Assembly (NCBI GenBank): GCA_028554645.1
Contig: JAQOOI010000022.1
Coordinates: 2,232,001-2,296,000 of the forward strand
Direction of reading: 5' to 3'
DNA from: Omphalotus guepiniiformis
Taxonomy: Eukaryota > Basidiomycota > Agaricomycetes > Agaricales > Omphalotaceae
Length of the DNA stretch: 64,000 nucleotides
The position numbers were made by a program, and so were the translations under genes. Below are positions 1-64,000 of the stretch, in pieces. The notes beneath the pieces were generated by a model that searched no databases, was not told the DNA's origin, and was given only the letters and a program-made list of their open reading frames with translations. How positions within the stretch are numbered: the stretch's first letter is position 1; each line of letters opens with the position of its first letter.

Positions 1-537
1 AAGACAACTCAGTATAAGGCTCACTAATCTGTTCCTCCAACTGTCTTATCTTCTCTACTGGATCGGTCTCCGGGGCCAAAGTCAATCCCTCGACGGGGTC
101 ATACGAGCATTGCGGTTCGCTAGGATGTCTGAATAGGGTGGGTGAGTTGGAAGGTTGTTTCTGTAAGTCGGTAAGACCAGTAGCTTACGCATAGCCCACT
201 GGTGCTGGAACACTGATCAACGCTTGCCATTGCCTTCATAGAGCAGAGAACGAGATTAGATTCCTGTCTAAAGTCGGCAGCAGTGAAACGTACTTTACGC
301 ATGTGCCACAGTGAGGACGAGCTGCGTCACATTTCTAAGCATGTTGGTTGAGCAGCTGTGAAACTAGATGCAACAACAACTGGCATTTCTTCTCACCAAT
401 TTCCTCTTGCGACACGATCGACACGCCTTCAAGCAAAAATAGTCATTAGTACCGGTGCCGTTCCATCGAGAATAAAACAATACCTGATTTCTACGGAGAG
501 CAGGACGACTGGGGCCGGATGTTGTGGCTTTTGGCAT
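1..537 (-). CDS. Zn2Cys6 transcription factor, N-terminal part (cut by window edge)
   Basis: Fungal binuclear zinc cluster regulator, expected to act in the nucleus; target unknown. Reading down from the ATG at 537, exon 1 (484-537) ends in LRRNQ. Exon 2 (397-426, 30 nt) gives ACRSCRKRKL and exon 3 (294-334) gives KCDAARPHCGTC. Exon 4 (189-212, 24 nt) and exon 5 (1-119) supply the last Cys and the linker DPVEGLTLAPETDPVEKIRQ, followed by a short coiled-coil start. This fits the CX2CX6CX6CX2CXnC pattern, with all six Cys present. The acceptor of exon 4 was chosen because it keeps the frame into the conserved DPVEGL linker. The rest, including any fungal_trans domain, lies outside the window. 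Intron positions match those of the regulator at 7446-10321. Confidence 0.8.
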
Positions 538-2379
538 GTGCACTGGGATTTGTGGCGTACAAGCTCGACAAAATGGTGAAAATGAAACAAGTGCCGGTGT
601 AGAATGGGAAGAATGAGGGAAGCCCACCGGGGGGAGCAAAAAGCTAGCGATATGCTGCCACTTAATAAACCTTGAGAAAACCGTTCCGGTCGAGGCGTCG
701 GTAGAGAGAATGATCTGCTTGTTGTTTCTCGAAAGTATTATATACAGCCACGTGTATTATGTACGAGAGATATGATGAAAATGTATATTATTTCCTCATA
801 CAGTACTCATATCTGAATCCTCTATGAATCCATGCAAGCGCCTCTGAAGTTTTTCACTTCCGACTCTTCTCTGTTGATAAGTCTCTCCGGGCTCGCCGCA
901 TCTCAACTTCTCCGGAAACATTGACTGTAATCCCCACGACGATCCAGCTTCCTTCTGCAACCTTGTTCCGGCGTAGTGACGCGTGGAAGAAACTGTATCA
1001 CGCGGCACCTCAAATCGGTGGCTTTGACAGAGAATTAGTATGTACTCGCGGAGAACATGACTTTCCAAACCAAGTGACCCGCTAAGATGTTAGCAGTGGA
1101 ACAACCCAGACAATTCACCCTGCCAAGAGAAGCAATAAAGTGATTTCAACGCGAGTGCATACACACAGCATAACCATTAAACGACACTGCAATCGACACC
1201 GATGATGATACGCCCGCCCCGTCCTACTCGTGGTTCATCGATGTTCATCAACCGCTGCCACGCTCTAAGATCTGCGGGTCAGAATTGAATCAGTGTCTAG
1301 ATATTCAGTTCATATGACACAAATGGATTACAGGATGGTGGCGACGACTTGTCTAGTATGTGCCAGGTGCCTGAACTCGGTCAGATAGATACCTGTCGAA
1401 CTATTCTCAGCAACAAGGACCAGCGTGACTGGCCACCTCGTATATACCTTGCCATGTGCCGAGATTCAGCCTTCCATTGGTGATCGGCAGAGATATCGTG
1501 GGTCCGACAAGAGTTGCTTTAGTATGTGAAACACTGCCTACAGCGTCAACAAGCCCGGTTGGGCCGAAACGAGTCCAGCGGAATGAGATGCTACGCACGA
1601 ATCACTTGTACGAATGAATGCCGGTAGTCCGTAAATAAATCATGGAGAATGTAGAAGACAGACATACTCTGGCCCTTCGTCTGTGTGTAGCCAGTTGAGG
1701 CTCTCGGGTACAACGTGGTCGAGTGCCATATCCATGTCTAAGGAGAAAGAACAGGCACATATAAATCAGTCTGCACCCCGTTCAGAAACAGCGAATGGAG
1801 TACCTCGTCGTACATCTGTTCATCTCCATCAGCATATGCAGACACACATGGCTAAAACTAGTTCAACGGACCTCTATCAAAGTTTTCGTTCACTGTGAGA
1901 GCACAACTGGTGTGTTTCCTGGATACATAGCATAGAGAAGTCACCCTAGATTTGGGCTGCGATCTGCAATCCACAACCTACACGAAAAGGAAAAGCATTC
2001 CGGCCTGCGATGTATCAAGAGGTCGAGTTGTAAGAATACAATTGCCTAAGGTGATGGACTATTCTTCACCTGCGTGTCTTTGAGCCCAGGCTCGATGTGA
2101 GAGAGAACCTCGTCCGTGATTAGATAACACCCTTTCGACCGCTTTGTTAAGGAGAACGTTTTTTGCCAAACCATTTGGCAAGCGAAGATTGTGTGGTAAC
2201 TGTAGAGCGCCACGAACTCTTGAGATGATAGGAAATGTGGCTGTGTTGAATAGACTCCATTTACAAAACTTGGAATAAGCCATAGGTGTGACTTTGCTAC
2301 TCATATTGAATGACTCCAAAATAGTACACTTTTAGAATACAAGATATGCGAGTTACACATGTACAAAGATCACCTCAAC
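538..2379. other. Spacer without a recognisable gene
   Basis: About 1.8 kb between two minus-strand genes. It contains the promoter of the partial regulator and only short ORFs. One minus ORF at 2059-2319 (86 codons, ending AWAQRHAGEE) reads fairly protein-like, but I do not recognise it and it has no supporting exon. No tRNA, repeat or transposon end was seen. Confidence 0.4.
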
Positions 2380-3480
2380 TTATTCTTCGCTCCCGAACTT
2401 CCTTGTTCTTTCTACTCCCCCGCGACTACCTGGAACATTACGGTTTCGGCAATGATTGGCATAGTGTCCCTTCTCGCCGCACTGCAGATGATGATAGAAT
2501 ATTAGTAAAGGTTTCCGGTGAGCTTTCGTGAGTGCCAACCTTGAAACATAAAACATCATCTAGATTTCTTCGCGGTGGCATAGCTGCATTGTTTCCTGGA
2601 CCAGCGAAACTACTGGGACCACCAGGGAACCCACGATCAAAGTCAGCATATCTGCCATAACCTGGTGGAGGAGGCCCAAGGTCACGATTCGAGGGAAGAT
2701 CCGGAGGATCATAAGCCTTGGGAGGCGGTAGATCAGGTTTTGGACTGTAATGCGCGGTCAAAAGATGGCTGAATGGGATCGAATGTAGAAAACTCACTGG
2801 CCCTTGGAGCATTCTGGCCCCATAGGGCAAAAGCCAGTCAGATAAAGCTGGCAAGCGACGCGACGAACATGCTTGCGAGGACACGTTGGACCTGTTTATG
2901 ATCAATATGCAAATTGAATTCAGCGAGAATGCTGGTACCTACCAAGTTTACAAAACCCTCGGTTATAATCAGGGCATTCGACCTTGCGCTCTTTCGGATG
3001 GGCGTATAGGCATTCATCACCAGCCGTACAATATCCGTATTTGGCGAACCACCAACACTCTGGCATACGCCTTAAATTATATTCGTGCAAAAACTCGCAG
3101 GCATCTCCTTTCTTACAAAGACCTCGTAGCCAATGCTTGCAGACTGTCGCGAGCCGTTCTCTTTCTCGGGGATGGGTTGGAAGTTGTTTCGGAGGCTGGA
3201 AGTTTTGCGCAGATGGAAGAGTATGGCGAAGTGGACAATGTAAAGGACCCAGAGGACAACCTGCTGGAGCAAGAGACAAACGACAAATTTGGTCATCTGA
3301 GGGAAAAACAAATTAGTCCTCGATTGCACATGATGCAGATCATCATATACTACCTTTGTCAAGCTTGACATTGAGTTCAGACTTGATGAAAGTTTCAGCT
3401 TGAAAGTTATTCTGATGAAATTGAGGGTTTATGATGTCTCTGAGTAGAGAGGGACCTGCAAGAGGATTCGCGGTGGTCAT
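2380..3480 (-). CDS. YTH1: Cleavage and polyadenylation specificity factor, CPSF30 / Yth1 type
   Basis: Zinc-finger subunit of the nuclear pre-mRNA cleavage and polyadenylation complex, binding RNA near the poly(A) signal. Exon 1 starts MTTANPLAGPS (ATG at 3480). Later exons carry consecutive CCCH fingers: CPLGPLHCPLRH, CKHWLRGLCKKGDACEFLH, CWWFAKYGYCTAGDECLYAH, CPDYNRGFCKLG..CPRKH and CQLYLTGFCPMGPEC. A proline-rich linker follows, then a CCHC zinc knuckle, CFKCGEKGHYANHC, split by the last intron, with TAA at 2380-2382. Length is about 275 residues with four introns. The C-terminal knuckle is the animal-like CPSF30 layout, absent from budding yeast Yth1. Divergent from the P450, with 150 bp between start codons. 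Confidence 0.93.
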
Positions 3481-3630
3481 GGTAAGGGATTGAGTGAAAA
3501 GTAAGGAAGAATGACTAAGCAAAACATCATAAGTACTGACCACGATCTAGATCTAATCTGAACATGAATTCAGGCTCGCAGCGCAGAGGGAACTTCACTC
3601 TTTTTCTCCATTTCTCACCCCTACTTTGCC
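3481..3630. promoter_or_regulatory. Shared divergent promoter region of CPSF30 and P450
   Basis: Only 150 bp separate the two start codons, which lie on opposite strands, so both promoters must sit here or overlap the neighbouring 5' ends. The stretch just before the P450 start is pyrimidine-rich, common ahead of fungal start sites. Promoter function is inferred from position. Confidence 0.45.
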
Positions 3631-5836
3631 ATGCTTTTTTCTTCTGTCTGGCTCTTGGTCTCTCTAGCAGCTGTTAGCGTCTTGCTTTTTCGTGCATGGA
3701 ACTTCTTCGTTCCTACAGGATTGCCATTGCCTCCTGGTCCTAATACATCATGGTTCGGAAAGGTCAAGTTACCCAAGTCGTATCCTTGGCGTACTTATGC
3801 TCAATGGAAAGCCGTGTATGGTCTGTACAATCTATACCATTTCTGTATACTTATTGACCTCATTTTTGCGCAGGCGATTTGGTGTATATCCACATCTTCG
3901 GCAATCCTATTCTGGTGCTCAACTCTGCCGAGGCGGTATCTGACTTGCTGGAAAAACGTAGTGCAAATTACTCCTCGAGGCCGGTTAGGTTTGACAATCT
4001 CCATCCCAACCTTTTACGTCACTAATCCCCCCACTCAAGAACTATGGTGGTAGAGCTGTACAGAACATTCATTTGCTTTAACGGTGCCTTGAGCTCACTC
4101 AATCGATAGAATAGGTTGGGATTGGCTGTTCTCATCCATGACCTACGGTACCAAGTGGAAGGTGAAGTTTAGCGACATTGTTTTCGGTACACTCTGGCCC
4201 CAATTCGCTCCCAGATCCACAGAAATCTATTTCTCAAACACTTCCCTCTCAGTGGTACTTCGGAATATCACGCATTGCAAACGGAAGAATCTCATACGCT
4301 GCTGAGAAATTTGCTACAAAGTCCGGACAAATTCCCTTATCACATACGAAGGTCAGGCTTCTGCTGCTGTATCACATTCATATGGTCAAACATGAGCGTT
4401 CAGGTGTGCTGCAGCAATCATTCTTAAGATTACATACGGGATTAAGGTGGATGAAAATGTTGACGAGCATGGCGACAATTATGTCTCCTTAGCAGATAAG
4501 GCATTGACGAGCCTTAGCCAGGCCGGAATTTTCGGCACGTTCCTTGTAGTAAGTGTGCTGAGGACATTCTCAAGTATGATATATTCATTCTCTTACTTAT
4601 CAGGATTACCTTCCTATACTCAAATATATCCCTCCGTGGTTCCCTGGTGCCTCTTTCAGAAGGCAAGCTGCAAAGTGGCGCAAATCCACGCTTGAAATGG
4701 TCAATCGTCCCTTCGAAATAGTCAAGAGGAAGATGGCAAGTGATCGATTGGTCTGTTCCTTCCATTCCTATGTATAAACCAGTCATTCTTTAGAGCGATG
4801 GAAACGTCTCACCTTGCGTCGTTGCTAGTGAGCTAGAGAATCTAGCTTCTGCTGGGGGGCGAGCTTCCGAAGACGAGCTCACAATCAGGAATGTGGCCGC
4901 CACCACTTATGCTGGTAAGAGGGCAACTCAAAGGCATTGATCTGGCAACATATTCAACTTCTTATCTCGTAGCGGGTGCTGATACTGTGGTCTCCGCTAT
5001 ACACTCCCTGTTTTTGGCTATGACAATTCACCCAGAAATACAACACAAGGCTCAATCTCATCTGGATCAAGTAGTTGGGAACAGACTACCTACCTTTGCA
5101 GACAGAAGTCAACTTTCGTACATTGTGAGTTGTACCTCTACGTTAGAAACGGCCAGAAAATCTTACTTCTATCAAGGATTGCATATGTTACGAGGTATAT
5201 TGCAGTCACAGTTTTCAACCCTCGTTTTCTTGATTTGCCTCAGCTCCTCAGGTGGAATCCGGTTACGCCTCTCGGTATTGCTCATTATGTGTCCCACGAT
5301 GATGAATACAAAGGATACAGAATACCCAAGGGCACGACAGTCCTTCCTAATGTTTGGGCAATTCTTCACGATCCGTGAGCTGACCCTGTCGTTTGTGTAT
5401 GCTAGAAGGTTAAACAATTTTTTATCGTCAGAGCTGTCTACCCAGACCCTTTGTCTTTTAGACCCGACAGATTCATGGACCACGACGAAAACATAAGGAA
5501 AGGAATTAACGAAATACCTGACGCCGCATTCGGATTCGGAAGACGGTGCGTATCTCCCCACATGAATGGTTCAGTTCTAATACTGATTGCTGAGTTGATC
5601 AAGGATGTGTCCCGGTCGACCTTTTGCATTCGACTCCCTCTGGATTGCAGTTGCGTCCATTTTGACTGTTTATAAAATTTCGCATGCTGTAGACGAGAAC
5701 GATCAAATAATTGAACCAAAGATTGAATACTCCTCGACCCTGTTAAGGTACGTCTTTTGTTTCCGTTGTGGTGTCGGAGTGTTTTGCTCTCAGATGGGGT
5801 CGTCCATTGCATCCTTGTCTGGCAGCGCACTTGTAG
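3631..5836 (+). CDS. Cytochrome P450 monooxygenase
   Basis: Haem-thiolate monooxygenase, membrane-anchored in the endoplasmic reticulum; substrate unknown. An N-terminal hydrophobic segment (MLFSSVWLLVSLAAVSVLLF) is followed by the proline-rich LPLPPGP hinge. Visible motifs: WDWLFSSMTYGTKW, the I-helix AGADTVVS, the K-helix ExxR as ELLR, FRPDRF, and the haem loop FGFGRRMCPGR with its Cys ligand. There are about ten short introns. The ExxR Glu is delivered by an 18-nt exon at 5177-5194. Spliced this way the gene is uninterrupted, about 500 residues, with stop TAG at 5834-5836. It resembles the O-methylsterigmatocystin-oxidoreductase-like P450s that are numerous in mushrooms; subfamily not assigned. 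No biosynthetic cluster genes are adjacent. Confidence 0.9.
5177..5194 (+). other. 18-nt microexon of the P450 carrying the ExxR glutamate
   Basis: Flanked by an AG acceptor (..tatcaag) and a GT donor (gtatat). It reads D-C-I-C-Y-E and joins LSYI upstream to LLRWNPVTPLG downstream, restoring the invariant E-x-x-R. Without it the motif would begin with Gln or be lost. Confidence 0.8.
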
Positions 5837-6126
5837 CGCCAAAGGAAGGAGAAGGCACCAGTCTGGCAGCGAAAGACTCACGAGCCACAACGTACTTTCT
5901 TCCTCTCATCTGATGACTGGACAGCCATCCGAACCCTTTTCAATGTCGAATCACTCCCCGGTCACCCGCTGCAGCAGCTCTCATTTCACAAACTCTGGAT
6001 ATCTATTTGTGACATGGGTTCTGCTCTGGTATCTAAAGTATATGCCCCTAACTAGATTGTATCTCTTCAACTCCTTATGACGCATAATGACTATTCTCAA
6101 TACCAAACGCATCTATGTGGATAATT

Positions 6127-7227
6127 TTACCATATGCCTAGTATCTTTGCCCCAAAACCGGCGCCTCGAACGCGTGTCAGCGAGTCATCTACTTCTTGAG
6201 ACCAGGCATCATGCGTGTCACTGCTGGTAGTCGAGCGTTCTAGTTCGAGAAAGTAAATGTCGCAGAAGGGACGTGTGAGAGGCGCTGGCCTGCGATCTAT
6301 TCGGACAACACTGATTTCGATTATTGCAAGCAGTGTTGTTAGATCCATGCGTTTTTGGCATCCTTTTGCCGCTGTCAATGGTGCCTCGAAGGATATACGG
6401 ACAAGGGCTTGTGTCGGACAATTTGGATATAGAGGTGGTAGAGTGAGATTATCTTTCGCCAGCACAAAGAAACGGGTATAGTTGGCTGGTTTCCAACAAT
6501 TGAGATTGATAAGATGGTCTCAATAAAGGACACACGTACAGCGTTCATCTTGAATTCCTTCGTGTAATACGTGTAGGTTATCGAACATCGTGACACATAT
6601 TTTGGAGCATATAGCCGCAATATCTGTAGACTGTGATACAGAGATAGCCTCTGCGGCTGCAGCGGTTGAGGTCATCTTAACCGAAGAGGCATTAGGCAAA
6701 TGTTTAGCGAGAAACCTTCGACATTGACCTAGAGCCTGAAGTAACCAGTCAAATGCCTGAGATCGAAGATATCTCTATATTCACCTGTTCGTGGCTCATG
6801 ACGAGCTTAATATCAGATAGTTTGGCACCTTTCCTAACCACAAGGCAGTGTTGAATTTTCAATGTCACCTCTCCTCGAATGAACACTTCTTGGAGTTCAC
6901 GAAGAGAGTCAAAAGATTCAATCACGGATCCAAAGATTGAATTTTCCCGAGGTATGACCCCAAAGTCATGAGTCGCAAGAGACTCGACAACGTCTGAATA
7001 GAGCCAGGGAACTTTCTGGGTCAAAGAAGGCTAAAGCAGGGCCTGAGGTCACAAATGCTCACCCGGAATTGAGCTTTTCTCACAGTAAATGACGGTGTCC
7101 TGGAAATTTTCATACGCTGCCTAATATACTTTAGATGAGGCACATATAAAGGATATTGACTGAGACATTCCTGATGAGTATAGGTTCCCAGAGGCCCAAG
7201 AAAACTGACAGTGGCCGATTTTGTCAT
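6127..7227 (-). CDS. PHA2: Prephenate dehydratase
   Basis: Converts prephenate to phenylpyruvate in phenylalanine biosynthesis; cytosolic. Start MTKSATVSFLGPLGTYTHQ at 7227. Catalytic-domain landmarks are FGVIPRENSIFGSV, the SHEQALGQC segment (joined across an intron) and the NYTRFFVL motif containing the Thr-Arg-Phe catalytic triplet. The C-terminal ACT regulatory domain is recognisable (ALVRISFEAPLTAAKGCQ), but the usual ESRP allosteric motif reads DRRP. About 290 residues, five exons, stop at 6127-6129. Convergent with the P450, 290 bp between stops. The family assignment is firm; altered feedback control is only an inference from the ACT motif. Confidence 0.92.
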
Positions 7228-7445
7228 GACTTGCTCGTGGACACGGTCAAGAGGTGCATGTGAAGCTTTGAAGGCGGGCCGAAGTATTCATTGATCAGCG
7301 TACTTAGGCGCCGCCGATCTTGACCAATTTCATAGTAAACTTATAGTACATGACAACATTGCAGAGAGAGAGAGATATTGAAACAAGATTAGTGTTACAA
7401 ATAGCTTAACGTACAACAAAAAGCCTATTAATTCAAGATTTTGAT

Positions 7446-10321
7446 CTAAATCTTCACGTTGGCGTCAGTCTCGCAGCTCAAAGGGCAGAGGGCCACAGAA
7501 ATGGGTTCTCCTTGTCCATTCTGAGCCTTTAGACTCATCTCGTGGAGCATCCTGGAAAAAGACCTCGCAATTCTATGTCGTTGGCCCATTTGTTCACACG
7601 CCATCCTATGAGCAGACAGTTCAGGCAGGCGTTAGAGCTATTTGAGGGCTAAAAACTCAACACTAACTTCAATATACTGAGCTCGGACTGCAAGGTGGAG
7701 ATTTGGTCTTCTACATTCTGCTCGACCGCAGCCTGTAGAAAGCGGACAAGGACGCGACCAGCAGTATAGAAATAAAACGAAGCGTTTTTAGGTATCAAAC
7801 ACCGCCAAAAGTATTGCGAGCTTACCGAAGTAATCGATGCAAAGAGTGAGATGTCAAAGCTTGTTGACCAGACGGCGTAGACCAAGTCGATGATGGACCT
7901 AGCAGCTGTCAGGATTTTGAGAGCAGATATACACCCTGCCCTTTTCACATCTGCATGGGGCTCGTGTAGAACAAGTGTAGCTCTGAAGAAAGTTAGGGAA
8001 ATGGACCAAATTGTAACACAGGACGTACACATGAGACATGAGGATAGTTGAAAAGAGGGTACAGTCCACCACATTCTTCTGAATTGGTGTTCTCAGGTGG
8101 GCCGGAGACAAGGAAATGAAGGATGTCGTGACACAATCCAGCTCAATGAACGCCTTAGAAGACCGAGGGTCAATCGGGTCCCCACTGTCGCCATTTAAGG
8201 GATGCGGGACAGCGATCACCTCTTCTCCCGAGAAATGCCGTGCCCTAAAGCGCATATTAAAAGTTTTGACCTTGGCTAAGGAGGAGATTCAACAGCTACC
8301 CAGAGCGTTGGAAATGCTCAACTTACAAAGTAGAATCGTAGCTTTGATATAGAGGACGAATGGATCGACTTGGCTGGCGGGGTGAACAACCAGCAAATTC
8401 CGATCATGGGCCCACTGTCGTTCATGGGGAGAAACAAGAACCTGGCTCATGATAGGTCAGAAATGTTGCTTTGTTATGAGACTAAACCATACCCCAGTGT
8501 TGAATTGACCATCTTGAACGGGGAGTAATTGCGATACATCCTGATCATCAAGACTCAGTGCCCACCCATTGCTACATCCGTGCTGACGCTCCAAGGAATA
8601 AGCAAGCCAAAAGGTGTTACGACGAGTTTCATCATCAATCACCGTTTTAGCGGCGGGTACGAGAGATACTGGCCGTGTAACTTTCGAGATCGTATGGAAT
8701 GGTGGGCATACGTTGAGTCCAAGTGGTAAAGACAAGCGTAGGCAGTGTCCACAATTCATAAAAAGCTCAGCAGACCTTCGTTAATGGCACGCAACAATGC
8801 AAAAATTGACTAGCGCACCTCAGCAAGGCTGAACAAACGATTCATGAGGTCAGATGTAAAATGGACAAGTAGAGTGAAAACATACTTTGCATGTGAGCAA
8901 TAGTACCAACACAAGATAATATTTGCTTTGGATAATTAGCTCCTCCGATACATTGACACGAAGATGCACTTACCTTGCAATACTTGGAATAGATCGACTC
9001 CCAGAAACTCAAGACGATGGGCCGTCTCCTTGGCCAGGCGTGCCTGATGCTCTGCAAAGGAGTCTGGCCTGTTCTCCTTTTCTCGATATTTTTGGAAAAA
9101 CAATTCCTCTTCAGAACAATTAGTTCTGATGTAGGGTAAATCGATCAAGTTTTCTCTTACCAGGATCAACCTCATCGAAGTTCAGAGGCGGAGGAGAGGT
9201 TACAACAGCAGTATACAGGCTGCCCACGGCACAGATGGCATGAAGAACAGGGGTTGCGGGAAATCTTGCATGGGTGGGTGGCAGACGAAGGGATGCCATG
9301 AATGTGGCGCTATGAAACAGCCTGCCCGCATGGGGATGGAACGTAAAGAATACGTCGACGCTGAAAATCTGGTATGATTAACGAGGACTCATGTAAATAG
9401 TTGACGACTGACGAGATGCTGAAGAAGCTCAGGGTCTGGTAGACCTTCTGGCCAGTTAGACCACAATACATCCAGCGAGGAACTACCCGAGAGAAGAGGT
9501 GCAGAGCTTGATGAACCCGGTGATATAGAGTTATTATCGCCTCTCGCTGAAGATGACACCGAAGATGCGAGTCCTGGAGAAGCACTCTGCGATATTGAGC
9601 GATTTTCTGGGGGCTGAGAACCCAGCGAGAGATCCGGCGACTGTTCATTCGTGTGCATCATAGACTCTTTCTGTCGGAGCAACTCTTCGAGTTCGGCTGA
9701 GGTAACGTGAGGATTCCGCCATAGAGCTCGAGTTTCGCATTGACATACCAATTCTATATTCCAACTTTTCATACTTCGTCTTTGGGGCATCATTCCCGGT
9801 GGTGCTCACCTCTGGAGCTACTTCATTTAACCTAAGTCGGCACGCGTTAGAGTTATTGACATACTTTCATCGAAGGTGCATTCCGGTTCGGGAGGATGTA
9901 TAGTGCCTGCCGGGGCGTGTGTCTTCGCGTGGTGGTACGAGCGAACGCAAGTCGAACAAGGCCTCTTCGCGTCACTGAAGAGTTCAAGATATGAGAGCCA
10001 GCAATCCAAGGAAGATCTCGTGAATACCATTTCTGCGGGAAGAATCACATCAACAGTACGGCCGTGAGCATAAATGAATATATCTAACCAGTTTTCGTCT
10101 TCGACACTAGCGTAAAAGGTCCATGTCATAGGGAAAGATGTTGGTACTAAGCATGAACTTACTTGGTGGCATGCCTGATCACCGAGGCAAGGCCGAAGAG
10201 GCCAACATTGAGTTTCTTTCGCGGGTAATTGATTCAAAAAACGCACCTGATTCCGTCTAAGAACACTCGGATTCGGGCCATGAGGTGTATGATGTGATGG
10301 CGTTTGAGTAACCTTTGGCAT
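7446..10321 (-). CDS. Zn2Cys6 / fungal_trans transcription factor
   Basis: Nuclear regulator with an N-terminal zinc cluster and a middle-homology domain; targets unknown. Start MPKVTQTPSHH at 10321. Exon 1 (10247-10321) ends LRRNQ. Microexons at 10163-10174 (ACHQ), 10089-10106 (CRRRKL) and 10028-10032 (5 nt) then lead into exon 9865-9974 (DAKRPCSTC...PECTFDE), giving a complete six-Cys cluster. A short coiled coil follows (KYEKLEYRIAELEELLRQKE). Then comes the fungal_trans domain: VDVFFTFHPHAGRLFHSATF, DDETRRNTFWLAYSLERQ and NGWALSLDDQDVSQLLP. Many small exons follow down to the stop at 7446-7448, about 700 residues in all. Exon borders in the last third are approximate. Ordinary gene finders could easily misplace the tiny exons. 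Confidence 0.85.
10028..10174 (-). other. Microexon cluster encoding the zinc-binding loop
   Basis: Three consecutive exons of 12 nt (10163-10174), 18 nt (10089-10106) and 5 nt (10028-10032), each bounded by AG and GT on the minus strand. Together with neighbouring exons they spell ACHQ-CRRRKL-KC-DAKRPC. Removing any of them destroys the cysteine spacing. Read directly; not confirmed by RNA data. Confidence 0.75.
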
Positions 10322-10647
10322 GAAAACAGGAACTCTGGAGGGAAACTTGTGGACTTGTCTGAAGCCTCAGCTTATCATTCCTGCGCCAGCGGACCAGTGT
10401 TGAGCTTATATAAGGAGCGCTTATGTTTGTAACCGACCACCTAACATATAGGAAATCTCAAGATCCACTCTAGGTTTCATTCATGACAATCGCAGTGCCA
10501 GCTACGCAAAAGTGGCAGCCTAAAGTATATTCCATGAGGAGAAGGTAGATGTCAGAACGAAATAGGTCCTTCCGTAAATAGTATATAAATGATCATATTT
10601 ATCGCCAAGTCATTCCAAACACGAAAAGGAAAGAGCAAAGGGGAAAC

Positions 10648-13600
10648 TTATGAAGATAGCTTTCCAGTGGACTGCAAGGAATTTGTGATATTACTGACAG
10701 TCACGCTGGATACATTGTTTTGTATTGCCAGCGCAGCTGCCTGCCATGTCGCATTGAATGTGGTATCCGATAGTGAGGTGTCCCGAGCAATAGATGTAGA
10801 CAAAGCACTTTGCGCCCATGTCACATAACTTCCTGTTGCAGTAATTGCCCAGGTCCGGAGAGCCTGTCCCTCATTTGAACCAAAGAAAAGCGAGCCGGGC
10901 GAGGATGTAAAAGAAGAAATCGCGAAGCTCACGTCTTCAGGAAGCACTGAACCAAAGATGCTAACCTCTAGAGAAGGTATAGTGGCAATGGATTCCGCAA
11001 GGATGGACGTATTGACTGGCGGGAGCGTTGTTGACGATAAAACATACTGTATGAGCGCAGTAGCGACGTTCGGATCAGGGATAGAACTGAGGTAATTGAG
11101 AAGGACGTGATTCAGATTGTTGAGGGTACCGAAATCGCGAGGGTTAGTGGCGGAATTTACAAACGAAGATGAATTAGACGATGCAGGAAGAGCGCTCAAT
11201 AACTCTCCGCTGCGAATGATTGCACGCGGCCCTGCATTGCGTATAAGGACCACGCCTTGTGTGGCGACACCGGGCCTAGAATCCAAAAAGGGAAGTCGAA
11301 GACGCAAGACGTCAAGTACACCATATATTGGGCGATCAGGATAGCAAGAAATGTCAAACTTGGACGCGGCAGAGACAGGCGAAAGGTCGAATACAACTTG
11401 CTCGATGTCGTTGATTTGTTGCATTTGTGTTGAGTTCAGCCCAGGATAACAGGACAGCGGGGGAGGAAATGGTTGTGTGGTAGAAGTGGTCATCAAATCC
11501 GCCAAAGCCTGAGATTGCGATGAGAAGGTGCCATCAAAGGGGAGGATGATCGATGATGATATGATTGCTGATCTGAAAGCAGGGAGATCACTAGACTTTT
11601 GCTGAAGAACGCTGGTCCAATAGGTAGAAAGCGCTGCTTCGCGTTGAGTAGAAGACGCTGGTCATGCCAATTTCAGTCGTCGAAGAATGCAGGTTTCATG
11701 TACACTTACCAAATGCGTAGCTATACATACGATCCAAGGCTGTTTTTGCTGTGTTCCCTACTCTAGAGATTTGATCATTCAGCGGCTGCCCATTTTCTAT
11801 AAAGCCGACAACAGGCTGCGTAACGGATTGAGAAGCAAAGTCAAAGGTAAACCCTGAGACGGTCGTCGCGAAAGAAGTCGAGTCGTCGTCGACCGGCCCG
11901 TCGGAGCTGCTAATCTTTGACCATGGTGCATTTTCGATAAAGCTCTGCAGCGCGTTTGTTGCAGAGACATTCTGTGACTGTACTAGGTTCCAGAGAAGAG
12001 CTGACCGTGCCCACTGCGTTCGATTCGGAAAACTCGAGGACGCAAGCCCGGGTGTGTCGATTAGAATAGCTTGAGAAGCGCAGTTGCTTCCGGTTGGAGA
12101 GCCATTGGCGAGCCATAACGATGTATACACTGAAGCAGGAGAATAGATGGTATTGAATTGTTGATTCATGGCAGGTATGAGATTTATAAGACTTTGGGCG
12201 AGTCGGTTGCATTGGCCAACAGTATTGGATGTGCATACACATGACGCATCTGAAGACAGAATGATCAGAAGTATGAGATTACACGAAAGAAAACACGAAA
12301 AAGATGGACATACCTAAGTCACAGGATGACCCGGTGACATTGACCCCAGAACACGAAGACGTTGAAGAACTACTGTGTCGAAGGGAGACTCCTACTCCAG
12401 CCCCAACGGCTGCACCTGCTATGACAATAAACGCAGCGAGAATGATATAGTACCGCTTCCGCTTTGGATTTACAAAAGCCTGACGCTTCTTTGGACTATC
12501 AGGCGAGTCCCAAGGAAAATTGATAGGCCAAGGGGCGCGCGCCCTCCTTTGCACAACACTTTGACTCTCTCTAGAGTCGCTTTCTAATCCTGAAGTGGAA
12601 GTAAGAGATTTAGGAAGAGCACCATAGTATGGAGATGTGAGACTTTGATGAGGGTGATAGCCCTTTTCTAGCATCCCATTCAGGACATCAGCCCGCGCAA
12701 CTAAATCAGGCAAAGGTGCGCTGGCATCATCCTCGCGGTGTCGCATCTCGGTGGAAAGGGGTATGTCGGGGATCACGGGGACGGGCGGCAGAGGCTTCGT
12801 TTTCTTCCAAGGCAGTGCGCGCGCAATCGAGCGACCTGCTGAAGATATTCGTGACAAGACCGATGGGGCCAGACTTTTTGTAGAGTGTAATGACTGCCGA
12901 GACTGTACTGCCGTACTCCGAGGATTGTCACGTAGAAAATGACTTTCCACGGCGGTAGAAGGTAGAGCTGGACTATAACCAAAAGTAGAACGCAAATCTG
13001 CATATTGTGCATATGAGGAAGAGGCCTTATTTCCTTCCATACCGGTGTATTCAGAACCTCTTTGGCTTCTCAATGCTGCGCTACTTGCTGAAACACTATG
13101 CAGCCTTGCTGGCGCTATGCCCACAACAGCCGTACCGACTGGATTCGGACCTCGCGAGATACTAGCAGATCTGATGATTGTAGTGTCAAATTCGTTGGAA
13201 GCGAGAGTCATTGAATCGTCAGAAACGTGACCTGATGGCTCCATTATTGGTTGGAATGCACTCGGAGGGGGTCGTGCGCCCTGGGGCCGTAAAGTTGACT
13301 GTCTAGGGGGATACAGCGTGGGGATAGGTGGAGGACGATCAGATATGCCTGGATAACGCACGACAGGGGGGTAAGTCATTTCAGAGAACCCACTCAAGGC
13401 ATCGCTGACAACAGAGGCACGACGACTAGACTTGCTGGTCTCTGAACTCTCTTGGAGAAGAGATGTGATAAAAGACGTAGACAATAAACGGTCTTCCGCC
13501 GCATCGACGTCAATGCTGGAGGCCCCTTCATGCCAATCGTAAGGAGAGAACGCCCGTCCATACGCCGACGATGACGACTGGGAATTGCTGACATCGTGTC

Positions 13601-13964
13601 CTTGTACACGCCCTTCACGACGGCTGCTTTGTGAAGCAGTATAGGATTCGACAGATGGAAGAGGTGGTGGAGAGGATCTGTTGATATGGTGAGAATGTAG
13701 CGGCACAAGTAGTCTAGTGTCGGGGAGAGGTCTATGAGTACGCGAGCTTCCGGGAGATGGGGGGGAAAATTCAGACTGGGTAGGTGTGCTGGGAAGGGGA
13801 GGAGGGGCTGGGAACTGGGAAAGATGAAGAGAGCCAGCGAAGCTAATAGCGCTATCTGCAATCGCAGATGCATTGGTGTCTATAGAGCCAGCAGACAAAT
13901 GTCTCTGTAATGGCTGAAGAGAAGAATTGCTGCCATTGCTCGTTCCCGCCTCGAACTGGGACAT
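10648..13964 (-). CDS. Single-pass membrane protein of unknown function
   Basis: Three exons (12314-13964, 11710-12249, 10648-11657) give an exact 1066-codon reading frame. The first about 500 residues are Ser/Pro-rich and low complexity, ending with a basic KRKR stop-transfer patch. One hydrophobic helix follows (YYIILAAFIVIAGAAVGAGV). The remaining about 540 residues have Cys and several N-x-S/T sites (NVTG, NGSP, NRTQ, NVSA, NSTQ), as expected for an extracellular or lumenal domain. No signal peptide at the N-terminus, so a type II topology is likely: long cytosolic tail, glycosylated C-terminal ectodomain. I do not recognise a named family; a cell-surface or wall-related role is a guess. 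A pogo-like transposon sits 355 bp upstream of its start. Confidence 0.82.
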
Positions 13965-14319
13965 AACTGGCGGCGACAGTTCAGCTGAGACTGAAGCTCA
14001 CAAAGTATTGTAAAATTACTCACATTACTTATCTGTGAAGCTTCCAGTCGACGATTACCTCTGCATAAGTATACGGAAAGTAATGTCTGCTAGGACACTA
14101 CTAGCTTGGACTTTGGGGCAGATTTGGTTGAAAGGAATGTGAAGAACGAAAGTTGTAGAGTAGGGAACGAAAGATCTGTATACTAATAGGAAATGGCCTC
14201 CCTGATGATCATTGGGCTGAGAGTGCCTGATTGATACTTCACCAAATTTGTACAACTACATACCCAGGGTGTCAGGGTGCCTGATATAGTGATCACTGCA
14301 CTTCCAGATTCGTATAGTA
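13965..14319. other. Upstream region of the membrane-protein gene up to the transposon
   Basis: No ORF of interest. Holds the promoter of the minus-strand gene ending at 10648 and the left TA target copy (14318-14319) of the pogo-like element. A short motif, gtgcctgat, occurs twice (about 14223 and 14278). Confidence 0.4.
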
Positions 14320-14344
14320 CAGTCATTCCCAGGTCCTTTGAACA
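14320..14344 (+). repeat. Left terminal inverted repeat of the pogo-like element
   Basis: 25 bp, exact reverse complement of 17428-17452, preceded by the TA target site. Confidence 0.9.
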
Positions 14345-14594
14345 ATCAAATCTATATACATCTCGGAACAGCGCCAAAAAGTCTCAATAATTATTTTGAG
14401 TACATAGATATCTTTTATTATATATGAAGCTATTGTCTGATACTGCAAATGCTATATCGAGAGTCATTAAGGTGTCCGATGAGGGGAATCAGTTGAAAAA
14501 TTCGTTATCGCGGGCTTTCTGGCTCCTTTGAACAGCTGTCACATCAAATGTGATTTCCATATGTAGCATCTATGTAATCCAGGTGACGTGGTGA

Positions 14595-16984
14595 TCAATC
14601 CGACGTGTACAGACTATCGCCGTCGTTCTCGTCGTCCTCTGCCCCACTGACACTGTCTTCTTTGTTGCCCTCACTGTCGGAACCCATCTTTCTACCCTTG
14701 TTTCTTCCACTATCATCTCCATCACTCTCAGAGCCGCCAATGTCCACTGGCACCTCTCTATCCGGTAGATTGTGTGTCTGAGACTGCAGGAAATTGGAGA
14801 GCTTGGGCTTCGATGGCACCTTCGCTAGGAGACCGGACGTATATGTAGGCTTCAATGGCTTGGTCCAACCTGGCTTCCTATGCTCAGTCCGTGCTCTATC
14901 CCTTTCATCTTCCCAGTTCTTCACTGATTCTTCCCAAACTCGCAAGGCTTCTGTGTTCAACTTCTCCTGCCTCTCCACATCAACTTCCCACTTCTTCAAT
15001 GCCTCCTTCAAGAGCTGGCCTGCATCCTGCTTCGCATTCTTTTTCTTTGCTGCCTCCTCTGCCTCTGCCTTCTTGTTGTTCGTGTATTCCTTTACGCGTG
15101 TGTAAAACTCGTCATTGGTCAACAACCTTGGTTGGCCATCAACATGCAAGCGTGTCTTAGCCCTGCCAGTGGCCTCCTTCTCTTCCTTATACTCGAGCTG
15201 ACCACGGACTCGCCCTGTGTACATTTCCTGCAATACATTTTGCGCTTGCATTGTCACTAACCATCCCTTCTGAAGATTGACGATACGGTCGCTCTCACGC
15301 AACGCTTGCTGAAGCTCTGCTTCATATGCAGTCTTAGGGCTGCGAGCGAGGAGGTTCGCATTGCGTGGTCTTTCCGGGGAGATGAGTGTGGTCGCGATTG
15401 GAGGAAGTCGTGCGGTTGAGTGGATAGGTGATGTCGACATAAGGAATGATGATGAGGTTGAAGCCAGCAGACCATTCCTGACGAGAGATGGTGATGCCAT
15501 TGGGGTATGGGGTGATTGAGGTGTGTCCTGTGTGCCCGTCATTTCAGAAGCCTTGCGCTTCTTACTTTGACTTGCAATGAGGAGTTGCGAAATTTCTTTT
15601 ACAGGACTCATGACACCGAGTGGCATCAACCGTGTCATAGACATCGAAGTTTCCAAGCTCGGTGCCATTACCTGCTCAGGGATGACGTTGGGATTGAACG
15701 GAACAATTCCGGTCTTTGAGAATGCTGCTTTGATGTTCCGAGCTGTGAACGATCTATAGTGAGTTCTCGCATACACTGCTAGGAAATTACTTTTAGTAAC
15801 TTGTGCTCCTTTTAGTTCGAACTTGTCTCGCTCGTCACTCCATGCCCGTTTCAGTGCACCAAAGATGACGACATCAAGGCCCTGATAGATATGAGTCGAG
15901 TGGGATGGATAGCATAGAACATGAATGTTGTGCTCGCGAGCATAGTGAAGGAATTCCAGAGTGTAGTGAGAGTTATGGCCATCAACAAGGAGAAGTCGAT
16001 GCCGGCCATTCGCCTTCTTCGTCGTTTGTCTATCCAAGTCTGCAATCCACTCTCGTCCTATTTCACCATCTGTGTAACCTTTCTTCTGATACCCCATCCT
16101 ATATATATCTTTTGGATAAGTAATGCATAAGCCGTTTTCAGACCATTTACTGCACGCACCTAGCATCAAGCTCATTCTCCTGTAACCACTTTGTTTGAAA
16201 TGCTTCACCTTTGAAGATTACAGCAGGAGCCAAATTGGAACCATCGGCACAGATTGTTGGTAAAACTGTGATATTTTGTCGGTTTCCTTCTCGCTGCTGA
16301 TGCTGAACACTCTTTCCCTTCCCTCCCACAACATACTCTGTGATTCCCACTCCCGTCTGAATACCTGTTTCATCGGCTGCATATATCAACTCATCAGGTA
16401 TGTCAAACTTCTCTCTAATGTCTTTCAACAATTTGAAGAACTGCTCTTTTGTTGCAGGATTCACAGCTCTCGTGCGCGGGAATGGTCCAATGAGCTGGAC
16501 CAATACGATCCTAGCCGGTCATGATGTCTCCGAATGGAACCGTGATGCCCAATCACTATCAAGCCCATCCTCTCGCAACATGGATCCAAGGCGTCTGCGG
16601 AGAATTTGATTTGCATGCTCTCGTAGTCGGCGGGGGCTGAGAGGCAATCCACGTTCGGCCATCTCAACAGCATAATCAACAATAACCTTCTCTTCATTTT
16701 GGAAAGAGAATCTGCTTTGTCCTGTTAAAATCAGAGATACTCCGTCCACCTTTATAATGGGTTGTAAGTGTTACATGGTTCAGGTGAATCCGCTCCCCAT
16801 GAGCTCTAAAATGCTCATCTGACACCTCTTCACAAACTTTTCGGGCGGCCGTCCTCTTCTCCCCATCTCCCAGCTCACGCCTGAGCTCTGCCGTATATCA
16901 TTCCAATGCCTTTGCCTGCAATGCATCTATTTTTCCACGAGTGATTTGCCTGCGAAGGTCTTGAGATTGTGCCTTTCCGACCAT
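14595..16984 (-). pseudogene. Broken pogo-type DDE transposase
   Basis: From a candidate ATG at 16982-16984 the frame shows an N-terminal DNA-binding region (TAARKVCEEV...HGERIHLNHVT), a CENP-B-like part (VIVDYAVEMAERGLPLSP) and the DDE_1 core. All three catalytic acidic positions remain: YAADETG, LLVDGHNSHYT and YQGLDVVIFGALKRAW. A lysine-rich coiled coil and acidic tail end at 14595. Damage: an in-frame TGA at 16898-16900 where the context suggests Trp, a frameshift near 16700, and two compensating insertions near 16545 and 16465. One intron (about 16105-16158) joins NELDAR to MGYQKKGYTDGEIG. The stretch 16985-17427 inside the element is non-coding. Confidence 0.8.
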
Positions 16985-17427
16985 TGAGTGTATAAAAAGT
17001 AACGAAATTTATGACACATCCTCAAAATGCTCAATATGGGAAGTTCTGTGGAGCCTCTTTAGGCCATTGTGATGTGACATGCCCGAAGCTATGCAATGTC
17101 TGTGTTTTGTATAAATTGTAGATATCTCTAGTTCATGACCAGAATATACTGTTGTTATGTATGGAAGTCTGCTAGTAGTATATCTCCTGGTCCAGCACAC
17201 TCAAACTCGGCTTCCTGCTGAGGAAATTCAATGAAGTTGTTGTTTCAAAATTCGGATTTAGGTACATTTGGCATTGCACATCATATCTACTTCTCTATGC
17301 TTATAATATGATTATTTTGGCTATTGGATTTTATACAGTGCACATAACTACACTATCCATAGACAAGTCTGAGGCAAAAAGGAGATGTCTAGGGGTCTTC
17401 CGGGGCCACTGTTCAAAGGAGGTCAGG

Positions 17428-17452
17428 TGTTCAAAGGACCTGGGAATGACTG
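17428..17452 (-). repeat. Right terminal inverted repeat of the pogo-like element
   Basis: 25 bp, exact reverse complement of 14320-14344, followed by TA. A partial copy of the same motif lies at 17409-17421. Confidence 0.9.
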
Positions 17453-17676
17453 TAGTTTGTATAAAACATGAACAGTATAAACAGCTGGTGTAGAAGAATG
17501 TCAAGAAATATGTCTTATCGAATATCCTTCGGTATTTAATCTCAATCACGAACGAAATATGTGTAGCGAAGGGAAACATGACGGTCATCAGAGTTGAGCA
17601 AAAGAACATAAATGGCATCAATATAATAAGGCGATCATCCAACACTGCCTACGCATTAGTACACCCTCGTACGCCT

Positions 17677-18590
17677 TCATGCAATGATGCACTTGCTGCC
17701 TTTGCTCTTTCCACCCTTGTCTCGCGGGACAGGATTCACTGTGGAATCAAGAGTTGAGTTCTGCCTATGAAGGAATCAACCGTATCACTGCCACTCACAG
17801 ACAGCCCGAATAGCCTCGTCAAACACGGTCTTCAGACCCTTTTGGGTGAGTGCCGAGCATTCTAAATACTTCACAGCTCCGATGTCCTTCTGCATTGCAA
17901 CTCCTTGTGAGTATTGGATGGGGGCCATACGGCGGTCTCTCAACTTCTCGATGGTCGCAGGGTCCTCACGAAGATCAAGCTTTGTGCCTACTAATACGAT
18001 AGAGGTCTGCGGTGCATGATGGGAGATTTCAGGGTACCACTAGAGCAGGTTGTCAGCTCGCGAAATTGAAGTAATCAAGAGTTCTCACCTTAGTCCTAAC
18101 GTTTTCATAACTAGGAGGGCTGACAAGAGAAAAGCATATCAAGAAGACGTCCGTTTGCGGATATGACAATGGGCGAAGTCGGTCGTAATCCTCTTGCCCT
18201 GCAGTATCCCACAGACCAAGTGATATGGTTTTACCATCTACCATGACATTTGCCGAGTAGTTGTCAAAGACTGAGGCGAGATTTTAGCCTGAAAAACTTG
18301 TATTGTGGAGGATAAAACATACCAGTTGGGATATATTCCCCCTGAGACAAGGACAAAGGTTCAGCTGCGTCATTACGCGTATTGACTGAGGGCTTACAGG
18401 GAATGCGTTGGTGGTGTAGGAAATAAGGAGACAGGTCTTTGCAAAGGTATCATGAGTTTGATATACGAATCAATGAAAGTTCTTCACTCACTTTCCCCAC
18501 TGCACCATCTCCTACAACAACACCTGAGAATAGATGTCAATAGAAGGCCATTTCAGTTCCATGGTGACACCGACATTTGATGGCCTGCAT
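17677..18590 (-). CDS. RAC1: Rho-family GTPase Rac1
   Basis: Small GTPase controlling polarised hyphal growth and actin through effectors such as PAK kinases; membrane-bound through prenylation. Exon 1 is only 16 nt (18575-18590, MQAIK plus one base). Exon 2 holds the P-loop GDGAVGK, followed by [13 protein letters not shown] and the switch [14 protein letters not shown]. Later exons give switch [32 protein letters not shown], and [18 protein letters not shown]. The C-terminus is basic and ends CIIA, a CAAX box, with stop at 17677-17679. About 195 residues, complete. Residues such as [14 protein letters not shown] and [17 protein letters not shown] are Rac-like rather than Cdc42-like. Confidence 0.95.
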
Positions 18591-19402
18591 GCTAGTGAAA
18601 CGAAAGCAGTGTTCTATGAAATACTCAAGAGAGTGGTGCTATCTGCGTCGAGTCGTATATGATGTCGGGTATTGGTCGAGATAAGAAAAATGGCAAGGCT
18701 TGGAGACGACCTAGAGACAAAAATGTGTCTGAATCGAAATGATGGGAAGCCCCGTGGAATCACAAGTTAGCAAACAACTTTGAGACGACAGAATGAGACA
18801 ATACCTCTAGATGAATATATTCAGAAACGAGTTTGAAGGGCAGAAGAGCAGGAAAGGATATACTATTATAGTCAGCAGTGAAGGGATATGAGCTCGAGTT
18901 GATTCTAATCCGTGACGCTTATGTAACCACACCCGTGGACAAAACAACGATGATCATTTTTTCCCACTCATCTCTTCCGCAATTTTTTACTATTGCTGTA
19001 CAAAACTCAGGTAAAAAAAAAAACAAAAAAAAATGGATGTCATATATTTCACAAATACGCTAGTGGTGAGAGTAATCCACAAGATGATGCTACAAACGAG
19101 AGCGGCCAATCAAAGCCATCTAGACTATGACTAGACATGGCTAGACCAGAGAGTGCAAGTGCAAAAACAATAGGCAATAAATATAGGCGAAAAGACGGCA
19201 TAACTACAAATCATAGCCCAGGAAGTTGAAGACATATGATGTTAGAATATACGACGGTTAAGCTTGTATAAAGCCAGTAGTCGATCATAGATGCGGGGGA
19301 GAAGTAAACGCAGACATAGATGGATACAAACAGTTTAAAAAAAAGGAAACTTTCAACAGACTGACAGCAAAACAGAATAGCAAAGCAGATAGAAGAGTTA
19401 TG
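18591..19402. other. Spacer upstream of RAC1
   Basis: About 0.8 kb holding the promoter and 5' leader of the minus-strand RAC1 gene and the 3' end of the neighbouring zinc-finger-like gene. Contains an A-rich run around 19012-19033. No gene seen. Confidence 0.45.
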
Positions 19403-21334
19403 TCAAGTTGCGGCGGCTCGACTGTCAGAGATTCGTCTCTTCTTGGGAGGAGGAGTAGACTCAAAGGAAGCCCTTTGGACTGAATCATTGGCGGTGGTAG
19501 CACACGTAGTGAGAACAGCTGCTATCTCGCCTTCGTCCTCGCTTTCTGAGTGAGAAGGCGACTCGGGGGCCGAAGAGTTTCCTGGAGAGTGGGTGTTGTC
19601 ATCAGGGAGGATGAAGGGTTCCAGTAACCCTATTCCAAGGCCGATTCCCTTGGACAGCATGTCTCGCCGAATGACAGGGCTCTCTGTCGGGTTCATGTGG
19701 GGTTCGGCAAGCGGTTGGTTAGTTTCATTCTCCCAAGTGTTGTAAGATGTGAGGAAAGGGTCACGAATAGGAACACTGAGCCAATCATCGGACATTTCAG
19801 AAATATTCCTTCTATGTCGCTGGCTTGAACCCCGACTTAGTGGTGATTCGTTTAGCAGAGGGCTACTGTTGTGGAGGATGGAGGTTAAACTTCGCGAAAG
19901 AAAGCTTCGAGCCTGGCTTTTAGCCAAGCTTTCAGGCGTCTCTAGTTCCGAAGATGGCTTTTTCATCAAGGAAGTTCCAGGACTGGATTGACTATCCTTG
20001 ATCAGCGTTGTGATAGGACTATCAGACACTGACAGTCCCCCTGGACCAGTCGTGCGCAACCGAGGAACAAGTAAACTCAGAGACAACTCTCGCGCTCTTG
20101 AGAAAGGGTGGCTAGGACTAGGGTACCGCCATGGTTGATCTGAGGGAAGAGGGGCGGGGGAGTGCCGAAAGGATGGCGTAGCGCGAGGATCATACGGAGA
20201 AGGGGGGATAATGGGCGCGACAAGGGGCGAATTAGGCTGTGCCTCGTCAGTACCACTTGCGGGATCAGAGGAAGAAGGCTTATGAGGAGTCAGAGGAGGA
20301 GTCAGAGGGGGGAGTGTTGCCCGAAGAGTAGCGATGTCTTCATTCTGAGCGGAAAACTCGGCTTGAGGTATTGTGGGTGCAGAAGGGACGGGAGGATCGT
20401 CTTGAGAGTCTACAGGTTCGTGTGGAACGATAGAACGAAACCTGGATTTGTGAGAGCTATTCCGGAAAAATGGCTGAGGTACCACATCAATATTGACAAC
20501 ACTTTCATGCTTTGTATCAACACTCCTAGATGATGAAGATGAAGATGATGAAGATGATGAAGATTTGGCGATGACAGGCTTGTTCTCTTCTAAAAATACT
20601 TATGAGTGCGTTATCATATTGAAGCCAACGACAGACGTACTGCTCATCGAGCCTCGACCCCTCGGACGGTCACCACCATCTCGTCGGTTGGACATAGCAA
20701 TCTTGTGTTTTTCAAAGACATGGCGTCTCCACATACTTTTTGCGTTGACACCAGCGTAAGTTCGTCGACAGAAGGTGCACCGGAGCCTCGGCTCTTCTCC
20801 TTCCGGCCAGCCTTCTGTGCCCTGCTCTTTGAGATTTTTCTTTTTGGCAGGACACCATCCACGAGGAGGCTCGAGATAGGACGGGTACGGAATCCGCTGA
20901 CCATCCGAAGGACTCGAAGTGCCCTCAACACTAACATAATCGGCAGCATCCAGAAACCATTCGGGATTCTCAGCTAGCAGATTGTAACTGAGTCCTTCCG
21001 GATAATGCTCAGCCCCGGGGAACGAAGTATAGGGGGGATGGATAAATGTAGCATTTGGATCCGCGACACTGGGATCCATGCCAACAGAAGGAAGAGCATG
21101 GGGTTCAAGTCGATTGTGATTACGCGTGAGATGAGAGAATCTGTTTTTCGGCGGGGCTGCAGGAGGTGGGTTGGCGCTGGGGGTGTAAGGGCGAGGATTA
21201 AAAGAGGATGCAGCGGAAGTGAAAAAGTCCGATTCTGAAGTGGAAGTAAGGGAACGTTTAAGAGGTCTCTCGCTCGAGACTGATGGTAGGGCAGAAAAAG
21301 AAAGAGATGGCGCGAGAGCTTGATTGTCGGCCAT
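19403..21334 (-). CDS. Putative zinc-finger protein, low-complexity C-terminus
   Basis: Two exons (20641-21334 and 19403-20589) give an exact 626-codon frame starting MADNQALAPSLSF. Residues near 195-220 read CTFCRRTYAGVNAKSMWRRH followed by VFEKH, a C-x2-C...H-x4-H spacing like a single C2H2-type finger, followed by a basic patch (RRDGGDRPRGRG). The C-terminal two thirds are Ser/Pro-rich, with a Ser run encoded by a TCA/TCT microsatellite (about 20531-20565) and an acidic stretch near the end, finishing in a basic PPKKRRISDS likely nuclear signal. No named family recognised. A nuclear DNA- or RNA-binding role is inferred from the finger and basic signals only. Confidence 0.75.
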
Positions 21335-21599
21335 TGAACAGGAAGCCAGACGAAGGATGAAATTTGAGTCTGGACAGCGAGAAGATGAAAAAGAGGAGAG
21401 AAAGAGTAGATGGAACGAGGAGGAGACACGGGAGACTTGAAGGATGATAGCGATGAACAGTTATACCAGCGTGCACTTAGTCGAGGTCAGAGCTTAGACC
21501 AGCACATCATTTTTCGTTTACTGTAATGTGACCGTGCAAACTCCGACTCTCGATTTGAAGCTCCGATATCACGTGAGCTACGCGTATATAAAATATTAT

Positions 21600-22248
21600 C
21601 TAATATCTTAAGGTTACATCCAAGAGATACCGTCTACAATGCAAGAGACAGATATCTTCACTCGGACAATAATTAACAAGTGTCAGTTTATTCGACCGCA
21701 ATCACTTACCCTGCTATCATGACCACTCCACCCATCGGGGTTATTGGTCCAAGAAACTTGAGGTCACGATTCAAAACCAAAGCAAAGATACTGCCAGAGA
21801 AAAGCAGTCCCCCTGCAGCAATGGCTGGTCCTGCAAACCTGTGTGTGGCAAAGCGGGGGTGCATGGACACCAACAAGACCCCGAGACCATTGAATATCTA
21901 AGAGATCAAATACATTGAGATGAATTCAATGAAGACAAGTGTAGCAAAATCTTTACGGCGTAATGAGACGCAGTTTCCCAAGCGTGAATGTTAGCTTCAG
22001 TGATGTTGCTGCGATTCTTCAGAGCGTGAGCTAAGGGAGTTTCTGTTCAGTTCATCAAGGGATACTCTGCAAACAAACAACGAGACCCCCAAAAGCGCCA
22101 GTCATAATACCAAGGGCAGCTGTCAATGCACCTTTCAGTTCTCAAGCACCCAGAAGAGCTCAAAGTGTGACTAACTCAGTACAGCGCCCGTTCTCCACAG
22201 AAGATTTCCTCCAGCTATTCTGCGAGGTAGCAGCGGCGTCGAAGACAT
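21600..22248 (-). CDS. DUF423-family small membrane protein
   Basis: Start MSSTPLLPRRIAGGNLLW at 22248. Spliced text gives the family signature GAFGAHALKNR (joined across an intron at 22060-22100), then ANIHAWETASHYAIFNGLGVLLV, AGPAIAAGGLLFSGSIFALVLN and FLGPITPMGGVVMIAG: several hydrophobic helices, about 145 residues. The exact function of DUF423 proteins is unknown. The 3' end is uncertain: reading through gives a stop at 21706-21708, while a strong GTAAGT donor there and an AG near 21615 extend it by about ten residues to TAG at 21600-21602; I prefer the latter. Divergent from SPB1 with a 157 bp spacer. Confidence 0.8.
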
Positions 22249-22405
22249 GGCTATTAATTTATGAGCGTAGTAATTGCAAGGTCAAGTAACAAGTTCTGTC
22301 CAAGCCTCGGCACGACTTCACAGTAACTTCCTAATTCGGAAATTTACTTTTTGGACTAACCTTCGCCATTTCTTTCAAGTTTCCAGGCCTGTTTCTCGTT
22401 TTCCG
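22249..22405. promoter_or_regulatory. Divergent promoter between the DUF423 gene and SPB1
   Basis: 157 bp separate two opposing start codons. No named motif was identified with confidence; the role is inferred from position. Confidence 0.4.
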
Positions 22406-25400
22406 ATGGGTAAAACACAAAAAAAGACAGGGAAGGGTCGTCTTGATAAGTACTACAAACTTGCAAAGTGTGTTATCATCATCTTCGTCCTTGAATGTTT
22501 TTTAAATATTTTTTTAAATTCAAATTTACCCGTCTTACAGAGAGCAAGGCTTCCGTGCTCGTTCTGCTTTCAAACTTATTCAGTTGAACAAAAAGTACTC
22601 TTTCTTGGAGTCCGCAAGATGCTGCATTGATCTTTGCGCAGCACCGGGGGGTTGGTTACAAGTGGCTAGCAAATACATGCCGGTCAATAGTGTTATCATC
22701 GGTATGTCCGTTGACAATTCTATCATTGTAACATTGCTCATTCTCCAAAGGTGTCGATCTTGTGCCCATAAGGCCTATTCCACGCGTGGTTACATTTGCT
22801 TCTGATATCACGACTCCCCAATGTCGCAATCTAATTCGAGGAGAAATAAAAGACTGGAAGGCAGATGTTGTCTTACACGATGGTGCGCCTAACGTAGGAA
22901 CTGCCTGGATTCAAGATGCATACGGTCAATCCGAACTTGTGCTCATGAGCTTAAAGCTGGCTGTTGAGTTTCTGGTGAAAGGAGGGACATTCGTGACCAA
23001 GGTCTTCCGAAGCGCTGATTACAACAACCTCATCTGGGTGTTCAATCAGCTGTTTGGCAAGGTTGAAGCGACTAAACCTCCCTCGTCTCGGTGAGCATAT
23101 ACGTGATTGCAGCTTAGAAAACCTATTCTAATCAGTCCGTAGAAACGTATCTGCTGAAATCTTCGTAGTATGCCGTGAATTCCTTGCCCCGAAATATATC
23201 GACCCCAAATTCTTGGATCCAAAACATGTATTCAAGGACTTGTCGGCTTCTATTCCCACAGGGACGGGTAAAACTCTCCTTGCTCACAATGCACAGGCCA
23301 ATGTTTTTCAGCCAGAAAAGAAGCGTCGAGCACGAGATGGATACGAGGATGGAAACTATACCCTGTTCAAATCGATTACAGCTTCGGAATACATACAGGG
23401 CGACGATCCTGTCGCTGTCCTTGGGTCCGTGAACAAAATTGCATTCCAGACGGAAGAAGAAAAGGAGTGCGTATTTAATTTTTTGCTGTGTTCATGAGCC
23501 TGTCTAATCTGCACACGAAGGTGGTTGTCTCTCGACATTACTACGAATGACGTCAGGGCGAATTGCGAAGATCTCAAAGTCCTTGGAAAGGGCGACTTTA
23601 AGGCTCTAATCAAATGGCGCTCAGCTCTCCGGGAAGAGGTAATTACCTACCGCAGAACAAAGAAGGAAGAAGAATTTAATTTCTATGCTCTTAGCTTGGT
23701 CTAGATAACAAAACCAAGGAGACGGAAGAATTGACTGAGACCGTAGAAGTTACTGAAGAAGCCGACGAGGAACAACTTATACAAGAGGAGGTAAAGCATC
23801 CATATCTTGTCATCGAAATCATAACATTAAATTTCTTCAAAGTTAGAACGCCTAAACGCAGACAATCATGCAAGGCTGAAGCGAGAACGGCGGAGGGCGA
23901 ACGAGATCCGTACACGCACGATTCAGCGCATGCAGCTACAAATGACAGCTCCTTTGGACATCGGTCTCGAACAGCACGATGCATCCCTTGGTTTCGGACA
24001 AGATGACGTATTCGATTTGCAGGGTGCTGAGAACGGCATGCGAAAGCGCGGCGGTTTGTCCAAACTGGTCGGGCAAGATGGCGTTGCAATGGAGGAGAGC
24101 GATGAAGAAGAGGATGTGGATCTGGAGGAACACCCCGATGAAGATCTGGACTCTGAAGCAGAGCGGGAAAAGAAGACGAAAAGTCTAGAAGCTGAACTAG
24201 ATAACCTGTATGATGCGTACCAAAGCCGGCTACGGGAGAAGGATGCCAAGTTCAAAGTGAAAGAAGGGAGGAACAAGAACACGGAACGGGAAGAGTGGGG
24301 TGGTATTGGGCAGTCTGAAGGCGAGGAGGACGACAGCGACGATGAAGGTGGATGGGAAGAAGCTCAGCGAGCAAAGAACCTTGCAGACGACACCTCTACT
24401 GATGATAGTGACGATGAAGAGAATGATTCTCCACCACGCAAAAAGCAGCGTCTCGAGAAAAGTGGCTCTGCGACACAACCGAGACGTCTGCTTGCGAAGC
24501 TACAGGATCCTCGACCGTCTGGCAGCCAAGCTTCGAAAGTATGGTTCAGCCAAGATGTCTTCGCTGATTTGGGCAAAGATTTCGAGAATATTGAAGATGA
24601 TAGTGACGAGGAATTTAGTGATGCTGATGGCGACTCGGATGAGCATGACGACGAAGAAGTTTCTGCAGCACTTAGTGAGGTGAAATTTAATTCCTAAAGT
24701 ATTAGAACGTGGAACTCATTTGAATCTATAGGACAGTGAGGACGATTTTGAGATAGTTCCTCAAGACGTCGACGAAGATGACGACATGTGGGATATGTCA
24801 AATCAGGACGAAGATGCTATCAAAAAGGCCAAGATCCAAAGTCAGTAGAAAATATCAGTATTATATCAAGTTCCAAAAATTGACAACTCTACAGAATTCG
24901 GTTTAATAACACCTGAGGCTGTAACGCTTGCTCAGCAGTTGGTGAATCGGGAAACGACGAAGACTCACCTGATAAACGATGGGTTCAACCGGTACTCCCT
25001 AAACTCAAAAGACGACCTTCCTACTTGGTTCCTCGATGACGAGTCAAAACACTACAAGCCAAACCTACCTGTCACCAAGGAAGCGATAGCTGCTCTGCGT
25101 GCGAGGCAAAGAGCGTTAGATGCACGGCCTATCAAGAAAGTGGCTGAAGCCAAAGCTAGGAAGAAATTCAAAGCCGCTCAAAGACTCGAGAAGGCGATGA
25201 AAAAGGCTGAGGGCGTTAACTCTACTTCTGATATGTCAGAGCGCGAGAAGGCCCAGCAGATTGAGAAGTTGATGCGAAAAGGAAAGTCCTCTGGCCAGAA
25301 AGCTAAAAAGGAGGTGAAATTGGTCGTTGCAAAGGGTGCACACAAGGGACTCAAAGGCCGGCCAAAAGGCGTCAAAGGTCGATATACTATGGTTGATTCT

Positions 25401-25522
25401 AGGATGAAGAAAGAGGTGCGCTCGTCTATTCTGCTCATCACGATTCATTGTTTTATAATACTCTCAAGGTTCGGGCAAAAAAGCGGATAGAGAAGGCGAA
25501 CAAGAAGCGCAAGCGCGCATAG
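22406..25522 (+). CDS. SPB1: rRNA 2'-O-methyltransferase Spb1
   Basis: Nucleolar AdoMet-dependent methyltransferase of 60S subunit assembly, modifying 25S rRNA in the peptidyl-transferase region. Start [21 protein letters not shown]. The FtsJ domain shows [15 protein letters not shown] (catalytic Lys), the SAM loop [24 protein letters not shown] (Asp) and [11 protein letters not shown] (Lys). It is followed by the Spb1 middle region ([16 protein letters not shown]), acidic DE-rich stretches and the Spb1_C domain ([20 protein letters not shown]...[21 protein letters not shown]), ending in KKRKRA with stop at 25520-25522. About 870 residues, near the yeast length, with about nine short introns. 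Complete. Its stop lies only 34 bp from the stop of the convergent gene. Confidence 0.95.
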
Positions 25523-25556
25523 GTTGTATCCCATTATTTTCAGTACCAATTATATG

Positions 25557-28341
25557 CTATATCATTATATCAGAGTCTTCTGAACTTAGATATCTTGAAC
25601 CCGTCCGCGACTGAATTCTCGAACTAGAAAGGCGGTCACAAAGTCTGAGGAAGCGTTGCCAAGCGTCTGGGGACGAGATTTCATCGCACAGAATCTATGA
25701 CCAACATCAGAGGGAATAAAGCGTAGTGACCGACGTATCATACCTTACAGCCCGTTGACTTCTCGTTGACTTCGAGGTCAAGTATGCTCTCCGTTATCAC
25801 GCGGACAGGTAGCTGCGATTCTTCCATGGGGGGGTTTTCTGAATTCTGGCGCACGCTAGCGCTGGATCGAAGTAGATAGTCCGTGTCTTGATAATGTAGT
25901 GTTAGAGGTGTGTCAGGCTGCACTGCCTGCGGATCTGCATACTGCAGACTGTAGGAGTACATTAGGATTAAAGTAATCAACAACAGACACACTACGGGAC
26001 TTACAAGAACAATAAATCCTTCACATAAGCTTGTAATGCATCAGGCCAGGAGTCTTCTGGCACCACAGAGGAGTCGAAAACAGAGAAACGGATGTCCGTC
26101 GGTCTGAAGAAGTTAAAAAGCCAAATGAACCTGGTACAGACAATGCTATCACTTACCGATCGGGAATCATGAGATCAACTGTAGATTCATGCCCAACCCG
26201 GCATATTCGTTCCCAAGGCTTTGCGTTCTTGACAGACCCGTCCTCTTTAGCATCAGGGGCTCTGTCGACCGCACTGGGCACACGATTTGCCTCTTGTTCC
26301 AATCCGCTTGCCTCAGTAACTGCGCTTTGGTGGATTGAATCGCTAGGCATCGGTAAAAGCATCTCGAATTGAATAATCTTGGGCAGTCGAGAGGTAGTAT
26401 CTGAGTCCTGAGTAGGACGTGCTTGATAAGTGAGGCGATGAATAATTTTCTGCTCCTGAGGCGGTGAGTCTAAGAGCACAGGGGGGAGACTAGGGTCATC
26501 GTCAGTTTTAAATGATTTGAAGTCAAAACCCCAACGCTACCTGGATGTAAACAGACGCGTGACGTTCTGCTCACGCATCCACCTGAAGACTTTTGACAGC
26601 GGCCAGTCTCCACTCAACGGTGGGACGATAGACGGCTGGGAAGAGCGAGGAGCGGCTAAAAGTACGTGCCCAAGCCTTGACAAAGTCAACGCAGTATTGA
26701 TTAGGTCGAAATATCACACTCACGAGGCAGTTACAACTCTAGATTCGCCGGCGGTTTCTTTAGGTAGACCATCTAGTAACATTGCTTGAATATCACCTTG
26801 CTGCCTAATAAGTACTGAGGAGTCGCTCTCGATCCTAGTCAATACTAACTCACTCATGAAGATCCAAGATACGGCCACGGCCTAACGCAAGGCCGCCTGT
26901 TCTTTCGATGTCTTCTATGCCGTCCATTCCCAACCATTCAGCTACTTTACGAATCCTGAAAGCTCCGTTGGCGTTTATCATCCATGGCAGAGACCGTGGC
27001 GACAGGAAAGGATACAACGCGTAACTGAAAGGATACAATGCTAACGGGATGGGTGTTGAACTCGGTATGCTAGGAGGTGTGTAGGTGAGCAAAGGGTGTC
27101 GGGATGTTCCTTCCACCTATGAAAGCATAATAAGCATCGAATCAGACCGACATATCTCGACACGTACATCACAAGAAGCATGAGTGGCTAATCGCTTTGC
27201 GACGAAAGCTGCCCGTGGATCACCGCGCTTGAAAGAAACACGTATCTATATGGTAGATGAGCACCAGCCATTCAAGCGCGCGCGTATACTCACCATTCCC
27301 ACACCAAAATTCTCTGCGAATGCACCAGATAAACGCGAAATTCGCTGCAATAATTCAGCGTGAATAGGTTTGTCGGACGGCAGTTTATACGTCTCTTCTT
27401 CTATCTCCTGCATACATAGTCAGTGATTTAAATGTTAGCACGAGATAGTGAGTAATACGTACTTCTTTTAGGGACGTGACATGCTGTCTGAGTTGTTTTA
27501 GAGCGCCTCGTAGTCCTTCCACTCTCAAAGAGAGGGGCCGTGAAGAAAAGGTGATATGAACATTGTAGTCCGCGGACATTGCAAGGAGATCAGCTCCGTC
27601 TGGGTTGAGTAATCAGTGTCATGTAACATTCCATACGCTTGGAAAAGACAATACCCTGCCCAAGAATCAAAAAGGATTGTCGTGGGTCTAGGGGGAAAGC
27701 TAAGCGCAGATAATCAGACCCTCCTCTTCAACCGGGACAAACAGTAGCATGAGCGTACTTTCAGTTTTCACTTCGCTCCAATCACGCTTGCGCCTTTGAA
27801 TTTCTGTCAAAGAGGGCCATCCCCAAGCCTTCTCAATGATTTGAACACCATAAGCATGCTTCGTCCGCGTTCCAAGTGGTCGTCCGACATCTAACATGTC
27901 CACAAAATCTACGAGCTGCTTTTTGCTGAAGGACCGGCAAATTCTGTCTAGAAGCTGACCATATTCCTGCTCATACTGAGGACTGCCTTCTTCCGCATGT
28001 CGATCCGGTCGAAGACGAGTAATATCCGCAAGAGTTACAGTAGAGCTTGTTTGAGCTATGTAGTCCAGGTAACTCAGCAATTTGCTATCCTCAAGGAGAT
28101 TTCGAGGCGGTGGCTTTTTTGGCTTCTTCTTGGCAGCCTTTTTGGAAGGTTTGGGTGGGTCTGTACTATCACCTCTGAAGTTGGCGGAAGCAGAAGTTTC
28201 GCCTGGAGAGTCGGACACAGTTTTAGTCGAGGTGGCAGGTCGTGCAAGACTGGCTGAGGCATAGAAGTGCCTGACCCGAGCATTGAGACATGGTAGACAT
28301 AGCTGCCGTCTCAGAGCAGGTCGTAAGAAGGTCAAGGACAT
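25557..28341 (-). CDS. Sls1-like mitochondrial inner-membrane regulator
   Basis: Likely member of the Sls1 family, yeast members of which couple mitochondrial transcription and translation at the inner membrane. The N-terminus (MSLTFLRPALRRQLCLPCLNARVRHFYAS) is Arg-rich, lacks acids and looks like a mitochondrial presequence. Then come a KKPKKPPPRNLLEDSKLLSYLDYI segment, SFSKKQLVDFVDMLDV and a KH-like stretch, SLRVEGLRGALKQLRQHV, with later blocks in several exons to a stop at 25557-25559. About 750 residues. The family call rests on recalled similarity of the KLLSYLDYI and VEGLRGALKQL blocks; exon borders after 26500 are approximate. Convergent with SPB1. Confidence 0.65.
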
Positions 28342-28669
28342 GTATGGCCTGTAAATGACAACCGCTCATTTTCCAAAGCATACCTCACGTGATTTATGAG
28401 CAACATTATTGGTCATCGTACTTACGCCAGCCATGATGAGCATCGCAGTGGTTCTAGGTATTGGTGAGCACAGGTGGAGGGGTCCAAAGGGGACGACGGA
28501 GAAATTGGTGTGATTGCAGGGTTCATTCAAGCACTTAGCTGACAGGCGACCTAGCTATAGCAGGATTCCCCTGGATTATTTTTCATCTTTGATACATAGC
28601 AGTGGTATTATTTGAATTACAGTATACAACAGCAGTAATACATACATCATGAATAACACAGACTGTAGA
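28342..28669. other. Spacer between the Sls1-like gene and SMC2
   Basis: 328 bp between tandem minus-strand genes, holding the Sls1-like promoter and the SMC2 3' end. Nothing else seen. Confidence 0.4.
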
Positions 28670-31600
28670 TCACCTCCGTGCCCGTCTTCCGGCACCCAAC
28701 CTCCCTTGAACCTGAACATCCTCTTCCTCGCCCCTCTCTTGTTCATACAATGCCGACCCACTACGATGCGTCGTCCTCTCCACCACTGATGTTCCGTCCC
28801 TGAATTTCGTCCTAAACAATACATTTGCATTCGTGAACAAGCCCTCCTTAAGGGACACGACGATGAACTGCGACCCCTTGAAGCGTGTCCGAAAGAGGTG
28901 GCCAATGTGTTGAGTGTGCGACAGGTCAAGCGCCGCGTCGATCTCGTCTAAGATATACATCGGTGCGGGCTTAAACTGAAGGAGCGCCATGATCAAGGAA
29001 AGTGCGATAAGAGAGCTGCGCAGGTGACAGCGTCTCTCAGCATTACAGAAATTTACGAAAAGGCGACGCAAGATACTCACCGCTGTCCACCACTGAGTTC
29101 CGTCAAACTTTGCTTCCACACAGATCCTAGTTGGACCTTGACTTCTAGGCCATCCATCAAGTCTTGACCTTCAGGAGGTTGCAGCTTGGCAAAGTTTCCT
29201 GGGAGCAATTCCCCAAAAATACCACCGAAATCACTGAGTAGCAAAAAGTTAGGATCAGAGATTTGCCATAAGACAACTGGCTAGCGAGCTCTACCCACCC
29301 GTTGACTTTCTCCCAAGTCTTCTGCAAAGCGTCGCGTTTATACCGGTCAAGCTCTTCAATAGTCTCTTCGATCTTCTGCTTGTCCTTCAAGACAGTGTTC
29401 ATATTCTTCTTCAACGTCGTCTCGCGCTTCTCGACACTATAGTTCTCGCTATCAGTGGGGGTTGTCAACGTACGAACATTTGATACACACTCGTCCATCA
29501 TATTCACGGCCTTGGGATTAATCTTTTTCTTCTTCGCCCTTTGCGATTTTTCTAAGTCTTCCGCCTTCAAACGCATTTCCTCTGTGTCCATAGAATCAAA
29601 GTCATAAGAAGAATTCGGCTGGCCAAACATGCTACATCACCATTGTTAACCAGAGGAACTAATCACACGTTTCGTAACTCACTGTTTCTCTTCCGCGATC
29701 CATTCGATAGTCTTCTCAAGTTGGTCCGCTTTCTTACTAGCTGACTCTTTGGCGACACCTAGCGCCTTGATGTTTTCATCGAGTTCTGCGATCTCTTCGT
29801 CAGCTTGCGTGATACTCTTCTTCTTCTCCTTGATATTCTTCTCTAGGTCCTTGAGCTCCTTATCGAAACGTGTAAGAGTAGCTTTCTCCTCCTCAAGCTT
29901 ACGAGCGGCCGCATTGTACTCGACCTTGAACGAAAAGCTTGAGCAAACGATACGAGAGAAAACCGAATGAATCTAATCTACCTGACGAGTCTCGAGCTGA
30001 GCTTGAAGCTTCTGCAATTCTCTCCGTAACTTGGCGACATTAGACTGGACTTCCTCTACAGTTTCCTTGGCCGCAGTGATGTCGTTTTCGATTTGTTCTG
30101 AACAATAGAAAGTCACCAACCAAAAAATTGCATTAAAACTATTTTGTACTCACGCATTTCCAAAAACCCGGTTTGATGCTCCTTGTGCTTCGTCTTCACA
30201 ATGACTGTGTGTTTCTGTACAGCTGCCTTTTGCCTCGAAATGCTCGCCTAAAGCAGAAGCTATGAGCAAAGAAGGCAGGGAAATCGCAAAGCGTAGAACT
30301 TACTTTGAGTTCCTCGATCTTCCCATCCTTGTTGTTTTTGAACTCCTCCATGTCTTTCTGGAGCTTCTTAGCTTCAGTTTCAGCCTCCTTCTGCTTTTCT
30401 TTCGCTCTTTGTACATCAGTACTTAACGTGGCTATTGTCTTTCTCAACTCCTCAACTTGGGCCCCCAGCTAAGTAAAGTTTCTCAGTTTTATAGGTGTGC
30501 CAGCGACAGTGAAAGCTTACCCGAGCTGCATTGCTTTCCCCAACTTGCTCTTCAGCCAATTTCAACTCGTGCTCTTTGATCTCAAGGTCTCTAGTCAACC
30601 TCTTCCACTCATCTCTCTTCCTCTTGGACTGGTCCCCATTCCAGTTCCTTTCGGCTTCGTCTAGTCGACCCTTCGCTTCGCTATACTTCTTCTCAATCTC
30701 CAGCATCTCCTGGACCTTGATCAAGATACCACTGGAGGACGGCGCGGAGCCACCACTTAATGTGCCGGAGGGGTCATACACATCGCCTTGTAAGGTTACA
30801 GATCGAATACCGACCCGCTTGTCGAAGGTCACTTTCTTAGCAGAAACAGCGTCGTCGCACACGAAAGTACCCCCGAAAGCGTAAGACATAGCCTTCTCAA
30901 GTTTGGAATCGTAAGAAATGAGGTGAAGTGCAAGGCGAGCTCTATCGCCGGCAATTTTTTCTGCCGCGTCAAGTCGCTATATGGGAAACAGATGAGCGGA
31001 CGTGTATGAGAATGAGATTGAACACTGACATTTGGAGCCACTTTAAATCCTTCGATTTGAGTCAACGGAATGAAATTGGTTCTCTTCTTCAATACGCCAG
31101 GTGCGAGCAGATCTTTTCCGACATTCTCGTCGTCGACAATGACGTGATACAGTCGGCCTCCAGCAGTAATCTCTAATGCCGTTGCCTTATCGTAGTCTTT
31201 TGGGGCAAGCTCGACGAGAGCCCCCAATCGGCCTTTCACTTTCCTATGATCAAACCCAACCCGAGGATTATTGTAATCAAAGTCAAGGCCACCGAGATTG
31301 TGTCTAACGCGGTCCCGTTGCTACAGAAGGGAGTTAGTATGAGCGCTTCGTATCAAAGTGAAAGAAGCATACATCTGCGAGCACCCGGAGCTGCCCCTTG
31401 AGTTCGTTGATGCGCGTCTCGCCATCATTTTCCATCTTCTCGTTCCACTCGCAAGCCTCAACCTTTCGTTTGGCATCAGCAACAGCGGCCTTCTTCGTCT
31501 CTACTCGCTTTTTGCCGTCTCCCGCCACCTTCTCCACTGTCTTCCACTGAGCCTCTAGCGACACGAGCTCGCTTTCACTCATGGACAGCCTCATCCGGCT

Positions 31601-33118
31601 TTGTTCCTCTTCGGCTGCACCCTGTGCTCGTCTTGCTTGGGCATCGGCAATCTGACCCATGTAGCCACCACCACCGCCATTGGCGTCGTTTCTTTTGGAC
31701 GAAAGACCCGTAAGGAGGGTTTGAAGCAGCTCCTCGTTGGAATTGAGTTTGTTTTGCAGCGTATCGTTCTCGGCCTTCACAGTATTGTAGTCGGCTTCCA
31801 GGCCGTCAACTTCCTGTTTCTTGTCGCGAAGAGCTGCCTCAAGCTATCAAATACATTGTGCTCAGTTGAAAGGTAACAAACAAACGTCTCAACTCACATT
31901 CTGCACCTCTTCCTCCGAGGATACTATGCGTCCCTCTTCATCTCGTATGTTCCCATGCGAAATGTCGACTTGGGTTCGTACTTTAACAAGCTCTTTGTCA
32001 AGCTGCCCTACCTGTTCCTCGAGCTGACTTATTTTTCCCCCTCTTTTCATTTCTTCCTCTCGCTTCCTGTTCACACGAATCACCTCCTTCTCCATCATCT
32101 CCATCTCCTTTGTAAACTTCGTGTGATTCTCCTTGGCAGATTTTAACTCTTCCCGCTTTGCAGCAATTTCCGATGTACTACTCTGCACACGCCGCCTCAA
32201 CACTTGGTATTCCCAAGCTTTCAACACGCGCTCGATCTTCTGAAGTTCGTTCTCCGCTTTCTGGTACTCCATGAACGTGCGCTTCTCCTCACGAAGCTTG
32301 TTCAATTTCGGTGTTATCTCCTCAGCGAGAATAGCCGCTATCTCTTGAACGCGCTTGTCCTTCTTCGCCATAGTCTTTCGTGCCTTGTCTTTGCGATCTT
32401 CAAACATGCGTGTACCTGCTGCCTCTTCTACCATACCCAGAATCTCTTGCGGACGCATGTTAAGAACCTAAGCCACTTTAGTAATATCACGAACAAAGAC
32501 ATGGCACGACGTACCTTAGTGATGCGGCCTTGCATAATGACGAAGTTAGGATTGTTGATGTTCAGCTGGACAGACTGGAAAAAAGCCTGAACATCATGTT
32601 GTGTTTGCTTGTGGCCATTGATTAGATACTTCGAAACGTTGGGCAGGCCGAACTAAAGTGACCCCTGAGCATCGACGGTGTAAACACACGGACTACTAAC
32701 CTGACGCGTGACTGTAATCTGTTTCCAGTCTTTGTACCCAGGGTGACTCTTTTCCGTATCTGAGTTGTCAAACACGATCGTTACGCTGGCCTTGGTCACG
32801 CCAGCCTGTCCCCGTTTGTATATGAGATCTACTTGATTCTGAGCTCGCATCTGGTGGTCAATTGTCAGAAAGTGCTCGTAGCATCATCCAGAGCTTGTAG
32901 TACCGTAGACATGTTTGTCAATCCCAGCACAAACGATATAGCATCCAAAATGTTGGATTTGCCCGAGCCATTGAGGCCAGTGATTGCATTGAAAGAAGCA
33001 TCCCAACCAGTTATTTGCGTTCGTACGGGATAGGATTTAAACCCTGTAAATAGTTTAGCAAGCAATCGTACCTAGTACAGATCTACAAACCTTCAATAAT
33101 GAGTTCTTCGATCCTCAT
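28670..33118 (-). CDS. SMC2: Condensin subunit SMC2
   Basis: ATPase core of condensin, paired with SMC4, compacting mitotic chromosomes. Start [20 protein letters not shown]. Walker A is GLNGSGKSN, with the signature [21 protein letters not shown] and a long coiled coil on both sides of a hinge ([20 protein letters not shown], then a [12 protein letters not shown] strand). The C-terminal lobe has ELSGGQR (split by an intron at about 29041-29095) and Walker [18 protein letters not shown], then [20 protein letters not shown] and a basic tail to 28670. About 1200 residues, fully family-like, some fifteen introns. Residues such as [20 protein letters not shown] identify SMC2 rather than SMC1, 3 or 4. 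Confidence 0.95.
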
Positions 33119-34402
33119 GAAAGTATGAAGTGAGATCGTGCTGGGTTGAGAGTAAAACGCGTGACAATCACACTTCTCGCGTTCTAAACCGTCACGTGCT
33201 CATGGTCCGAGCGGCGAGGGATGCGGACAAGACGCGTTTGCTTCCACACCGTCTGACTGCTTCACCACTCTCAGCTTAGCTCAAGATCTTTTCAGTTTTC
33301 TCATATGCCGACCAACTCAACTAGGGAGTCGTCTTTGAACGACGGACACAGGTCCACTTTATGCATAATACTTCGGGGAAAATCATCAGGTTTTCCAAGA
33401 GCTGTCTATAGGCCAGAACCCCGAGAACCTCGCCGATATCATGGAGCAAACCGCGAGGAGGAGAAAACAGTGACTCGTCCGCATCAGAAGAGACGAACCC
33501 GTTTCCGACCATCCCCTACCACATCCTCCATCACGATCGAGACCTTTGAATACGGAAAAAACGCGGAAGTCAGCAACCTTCTTCAAGAGTTTTCGAGAAC
33601 TTCATTCCGGACGAATGGATTACGTGGATGGAGACTAGGAACGACGAGGAGCGGAACGCAGGCGACACGTCGAATAGAGCGACCAGCACGCAGAATGCCG
33701 AAACGCAGAGGTGGACGCATACATGCACCAAAGAAGTGAAGCGCCACCCAAGTGTGCCAGCGAAAGTAACATCTCACGGCGAGCTCTTGACAGTCGCTGA
33801 TCTCTCCCTCTTCAAGTTGCCGCCACTCCGTATCTTTCGTATGGTCAACCTGCTTTTCCAGATTCATCAACGCGGCCTTTCACTATCCTGGATATCCCAC
33901 AAATCTGTAAGGACCTCGGCATAACGATTTTGAGGGATTTCTGGACTACGCGTAGCTCCTCGAGGCCGCTCAGAGCTATTCATTCAAAACTCATGTGTTA
34001 CAACATCTTCGAACGCATGATCGTCCCTTGCAACTTAGACGCCCCTGACAACCTCAGGGACTTACACCCACCCCAAGGACCAGGTCTTCCTCCCAAGTTT
34101 GGGTCTGCCATGGTCAAAAGGCTTGACACCGCGGCTCGTGTCGCAGACATCTGTTCATCGTCGTGTATAAAGTAGCGCTTTGACCCTCGTGTATAGGGCG
34201 CTGCCCTCGGTTTTCGTGCTGCCCTTGTTTCGTGTAGCCTTCATTTTCGTGTACAGGGCCTTCGTGTAGCATCAGCTGACCGCGCCGTGTTGTTGTAAGT
34301 GACCCATGCCCGCTCTCTTCCAACTAATTGACGGTTTCCCAAAGGTTCAGGTAAGATCCGACTCGATGACGCTGACTTCCGTACTACATACATTGCTCAC
34401 TA
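33119..34402. other. Region with conflicting ORFs, possible decayed or multi-exon gene
   Basis: Plus-strand frames read partly protein-like but do not join. 33600-33924 carries FIPDEWITWMETRNDEER and FKLPPLRIFRMVNLLFQIHQRG. A different frame at 33860-34175 reads FTILDIPQICKDLGITILRD followed by NLDAPDNLRDLHPPQGPGLP. A possible start (MPTNSTRESSLNDGH) lies at 33305. I could not build a clean splice model. It may be a real gene with unrecognised introns or a remnant. The 5' end of SMC2 is at 33118. Confidence 0.3.
34161..34270 (+). repeat. Irregular cluster of TCGTGTA repeats
   Basis: Within about 110 bp the heptamer TCGTGTA occurs five times, plus one TCGTGCT variant, at uneven spacing (near 34161, 34189, 34229, 34247 and 34262), some copies followed by a short GGGC-type stretch. 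Not a perfect tandem array. Confidence 0.5.
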
Positions 34403-35132
34403 CTAATTCAATTCCTTCTCAATGTCACTATCCTCCAAAGCTCGTTTATTGCTGATGAGTTCCTTGTCGTCATCTTCCCCAACTTCTCCTTCCCAACCAT
34501 GTGCAGCAAGGTACATCATGAATTTTGCGTCTTCATCTGCTAAATCGACGCCTGTCATGTCGGGAACGAAGAAATATGTGACTAAAACACCAGTGACACC
34601 ACAAATGGCAGCGATAATGAATGTCCACCTATTGAGAGTTGGTGAATGTGAGGGAAGGTTAGCACCTAGAGGCGTACCGCTTGCCCAGATTATTCTGGAT
34701 TGGCGTGAACGCCTGCGTTCCTATGGCTGCACCGGTCTTACCTATAGCAGCTGAAAGACCATAGCAAGTACCTCTAAGGCAATATTTGAGCTCGATATGA
34801 ACAGGGTATGTAGTATGAGTTTTTACCGGATGGGTGTCGCATATGACCTTATGTTTGTAGATCAGTGGATAGGACGGTTATGAAAAGGTAAAGCACGACA
34901 CACTCCGCGCTGACCAGTCCCAGCATGTCACCAGGCCCCTGCAAACTAGGATTAGTTTCCATACCCGAATCTGAACCTTAACATTGTCGCGTACCAAGTT
35001 TCCGAATGATTGCATCAGACCATAGCTTCAACGCCATTAGTGCAGTTCAAATTGAACAATCGATGTTCACTCACAAGACAACGAACAACGGAATTATCTT
35101 GGTGATCTTGTCATAACTAAGACCGATGATCA
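34403..35132 (-). pseudogene. MFS phosphate/glycerophosphodiester-type transporter, C-terminal half (severed)
   Basis: Minus-strand exons continue the transporter that starts at 48106. Just left of the mobile element the frame reads GLSYDKITKIIPLFVVL, then AAIGKTGAAIGTQAFTPIQNNLGKR, and WTFIIAAICGVTGVLVTYFFVPDMTG, with a cytosolic tail (WEGEVGEDDDKELISNKR) and stop TAG at 34403-34405. All of this belongs to the GIT1/PHO84-like branch of the major facilitators. Apart from the insertion the exons look intact. Without its N-terminal half it has no promoter or start and is presumed inactive on this chromosome copy. Confidence 0.85.
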
Positions 35133-35397
35133 GCCCACATAAACCATCAAATTAGACGGAACCATCCGCCGCGTGGTTTCCGTCTAGTTAGACGGCTTAC
35201 CGGGCATCATGCCTTTCCTCTGAAAAACGGCTCGCAATTTAGGGGACTTGAAGCTTTTGAGAGTGCTCGGGTAAGTAAGGTATGGGTGTCCTGTCATCAA
35301 CGTGCTGACGCACGACTCGTCACGCGTCTCGCTTCTCTCCCGACCTTTCCGACCACCGTCCGTACCTCTCCGCTCGTCGTCGAGCTCGACGAGCTCA
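35133..35397 (+). repeat. Left terminal inverted repeat of the KDZ element
   Basis: Pairs with 46088-46349. Differences seen: one extra base in each of three short runs (35178-35180 region, the A-run at 35223-35227, and a C near 35352) plus one substitution near 35234. It contains internal hairpins: repeated CCGTCTA / TAGACGG arms at 35152-35195, and a palindrome around 35371-35396 (ctcgtcgtcgagctcgacgag). Confidence 0.88.
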
Positions 35398-35464
35398 CTG
35401 TAATCTGTCAAATTTAGAAAGAACCACTTCAAATGTATAGTTAATATATTTCTAATATAAAAGG

Positions 35465-38400
35465 CTACACATTTGGACTATCGTTCGATACACTAAGGGC
35501 ACTGATCAACTTAATAGCCTCCTCCTCCTCCTCCTCTTCCTCCTCCTCCTCCTCCTCCTCCTCGTCGTGCTCCTCTTCATCGTTGGCAGCAACGGAAGGT
35601 TCTGCTGGTATGCTGGAGCAGACCTTGTTCTCCAATGCGACAGAGATCCTTGACCAGGGGTTAGTGTTTCGCGAGGAAAGGCAGGATATTTTTCAGAAGC
35701 TTCTGCAGGCGTGTTGTATGCAACGCGAAACAACGCCCACGTCGTTGTCTATATAGAGCAACCTGGTACGCAAGGGTAGGGTTGTTCTCTCGGAATTCCT
35801 CCTCTTTTGCGAGCAAAAACGCAGCTTCATCTTCAATGTACGTTATGAGGGGCGCCGTATCTCTATCTGCAGCCTCTCAATTTCCTCAGCAGCCCGTTGT
35901 GTCTTGAAGTATTGATCCATCGCAGCACGTCCAGCCGGTGTTTTGCCCAGATTTTCTCCCGCACGTCATTCCTTGCATCACGAAGGAGGTCAAACTCGGC
36001 AAGGAACGTGTATTCGACAATCGTATCCCAATCGAGTGGAGGCGGGGAGGGGAGAGTTGGGCGGCGGCGGCATTGTAGTTGGCAAGTGCTGTTTTGATAG
36101 CTTGCGACCTGGCCTTGAGTGCCTTTCCTATATGCTTTCGTAACTTATAACCTTGTGATAGGCTGTTGAGATGGTATTCTGCGAGACATTGAAAGACTCA
36201 CCTGTTTGAGACATATTCATCCGTGTTAGCTCGAACATGCGAGCCACCACTAGCCCTTCTAGTCTATCGAGGCAGCGCTGATAGGTGGAACGAGCCACCA
36301 GCTTCTCAGCAGCTATCCACTCCTCCGAGCCCTCCATCCACCGGTCTTGAGGTGCGATATTCAAGCGCCATTCCATATCAAGCACGGCCTGCTTTGCATC
36401 ATGGTAGGGCTTCGTAGTCTCGTCGGCGTTGTTTCTCGATTTCATTCACCTGCTGTGATTCCTCTCTTGTTGACCCACTTGCGACTGTCTGCTCCGTGGT
36501 ATTGATCCATATAGTCTTCGTGTTGGAGTACTTCAACCTGTAAGAACATTCATATTAGTATTTCGAGAGCATTCGCAGGTTCGAATATACGTACTGTGCA
36601 TCCCTTAGCCTGATGAGCTTCTTGTAATATTCCATCTGGAGAGTCCTTCCTCTTCAGGCTCCTTTTTCAGCGAATGAAGATATAGCCTTTCCTCCTCCAA
36701 CCAACCCTCTACCTGCTGCGGCTCTGTTACGCCGATTGCATTGAGCGAACGAAGCATGGTTTGCTCAGTTCCCAGAATCTCCACTGCTCGCTTATAGCTG
36801 ATTGAAAGAATCTTGCTAACCTGAGGGAAGGTCTCGAAATCGTCCATGTGGCGTGCGTACACTGCGATCTCTTGATGACGATGGAAAACGCTGGCATGTC
36901 GGACAGAGCTGGCAAGTGCATTGGATCTAGAGAAGAAGGACTCGCAACCCTCCAGGTCTTCGAGCCCTGGCCTTTCACATATGTTCCCAGGTTATTTGTT
37001 TGGCAAAGTCGAGCGTGCCCATGTCCGTGAAATATCCCAACCAAACTTTGTGTAGTTGTGAGACTTCGCGAGGGCTGCCAGGGGGCTTGTGACGGACAGT
37101 CGACCCGAACTTGCAGCCAATGTCGTAACCTCCGCCCAGACCATTACCGAGAAGACGAATGAGCTGGTTGACGATTGCGAGGGGATATTTCGACCTGTAA
37201 ATACCAATTAGTTGAGTCTTGATATCCGCAGCGGCGACTTACAATTCCCCGCTTTGAACCATGTCAGCGATGAGGAGAATGAATCCATGGCGACACAGAG
37301 AGAGAAAGACGCCTGTCTCATCATAAATTGACCACATTTTAGACGTGTTGGACTCCTTCATGTTGTGCCACCGGTCCTCGCATGAGTTTTCCTCCTCCTC
37401 CTCCACATCCTCCCATTCGTCCCAATTTGTCCTATCCCATCGGTCAACCTCAGCACGGCTCAAAAAGTAATCCAATCCTCCAATGCGTGAAATCCAAACG
37501 CTCCTTCGACGGCCCCAAACCAGCCACTAAGTTCCCATCCTCATCAACACCAGCATCTCGGCGTTTGAAAACGTTTCAGCGAGTCATTGCCATCCATCGT
37601 GAAAAGCATGCTGAATTTGAGCTCTTTCTCCCCCTCGAGCTTATAAAGACAGCATGGACAAGCATTTTTTAGACGCCAGTCTGATGAGTCTCGTCCGAGT
37701 GCAGTCTTGACCCGTATATCGACACGTCGCTGCACCTCCAGATACAAATCGTAGGCGATAGAGAATTGGTGATAGAAATACGGCTTGTACGGGCGACTGT
37801 GAATGTCACATAAGCCCTTAACAAACGATTGGATTGAAAGACGAGGTGCTCGTACATGAAGAACCCTGAAGAGCTCGAGAGTGCGAATAGAAAAGCCAAG
37901 GGAGGCGTCGGATGGGGCACAGGGGAAGAATCCATGTCGAACGAACGAGGAAGACACGTAAGGATCCTTTTTGTCATCAATATAGATGCATTGCTTTCTG
38001 GACACCTGTAGTACATGTCAGCTAGTTCAGAGTTTTTCAATGAAAAGGGAGATGTACCGAAGAGATCTGCCCCAGTGACTACTACGAATGCAACTCCGAT
38101 AGTGTTGGTGTTGTAGGGTCATGGGCCATGCTTGAAGCAACCCAAAGACGCACTCCATTCCATATATGACTGCACCATTGAGTCGTACTGGGGCGCAAAA
38201 AGCCAGGTTACGTCTTTGAGTACGGTCTCTTCGTGTACGGTAGTCCACGCGTTTCCTACACGGACATAAATATCATGTAGCTCATAGGATATCACCAAAA
38301 CTCACCTTTTACCTCGCAGTTCTTCTTGAAGTTCTAAGATAATATCTCCAAATTCCCCCCCCTTGATGACTGGTCTCCATAGTAGTATCCCAGCCAAGAC

Positions 38401-38637
38401 ATCCTCCAGCTGTTGATTACCCTCGAATGTCTCGCAATCGAAGCTATCGTCGACCGCCATAAATTCAAAAACATTCGGAGGTGCGTCTGAGATTTGCAAA
38501 GCTGCTTGCTCCTTGATTTGCGTGATCTCCTTGGGCTTATACAGGCGCGATGTAGCGGGACGAGTGCTTATTCCAGCGCCTCCAGATATGTGGCGTAGTT
38601 TTTTTGAGCTTCTGTGACGATTTGCATTCTTGCCCAT
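35465..38637 (-). pseudogene. KDZ transposase, frameshifted
   Basis: Conserved blocks of mushroom KDZ transposases appear in order but in changing frames. They are: MGKNANRHRSSKK start (38637); RTRRDRTQRRNLAFCAP; DSSDWRLKNACPCCLYKLEG; MDGNDSLKR; SKMWSIYDETGVFLSLCRHG; GYDIGCKFGST; IFHGHGHARLC; LEDLEGCESFFSRSNALA; VHRHQEIA-like; EGLVVARMFELTRMNMSQTG; WDTIVEYTFLAEFDLLRD. It ends in a Glu run encoded by a GAG repeat (about 35518-35565). Breaks seen: single-base indels in short runs at 38190-38193, 37564-37566, 37490-37492, 37043-37045, 36965-36967, near 36640 and near 36430, with more near 35990-35860, and one TGA at 38119-38121. Not functional as read, unless the indels are assembly errors. Confidence 0.85.
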
Positions 38638-38699
38638 CGTTGACGATTGACGCAGTGCGCGTAGCACTTGAATAACAGAACGCGCGCGTGGCACGTGAC

Positions 38700-40739
38700 A
38701 TGGCAAAACCACTTGTCGCTACTGATCAACAACTTGTCAACTCTACACTCTACACTCGCGTCGCCGCTTGTAAGTCGTTCATACCCTCATCTCTTCTTAC
38801 CATACAACTATCAGAAACCGTTCTACATAGAGGGCATGATTTCAATGCGGAATCGTTCCCGGGTCCAGGGAATCATGCTGGCTATGTGCAATGGCTCTGG
38901 TAATTGTATGGCAAGAAGAACGTTCCTTCATATACTTCAAAACGTTTGATGCTTGCGAGTTCTCTTAGGTTCACAATGGGTAACACGAGAAAAGTACGGT
39001 ACTCTTCTTGCATGTGAGTTTGTGCTAAGGCGCTCCTTCTCTAGCTACGATCTGGAAAGACCTACGGAGACTTCGACTGGCGTGCTGAGCTGAAGGTATG
39101 CACGCGTCTTTAACCGTTGACGTCGAGTCATGCCCCTCTCTTGAAGCCCTCTTGGTTCGTGCCCTGGATAATGAAACGAAATCGCCTGATGAGGAGCTGG
39201 AAGCATTTGATGATGGCGGGCAAGAGGATCGGCAGACCCAATCAGCGAGACGACAACCGCAGCGGAAGAAACCACCACCACTCCCGACAAAGAACGATAG
39301 AAAAACGCGATGCGCCAAATCCCGATGGCAAAAAGTTCAACCCCCGTCACGCAAAGCGACGTTGTCGACGAGCTGCCGAATTCGAAGCATCAGGCCACTT
39401 GCATGCGAATAGAAGCGATGCCCTCGACTCCTGTCAACCATATCCCACCGACGTTGACGTTGAGGATCTGCGTGCAGCAGCCGGTGGATTTGTGGGTGTC
39501 GACGCAGAGTACGTTGGCGCGAAGAATATTCACACACCACTGTGGCGTCATGAGAATGGATTTCGCTATGTGGAATGGGAGGGGAAGTGAGTACACCCAC
39601 AATTCGTCATGTGAGATTATCTGCTCAATAGGACGTAGCTATGCGATACCAATCGTCGACTCCAAAAACCGTCTTTTTGCTGTTGCCGTGAAGAGAATCA
39701 AAGAGGTAGGATATCAACGTGCCGTCGAGGAAGCATGCGCAGCTCTGGAGAAAGCTCGCGCCGATACGACCTTTGAGCCGAAAGAGAAGGAGCATAAGCG
39801 CGGTGGCTTCCCCGCAGCTGCATTTGGTTGGTCTATTGGACAGGGCCAGAAGCGTCCCACCCACACTGCTGGACTGCGAAAGGATCTTATGCAGAAGCTT
39901 GTTGAATTGCCGTGCTTTCAGCGAATTGCTGCTGCGCAGGATGGTACGTCCCGGGATAATCGCTTGGTATGTTTACTGATAGGATGGGTCAGCTGCATTC
40001 GCCTATTGGTCTCCAAAGAATTATGTGTACTATAAAAAGAGCATGGATGAATTGAAGCAACGTATTCCCCACTTCAAACTGAACTTCGACCGGAGCATCT
40101 TTGCTTGCATCACTTTAAAAACTTCGGCCCTCGGACTTGCACCTATATTCATACTGACACGAAGAACGCTGTCCACGGTATGTGTGCTATCACTTCAGGT
40201 GGTAGCTACGACCATAAAAAGGGCGGCCACTTGATTTTGTGGACTTGAAGCTTGTCATTGAGTTTCCACCTGGTTGCACCATCTTGATTCCCTCCGCTCT
40301 TCTCCGTCACTCCAACACCCCTGTGCAGGATGGAGAAACGCGCTACTCCATAACCCAGTACACTGCTGGAGGAATCTTTCGCTGGCTTGAGTATGACGGA
40401 AATACTGAGAAGCAGCTGGTTCAGAAGCGGAAGCGCGCCTTGCTTAAACGCCTCTTCGACGAGCGGGGTAAACGCTGGGCTAAGATGGTTGACATGTTTT
40501 CAACGTTGGATGAGCTTCGCACAGGACCTATAGTAGTTGTATGCCTATATACGACTGATCTTATCACAGCTTGCGATCATGTACACGTATTGTATCTGAA
40601 TAATCTCTGTATCTGGCTCTATATGTTGATTCAGAGTGAACTATTGAAGTATAGTTGTATGTCCGAGATGCCCGACGTTCGAGAGCTCAACGTGAATAAC
40701 AATGAAAGCAGCATGAGTATTCATCGTAACATCTTCTAG
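38700..40739 (+). pseudogene. TET/JBP-family Fe(II)/2-oxoglutarate dioxygenase, frameshifted
   Basis: The family oxidises 5-methylcytosine or thymine in DNA. Starts 62 bp from the divergent transposase. Upstream blocks: AESFPGPGNHAGYVQWL, SGKTYGDFDWRAELK, and GGFVGVDAEYVGAKNIHTPL with the following block RSYAIPIVDSKNRLFAVAV. The dioxygenase core carries NFGPRTCTYIHTDTKNAVHG (HxD: His 40150-40152, Asp 40156-40158), GSYDHKKGGHL, FPPGCTILIPSALLRHSNTP (distal His 40308-40310) and Arg 40341-40343 (ETRYSITQYTAGG) for 2-oxoglutarate. Two frame breaks inside the core look like single missing bases, at the T run 40114-40116 and the G pair 40241-40242. The N-terminal exons also do not join cleanly. All catalytic residues survive, so it is either a very young pseudogene or an intact gene with sequence errors. 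Confidence 0.78.
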
Positions 40740-41538
40740 CTGGGTGAGTAGAGTCTTGGATACTCAATACACAGTCTTAAGTCTTTACATACTGAGTTCT
40801 CATTCATTTTGTGAGTGGTACATGAAGTCGTTACGATCATAGTCAAGTATCCTACTTATACCTTAGACAAATTTGTATGTTATGTTGTTTGATTTTTGTG
40901 TAAGTCACTCAATCTCATGATATATGTACAGAGACCTCAGATCCAAGATTTTATTGCAAAATTTGTTCATTTACACTCACTACAACCTTGTAAGTACCAA
41001 ATGTAGAGGGTCTTGCAAGTCATCTGTAGAGTCTACAGAGAGTTCCTGAGCATTGAGGATTGCTATATACACTGTATATACATCCATAGGCTCTCTAGAC
41101 TCATTTCTCTTATGGATGCCACTCACGATGAATTCAGTATTACTTGGGAACTTTACAAAAGAAATACTTGATTATTATATCAATTGTACATAATACACGG
41201 TTAGAAAAAGTGACATAAGATTCGTATTGACACTCCTGAGGTCCTTGAATGCAGTTTACTCTATGTCTTTGTCAATCTGAGGAAGTTGAGGCCAAAGTGT
41301 GGTTGACAGTCGGAGTACAAGCAGGAGCATATACCTTTTATGGACATGTCTGTTTGTCATTACTCTCTCGCGCAAACAAGAACTTCAAAACTTTCGGCCA
41401 CTTCAACCTAGTCAGCACCATACAGAAACTACAAAATAGTTTCCTATTACCTGCTTCATGTCTCAAATTTAACTGAATGCCTACACAGAGAAAGATGACA
41501 AGATAATTTATTCCTCGGCAAAAATACAAGAATATCTA
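40740..41538. other. AT-rich spacer inside the KDZ element
   Basis: About 0.8 kb with no supported ORF between the TET/JBP gene and the minus-strand cargo gene. It presumably holds their 3' ends. Confidence 0.5.
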
Positions 41539-42861
41539 CTATTCGTCGTTGTCAAAATTGAAAGGAGGATCCCAGGCTTGGACTCGATCGGCCATGTATT
41601 CACGCACAAAGAAAGCATTCGCGTCTTCGACTGTGAAGAATACCTGCAACGCCCCTCCACCCCATCCGAGACCTTCTCGAAGTGCCGCATGCCTGGAGAA
41701 AACAGTGGCCGTGAGCTTCAAAGCAGACAATGAATAACGAAAATAACAGAACGTACACATTTTCATACACTCCAGGGTTGACACCTTGAGTAATTACCCA
41801 GTAGTAGACTATGTCAGGATTTGAAGGAACTGAGTTGAGACGTTCGATTACACCACTTTTACAGGCTTGAAGGTAGGCTGCCTTCGCTGTCGGGTAGGAG
41901 AAAAATCCCTTGAATACCCCACCTTTGTTCTTGTCGGCAGAGGGAATTTGAGACCTGAAGGAATAAAATGAGACACTCTGAAATGAAAAAAAATTGCCCA
42001 ACACACATACCATGATGAGAAAGCACCATGCTTGGAGCCACGATAGAGTACGTAGGCATTCCAGCCTTTCTTTGAGGGAGAGCGCTGTGGAGTCTGGTGA
42101 ACCGGCCGCGATGGAGTCGAAGGAGGCGACTTAAACTTGTAGCGGGGTAGCTGTGGCAGCTTGGAGGGAGAAGCTGGTATTTCTTTTGAAGTATGCAGAG
42201 TGGGACGCGCTGCCGCAGCACTTGACTCACCAACCACCTCATGAGAGCGACGTAGCTGGTCTCGACGGCTTTCATTGACCGCGCAATGCAGCTGCGCTTG
42301 TTCGAACGTATGTTTGTCTTCGTCGTCATCGGTTGTTTCATCATCAGTGGGAGGTTCATCTGTTTCTGACGGGGAATACAGTTCATCTGTAAGGACTAAT
42401 ATTACCTTGAGTAACACACAAAATAAAACAATCCATGACGACGTACGAACTTGAAGCTGCTCCATTCTATCAGTCAAGGCAGCTGCAGACAGTGTGTGTG
42501 TACTTAGTATTACCCGCATATGAAAAGAATTAAGAGCAAGTACTCACCAAGATGTTCCTGGCCATCCTTTTGCGCCCTCTTCAAGTCTTATGCCGGTAGC
42601 ACATTGAAGTCAGAGTTATACATTCGAGCATTAGCAAGGAACGTACCAGCAAACATGTCGGACAATTGAGTTGCACGCAAGCGTTGACCTACGCAGAATG
42701 TCAACCATTCAGAACACAGATATATGAACAAAAAAAAGTACCGTGACGAGCCTTGGGCCTGAGTTTTTCCGACCTTCCCTTCCCTTTTTCTTTGTCTTTT
42801 CCTGAAATAAAAAACATCTATGAACGGAAGATCAACATGGCAAGTAGCACGTACCTGCCAT
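41539..42861 (-). CDS. Protein with RNase H1 N-terminal (viroplasmin-like) domain, element cargo
   Basis: Start MAGKDKEKGKGRSEKL at 42861. Small exons follow with a helical segment (TQLSDMFADLKRAQKDGQEH, then LAALTDRMEQLQ), an acidic DDETTDDDED tract and a Ser/Pro-rich basic linker. The C-terminal domain reads WNAYVLYRGSKHGAFSSW, then GGVFKGFFSYPTAKAAYLQA, and HAALREGLGWGGGALQVFFT, ending FDNDE at 41539. The YVLYRG..GAFSSW...FKGF pattern is the fold that in RNase H1 binds RNA-DNA hybrids or double-stranded RNA; here no RNase H catalytic domain follows. About 290 residues, seven introns, no break seen. Role in the element unknown; nucleic-acid binding is inferred from the domain. Confidence 0.72.
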
Positions 42862-43217
42862 TCAGTCTTGAGGTATGATGGGGGGAAGAAAGAGAGAGAG
42901 AAAGTCGGAGTCGAACTCGAACATGGAGTAACTAACAGAGGGATAACCGACCAGCGCTACCATGTGGATGGGCGCTTTCATGCTTATCAGCGATAACACC
43001 TGACCAATCTTTGAATTTGTAAGCACTTATCTTTTATCACCACCCGTCATCACAACATCACAACATGGGTCGGCGTCCGCTTGCAGGGAAACACGACAGC
43101 GACGCGTTTCAGCGCGTTTCACGCAATGAGCATCGCGGTCAAACGTGACTTTGTTGAGCGAAACTTTGTGAGTGCTTACACATTCAAAACTGGCCTTGCA
43201 CGCTCATCTTCATCCTC
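42862..43217. promoter_or_regulatory. Divergent promoter region between the two intact cargo genes
   Basis: 356 bp between opposing starts. It contains gcg-rich near-repeats around 43090-43115 (acgcgtttcagcgcgtttca). Function inferred from position. Confidence 0.35.
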
Positions 43218-45763
43218 ATGCCAGCCGATTTAATCAACCTCCTGAACCCTTCAGTCTCTGAGCAGCCATCATGCAATGAATATCTCAAGTCAAACACACA
43301 GGCCTTCACCGAAACCTCCGAGTACCTCCCCCACAACTACACCTCTGATCTTTCGTTCTCGACAGCTGGGCCGTATGCTCAGTCATGGGGCACCACCAAC
43401 AATCACGTTGATCTTCCCTCAATGCTGACATGGCCTCTAGACCATCACTCTGCTCATCTTGCTGGCAGTCTATACCAGCCGGATGCCGCCTTCGACGCGC
43501 TCAATTTCGAAAACTTCCACTTTGACGACTTCAGTCACAATGACTTTGGTCACAGCATTGCGGCACCCCATAGTAACTCAGACTATACACCTACCGCCTC
43601 TGTCAGCAGCAATAGGGTGCAGGAAAACCATACTTGCGATGATGTGTACCCCTCGTCTTTCCTATCCTCCCAAAACGACTTCATTTCACCTACATCTTCT
43701 GCACCGAAAACTCCTCCGTGCAGTAATTTCAGCACCTCACCCTCTACACACAATCAAGTTGCTTCAGACGTGGATGCTGTATGCGCAAACTCAACAGAAG
43801 CCCCGATTGAGTTTGTGAACACGTTCGGACCTGCACCAGCCCGTCTACCACCTTCAAGGAACGATCTTATCCCTCCTAAACCTTCTCAACCAACGCCAGC
43901 CATCAACCCTGATGCTGCAGGCTCTCAGAATGACTACCTTCCCCCTGCACCTCCTCGCACTTCCTACAATGTTCCAATTACGAATGGGACACAACCACCT
44001 CGTGCGCCGACGCAGAAACGCATGCTAACGGAGGCTGAGAAAGCTTCGAGGGCTTTGAGCCGAGCAAATATCAAGGCCTTGCAGGATCAGCTTGCTTTGG
44101 ATATTAAGGAGGCAACCGGTGCCTATGAAGAACGTCTGCAGGAAATTGCTGACAAGTACAGCTATACCCTTGACAAGGTTAAGGGTATAGCTAATAATAT
44201 GTCTCGCGCAAAGGGCAAGAGGGCACCTGCGGCCCACAATGCCCTTCTTCATTTCGCAAGGAAGGATTTGGTTGCTAGCGGGAGTGCGTGGTTCATACTT
44301 TTATCCAAACCTCATTGCTGATTATTGTGGTTCAATAGAGCTCGCCCCAGGTGCACCAATGCCCAAATTACAGGAGTTACGCCACATCATCAACACAGAC
44401 GAAGACTACCGAAAGCTGCAAGAGGATACGAAGAAGATTGAGGAATTGAAACAGGAGCTCGCGGAGGATCGTGCACTCAAGGAAGTCGGTGTGCGAACGT
44501 CAAAAGTATCGGTTCAGCAGGACGTACGAAGCACCTTTGACAATGCTATGATGGAGGTGAGTGTACTTTTCCAAGCAATGCAGCATAGTGTATCTAACAC
44601 GGTATAACTAGCTGATCATGCTCTCAAAGCGTACTGGAGCCAAGTCATTCCTCTACGTCACCCGGGGAACAGCAAATTGCTCATCTGCACCAGCATTTGG
44701 GACCTCCGACGATACAGTGGAGGACTTCTTTCGCGAGCAAATGAAAGTCGATCCATGGAACCTCTTATCAATGTTCGAACTATGGTCTATTTCTAGAGAC
44801 GTATCTCGTGAGTACTTTTGGTACCGTCCGGTCTTTAAATACTGTCTCAAAGGTTGATTTAGAGATACGACCCAAGAATTCATCAGAATGGCGAACCGAA
44901 TGTGTATCAATGATCAATGCTGGCCTCCGTGAGTCTCTATGTTCTCTCTGTGCGCCGTATATTGCTGAAAATGCAGGTTTCACACTACAGGTCAAATTGT
45001 TCGTAATCCAGAGTTACACATGAGCTACGACAGGTATCGCACAGCGATTGTGCAGACCTATCATGTCCGACTCATTGGCTGGCCGTTCAAGGAGGAATCG
45101 AGCAACGATGACGCTGGCGAGCCCCTACCAAAGCTCATAAGCCCTCATCGTATCACTTCCATGGAGGATGTACGCCTCCTGCATCATCGCCTCAAGACGG
45201 GAACCTGTCGGTGGGAGCCTATGACAGCCAAGGATGTGGATCAGGAGATGGAGGAATACAGGAGGTTGAAGGACAGTGGCAAGTCGTCGTCACATGGCTC
45301 TTCAGGAAATAAGAAGAGAAAGAAAGGTGAACGGGGCAAGGATAAGGAGAACGGAACGTACAGAGATATTGGGGAAGGGTGTGCCGGTAGCGATGATGAT
45401 AACGACGATGACAACGATGACAACGCCCTTCATGAAGACACCAATTCTGCTGCACGTTCTACTGCGAGGAAGAGGCGACGTACGAAAGAGACGACAGATC
45501 ATGGCCTGCGGAAGTCGACGAGCAAGAAGGCGAAGCAGAAAGTCAGTCAAGGAAGCCGAACGAAGGAATCATCTACGACACGGAAGCCTGCGAGGAAAAA
45601 GACACGCAAAGCAGATGCTGCTGCCCAGCTACCCCCAACGTACAAGAGTAAAGAGTTCGTTGATAGTGATAGTGACAGCGACGAGGACGACGTCAACGTC
45701 AACGTCGAGACGGGCCTTCGCAGCGGTGGAGCCGGCGCTGACAACGACAACGACACTGCATAA
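43218..45763 (+). CDS. Long nuclear-looking cargo protein of unknown function
   Basis: Start MPADLINLLNPSVSEQ. About 760 residues in five exons, no frame break. The first 270 residues are rich in Ser, Pro, Asn and His. A helical charged segment follows (KASRALSRANIKALQDQLAL, then EERLQEIADKYSYTLDKVKG). A conserved-looking middle has APMPKLQELRHIINTDEDYR, then FDNAMMELIMLSKRTGAKSF, and MSYDRYRTAIVQTYHVRLIGWP followed by a TCRWEPMT block. The tail alternates Lys/Arg-rich and Asp-rich runs (KKRKKGERGKDK, DDDNDDDNDD, ARKRRRTKE), typical nuclear signals. I recall similar multicopy proteins in mushroom genomes near transposons but know no function. Its intactness next to broken element genes is notable. 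Could be a DNA-binding accessory factor; unproven. Confidence 0.75.
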
Positions 45764-46087
45764 GCAGCCCCTCGACTTTGTCTCCCTGCCCCCATTACAC
45801 ACTCAAAAATCTTCACTCAATCCCTTCCCCTGCCACTGCCATATACCATCCTCACTGTGGCCTTACATGGTCAATAGATAGTTGAAATAAATATGCTTTC
45901 AGTCTTATTTTAACCAATGATGCAAGTAATCCTTCAATTACTCCTAGAGAACAGTGTGTTACATGAGAATAAGAGCTATTAAGTCCACAAGTATAGCTTG
46001 AAAGGTACGAGGTTGAGCTTATAGTGCAGGGGAAATCTTATTGGAGGTGTAGAGGTGAAATATAAGGAAATATAAGGAAGGAAATGT
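45764..46087. other. 3' spacer of the cargo gene
   Basis: 324 bp between the cargo stop and the right terminal repeat. Nothing recognised. Confidence 0.4.
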
Positions 46088-46349
46088 TGAGCTCGTCGAG
46101 CTCGACGACGAGCGGAGAGGTACGGACGGTGTCGGAAAGGTCGGGAGAGAAGCGAGACGCGTGACGAGTCGTGCGTCAGCACGTTGATGACAGGACACCC
46201 ATACCTTACTTACCCGAGCACTCTCAAAAGCTTCAAGTCCCCTAAATTACGAGCCGTTTTCAGAGGAAAGGCATGATGCCCGGTAAGCCGTCTAACTAGA
46301 CGGAACCACGCGGCGGATGGTTCCGTCTAATTTGATGGTTTATGTGGGC
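46088..46349 (-). repeat. Right terminal inverted repeat of the KDZ element
   Basis: Reverse complement of the left repeat with four small differences. Followed by TGATCA, the filler GGTG and the 17 bp direct repeat copy at 46360-46376. Confidence 0.88.
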
Positions 46350-48106
46350 TGATCAGGTGCTAAGACCGATGATCAGACCTGTAAATGTTTCAATAAAGAC
46401 TCTATGTGACGGAGAACGAAGTGTTACCAAAAACCAGATAACCGCTGAAACCAAGCATCATCTTGAGATTGCATGCCCTTTAGTATCTTTAGCACTCATA
46501 TGCATGGGGATCTTACAGTGTTTCTACGGCCAATTTTATTACATAGCCAAGCACCGCTGTGGACAGATCGAGTCAGCACAAGAGTGGGTAGGGAAATTAA
46601 GATATATTACACAAAAACACCTGGCAGCGCAATTGTCCCTAAGAGAAGCTGCCACTCCGCGGTAGACTTGATATTGCTATTCTTGATTACGCTGGATATG
46701 ATTGTGCCAGAGAAAACGCCGTTGGGAAAAGTGACCTGACAGATTACGGTTAGAAGGTGATCACAATTAATTCGGTGCACAAACAAAATCATAGAGGAAC
46801 CTAGAAATAAGAGTCTTAGCAGCTGTCTATAGAGTGGGCCACAGGAGACTGACCAGGCACCACATGTTCCAATCAGTTCCTTCCAATATCGTTTCAACAC
46901 CAACACGTACGGAACTTGATCTAAAAGCAACGAATGAACAGCTTGGAAGACATGAACCAGGATGTAGAGCCTTACGCTTGATTGCGCCTTTGCGGTAGAG
47001 TTTGGGGCTCAACATCCTCATACGGAAGTAGAAGACCGTCAAGGGCAGAAGTATGCCTATCCCGAAACAAACACGCCACACCGTCCTCAAGTGATTCTGA
47101 CCGGCTGCGGACAGTACGATAAGAAAAACAGAAACCGCGAGAGGACCACCGAACTATCGAAAACTTCTTTGAGATAAAGCTAGCGATAGAATGAAATGCA
47201 CTTACGGAGAGAACGAAGTTCGTGACCATGACAAAAACTGTGCGAGCCATGATTATCTGCAGAGACGTTCATGAGATTGTGGTTACTCACCAGGCCCTCG
47301 ATTTTTCACCATTTTCTCATTGGCAGCTTCTGAGGCGCTAGTAGATGAGGCAGGGTACTCTCCGCCTACACCCTGAGCAGAAGTGAGCATGTGGTCGGAA
47401 AACGTCGATAAGCGTCCCTTACGATTCCTGTAATGCCTCTAGACTGTATTCAGAAGTCAAACTTTCAGTTACGGGAAATAAAGAACATACCTTGCGAAAG
47501 TTAAGAACCAGAAAAATCCTGCTGGAGTCTTTGCGTGAGCAGCTGTTGCAAGGATCGCACCCAAAACGATCATTCCCGTTGTTGAAACCAAAGCAACCTT
47601 TCGGCCAATTCGGTCGCAGATCAAGCCAACAAAAACCTGACCAAGGACTTCGCCTGAAGCCCAAATGATCAATGAGACGCGATAATTATAGAAGGGGGGT
47701 ACTGCAAGTTACCAACGAGCAAGGAGTTTGACACCCTAGTCGAGACGGAGGAAGTGTAGTCTTTGGGGTACAAGTCCTTGAAAACTACCTGCAACTCGCG
47801 TGAATAATAGAACCTAGGGAAAAGTTAGCAGGCCTTTCTGACATTAGCCATGGTCATGAGATTGTTCTGATCTGTATAGGTGTCAGTTGCATATTCGAAA
47901 CTAAGCAGGAAAGCACCGTTAGAGGACTTACAGCCATCACTAATCAGACCAAATGCTGCGGCGGCAATTGTGAAATAGGCACTGAGTTTCTCTTTGGTAG
48001 ACATGTCATGAGCTTGATTCTTGGCCTCATCCCCATGCTTCTCTGCTGTGACGACCGAATCTGACTTTCCCAAGAGAGAAGGCTGGGAGGGCATGGATTG
48101 AGCCAT
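46350..48106 (-). pseudogene. MFS phosphate/glycerophosphodiester-type transporter, N-terminal half (severed)
   Basis: Start MAQSMPSQPSLLGKSD at 48106. Exons give the first helices with ISDGYQNNLMTMANV, the loop VGEVLGQVFVGLICDRIGRK (major-facilitator signature), FLTFARGITGIGVGGEYPAS, NFVLSFGGPLAVSVFLIVL and a long central loop. Then come GTIALPGVFVGAWLCNKIGR, RNTMMLGFSGYLVFGLIIGLS, where the mobile element begins. The plasma-membrane proton symporter family takes up phosphate, glycerophosphoinositol or glycerophosphocholine. Coding text is otherwise undamaged, and the reading resumes exactly at 35133 on the far side. Confidence 0.87.
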
Positions 48107-48515
48107 GATTGAGACGAAGCGAAAAGCTCAGGTGGGCTTACCGGTTGAAAATCGCCTTGGAATATATATCTGGTTCGGTGCACACGCACGTGAAGTACTA
48201 GATGCCAGCTTGTTAGCTTATTACCACTAGTTACCTACAAAAATGATTCAAATGTGGTTCCTGATGGAGAGTTAGGCAAAAGCACAGAGATGACCCACTT
48301 TGGAGATACGTATCAACTATAGAAACCAAGATACTTACACCTGAAAGGTCCGATAGAAGATGTACATCGCAGACTCTGTATATAGGCTGTATGTGAACAC
48401 GTTCGCTTGTCAAGATATGCATACATACCTTGCCTTGCCACGTGGCTATCTTTAAAATTCTAATCCCGCATACAAGGGCTCACAACCACCGATTTGCACT
48501 TTTAGATCTTTCAGA
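48107..48515. promoter_or_regulatory. Divergent promoter region of the transporter and eIF3b
   Basis: 409 bp between opposing starts. No motif named. The transporter's promoter is therefore still in place although the gene is cut. Confidence 0.4.
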
Positions 48516-51166
48516 ATGCCTGACCTCACAAACGCTGAAAACGTAGAGGATATCGATTACTCCGACATTGAAGCAAAGTAGGGTCTCTTTTTTCTACTAA
48601 CCAGACATTCTCCTGATTATGATTTCACCAGGTATCATGTCGAATACGATGACAGCTTGGACAACACCCTCGTCGTCGATGGTGTTCCTGTTATTGACAA
48701 GTCCAAACTCGACAAACTTCTAGCAAAAATCTGTAAAGAGTTCTCTCGAAAAGGCATTCCAATCAAGCCAGATGATGTCTTTATGCCATGGGACGACGCT
48801 ACTGGGAAGAGTAAAGGGTGAGTCTGCATTATCACACATCCAGGACTCCGAGACTCCGAGCATTTCTCAATTTCGTATCAGTTACCTTTTCGTCGATTTT
48901 CGGACTGCCAATGATGCCAATAATGCGCTTATTGGCATGAACAATCATCCTTTCGATTCTAAGCATTCGTTCAAGCTCAATCGCTTCACTGATGTTGAAC
49001 GATATGCTGAGATAGATGAAACGTACGTGGAACCCGAGGCAGAGGAATATACACCTAGGGTGCGTCATTATGTCCTTGTTTAACATGTTGCTAAATTATG
49101 GTATAGGAACATTTAAAAGCTTGGCTTGCGGACCCTCAAGGTCGTGACCAATATGTCACCTATCGAGGCGAAGATGTTGAGATATACTGGCACGGTAAAC
49201 CATCCCAATGTGAACGGGCCTATAAGCCTGTAGGTTCAACTGCCTACTCGGATTGTTTTGCAGCGTAACTGACTCAATTCTCAGGATTGGGGAGGTTTCT
49301 TGTATGTCTCATGGTCACCCCTCGGAACATATATTGCTACGCTCCATCGTCAAGGTGTACGGCTATGGGGGGGTCCTTCTTGGAAACCTCAACAACGTTT
49401 CGCGCATCCGTTGGTGAAGCTGATCGACTTCTCTCCGTGCGAAAACTACCTCGTCACGTGGTCCAACGAGGCCATTGTCGTTCCGGAAGGTGCACCCCAG
49501 GGACCTCAGTACTTCTCGCCGGAAGATGAAGGAAATAACTTGGCAGTATGGGATATCAAGTCTGGCGATTTATTGCGCACTTTTTCTACCGCTGTAGAGA
49601 ACGAGGGCCCAGGAGTAAAGCGACAAATGCAGTGGCCGGCGTTGAAATGGAGTCCCGACGACAAATTCTGTGCACGCGTTACGCCTGGTCAAATGATAAG
49701 CGTTCACGAGCTACCCAGCATGTACCTTCATGGGAAGAAGAGTCTCAAGATCGAAGGAGTTGTTGATTTTGAATGGTGTCCTCTCAGTGACAAAGACAAA
49801 GAGGAGGTCGAAAAGGCAGAGAAGTCAGCCAATGGAACCGGAAATAAAACCATCAAAAAAGTACCTGAGAATATGCTAGTATATTGGACTCCCGAGGTGG
49901 TAAATCAGCCTGCTCGTGTCACTCTGTTAAGTTTCCCAAGTCGCACCATTTTGCGGCAGAAAAATTTGTTCAGCGTCTCAGAGGTTGGTACTTCACTCTT
50001 CTGGTTCTCCATCTGCTTAACGCTTGCTGTTCTCTAGTGTAAGCTCTATTGGCAGAATCAGGGTGATTTCTTGTGCGTAAAAGTTGACAGACATACCAAG
50101 ACCAAGAAATCTATTTTCTGCAATCTCGAGATCTTCCGCGTTCGCGAAAAAGATTACCCTGTAGAAGTGGTTGAATTGAAAGGTTAGGAAACTCGCTAGC
50201 AGCTCTGACAGAAAGCTGATTACTCACTCAAGATACGGTGACGGATTTCTCATGGGAGCCAAAAGGCGAACGGTTTGCTATCGTCTCCAGCAGTGACCCC
50301 AACCTTGGAAACCCAGGGCCCGGTATCACAATTAAAACAGACGTCAGTTTCTATCAACTAGACCGTGTCAAAAACGACTTTAAAGTTCTCAGTGAGCAAG
50401 TTTGAATCTCGACGTAGTGCATTGTGCATTGACAGCTTCTGTTTAGAAACCTTATCGAATCGCACTAGCAATGCAATCAGATGGTCTCCCCGCGGTCGAT
50501 TCGTCGTGTTAGCCACAGTGGGGTCATCAAGCAAATCCGAGCTCGAATTTTGGGACCTTGATTTTAACCTAGAGGACCGGAGGGAAGGTCAGGGCGCTAA
50601 AGAGGACTGGGGAAGCAACATCCAACTCCTCGGAACGGCTGATCATTATGGTGTGACCGACGTTGAATGGGACCCTAGTGGAAGATACCTGGCCACGAGT
50701 GCGAGCGCGTGGACTCACACCGTAAGCATCTTCATTCGGTGGAGCTACCTCTTCTCATCTCACTTTGACTCAGCTTGAGAATGGCTATGCTATCTGGGAT
50801 TTCCGAGGGCAAGAACTAATCAAGCAGATACAAGACCGCTTCAAACAGTTCCTTTGGCGCCCCCGGCCTCGCACACTCCTTTCAAAGGAGCAGCAGAAAC
50901 AGATACGGAAAAATTTGAAAGAATACAGTCGTGTGTTCGAGGAGGAGGACCAAAAGGAGAGCGAGACGGTCAATACAGAGTTACTCGCTCAACGCCGACG
51001 CCTTGTAGACGAATGGAATGCTTGGCGTGCTCGCTGTAAGAAGGAGAGTGCTGAGCAAAGTGGTCATGATCATGCGAAGACCCAACATTCCGAAGAGGAC
51101 AAGGAGGAGATTGAGGTATGGGTGGAGGACGTAATTGAACAGATTGAGGAAGAAGTGGTGGATTAA
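48516..51166 (+). CDS. PRT1: Translation initiation factor eIF3 subunit b (Prt1)
   Basis: Scaffold subunit of eIF3, acting at the 40S ribosome. Start [20 protein letters not shown]. An RRM at about residues 35-125 ([11 protein letters not shown]...[17 protein letters not shown]) is followed by a beta-propeller: [67 protein letters not shown] and [18 protein letters not shown]. The C-terminal helix contains [18 protein letters not shown] and an acidic end, with stop at 51166. About 760 residues with eight or so introns; complete and typical. Confidence 0.95.
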
Positions 51167-51916
51167 GGTTGTTATTTGCCTACACTCTTACCACGAGCTA
51201 CATATATGACAAGCTTGGTATCACTGTAAGATGCGATATATACTTCCTTATGCATCTTTGTCTTCCTTATGCATCTTTGTCGTTGTGATACACAATACAA
51301 CAGGTTGTACATGATGCAGGAGAAGGGTCAGGTGTCGCCGACGTGTCTTTCTCATGCTAGAGCCTCACTCCATCTCTTCATCCTCCTCATCGTGTCAAGC
51401 ATTGACCACCATTTCATCTGGAGAACTTTGGAATATATTCGTGTTTGCTTCGGTAAGGTTATAATTTAAGTTGTAAGTATCGAAAGGAAAAATAGGTATA
51501 GGGGAAATACAATCAGGCCCAAGCGGCATACGGTTCGAGGCTCCCAACCAACAGCTTTGGCATCATCTTGTGTAACAGAGCGGTCATTGTAGGTGTCGGT
51601 GTGTTACCTTTGAAGAATCAAAATCAAGCCTGAAAATGGTATTTTTCTTCACCAGCGCATGTAATCATCAAGCCACAGCGCTCTCCGGTCTTGTTCTGCG
51701 CACCGGCAATGGGTACCGTGCTCTAGTCGAGTACCTGCTTGAGTACAGTATAGTACACCATGTTGTGCATTGTTTGATCACCCGGACCCGATATCGCGTA
51801 ACATTGACCGATTATTCCCGATATCTTATCTGACAAGCGCTTTTTTATCTCTCATCTTTCCTTCCATCGACATTGATATAAAGCCTGCTGCCGTCCGTCT
51901 GCGTTTCTCTTCACCC
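51167..51916. other. Spacer between eIF3b and the bZIP gene, with a short tandem repeat
   Basis: Holds the eIF3b 3' end and the bZIP promoter. It contains a perfect tandem pair of a 19-mer (51243-51261 and 51262-51280, cttccttatgcatctttgt). No ORF of interest. Confidence 0.5.
51243..51280 (+). repeat. 19 bp tandem duplication
   Basis: Two perfect adjacent copies just downstream of the eIF3b stop. Probably a replication-slippage duplication. Confidence 0.85.
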
Positions 51917-53636
51917 ATGGCTACTTCTGTCGTAGCAGCCTCTACCACCCTTTGGGCAACTCGTAACTACTCTATACATTCTTCCTTTCTTCTCGCTGAT
52001 TTTTGCTACGTGTCTAGCTTCCAAGGAGTGGGTCATTCAGCCCAAGCCGAAACCAGGTCGTAAACCGAAGAAAGACCCTGCAGTACCGGATAGCACTGAC
52101 GATGTCGGTCTACTTTGACTTCTGCACTGCGTGTACCTCGCATACTAATACATCTGTGTACAGGCCGATGGCAAGGGACGTCGCGTTCAGAACAGGTCAA
52201 GTAACATACTAGTGTGCACACATATGTATCCCGTGCTGATATATTCCTTTAGGGCAGCACAGCGCGCCTTTCGAGAGCGTAAACAATCACAACTTGCCGA
52301 ACTACAGGCTCGTCTTCAGTCTTATGAACAGGGTGAGATCGAGCGTAATGTCGCACTCCAAAACATTGCCAAACGGTTGAAAGAGGAGAACGAAGCTTTA
52401 CGCCATGAAAATTCACTTCTCAAAGAGAAAGTATCGGTATTGGAAAAAGAGCAACTCCTTCATGAGAGCGAGAAGAAGAGATGGAGAGACCACTCACCCT
52501 CTTCTTCCGCCTCCAGGAAGCGTCCGAGGACAGAAGGTGAAAGCAACGCTTCCCTTGTTTCTACCGTCCCCGGGATCTTCTCTTCAGCTTCACCGCCATC
52601 TATGGCATCTTCTCCAGACTCGTTCTCTTCGGATTCACCTTTCTCACCGGCTCCCCTCGAGTCTCAACTCCCGGGTTCACCGTCAAACACAGTGTTTGGC
52701 TTCGTGGCCACGGATAAGCCTGACGCCTATGTCGGTCATTCGTCCTTTGTGTCGTGTGGCTTTTGCAGCGAGCACACGATATGTGTTTGTCGTGAAGCTT
52801 TTCCCCCGTCATCAGAGGTCATAGTCCCCAAGACAGAGGTATTCGAATCAACCGCCTCCTCTGGCGTGATCAGGATCGGTACGCCTGCACATTCACCTCC
52901 TTCCATTCTGGAGAACCTGCCTGCATTCCAGCCAGCGGTACCGCTTCGTCGTCGCCAGACGGCTTCCACAGACCCGATTCCCCCGGTCGCTCAGCCTTCT
53001 CAGCCTCCGGCCACATGCACCGGTGATCCTAGTAATTGCCTAGCATGCGCTGACGATTCATTTGGGAAAGCGTTCTGCGCGGCTCTGGGCAGGTCGGTGG
53101 TAGTGCAAGCATCTAATTGCTCATGTCCCACGACGACGACAAACTTCAGTGTGGATCCTGCAGTCACAAGCCTCAGTAATGGTGCTGGTTCTCATACTCC
53201 TCCCACGTCGTCTGCACTTTTCTCACAGCACTCGGACGATGAAACCATTCCCACAAATGATGCGTGGAAACAGCTCAAGTCTCACCCTAATGTAGCCTTC
53301 TCTGACCTAGCGCTACTCGCCGACGTCGTCGCCCGTAGATCCAGATGTACTGGTCCTACGGTGGTCATATCTCCAGCTCCTGGTACAGTGACACCTGAGC
53401 GAATTGTTTCACCGGCTCCTTCAACTGTTGGATTTTCAGGGACTTCTGATATAGAGTCAGTCCTATTGACTGACCCTCACGCACACTACCACGAAGAAAG
53501 GGCGAGGTCGTCGCCACCCCGTCTCGTGCCGCAGGAAATTCTTCTGCAATGTGGGCGAGAAAGATTACGCCAAGTACAGGCGGCTGGAGTACGTGAGGCT
53601 CTGCGTCTTCTTGATGCCAAATTTCCATCGTCTTAA
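51917..53636 (+). CDS. Pap1/Yap1-like bZIP transcription factor
   Basis: Nuclear stress-type regulator. Start MATSVVAASTTLWAT; the next exon gives PSKEWVIQPKPKPGRKPKKD and then DGKGRRVQNR|AAQRAFRERKQSQLAEL, the basic region with the N-x3-Q-R-x-F-R Pap1 signature, followed by a leucine zipper (residues about 75-125). The middle is Ser/Pro-rich. Cys are clustered in FVSCGFCSEHTICVCREAF and later CTGDPSNCLACADDSFGKAF followed by C, which could serve redox or metal sensing. Stop at 53634-53636; about 515 residues. A nuclear-export type C-terminal Cys-rich domain is only loosely similar to Yap1. Complete; convergent with the PPR gene, 84 bp between stops. Confidence 0.85.
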
Positions 53637-53720
53637 CTTTCTACACTTTTTAAAACTATCAATTTGCATCCTTTGTATCCTTATTAACCCTCAAATGTTG
53701 CCTGCTCATAAATTGCATGA

Positions 53721-56219
53721 TCATCCATTACCTTGCGTAGTGCTATGTAATACAGTATTTTTTCTGGAATTAAAGATCTCCCATATTTTCCTCAACCTCC
53801 ATAGTTTTCTGTACAATGTACTCCACTCGGCCCTCGATAAGGGGTGTGCGCCTCTCTGATTATACTGGACTTGTCTGAAGTGGATTGCAAGTTTCTGCAG
53901 AGAAACAGAGCGTAAATTTTCAGGAAAGGGCTCCACGTACGGCCACAACGAAATCAACGAACGCCTAGCCATCGAGTATGCTCCCACAGCAAAGAAAGCA
54001 CTGGCAAGTGCGTCGATGGCGGCTATATCAGGACGGATATTAGCCTGGACCATACGCTGAAATATCCGGACGGCCTGCTCAGGATTGCCTTGGCGCGCAT
54101 ACCCTGCTATCAGAATGGTATACATGATGACATTGGGCTCAACCCCAACATGAACAGCAGACTTCAGTACGTCCGAGGCAGCTTGAAGATCCCCTGAACG
54201 CGCGTAACCCTCCATGAGGGCACTGAAATGATACTCGGTGGGCTGAATCCCGCGATCCAATAGCATTTGGAAGATGTCTTGTGCAGCATCCATGTCCAAT
54301 TTGAGACCTGCCTCGCGCTTAATGCGTAGAGCAGTAACGGCACCGTCGACGTTTACTCTGCGTTCCTTAAGGTTGTCTACGGCAGGCTGGATGAGATGAT
54401 GGTGTGGTACTTGCAACGAGATGCCAGCAATCGGGTCAAAAGATCCATTATTTCCGTGGTCAGGAATAATGTTGTCCGAAGATCCGCGGGGTCGTGCTTG
54501 GCGTTTCCGGGAAAAATGGACTGCGATAGAGTCCCAACCGGCGCCAAATGTCAAGTATCTTTCATGGCGAATGACAGAGCTAAGGATGACGTGAAGATGC
54601 CGTAGTGTAGGCTGTATGGAGGGTGAACACAGCTTGTTAAAGAGGCGAAGTAACACGTTCGGACGAGCGTGCTTGATCTTGGCAACGTGAGCGATTAGGA
54701 TTTCTACAGTAGACGCATTCGGCTGGATACCGTTCGAGTCCATGATGCTCAAAATTTTCGGTACGCAATCAACATCTTGGACAGGTAGCAAGCCCTTCAG
54801 GAGGGCGTTCAGGACCCGTGTCGTGGGTGAAATTCCTGAAGTCGTCAAAGGCGCACTGACGGAGGTATAGTCAGGGGCCAATGATTCAAACAATCTATGC
54901 GTAGACATTTGCGGGTCATACATTTCAGCCACCAAACGAACAGCAGTACGCTGATCTCCTGTTGTACAGAAGGCGTGTATGAGAGAGGTGACAGTTTCCG
55001 CTGTAGGTCTGACGCCGGATGTTATCAAGCCATTCAAAATGGCCAGAGCACCTGCGAGGTCCCGTCGAGAAGCCATGTAATGAATAAAGGTCGAGAACGT
55101 TTCCGCGTTCGGAGTTACTGGGTTTGTTAGGGAAACAGGTAGAGGCGAATATGCAACGGCATCTCCGTCTTCCGGGGTGGAAATGACCCCAGACAGGACG
55201 TGTATAATGGAAGCCACTTGTGAGTTTTCGAACAGATTTAGAATACGCAGAGCGCCTGTGATGTCGTGAGCATCGAGGCGAAGTTGTAATAAACGATTGA
55301 GGGTGCTGACGACAGAACCATCTCCTAGGACGGATACAGACCGGAGAGCTCGATCCTGAACTTGAGCATTGGGTCCAAAAGTTCGATAATAAGAAGCAAT
55401 TATTACATGTGTGTCGTCGTCTGGAGGAATCCCAATCTGCGACATCATGCGGAGCAACTGTCTTGTTCCCGCCAGATCGCGATTGCGGACGCGGCCTGAA
55501 ATCAGGAGGTGGAATGTCCTTCTGTTGGGCTTTACATGAAAAGCTTGGAACTCTTCCAAGACATCGCGGAGAGTTGCATGACGATCCATCTCTACCAGCG
55601 CGCGAATACGCCAATTGAGCAGTCGAACGCTTGTCTTTCCGGTCTGACGTTTCCCCAGTGACACCACGGAGAGAACCGCATTCCAATGATGCGAAGTTGC
55701 AAGACGATGCGTGGTGCACTCGTATGCATTTTGTCTCAGCTTGCAGCCAAGGGCATGAGCAAGTTGAAGCACTTGCACGGCACGACGGAAGGCCGGCGTC
55801 GACGACATTGCTTCGGCCAATTCTCGCGTTTTGACATTGTCCAATAAATGCTCTGTTAGGACTTGCGATGCACGAATCTCGTTCAGAAGAGACTTCTTGT
55901 TGTCCACTCGGGATATTATTGCAGACAGAAGCTCTACAGGAAGAGGGGGTCGGTCGTGGAATGAGTATTTGCCATCCTTGGAAGTTGGTATGTCCTCCTT
56001 TCCGGTCATAGAAGAGCTCGTACCGGCTTTCTGGATGCCGGCAGGAGAAGAACGGGGCGTATCTGGCCGACGAACTTGAGCGGCCGACGGAAAGCATCGT
56101 ACAGAGATAGAAGAGCGATTGTGAAACACGGACAGTCGAAGAGGGCTGAAAGATGAATTTGTTCCAGAAATGAGATATTCAAAGTGCCGCCTAAGAGCAA
56201 GACCAGCTCTCTTGAGCAT
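53721..56219 (-). CDS. Pentatricopeptide repeat (PPR) protein, probably mitochondrial
   Basis: Single-exon frame of about 832 residues starting MLKRAGLALRRHFEYLISGT, Arg-rich and amphipathic as expected for a mitochondrial presequence. PPR-type helix pairs are visible, for example NRRTFHLLISGRVRNRDLAG, NAETFSTFIHYMASRRDLAG, TAETVTSLIHAFCTTGDQRT, TEYHFSALMEGYARSGDLQA and NVIMYTILIAGYARQGNPEQ. PPR proteins bind organelle RNA; the target here is unknown. The frame extends about six codons upstream of the ATG without another start. An intronless gene of this size stands out among its intron-rich neighbours but is common for PPR genes. Confidence 0.88.
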   Translation of the reverse strand: MLKRAGLALRRHFEYLISGTNSSFSPLRLSVFHNRSSISVRCFPSAAQVRRPDTPRSSPAGIQKAGTSSSMTGKEDIPTSKDGKYSFHDRPPLPVELLSAIISRVDNKKSLLNEIRASQVLTEHLLDNVKTRELAEAMSSTPAFRRAVQVLQLAHALGCKLRQNAYECTTHRLATSHHWNAVLSVVSLGKRQTGKTSVRLLNWRIRALVEMDRHATLRDVLEEFQAFHVKPNRRTFHLLISGRVRNRDLAGTRQLLRMMSQIGIPPDDDTHVIIASYYRTFGPNAQVQDRALRSVSVLGDGSVVSTLNRLLQLRLDAHDITGALRILNLFENSQVASIIHVLSGVISTPEDGDAVAYSPLPVSLTNPVTPNAETFSTFIHYMASRRDLAGALAILNGLITSGVRPTAETVTSLIHAFCTTGDQRTAVRLVAEMYDPQMSTHRLFESLAPDYTSVSAPLTTSGISPTTRVLNALLKGLLPVQDVDCVPKILSIMDSNGIQPNASTVEILIAHVAKIKHARPNVLLRLFNKLCSPSIQPTLRHLHVILSSVIRHERYLTFGAGWDSIAVHFSRKRQARPRGSSDNIIPDHGNNGSFDPIAGISLQVPHHHLIQPAVDNLKERRVNVDGAVTALRIKREAGLKLDMDAAQDIFQMLLDRGIQPTEYHFSALMEGYARSGDLQAASDVLKSAVHVGVEPNVIMYTILIAGYARQGNPEQAVRIFQRMVQANIRPDIAAIDALASAFFAVGAYSMARRSLISLWPYVEPFPENLRSVSLQKLAIHFRQVQYNQRGAHPLSRAEWSTLYRKLWRLRKIWEIFNSRKNTVLHSTTQGNG

Positions 56220-58199
56220 GGACAGCCAGGTCGACAATCAGAAGGATGTCGACGACCTGAAAGCCAAAAAGGAATAAGTGCAAAGAATGATTTGAGAACA
56301 TTGAGACTTACTACCCGTAGGAGTGTGGGTAGCTGGTCTAATATGTGCGGCGCCGGCGCATTACACGCTGTTTCCTGACTATAACTTCCGATAGTGAAAC
56401 TATGAGCGACAGTGAGTCCAAGCTTCAAGCTTTTTCGTGTTGCAGCGACCACGTGACCCAACACATTCTAGGCTCACCCTAGGGCCGGTCTCGACCCCCT
56501 TCAAGTTAAGCTTCAAATTCAAATTTCAGAGCCTTCATCCAAGATATTTCTTGCAGATAATTGACAAGCACATCGTAATGATGATCATACTGTTCCTTGT
56601 ATCGTATGTATTTGTTACTTGGGATAAGTCAAGTTGAATGCCTTATTAATGCCAAGTAGTAGGCAACATTCGTCCCCGAAACTACATTATGCATTCAATG
56701 TCACTGCAATCAGATAGAATAGCAATATCAGAAGGAAGCGATCCTCGAGAAGCCACTCCTCCAGACCCCGACTCAGTTCGACCGGTAACGGTACATGCCA
56801 CCTCCATGGTACTAGGAAAGCCGGGGAACCATATCCCTGTTGCAACACATGATAAGGCGCAACAGAATTGATATGAGCTGTTCGGCGTTCTCAAACTCTG
56901 AGGGCAGGATTTCCATATACGTGAAGATGTGAGGTAGTAAATTAGCTCACTTGCACTCTGGGGTACGCAGAACGGGGCAATTGTGAGAAACCCAATATCA
57001 GAGTCAACCTACAACATCCAATATGTACGTCGAGGCAACGCGGGTCTGTATTCATAATCCATAGCGCATTGGGCACAGGAAGCGTATTAATAAGAATCCG
57101 GCATACTTTGTATGTAGAGTAACGACTCCATGGATTTCCAGGCACGTTGCGATTCATGATGCGCTCTCCCTTCTGTTTGTAGGACCGGACTACCGGCAGC
57201 GCGTGTGATCTTCTGCTGCTTAGACGATAGCTCAAGAGAAGTAGCATTCAAAATTGTTGCGGTACCAATTTATGGTGTCATGCCGTACTATTGAGCGAAA
57301 TGCGTTGATCCGGAGTGCAAAAATAAAGCTCTCCGGGTCCGCCACGATGCCAGTATACCAAGGGCCAAAGTTCAGGACTTGTGGGGATGACATGGTCGGG
57401 AGCTCTTTTAGGTCCTCTCCATTGAGCTACGAGTCTCGCAGACGTTACTCCTCGGTGACCAAGAACGATAGCCTAAAGAACCGCGGGCCACAGATGACAA
57501 AGAAAGCTCGGAGATGCAAAGGGGGGATGAAGAGAACAGGAACCAGATGGTCTCGTGGTTATTGACGTTGAATATTGAGTGCCAGGAACGGACGAGAACA
57601 GTCAATTGCAGTACTGAATAGAAGGCGAAACAGGTGTTGGATGGGGACATAATCACAGCCCCGGAGAAAACCCTAGCGTAGGAAGCGAGACACACGGAGA
57701 AAGAGAGAAAGAGAAGAAGGCGATGGCCATAAGCAAACAAGAAAAGTCCGATATCAAAGAAAAAAGAAAAAAAAAAAAGAAAGGAGTGGAGGTTGGAAGA
57801 GAAAACACTGAGTACAGAATACTGAGTGGCAGTGGTGGTCACGTGGTTGAAGGACAACCGTTAGGCACGGAAATTCAGTTTGATTCGTTTTGAACGCGTT
57901 TGTTGAGAATGTTGGGCCGCAAATGAATTTCCGGGGTGACTGTAAGGGATTTCGCTGTGCATCTGGGCAATCCGTACTGACTCAGATCTCAGTTCATTTC
58001 ATGCATCTTCTGCGGCATTCTCTAGCTACCGTAACCGTTTCTCTGCTTGCTTCGGTCCTGCTCCTCCGCGTCTCTTTATCATGCCAGTTCTTGTTGCATT
58101 CAGTCACTGACTCATTCCATTTACGGTGCTTGTCCCTGTCCTTCATGTTTCAAGTCACTTCTGCGGCCAGATCTGAAGGCTATTCGAAACCCCCTCGGG
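56220..58199. other. Two-kilobase spacer without a supported gene
   Basis: Contains the PPR gene promoter and the upstream region of the adenylating enzyme. It has short ORFs only (for example 57254-57565 plus, Arg/Lys/Ser-rich) and an A-rich stretch at about 57758-57785. A D-arm-like tagctcaatgg on the minus strand near 57424 has no matching T-arm, so no tRNA is called. Confidence 0.45.
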
Positions 58200-60237
58200 A
58201 TGGGACCTAACAACCACGTACCTCCTCCAAGTAGTCCCATGCTTCCGGTGTTCTCAACTCGGCCATCCTTTCACCTTCTAGATATAAAGGTCAGTTCATT
58301 CATGCTAATCTCCTCACATCTCATCCTCATCAATCCAGCGATCATGCAAAGAACTCATCTCTCTGTTCTCGAGTCTAGTGCTGCTCGTTTCCCCTCATCT
58401 GCCGTCTTCAAACTACCTGTCTTAGACCCTCAGACAAGTCAGCTTCGCGACTGGCAGACGGTCACTTATCGACAGTTCCAGTGCGATGTCGAGCTCTTCG
58501 CTAGGTATTGGTCACGAAAGCTAAGGCGTGATCGTATTCCTCAGCGGTCGGTGATCGGTCTGTGGTAGGGCGATCTCTTCTTCGTCGTATTCTTCTCTGT
58601 TCGTTCCTCACCTTGCCTTACTTAGGATTGGTGGTTACACGTATAACGACGCCCTCCATATATACGGTCTTTCAAGAGCTGGCTATATCCCCCAGCTCTT
58701 CAGTCTTCGGCTTCCCAATCCAGAAGTCATCTATGAGCTATTGGTGAAAGCCAATGCCAAGGCATTGATTTGTGATCAGTCTTTCATGTCTGTGCTGGGT
58801 GGATCGCATGTGCCTGTACATCTCGCTGTGGATGCATCGAGTGTTGATGCAAAGGATGAACCTCTACCCACATTGCCTTCTGTAGCCAGTCATGACATCG
58901 CTTTTCTCTTCCATACTAGTGGCTCAACTTCGGGAAGTCCTAAACTCGTGCCGTGCAGTTATCGGTGGCTGGACACCACAGTTCACAAATCATATCAGAT
59001 CAGCAGACCACGGGATCCTGCCCGTCAAGACGTAACCTCTTGGATGTAAGGTTTGAAAAGATTACAGTGATTTTCTTGGACTGATTTGAATTTGCTATAG
59101 GGGAAGCATGTGCCACATTGGACAAACATTCAGTACGTCCGCATTTGCCAAATTCTGAAGTTTCGTCATCTAGACTGACTACGATATTGCAGTGCTTATT
59201 GGCAGCCTGCAGCATGGCTCTTGCGTTATTCAGCCGACCACTATCTGTTTCTCCTCGGACGAGCTCATTGACATGATTCATCGATGCAGACTCAATAGAC
59301 TGAACCAATTCGCTGCTTTTCTGGCAATGCAATTACGTGCATCCCGTAGTGACCCAAAGCTTCTTTCCTTGCTGGCCAGTCTGGATGAAGTTTTATACAG
59401 TGGTATGCCTCTTGCTCGGGAAGAAGAGGAGTGGGCATGCCGAAACAACATCAACCTCACGGTAAGTTACCATTGATTGATTAGCGGTTTTCTTTTGTTG
59501 ACCCAATGTCCTTGTCTTCCCGTAGAGCCTGTTCGGAAGCACTGAATGCGGAGCCACGCTCATGTCCATTGGTGGAGCTGGTCCTGACGCAAGGTTCCTT
59601 CGTCCTTTGGATGGCGTTTCCTATCGTTTCAATCCCATTCAAGAAGGACAGACAGAAGGTGGTCATCAATCAACCGCCCGGATGCTAGAATTCCTTGTGC
59701 TCAGCGACTCGGGTGACTGCCCTGATCCCTCACTGCGACATGCTGATGGGCACTTCCACACCGGTGACCTCTTCCAAGAGGTTGCACCCGGGTGCTATGT
59801 CTTCCGCGGAAGAGACGATGATTGGATCAAATCGGAAAACAGTCTTCGCTGTGATACAAAGTTAGCTTTGCTTCTTTTGCGTACGCGTTCTAGCTCTGAT
59901 GATGTCTTCTAGGGCTATCGAGGATAATGTCAGAATGACATGCGGCAATCTGGTGGCAGCGTGTATAGTAGTGGGCACCGGACGCCCATCGCCAGTTCTT
60001 TTCATCGAACCATCAATTGAAATGGACGAAGACAAGCTTAAAAAAGAAATCATTAGAAAAACGCGGCACTTCCACTCTCGCCGATACCTTCACGAGCGCA
60101 TAACTTCTGCCAACATGATTGTGGTGGTGCCAACAAATACCCTTCCTAGAACTGCCACCAAAGGAAACATTCGACGCAAGGCCGTTGAAGAAGCATACAA
60201 AACGCAATTGGACCAGATCTTCGGTCTGGTGCGGTAA
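58200..60237 (+). CDS. AMP-forming adenylating enzyme (acyl/aryl-CoA synthetase-like)
   Basis: ANL-superfamily enzyme activating a carboxylic acid as acyl-AMP; substrate unknown. Start chosen at MGPNNHVPPPSSPMLPVFST, which runs open into MQRTHLSVLESSAARFPSSA (58344 would be an alternative start). Motifs: GGYTYNDALHIYGLSRAGYIPQL, the phosphate loop FHTSGSTSGSPKLVP, LFGSTECGATLMS, GHFHTGDLFQEV, YVFRGRDDDWIKSENS, and the C-terminal TLPRTATKGNIRRKAVEEAY with the catalytic-type Lys. About 620 residues, seven or so introns, stop at 60235-60237. No carrier-protein or reductase domain follows, unlike NRPS-like reductases. Confidence 0.85.
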
Positions 60238-61482
60238 ATGCTAGACGTCTTGGGCAATAATTTATAACTCAAGTATGTAGTGGTCATATTCTATTTAGTA
60301 CTGTACTTCTCTGCCGAATCGGCTCTACATCAAAACTAAAATCCACTAAAGTACCTCTTGTAATTACATAGATCATAATACTCTTCAGAATTTCTTGTTC
60401 ATAGCTGGTATTCTTATTTATACCTAGCCATTCGCTGTATCACTACTTTTTGATTGTTTCGGATACACATGTATGTATTTTTATAATTGCTGTCCAGGTG
60501 GGTGTACAAGTCTTGAGTGTCACTTCTAAGATCATAGTATGGTGTTTTGAGTGCAATGGAACCATGCCAGTTCGAAATGAACACAACTTTAGGGGCCACT
60601 ACAGTTGCTGCCACTTACTGGGCTCTAAATGGAGAACTTACCCTCAGAAGGTTCTGTAGAGACCCTATACTTGCAGTAGAATGCACTTGGAGGAACACAG
60701 TCCGTGAATATACCACGAGAGCAACTGAGTGAGTGATGATAGCACACAAGAGCATCTGATATGATGTGAAACATCCTAATCTGCTTCAGTTTGATATGTA
60801 TTACTATCAATAGGTCTAGGGGTGCTATTGTCAAGATTTTTATTTTCCACTATGTAACAGCATAATGACACCTCATCTGTTGGTACACTCAAGCCTGTCG
60901 ATGACGACCTTGACAAGGATAACAAGGATCATTGGAAGGTGTTACTCAGTAGGTTTAATATCTATTCCTTCATGCCACTCTTTTTTGATGCCTTCATTGG
61001 TACAAAAGTCCAAACACTGGACTTTGGCGACCTACGAACATTTTCTAGAACCTGTTGTTCACTATAACAACAAGTTTGGCAAATGGGGCATGCACTTCAT
61101 ATGCAAATAGCAAGTTTTCTAGTCTGTCGTGGTATCCCATGACTGATGTGTTCTAGCAACAATGATGAGTCGGTTCCGTGCCTTTTCACGGACACCAGCA
61201 CCAGCAACTTGGTTCGGCATGTCTCAACATGCAAGGCTCTGGGCATTCTGTGTGACAAGTTGCCGGGGATCAATGCATGTCTGAATATTGAAGTCGGTGA
61301 TAATTCTCTTCCATTGAATCTCGATCTTGGATCAAATTTCAACGAGTGCTTGATCGAGATCAACTGGGGCGGTAAATGCCGAAGCTTTGTAGCGGCGATT
61401 GTATCTGTTCAACCGAACAAACCTTGTTTTCTCGTATCAACAAAAAAGTTATCGAGCACTCATCGTCAACGCACTCGTTAAA
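60238..61482. other. Spacer with possible remnant of a zinc-finger element
   Basis: Broken plus-strand frames: about 60845-61060 reads KPVDDDLDKDNKDHWKVLL, and 61146-61480 contains CLFTDTSTSNLVRHVSTCKA, whose C-x(n)-H-x3-C spacing recalls the end of a BED-type finger of hAT elements. No start, no complete domain and stops between the pieces. The last few hundred bases must include the eS28 promoter. Confidence 0.3.
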
Positions 61483-61856
61483 ATGGTGAATTTCCTTCGC
61501 ATTTATGACCCTACATGTACTAATTGGCTGCTTAGGACTCCTCTTCTAAAGCCCCAGTTAAGCTCGCAAAAGTTGTCAAGGTCGCCTACTTTGGCTGCAA
61601 GTTTTACCCAAATGCTTACTTTTCGTCTCGTGTAGGTCCTCGGACGAACAGGATCTCGAGGAGGTGTAACACAAGTTCGCGTTGAATTCATGGATGATCC
61701 CAGCCGGTCGATTATTCGGAATGTGAAGGGTCCCGTCCGAGACCAGGATATCCTTGCTCTGCTCGAGAGTGAGCGTGAGGCTCGGTACGTCGCTCTGTTT
61801 GATATCACTCAGCACACGTTTGTGACATTGCCTTTTCTTTCAGTCGTCTACGGTGA
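61483..61856 (+). CDS. RPS28: 40S ribosomal protein eS28
   Basis: Small-subunit ribosomal protein near the mRNA exit channel. The first coding exon is just the ATG (61483-61485), followed at once by a GT donor. Exon 2 reads [15 protein letters not shown], exon 3 [18 protein letters not shown], then [20 protein letters not shown] and [12 protein letters not shown], and a last exon completes R-R-L-R with stop TGA at 61854-61856. The 69-residue product matches the family over its whole length (usual 67-69). Four exons, three introns. Confidence 0.95.
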
Positions 61857-62270
61857 TTTTCCACTGCCCATTCACCATCCTACATCTCTCTACATACGTT
61901 CGCATGTTTCATAGCATGGGTATCTTGGAATTTCCGTGATATGCTGTATTTCCCAAAATGATGCTTTCCCCAGCTGTCCAGCATGCAATGTCGCTTTTCA
62001 CTCATGAGTTATACCTCTCCCAAAATTGTCACATTTTTCTCGGTTTTGATGAGTTATAACGTCGAGGGATTCCTTGCGCTGGACAATTTGTAGTTGGTGT
62101 TTCTGCTCTGCGTTTGAAGCTGAACAGACATGCATCGCAACGCCTGGCTTACCAGTGCCTTATTATACTCAATACCCATTAGTACTCCACCTTTCCAATG
62201 AGTAGCAGGTGGAGATTTCCGAGATAAGGCCAACCAGTTACACTACTCCTGCACTCTTTTGCATACCTCC
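61857..62270. other. Spacer between RPS28 and the GT8 gene
   Basis: 414 bp with the eS28 3' end and the GT8 promoter. Nothing else recognised. Confidence 0.4.
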
Positions 62271-63369
62271 ATGACTGTGACTCGCAAAAGGGCTGCGTTT
62301 ACTACCCTTCTCACCAAGTCGAATTACTTGCCTGGTGTCCTAGTCTTGGACTATGGTCTCAAATCTGTTGGGTCGAAGTATCCCTTAGTGGTCATGGTCA
62401 CCCCTGGATTTTCGGCAGACGCTCGAAAAGTTCTGGTTGACTGCAATATAGAGATGTACGAAATTGAGACCCTCCTTCCAGAACAAAGCCGTCATGTAGT
62501 TGCAGAACATGATGCTCGGTTCAGAGATACTTGGACGAAGCTAAGGTGATTTCAATTATCTGGCTTCCGTTACTCCCTGTCCTGAAAGTACGGCAAGGGC
62601 ATTTGAACTCGTACAGTTTGAGGTCAGTGACTACATTTACTCCACTACGTAGGTTGAAACAAGCATTCTTCCCGCAGCGAGTAGTTCTTTTAGATGCAGA
62701 CATGATTGTGAAGAATAACATGGACGATTTGATGGATCTCCCGCTCGCACCAGATGAAATCGCTGCTGCTCACGCCTGCGCTTGTAATCCTATGAAGATA
62801 CCTCATTACCCGAGCGATTGGTATGCATCACACAGTTAATCAGCACTCTAGGGAGCTGACTGTTTTTCTGCAGGGTGCCTGCTAACTGTGCGCATACGGC
62901 AGTACAAAGTCCTTTGAGTCCTCCTCCTTCATGGACGCCAGAAAGCCCTCGCCCCTATGGTCAGCTAAACTCAGGCACCGTTGTGCTAAACCCTTCACCC
63001 CAGCTCAGCCAGGCAATCGTTCATTACCTTAACACAGAGAAAATCGATCATTTTACCTTTCCTGATCAAGATTTGCTCTCAGAGTTCTTCAAGGGCAAAT
63101 GGAAACCATTGCCATGGTACTATAACGCGTTGAAGACCTTGCGGGTGATTCATTCTGCAGAGTGGGATGATGAGGAAGTGCGATGTCTTCATTACATTCT
63201 ACGCGACAAACCATGGAATGCCAGGGTGCTGTCTCAGGATGACCCGTATATCGAAGTTCATCTATGGTGGTGGGGCCACTTTGACAAGATGATAGAAAGC
63301 GTGAAGCCAGAACATCATGGATTGCTCCTGTCACTTGTCGACGCAGAAGGTAAACGCACAAGTGAATAG
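62271..63369 (+). CDS. Glycosyltransferase family 8 (glycogenin / galactinol-synthase-like)
   Basis: Retaining nucleotide-sugar glycosyltransferase, probably cytosolic. Start MTVTRKRAAFTTLLTKSNYL. Motifs: YLPGVLVLDYGLKSVGSKYP, LVVMVTPGFS, the metal-binding DAD in VVLLDADMIVKNNMDDLMD, YGQLNSGTVVLNPSPQLSQA, FPDQDLLSEFFKGKWKPLPW, and RVIHSAEWDDEEVRCLHYI with DKPW following. About 310 residues, four exons, stop at 63367-63369. No signal peptide or membrane anchor. Acceptor is unknown; the HFTFPDQDLLSEFF pattern is seen in galactinol-synthase-like fungal members. Convergent with the Kae1 gene, 41 bp between stops. Confidence 0.88.
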
Positions 63370-63410
63370 CCATCATAGTAGATATATATTAATAGGTTGA
63401 ATTGTATATG

Positions 63411-64000
63411 CTATGCTCTCCAAGCCACATGAACTTGGTCAGTGCGAAATCTATAGTGCGGTCAGCCATCTAGGTTAGTGAGACTGAGACGAACTTGCCG
63501 TTGCGTGCATGTACTCTTTGCCAGGGGTGTCTCATGGCCCATACGGAAGCTCAGAAGACCTGCTTGAGCAATCATAATCCCGTTGTCAATGCAGAATCTA
63601 CAACAGTCCATGAGCAGGGGGGTACATCCCGTCATATGAAAAGTCATACCGGTCATCAGTAGCGAAAACCTGACCCCCGCGCTCTCGCGCCATGATACCC
63701 ATCATTTCCTGAAGCCTCTCGTTACCTGCATCGTGATCAATATTCTGCCTTTCCATGCAATTGACACTCGTTACATCCAACACCGCCTACAATCAGGACT
63801 TCGCGGCTGCCAATATGAGCCATCGCACGCTCAGTGATTTCTACTAGCATCGCATAGACAGTTTCTTGCAATGAAAAGCAGAGGTCAGACGAGGTAATGA
63901 TATCTTCGTTGTCGTCTGCGTTCTCCGTTCTAGATCCAGCCTGAAATCTCTTGTCGAGAGTGTACGCCTCCACAGATGATAAGATGCCAGACAGACTGAT
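63411..64000 (-). CDS. KAE1: Kae1/OSGEP, tRNA threonylcarbamoyltransferase, C-terminal part
   Basis: Catalytic subunit of the KEOPS complex, making t6A at position 37 of ANN-decoding tRNAs. The gene enters from the right edge. Visible from the edge: [16 protein letters not shown], then [60 protein letters not shown] (the conserved DNG with the metal/nucleotide Asp, joined over an intron), and [12 protein letters not shown] with stop at 63411-63413. The HxxxH metal site lies outside the window. Three exon joins fit GT/AG. The end DQVHVAWR matches Kae1 rather than the mitochondrial paralogue Qri7. Confidence 0.92.

Follow-up and report, generated by a model that had tools for sequence, protein, structure and literature searches.

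The stretch of DNA analysed here, called the window below, comprises 64,000 nucleotides of Omphalotus guepiniiformis (positions 2232001-2296000 of contig C22), and the genome searched with it amounts to 42.5 Mb in 80 contigs. At 35125-46359 the window contains a class II transposon with a KDZ transposase gene, terminal inverted repeats (TIRs) of about 272 bp and 8-bp target site duplications; three further genes lie between the repeats (Table 1). With the altered outer tip of the left repeat set aside, the two repeats, 273 bp on the left and 272 bp on the right, are one substitution and three 1-bp gaps apart. The outer tips CACCTGATCAG...CTGATCAGGTG are set by a second copy, C18:1519214-1530427, whose alignment with the window stops at 46359 and, the altered left tip aside, at 35127. 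The first-pass annotation had put inverted ends of about 262 bp at 35133..46349; both ends hold, and its borders lay 8-10 bp too far in. Target duplications of 8 bp are found at three insertions, namely in the window, at the second copy and at a short element at C22:717 kb. Duplications of this length together with TIRs mark the Zisupton lineage in the excerpts of PMC12730594 consulted here, and the window element has both, whereas the two TET-positive Kyakuja families of Laccaria detailed there have 7-bp duplications and lack TIRs.

Table 1. Features of the KDZ element in the window (positions are those of the window)
Feature	Position	Strand	Basis or remark
Whole KDZ element	35125..46359	.	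Inverted ends and alignment with the second copy
Left 8-bp target site duplication, CTAAGACC	35117..35124	.	Two further insertions also have 8-bp duplications
Right 8-bp target site duplication, CTAAGACC	46360..46367	.	
Left terminal inverted repeat	35125..35397	+	Outer tip altered: GA in place of CACC
Right terminal inverted repeat	46088..46359	-	Pairs with the left repeat
KDZ transposase gene	35465..38636	-	Borders transferred from open reading frames of the C18 copy; probably about six exons; PF18758
TET/JBP-type dioxygenase gene	39045..40531 (about)	+	First exon uncertain; homologous proteins and the fold of the closest one
Gene with two tandem RNase H1 N-terminal-like (hybrid-binding) domains	41542..42387	-	At least three exons; upstream exon uncertain
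Long protein gene	43218..45763	+	Several exons; open reading frames, relatives

The left tip of the window copy (35125-35133) reads GATGATCAG, which is the host sequence beyond the right duplication. This suggests that the first bases of the element were probably replaced by repair through the common TGATCAG. Removing the element and one duplication joins the flanks into an exon reading LIIGLSYDKITKIIPLFVVL. On the same strand, an exon further upstream has a Sugar_tr match over the cut-off (E 3.9e-6), and the C-terminal exon has a weak Sugar_tr match below it (0.0016). Judged by the joined exon and these matches, the insertion interrupts an exon of an MFS transporter gene, in accordance with the first-pass annotation, and the insertion point would lie about 11 bases into the exon if the preceding AG is the splice site. 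A search of the genome with the 721-bp right flank for an empty site or a second allele of the transporter matched the window alone.

Overall, the ends of the element give eight matches at five places in the genome: two each in the window, the C18 copy and the short element, and one each on C77 and C51. The copy at C18:1519214-1530427 is near-complete and collinear with the window over the full 11.2 kb (98.9% identical by BLAST), with the tips given above and a duplication AAACAAAA on either side. The C77 copy is partial; its right part (C77:106954-111630) is interrupted within the RNase H1-N gene by some 15 kb, in which the part read has integrase- and reverse-transcriptase-like open reading frames (named by eye), and beyond which a remainder of 137 bp follows at C77:126693-126829, its left half not being found. 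On C51 there is a partial copy of about 400 bp. The short element (C22:717086-718831, 1.75 kb) matches the transposon at its ends only, about 90% identical, and is flanked by the 8-bp duplication CATATATT; it is likely to be non-autonomous, a relative that the same transposase mobilises. The first-pass annotation had described a single copy, which does not stand given a near-complete second copy, two partial copies and the short element with shared ends. Its claim of an element stood to fall if the ends occurred nowhere else or if the four genes were never together between such ends; it survived, since the ends recur as described, the C18 copy has all four genes between such ends, and the genes are also found together in the diverged relative described below.

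In a MAFFT alignment of the two long copies, 46 indels are found, 42 of them left of 41000 and four right of it, together with 33 substitutions on the left and 16 on the right (BLAST gives 42 mismatches). Among the left-half indels, 31 of 42 have the extra bases in the window copy, with a sharp border near 41 kb. Since indels outnumber substitutions left of 41000 (42 against 33) and the border is sharp, this half resembles unpolished sequence; its indels are possibly assembly error, with true decay as the alternative. The left inverted repeat of the window copy also has three indels relative to the right one. All four frames are open in no copy seen. Small indels disrupt the frames of both KDZ and TET in the window copy; in the C18 copy the KDZ frames are long and TET is frameshifted at least once.

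The exon structures given here for all four genes are predicted from the sequence. The transposase gene is identified by PF18758, which two exon frames of the C18 copy match with E values of 5.8e-27 and 1.2e-38, and in the window copy three pieces match it, two of them over the cut-off; the KDZ assignment of the first-pass annotation is thus confirmed by profile search. The span of this gene holds 19 of the 42 left-half indels, introns counted. CxC1 and CxC3 match the element below the cut-off only.

The assignment of the second gene to the TET/JBP type, also made in the first-pass annotation, is supported by the fold of its closest homologue, which is a TET fold, and by the HxD...H triad. For the TET protein of the element itself, Pfam gives no match with E values up to 0.1. 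With homologues, five of the seven rows of the TET alignment A1 match PF12851 (best E 0.00019, the fully displayed row lying below its cut-off), and homologue P0003 carries PF12851 as a precomputed domain. Searched against the PDB, the A1 profile finds CcTet of Coprinopsis cinerea first, with an E value of 0.16 only, so TET membership rests on the fold; over the fold, CcTet (PDB 7vpn, 7w5p and 8jkk) and homologue P0001 are about 13% identical. The profile of a second alignment, A2, had a low-complexity sequence as its sole PDB match, and a single-sequence fold of a TET paralogue was poor (pLDDT 47) and set aside. The best protein matches come from Marasmius and Stygiomarasmius.

In 78 aligned homologues the metal-binding His and Asp of the triad are invariant and the distal His is present in at least 90%. 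The C18 copy has the HTD motif, and the distal His is found in the window piece. Aligned with CcTet, the C18 copy keeps His326 and Asp328, with Asn in place of Gly331 and Cys in place of Asp337. The same pattern extends to the 113 of 120 homologues in which the motif is readable: the metal-binding Asp is found in 112 of 113, the Asn in 111 of 113 and the Cys likewise in 111 of 113. The subfamily is therefore not of the AG type, whose Kyakuja members keep Asp337 (excerpts of PMC12730594); nor is the C18 copy, with HTD, of the PE type, which has HxE for HxD. As described in the excerpts of PMC11040006, the first of the two places is Asn or Asp in conventional TETs (in TET2 it is Asn1387), a residue that holds 5mC and keeps out 6mA, and the second is Thr or Ser; in CcTet a change of Asp337 abolishes 5mC oxidation. 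With an Asn resembling that of TET2, the Asn/Cys subfamily is predicted to act on 5mC and not on 6mA. Such a signature would predict the base used, and it separates a large fungal subfamily from CcTet, a fungal TET with solved structures.

For the third gene, PF01693 is matched over the cut-off by the first RNase H1-N domain (E 3.1e-6, 27.8 bits against a cut-off of 21); the second domain, recognised by eye and not called by Pfam, recurs in a diverged relative described below. The best PDB match of the protein is a solved RNase HI N-domain, at an E value of 0.21 only, and no catalytic RNase H domain was found in the 242 aa scanned, a span that stops short of the upstream exon. Against the genome, PF01693 gives three matches, at two other places on C22, and misses the element's own gene because the domain is split by an intron. 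A protein search with this protein found no match among 669 candidates. The fourth gene encodes a long protein with a Ser/Pro/Asn-rich N-part, a charged core that appears helical by eye, and a C-part rich in Lys/Arg and Asp/Glu, and it has no Pfam match above the cut-off. Its first exon frame is 387 aa long in the window and in C77; two shorter frames take its place in the C18 copy, where, relative to the window, there is an 11-bp deletion and, further on, a 2-bp insertion. A piece of the core found no match among 274 candidates in a protein search, where the length filter drops full-length relatives of so short a query. An RNase H1 N-terminal-domain protein and a long, nuclear-looking protein had both been named in the first-pass annotation; the former agrees with the profile match and the latter with the basic C-part.

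The same four genes, strongly diverged, are present at C18:237-251 kb, a locus recognised by its gene matches and putatively a single element. Their order and strands are those of the window: KDZ on minus, TET on plus, RNase H1-N on minus and the long gene on plus. Genome matches to the RNase H1-N gene (10) and the long gene (12) fall only in the window, at C18:1.52 Mb, on C77 and in this relative. Protein identity to the window set is about 28-67% by gene and exon, with 33-63% for the KDZ pieces, 36-67% for the TET exons, 33-45% for the long protein in two of the four pieces tried, and 33.5% over 179 aa for the RNase H1-N protein, which has both domains and two introns in the same places. Between the window and the relative, the excess at third codon positions is strongest in the KDZ and long genes and weak in the RNase H1-N gene. 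As togetherness, order and orientation are kept in so diverged a relative, the three extra genes appear to be genes of the element and no chance passengers. The set has probably been kept because it is useful to the element, perhaps by helping it to escape silencing.

At the scale of the genome, we merged 98 KDZ matches and 117 TET matches (110 of 114 candidates scored) at 3 kb, which gives at least 55 KDZ loci and at least 65 TET loci. Of the TET loci, 25 have a KDZ locus no more than 8 kb away, where 1.3 would be expected at random placement. The association of KDZ with TET genes was reportedly first described by Iyer et al. in 2014. For 30 of the 55 KDZ loci no TET locus is found within 8 kb, which shows that KDZ elements can do without TET.

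The differences between copies carry traces of methylation. The two long copies differ by 49 substitutions, of which 36 are transitions; 24 of these 36 lie in CpG context, an enrichment when set against the 22% of C/G sites that lie in CpG (p 1.3e-8, a few columns beside indels being doubtful). In the right part, where three copies can be compared (window 41685-46359), 31 of the 44 polarised changes are private to C77, and these are transitions without exception, 24 of the 31 at CpG. The observed/expected ratio of CpG is 0.92 in the element, 0.87 in its flanks and 0.48-0.70 in four pieces of the relative at C18:237-251 kb. The simplest reading is that copies of the element are CpG-methylated and decaying, TET gene or not. 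According to excerpts of PMC8889193, transposable elements are enriched for oxidised methylcytosines in two other mushrooms, in agreement with a general action of TET enzymes on elements. The suggestion of the first-pass annotation that the element shields itself from host methylation is weakened by the CpG transitions and not refuted; it is supported only in part.

On the whole, we consider it likely that the transposon is a member of a Zisupton-like KDZ family moving by cut and paste, that the extra genes are its own, and that its TET-type enzyme oxidises 5mC on its own copies. Zisupton-like by its 8-bp duplications and inverted ends, the element would move by transposase-mediated cutting and pasting, and its transposase probably also serves the short non-autonomous element with the same ends. 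The TET/JBP-type protein would most likely oxidise 5-methylcytosine on the copies and so allow transcription for a time. RNA:DNA hybrids or double-stranded RNA may be the ligands of the two-domain RNase H1-N protein, and the long basic protein may act as a nuclear co-factor for silencing escape or for transposition. Against this explanation count the CpG-transition excess, which suggests methylation despite the TET gene, the weak third-position excess of the RNase H1-N gene, the damaged frames in every copy read, the fruitless protein searches with the RNase H1-N protein and the piece of the long-protein core, and the missing Pfam match of the TET protein. A stronger form of it, which we hold to be unlikely, would be a packaged counter-silencing transposon with several layers, in which the transposase moves the element, a TET2-like enzyme erases 5mC, the hybrid-binding protein removes or blocks RNA intermediates that direct silencing, and the basic nuclear protein brings both to the element. 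Such a package would be passed on undivided for long periods, with host methylation winning in the end, to judge by the CpG decay of older copies.

The other explanations differ mainly in what they make of the three extra genes. That the RNase H1-N protein and the long protein serve transposition as co-factors, engaged in terminus binding or complex assembly, and that TET alone acts on silencing, is quite possible, if somewhat less probable than not: a second protein that binds DNA is encoded by some DNA transposons (the Myb/SANT protein of Nuwa in excerpts of PMC12730594), and the long protein has a basic C-part and is kept together with KDZ. Yet Pfam recognises no DNA-binding domain in them, and in searches at E up to 0.001 neither gene turned up at other KDZ loci, whose transposases may therefore work without them; the sequence offers no means of telling a co-factor from a counter-silencing role. 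A doubtful proposal is that the TET-like enzyme makes another modified base, by 6mA chemistry or by further modification of hydroxymethyl bases, and leaves 5mC in place. The continuing CpG-transition decay would agree with it, but the near-constant Asn at position 331 is that of TET2, where it holds 5mC and blocks 6mA, and conventional TETs, too, lack Asp at the second place, having Thr or Ser (excerpts of PMC11040006).

Role-less passengers caught by transduplication are the quite improbable reading of the three genes; the KDZ loci that lack a nearby TET locus and the damage to the frames speak for it, against which stand the order and orientation kept in the diverged relative, the third-position excess of the long gene, and the metal-binding residues of TET, invariant in the 78 aligned homologues and with the Asp nearly so in the wider set. 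Least probable by far is that nested elements piled up by chance between two copies of the end. KDZ matches are numerous in the genome and the C77 copy is itself split by an insertion with retroelement-type frames, but the second copy, which sits at an unrelated site within a separate 8-bp duplication, is collinear for the whole 11.2 kb, and the gene order recurs at C18:237-251 kb.

Compared with known systems, the transposon is closest to the TET-positive KDZ elements of mushrooms, Kyakuja and Zisupton, described by Kojima in 2025 (excerpts of PMC12730594), which likewise carry a TET/JBP gene, with 8-bp duplications in Zisupton. Complete elements of this kind with defined ends are already published there, so the first-pass view that a fully delimited copy is less known has to be given up; escape from methylation is also proposed there, as a function stated not to be experimentally validated. 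The word "RNase" is absent from the main text of PMC12730594 as far as consulted, and an entry for the same family in its supplements is possible. For the conserved four-gene set we found no earlier description in the literature searched, and one may exist elsewhere. As far as searched, the conserved four-gene set and the Asn/Cys TET subfamily are new. The recurring three extra genes, the near-identical copies with exact ends and the short element would make the escape idea testable gene by gene.

In Cryptococcus neoformans, KDZ1 resembles the present element in its length of about 11 kb, its 241-bp TIRs and its 8-bp duplications, and it has been shown to move; its copies have a single methylated CpG, in one or two of them only. 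For KDZ1, KDZ2 and KDZ3 the excerpts of that paper (PMC12810828) name no TET gene and give a transposase with a CxC1 domain, a domain matched here only below the cut-off. The KDZ elements of Marasmius oreades (PMC8290104) belong to the mushroom KDZ group with a characterised TIR motif, and the excerpts name no TET-carrying four-gene element. Arabidopsis VANDAL transposons with their VANC proteins (excerpts of PMC10398659 and PMC5735166), compared by description only, are likewise DNA transposons with a counter-silencing protein of their own, but VANCs are sequence-specific binding proteins, unlike the TET-type enzyme here.

After the relative at C18:237-251 kb, the closest TET loci are C76:434 kb, C12:620 kb, C36:84 kb and loci on C19, C63, C78 and C27, with 55-65% identity over the catalytic part. 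No KDZ match lies within 10 kb of them, and none of the 32 matches to Plavaka (PF18759) lies beside them (C19:686 kb, C63:983 kb, C78:757 kb and C27:122 kb for the last four). The open reading frames beside related TET genes, of which two were scanned, matched no Pfam family. The TET genes at C76:434 kb, C12:620 kb and C36:84 kb could be carried by another type of element. At each of these three loci, a similar gene converges on the TET gene.
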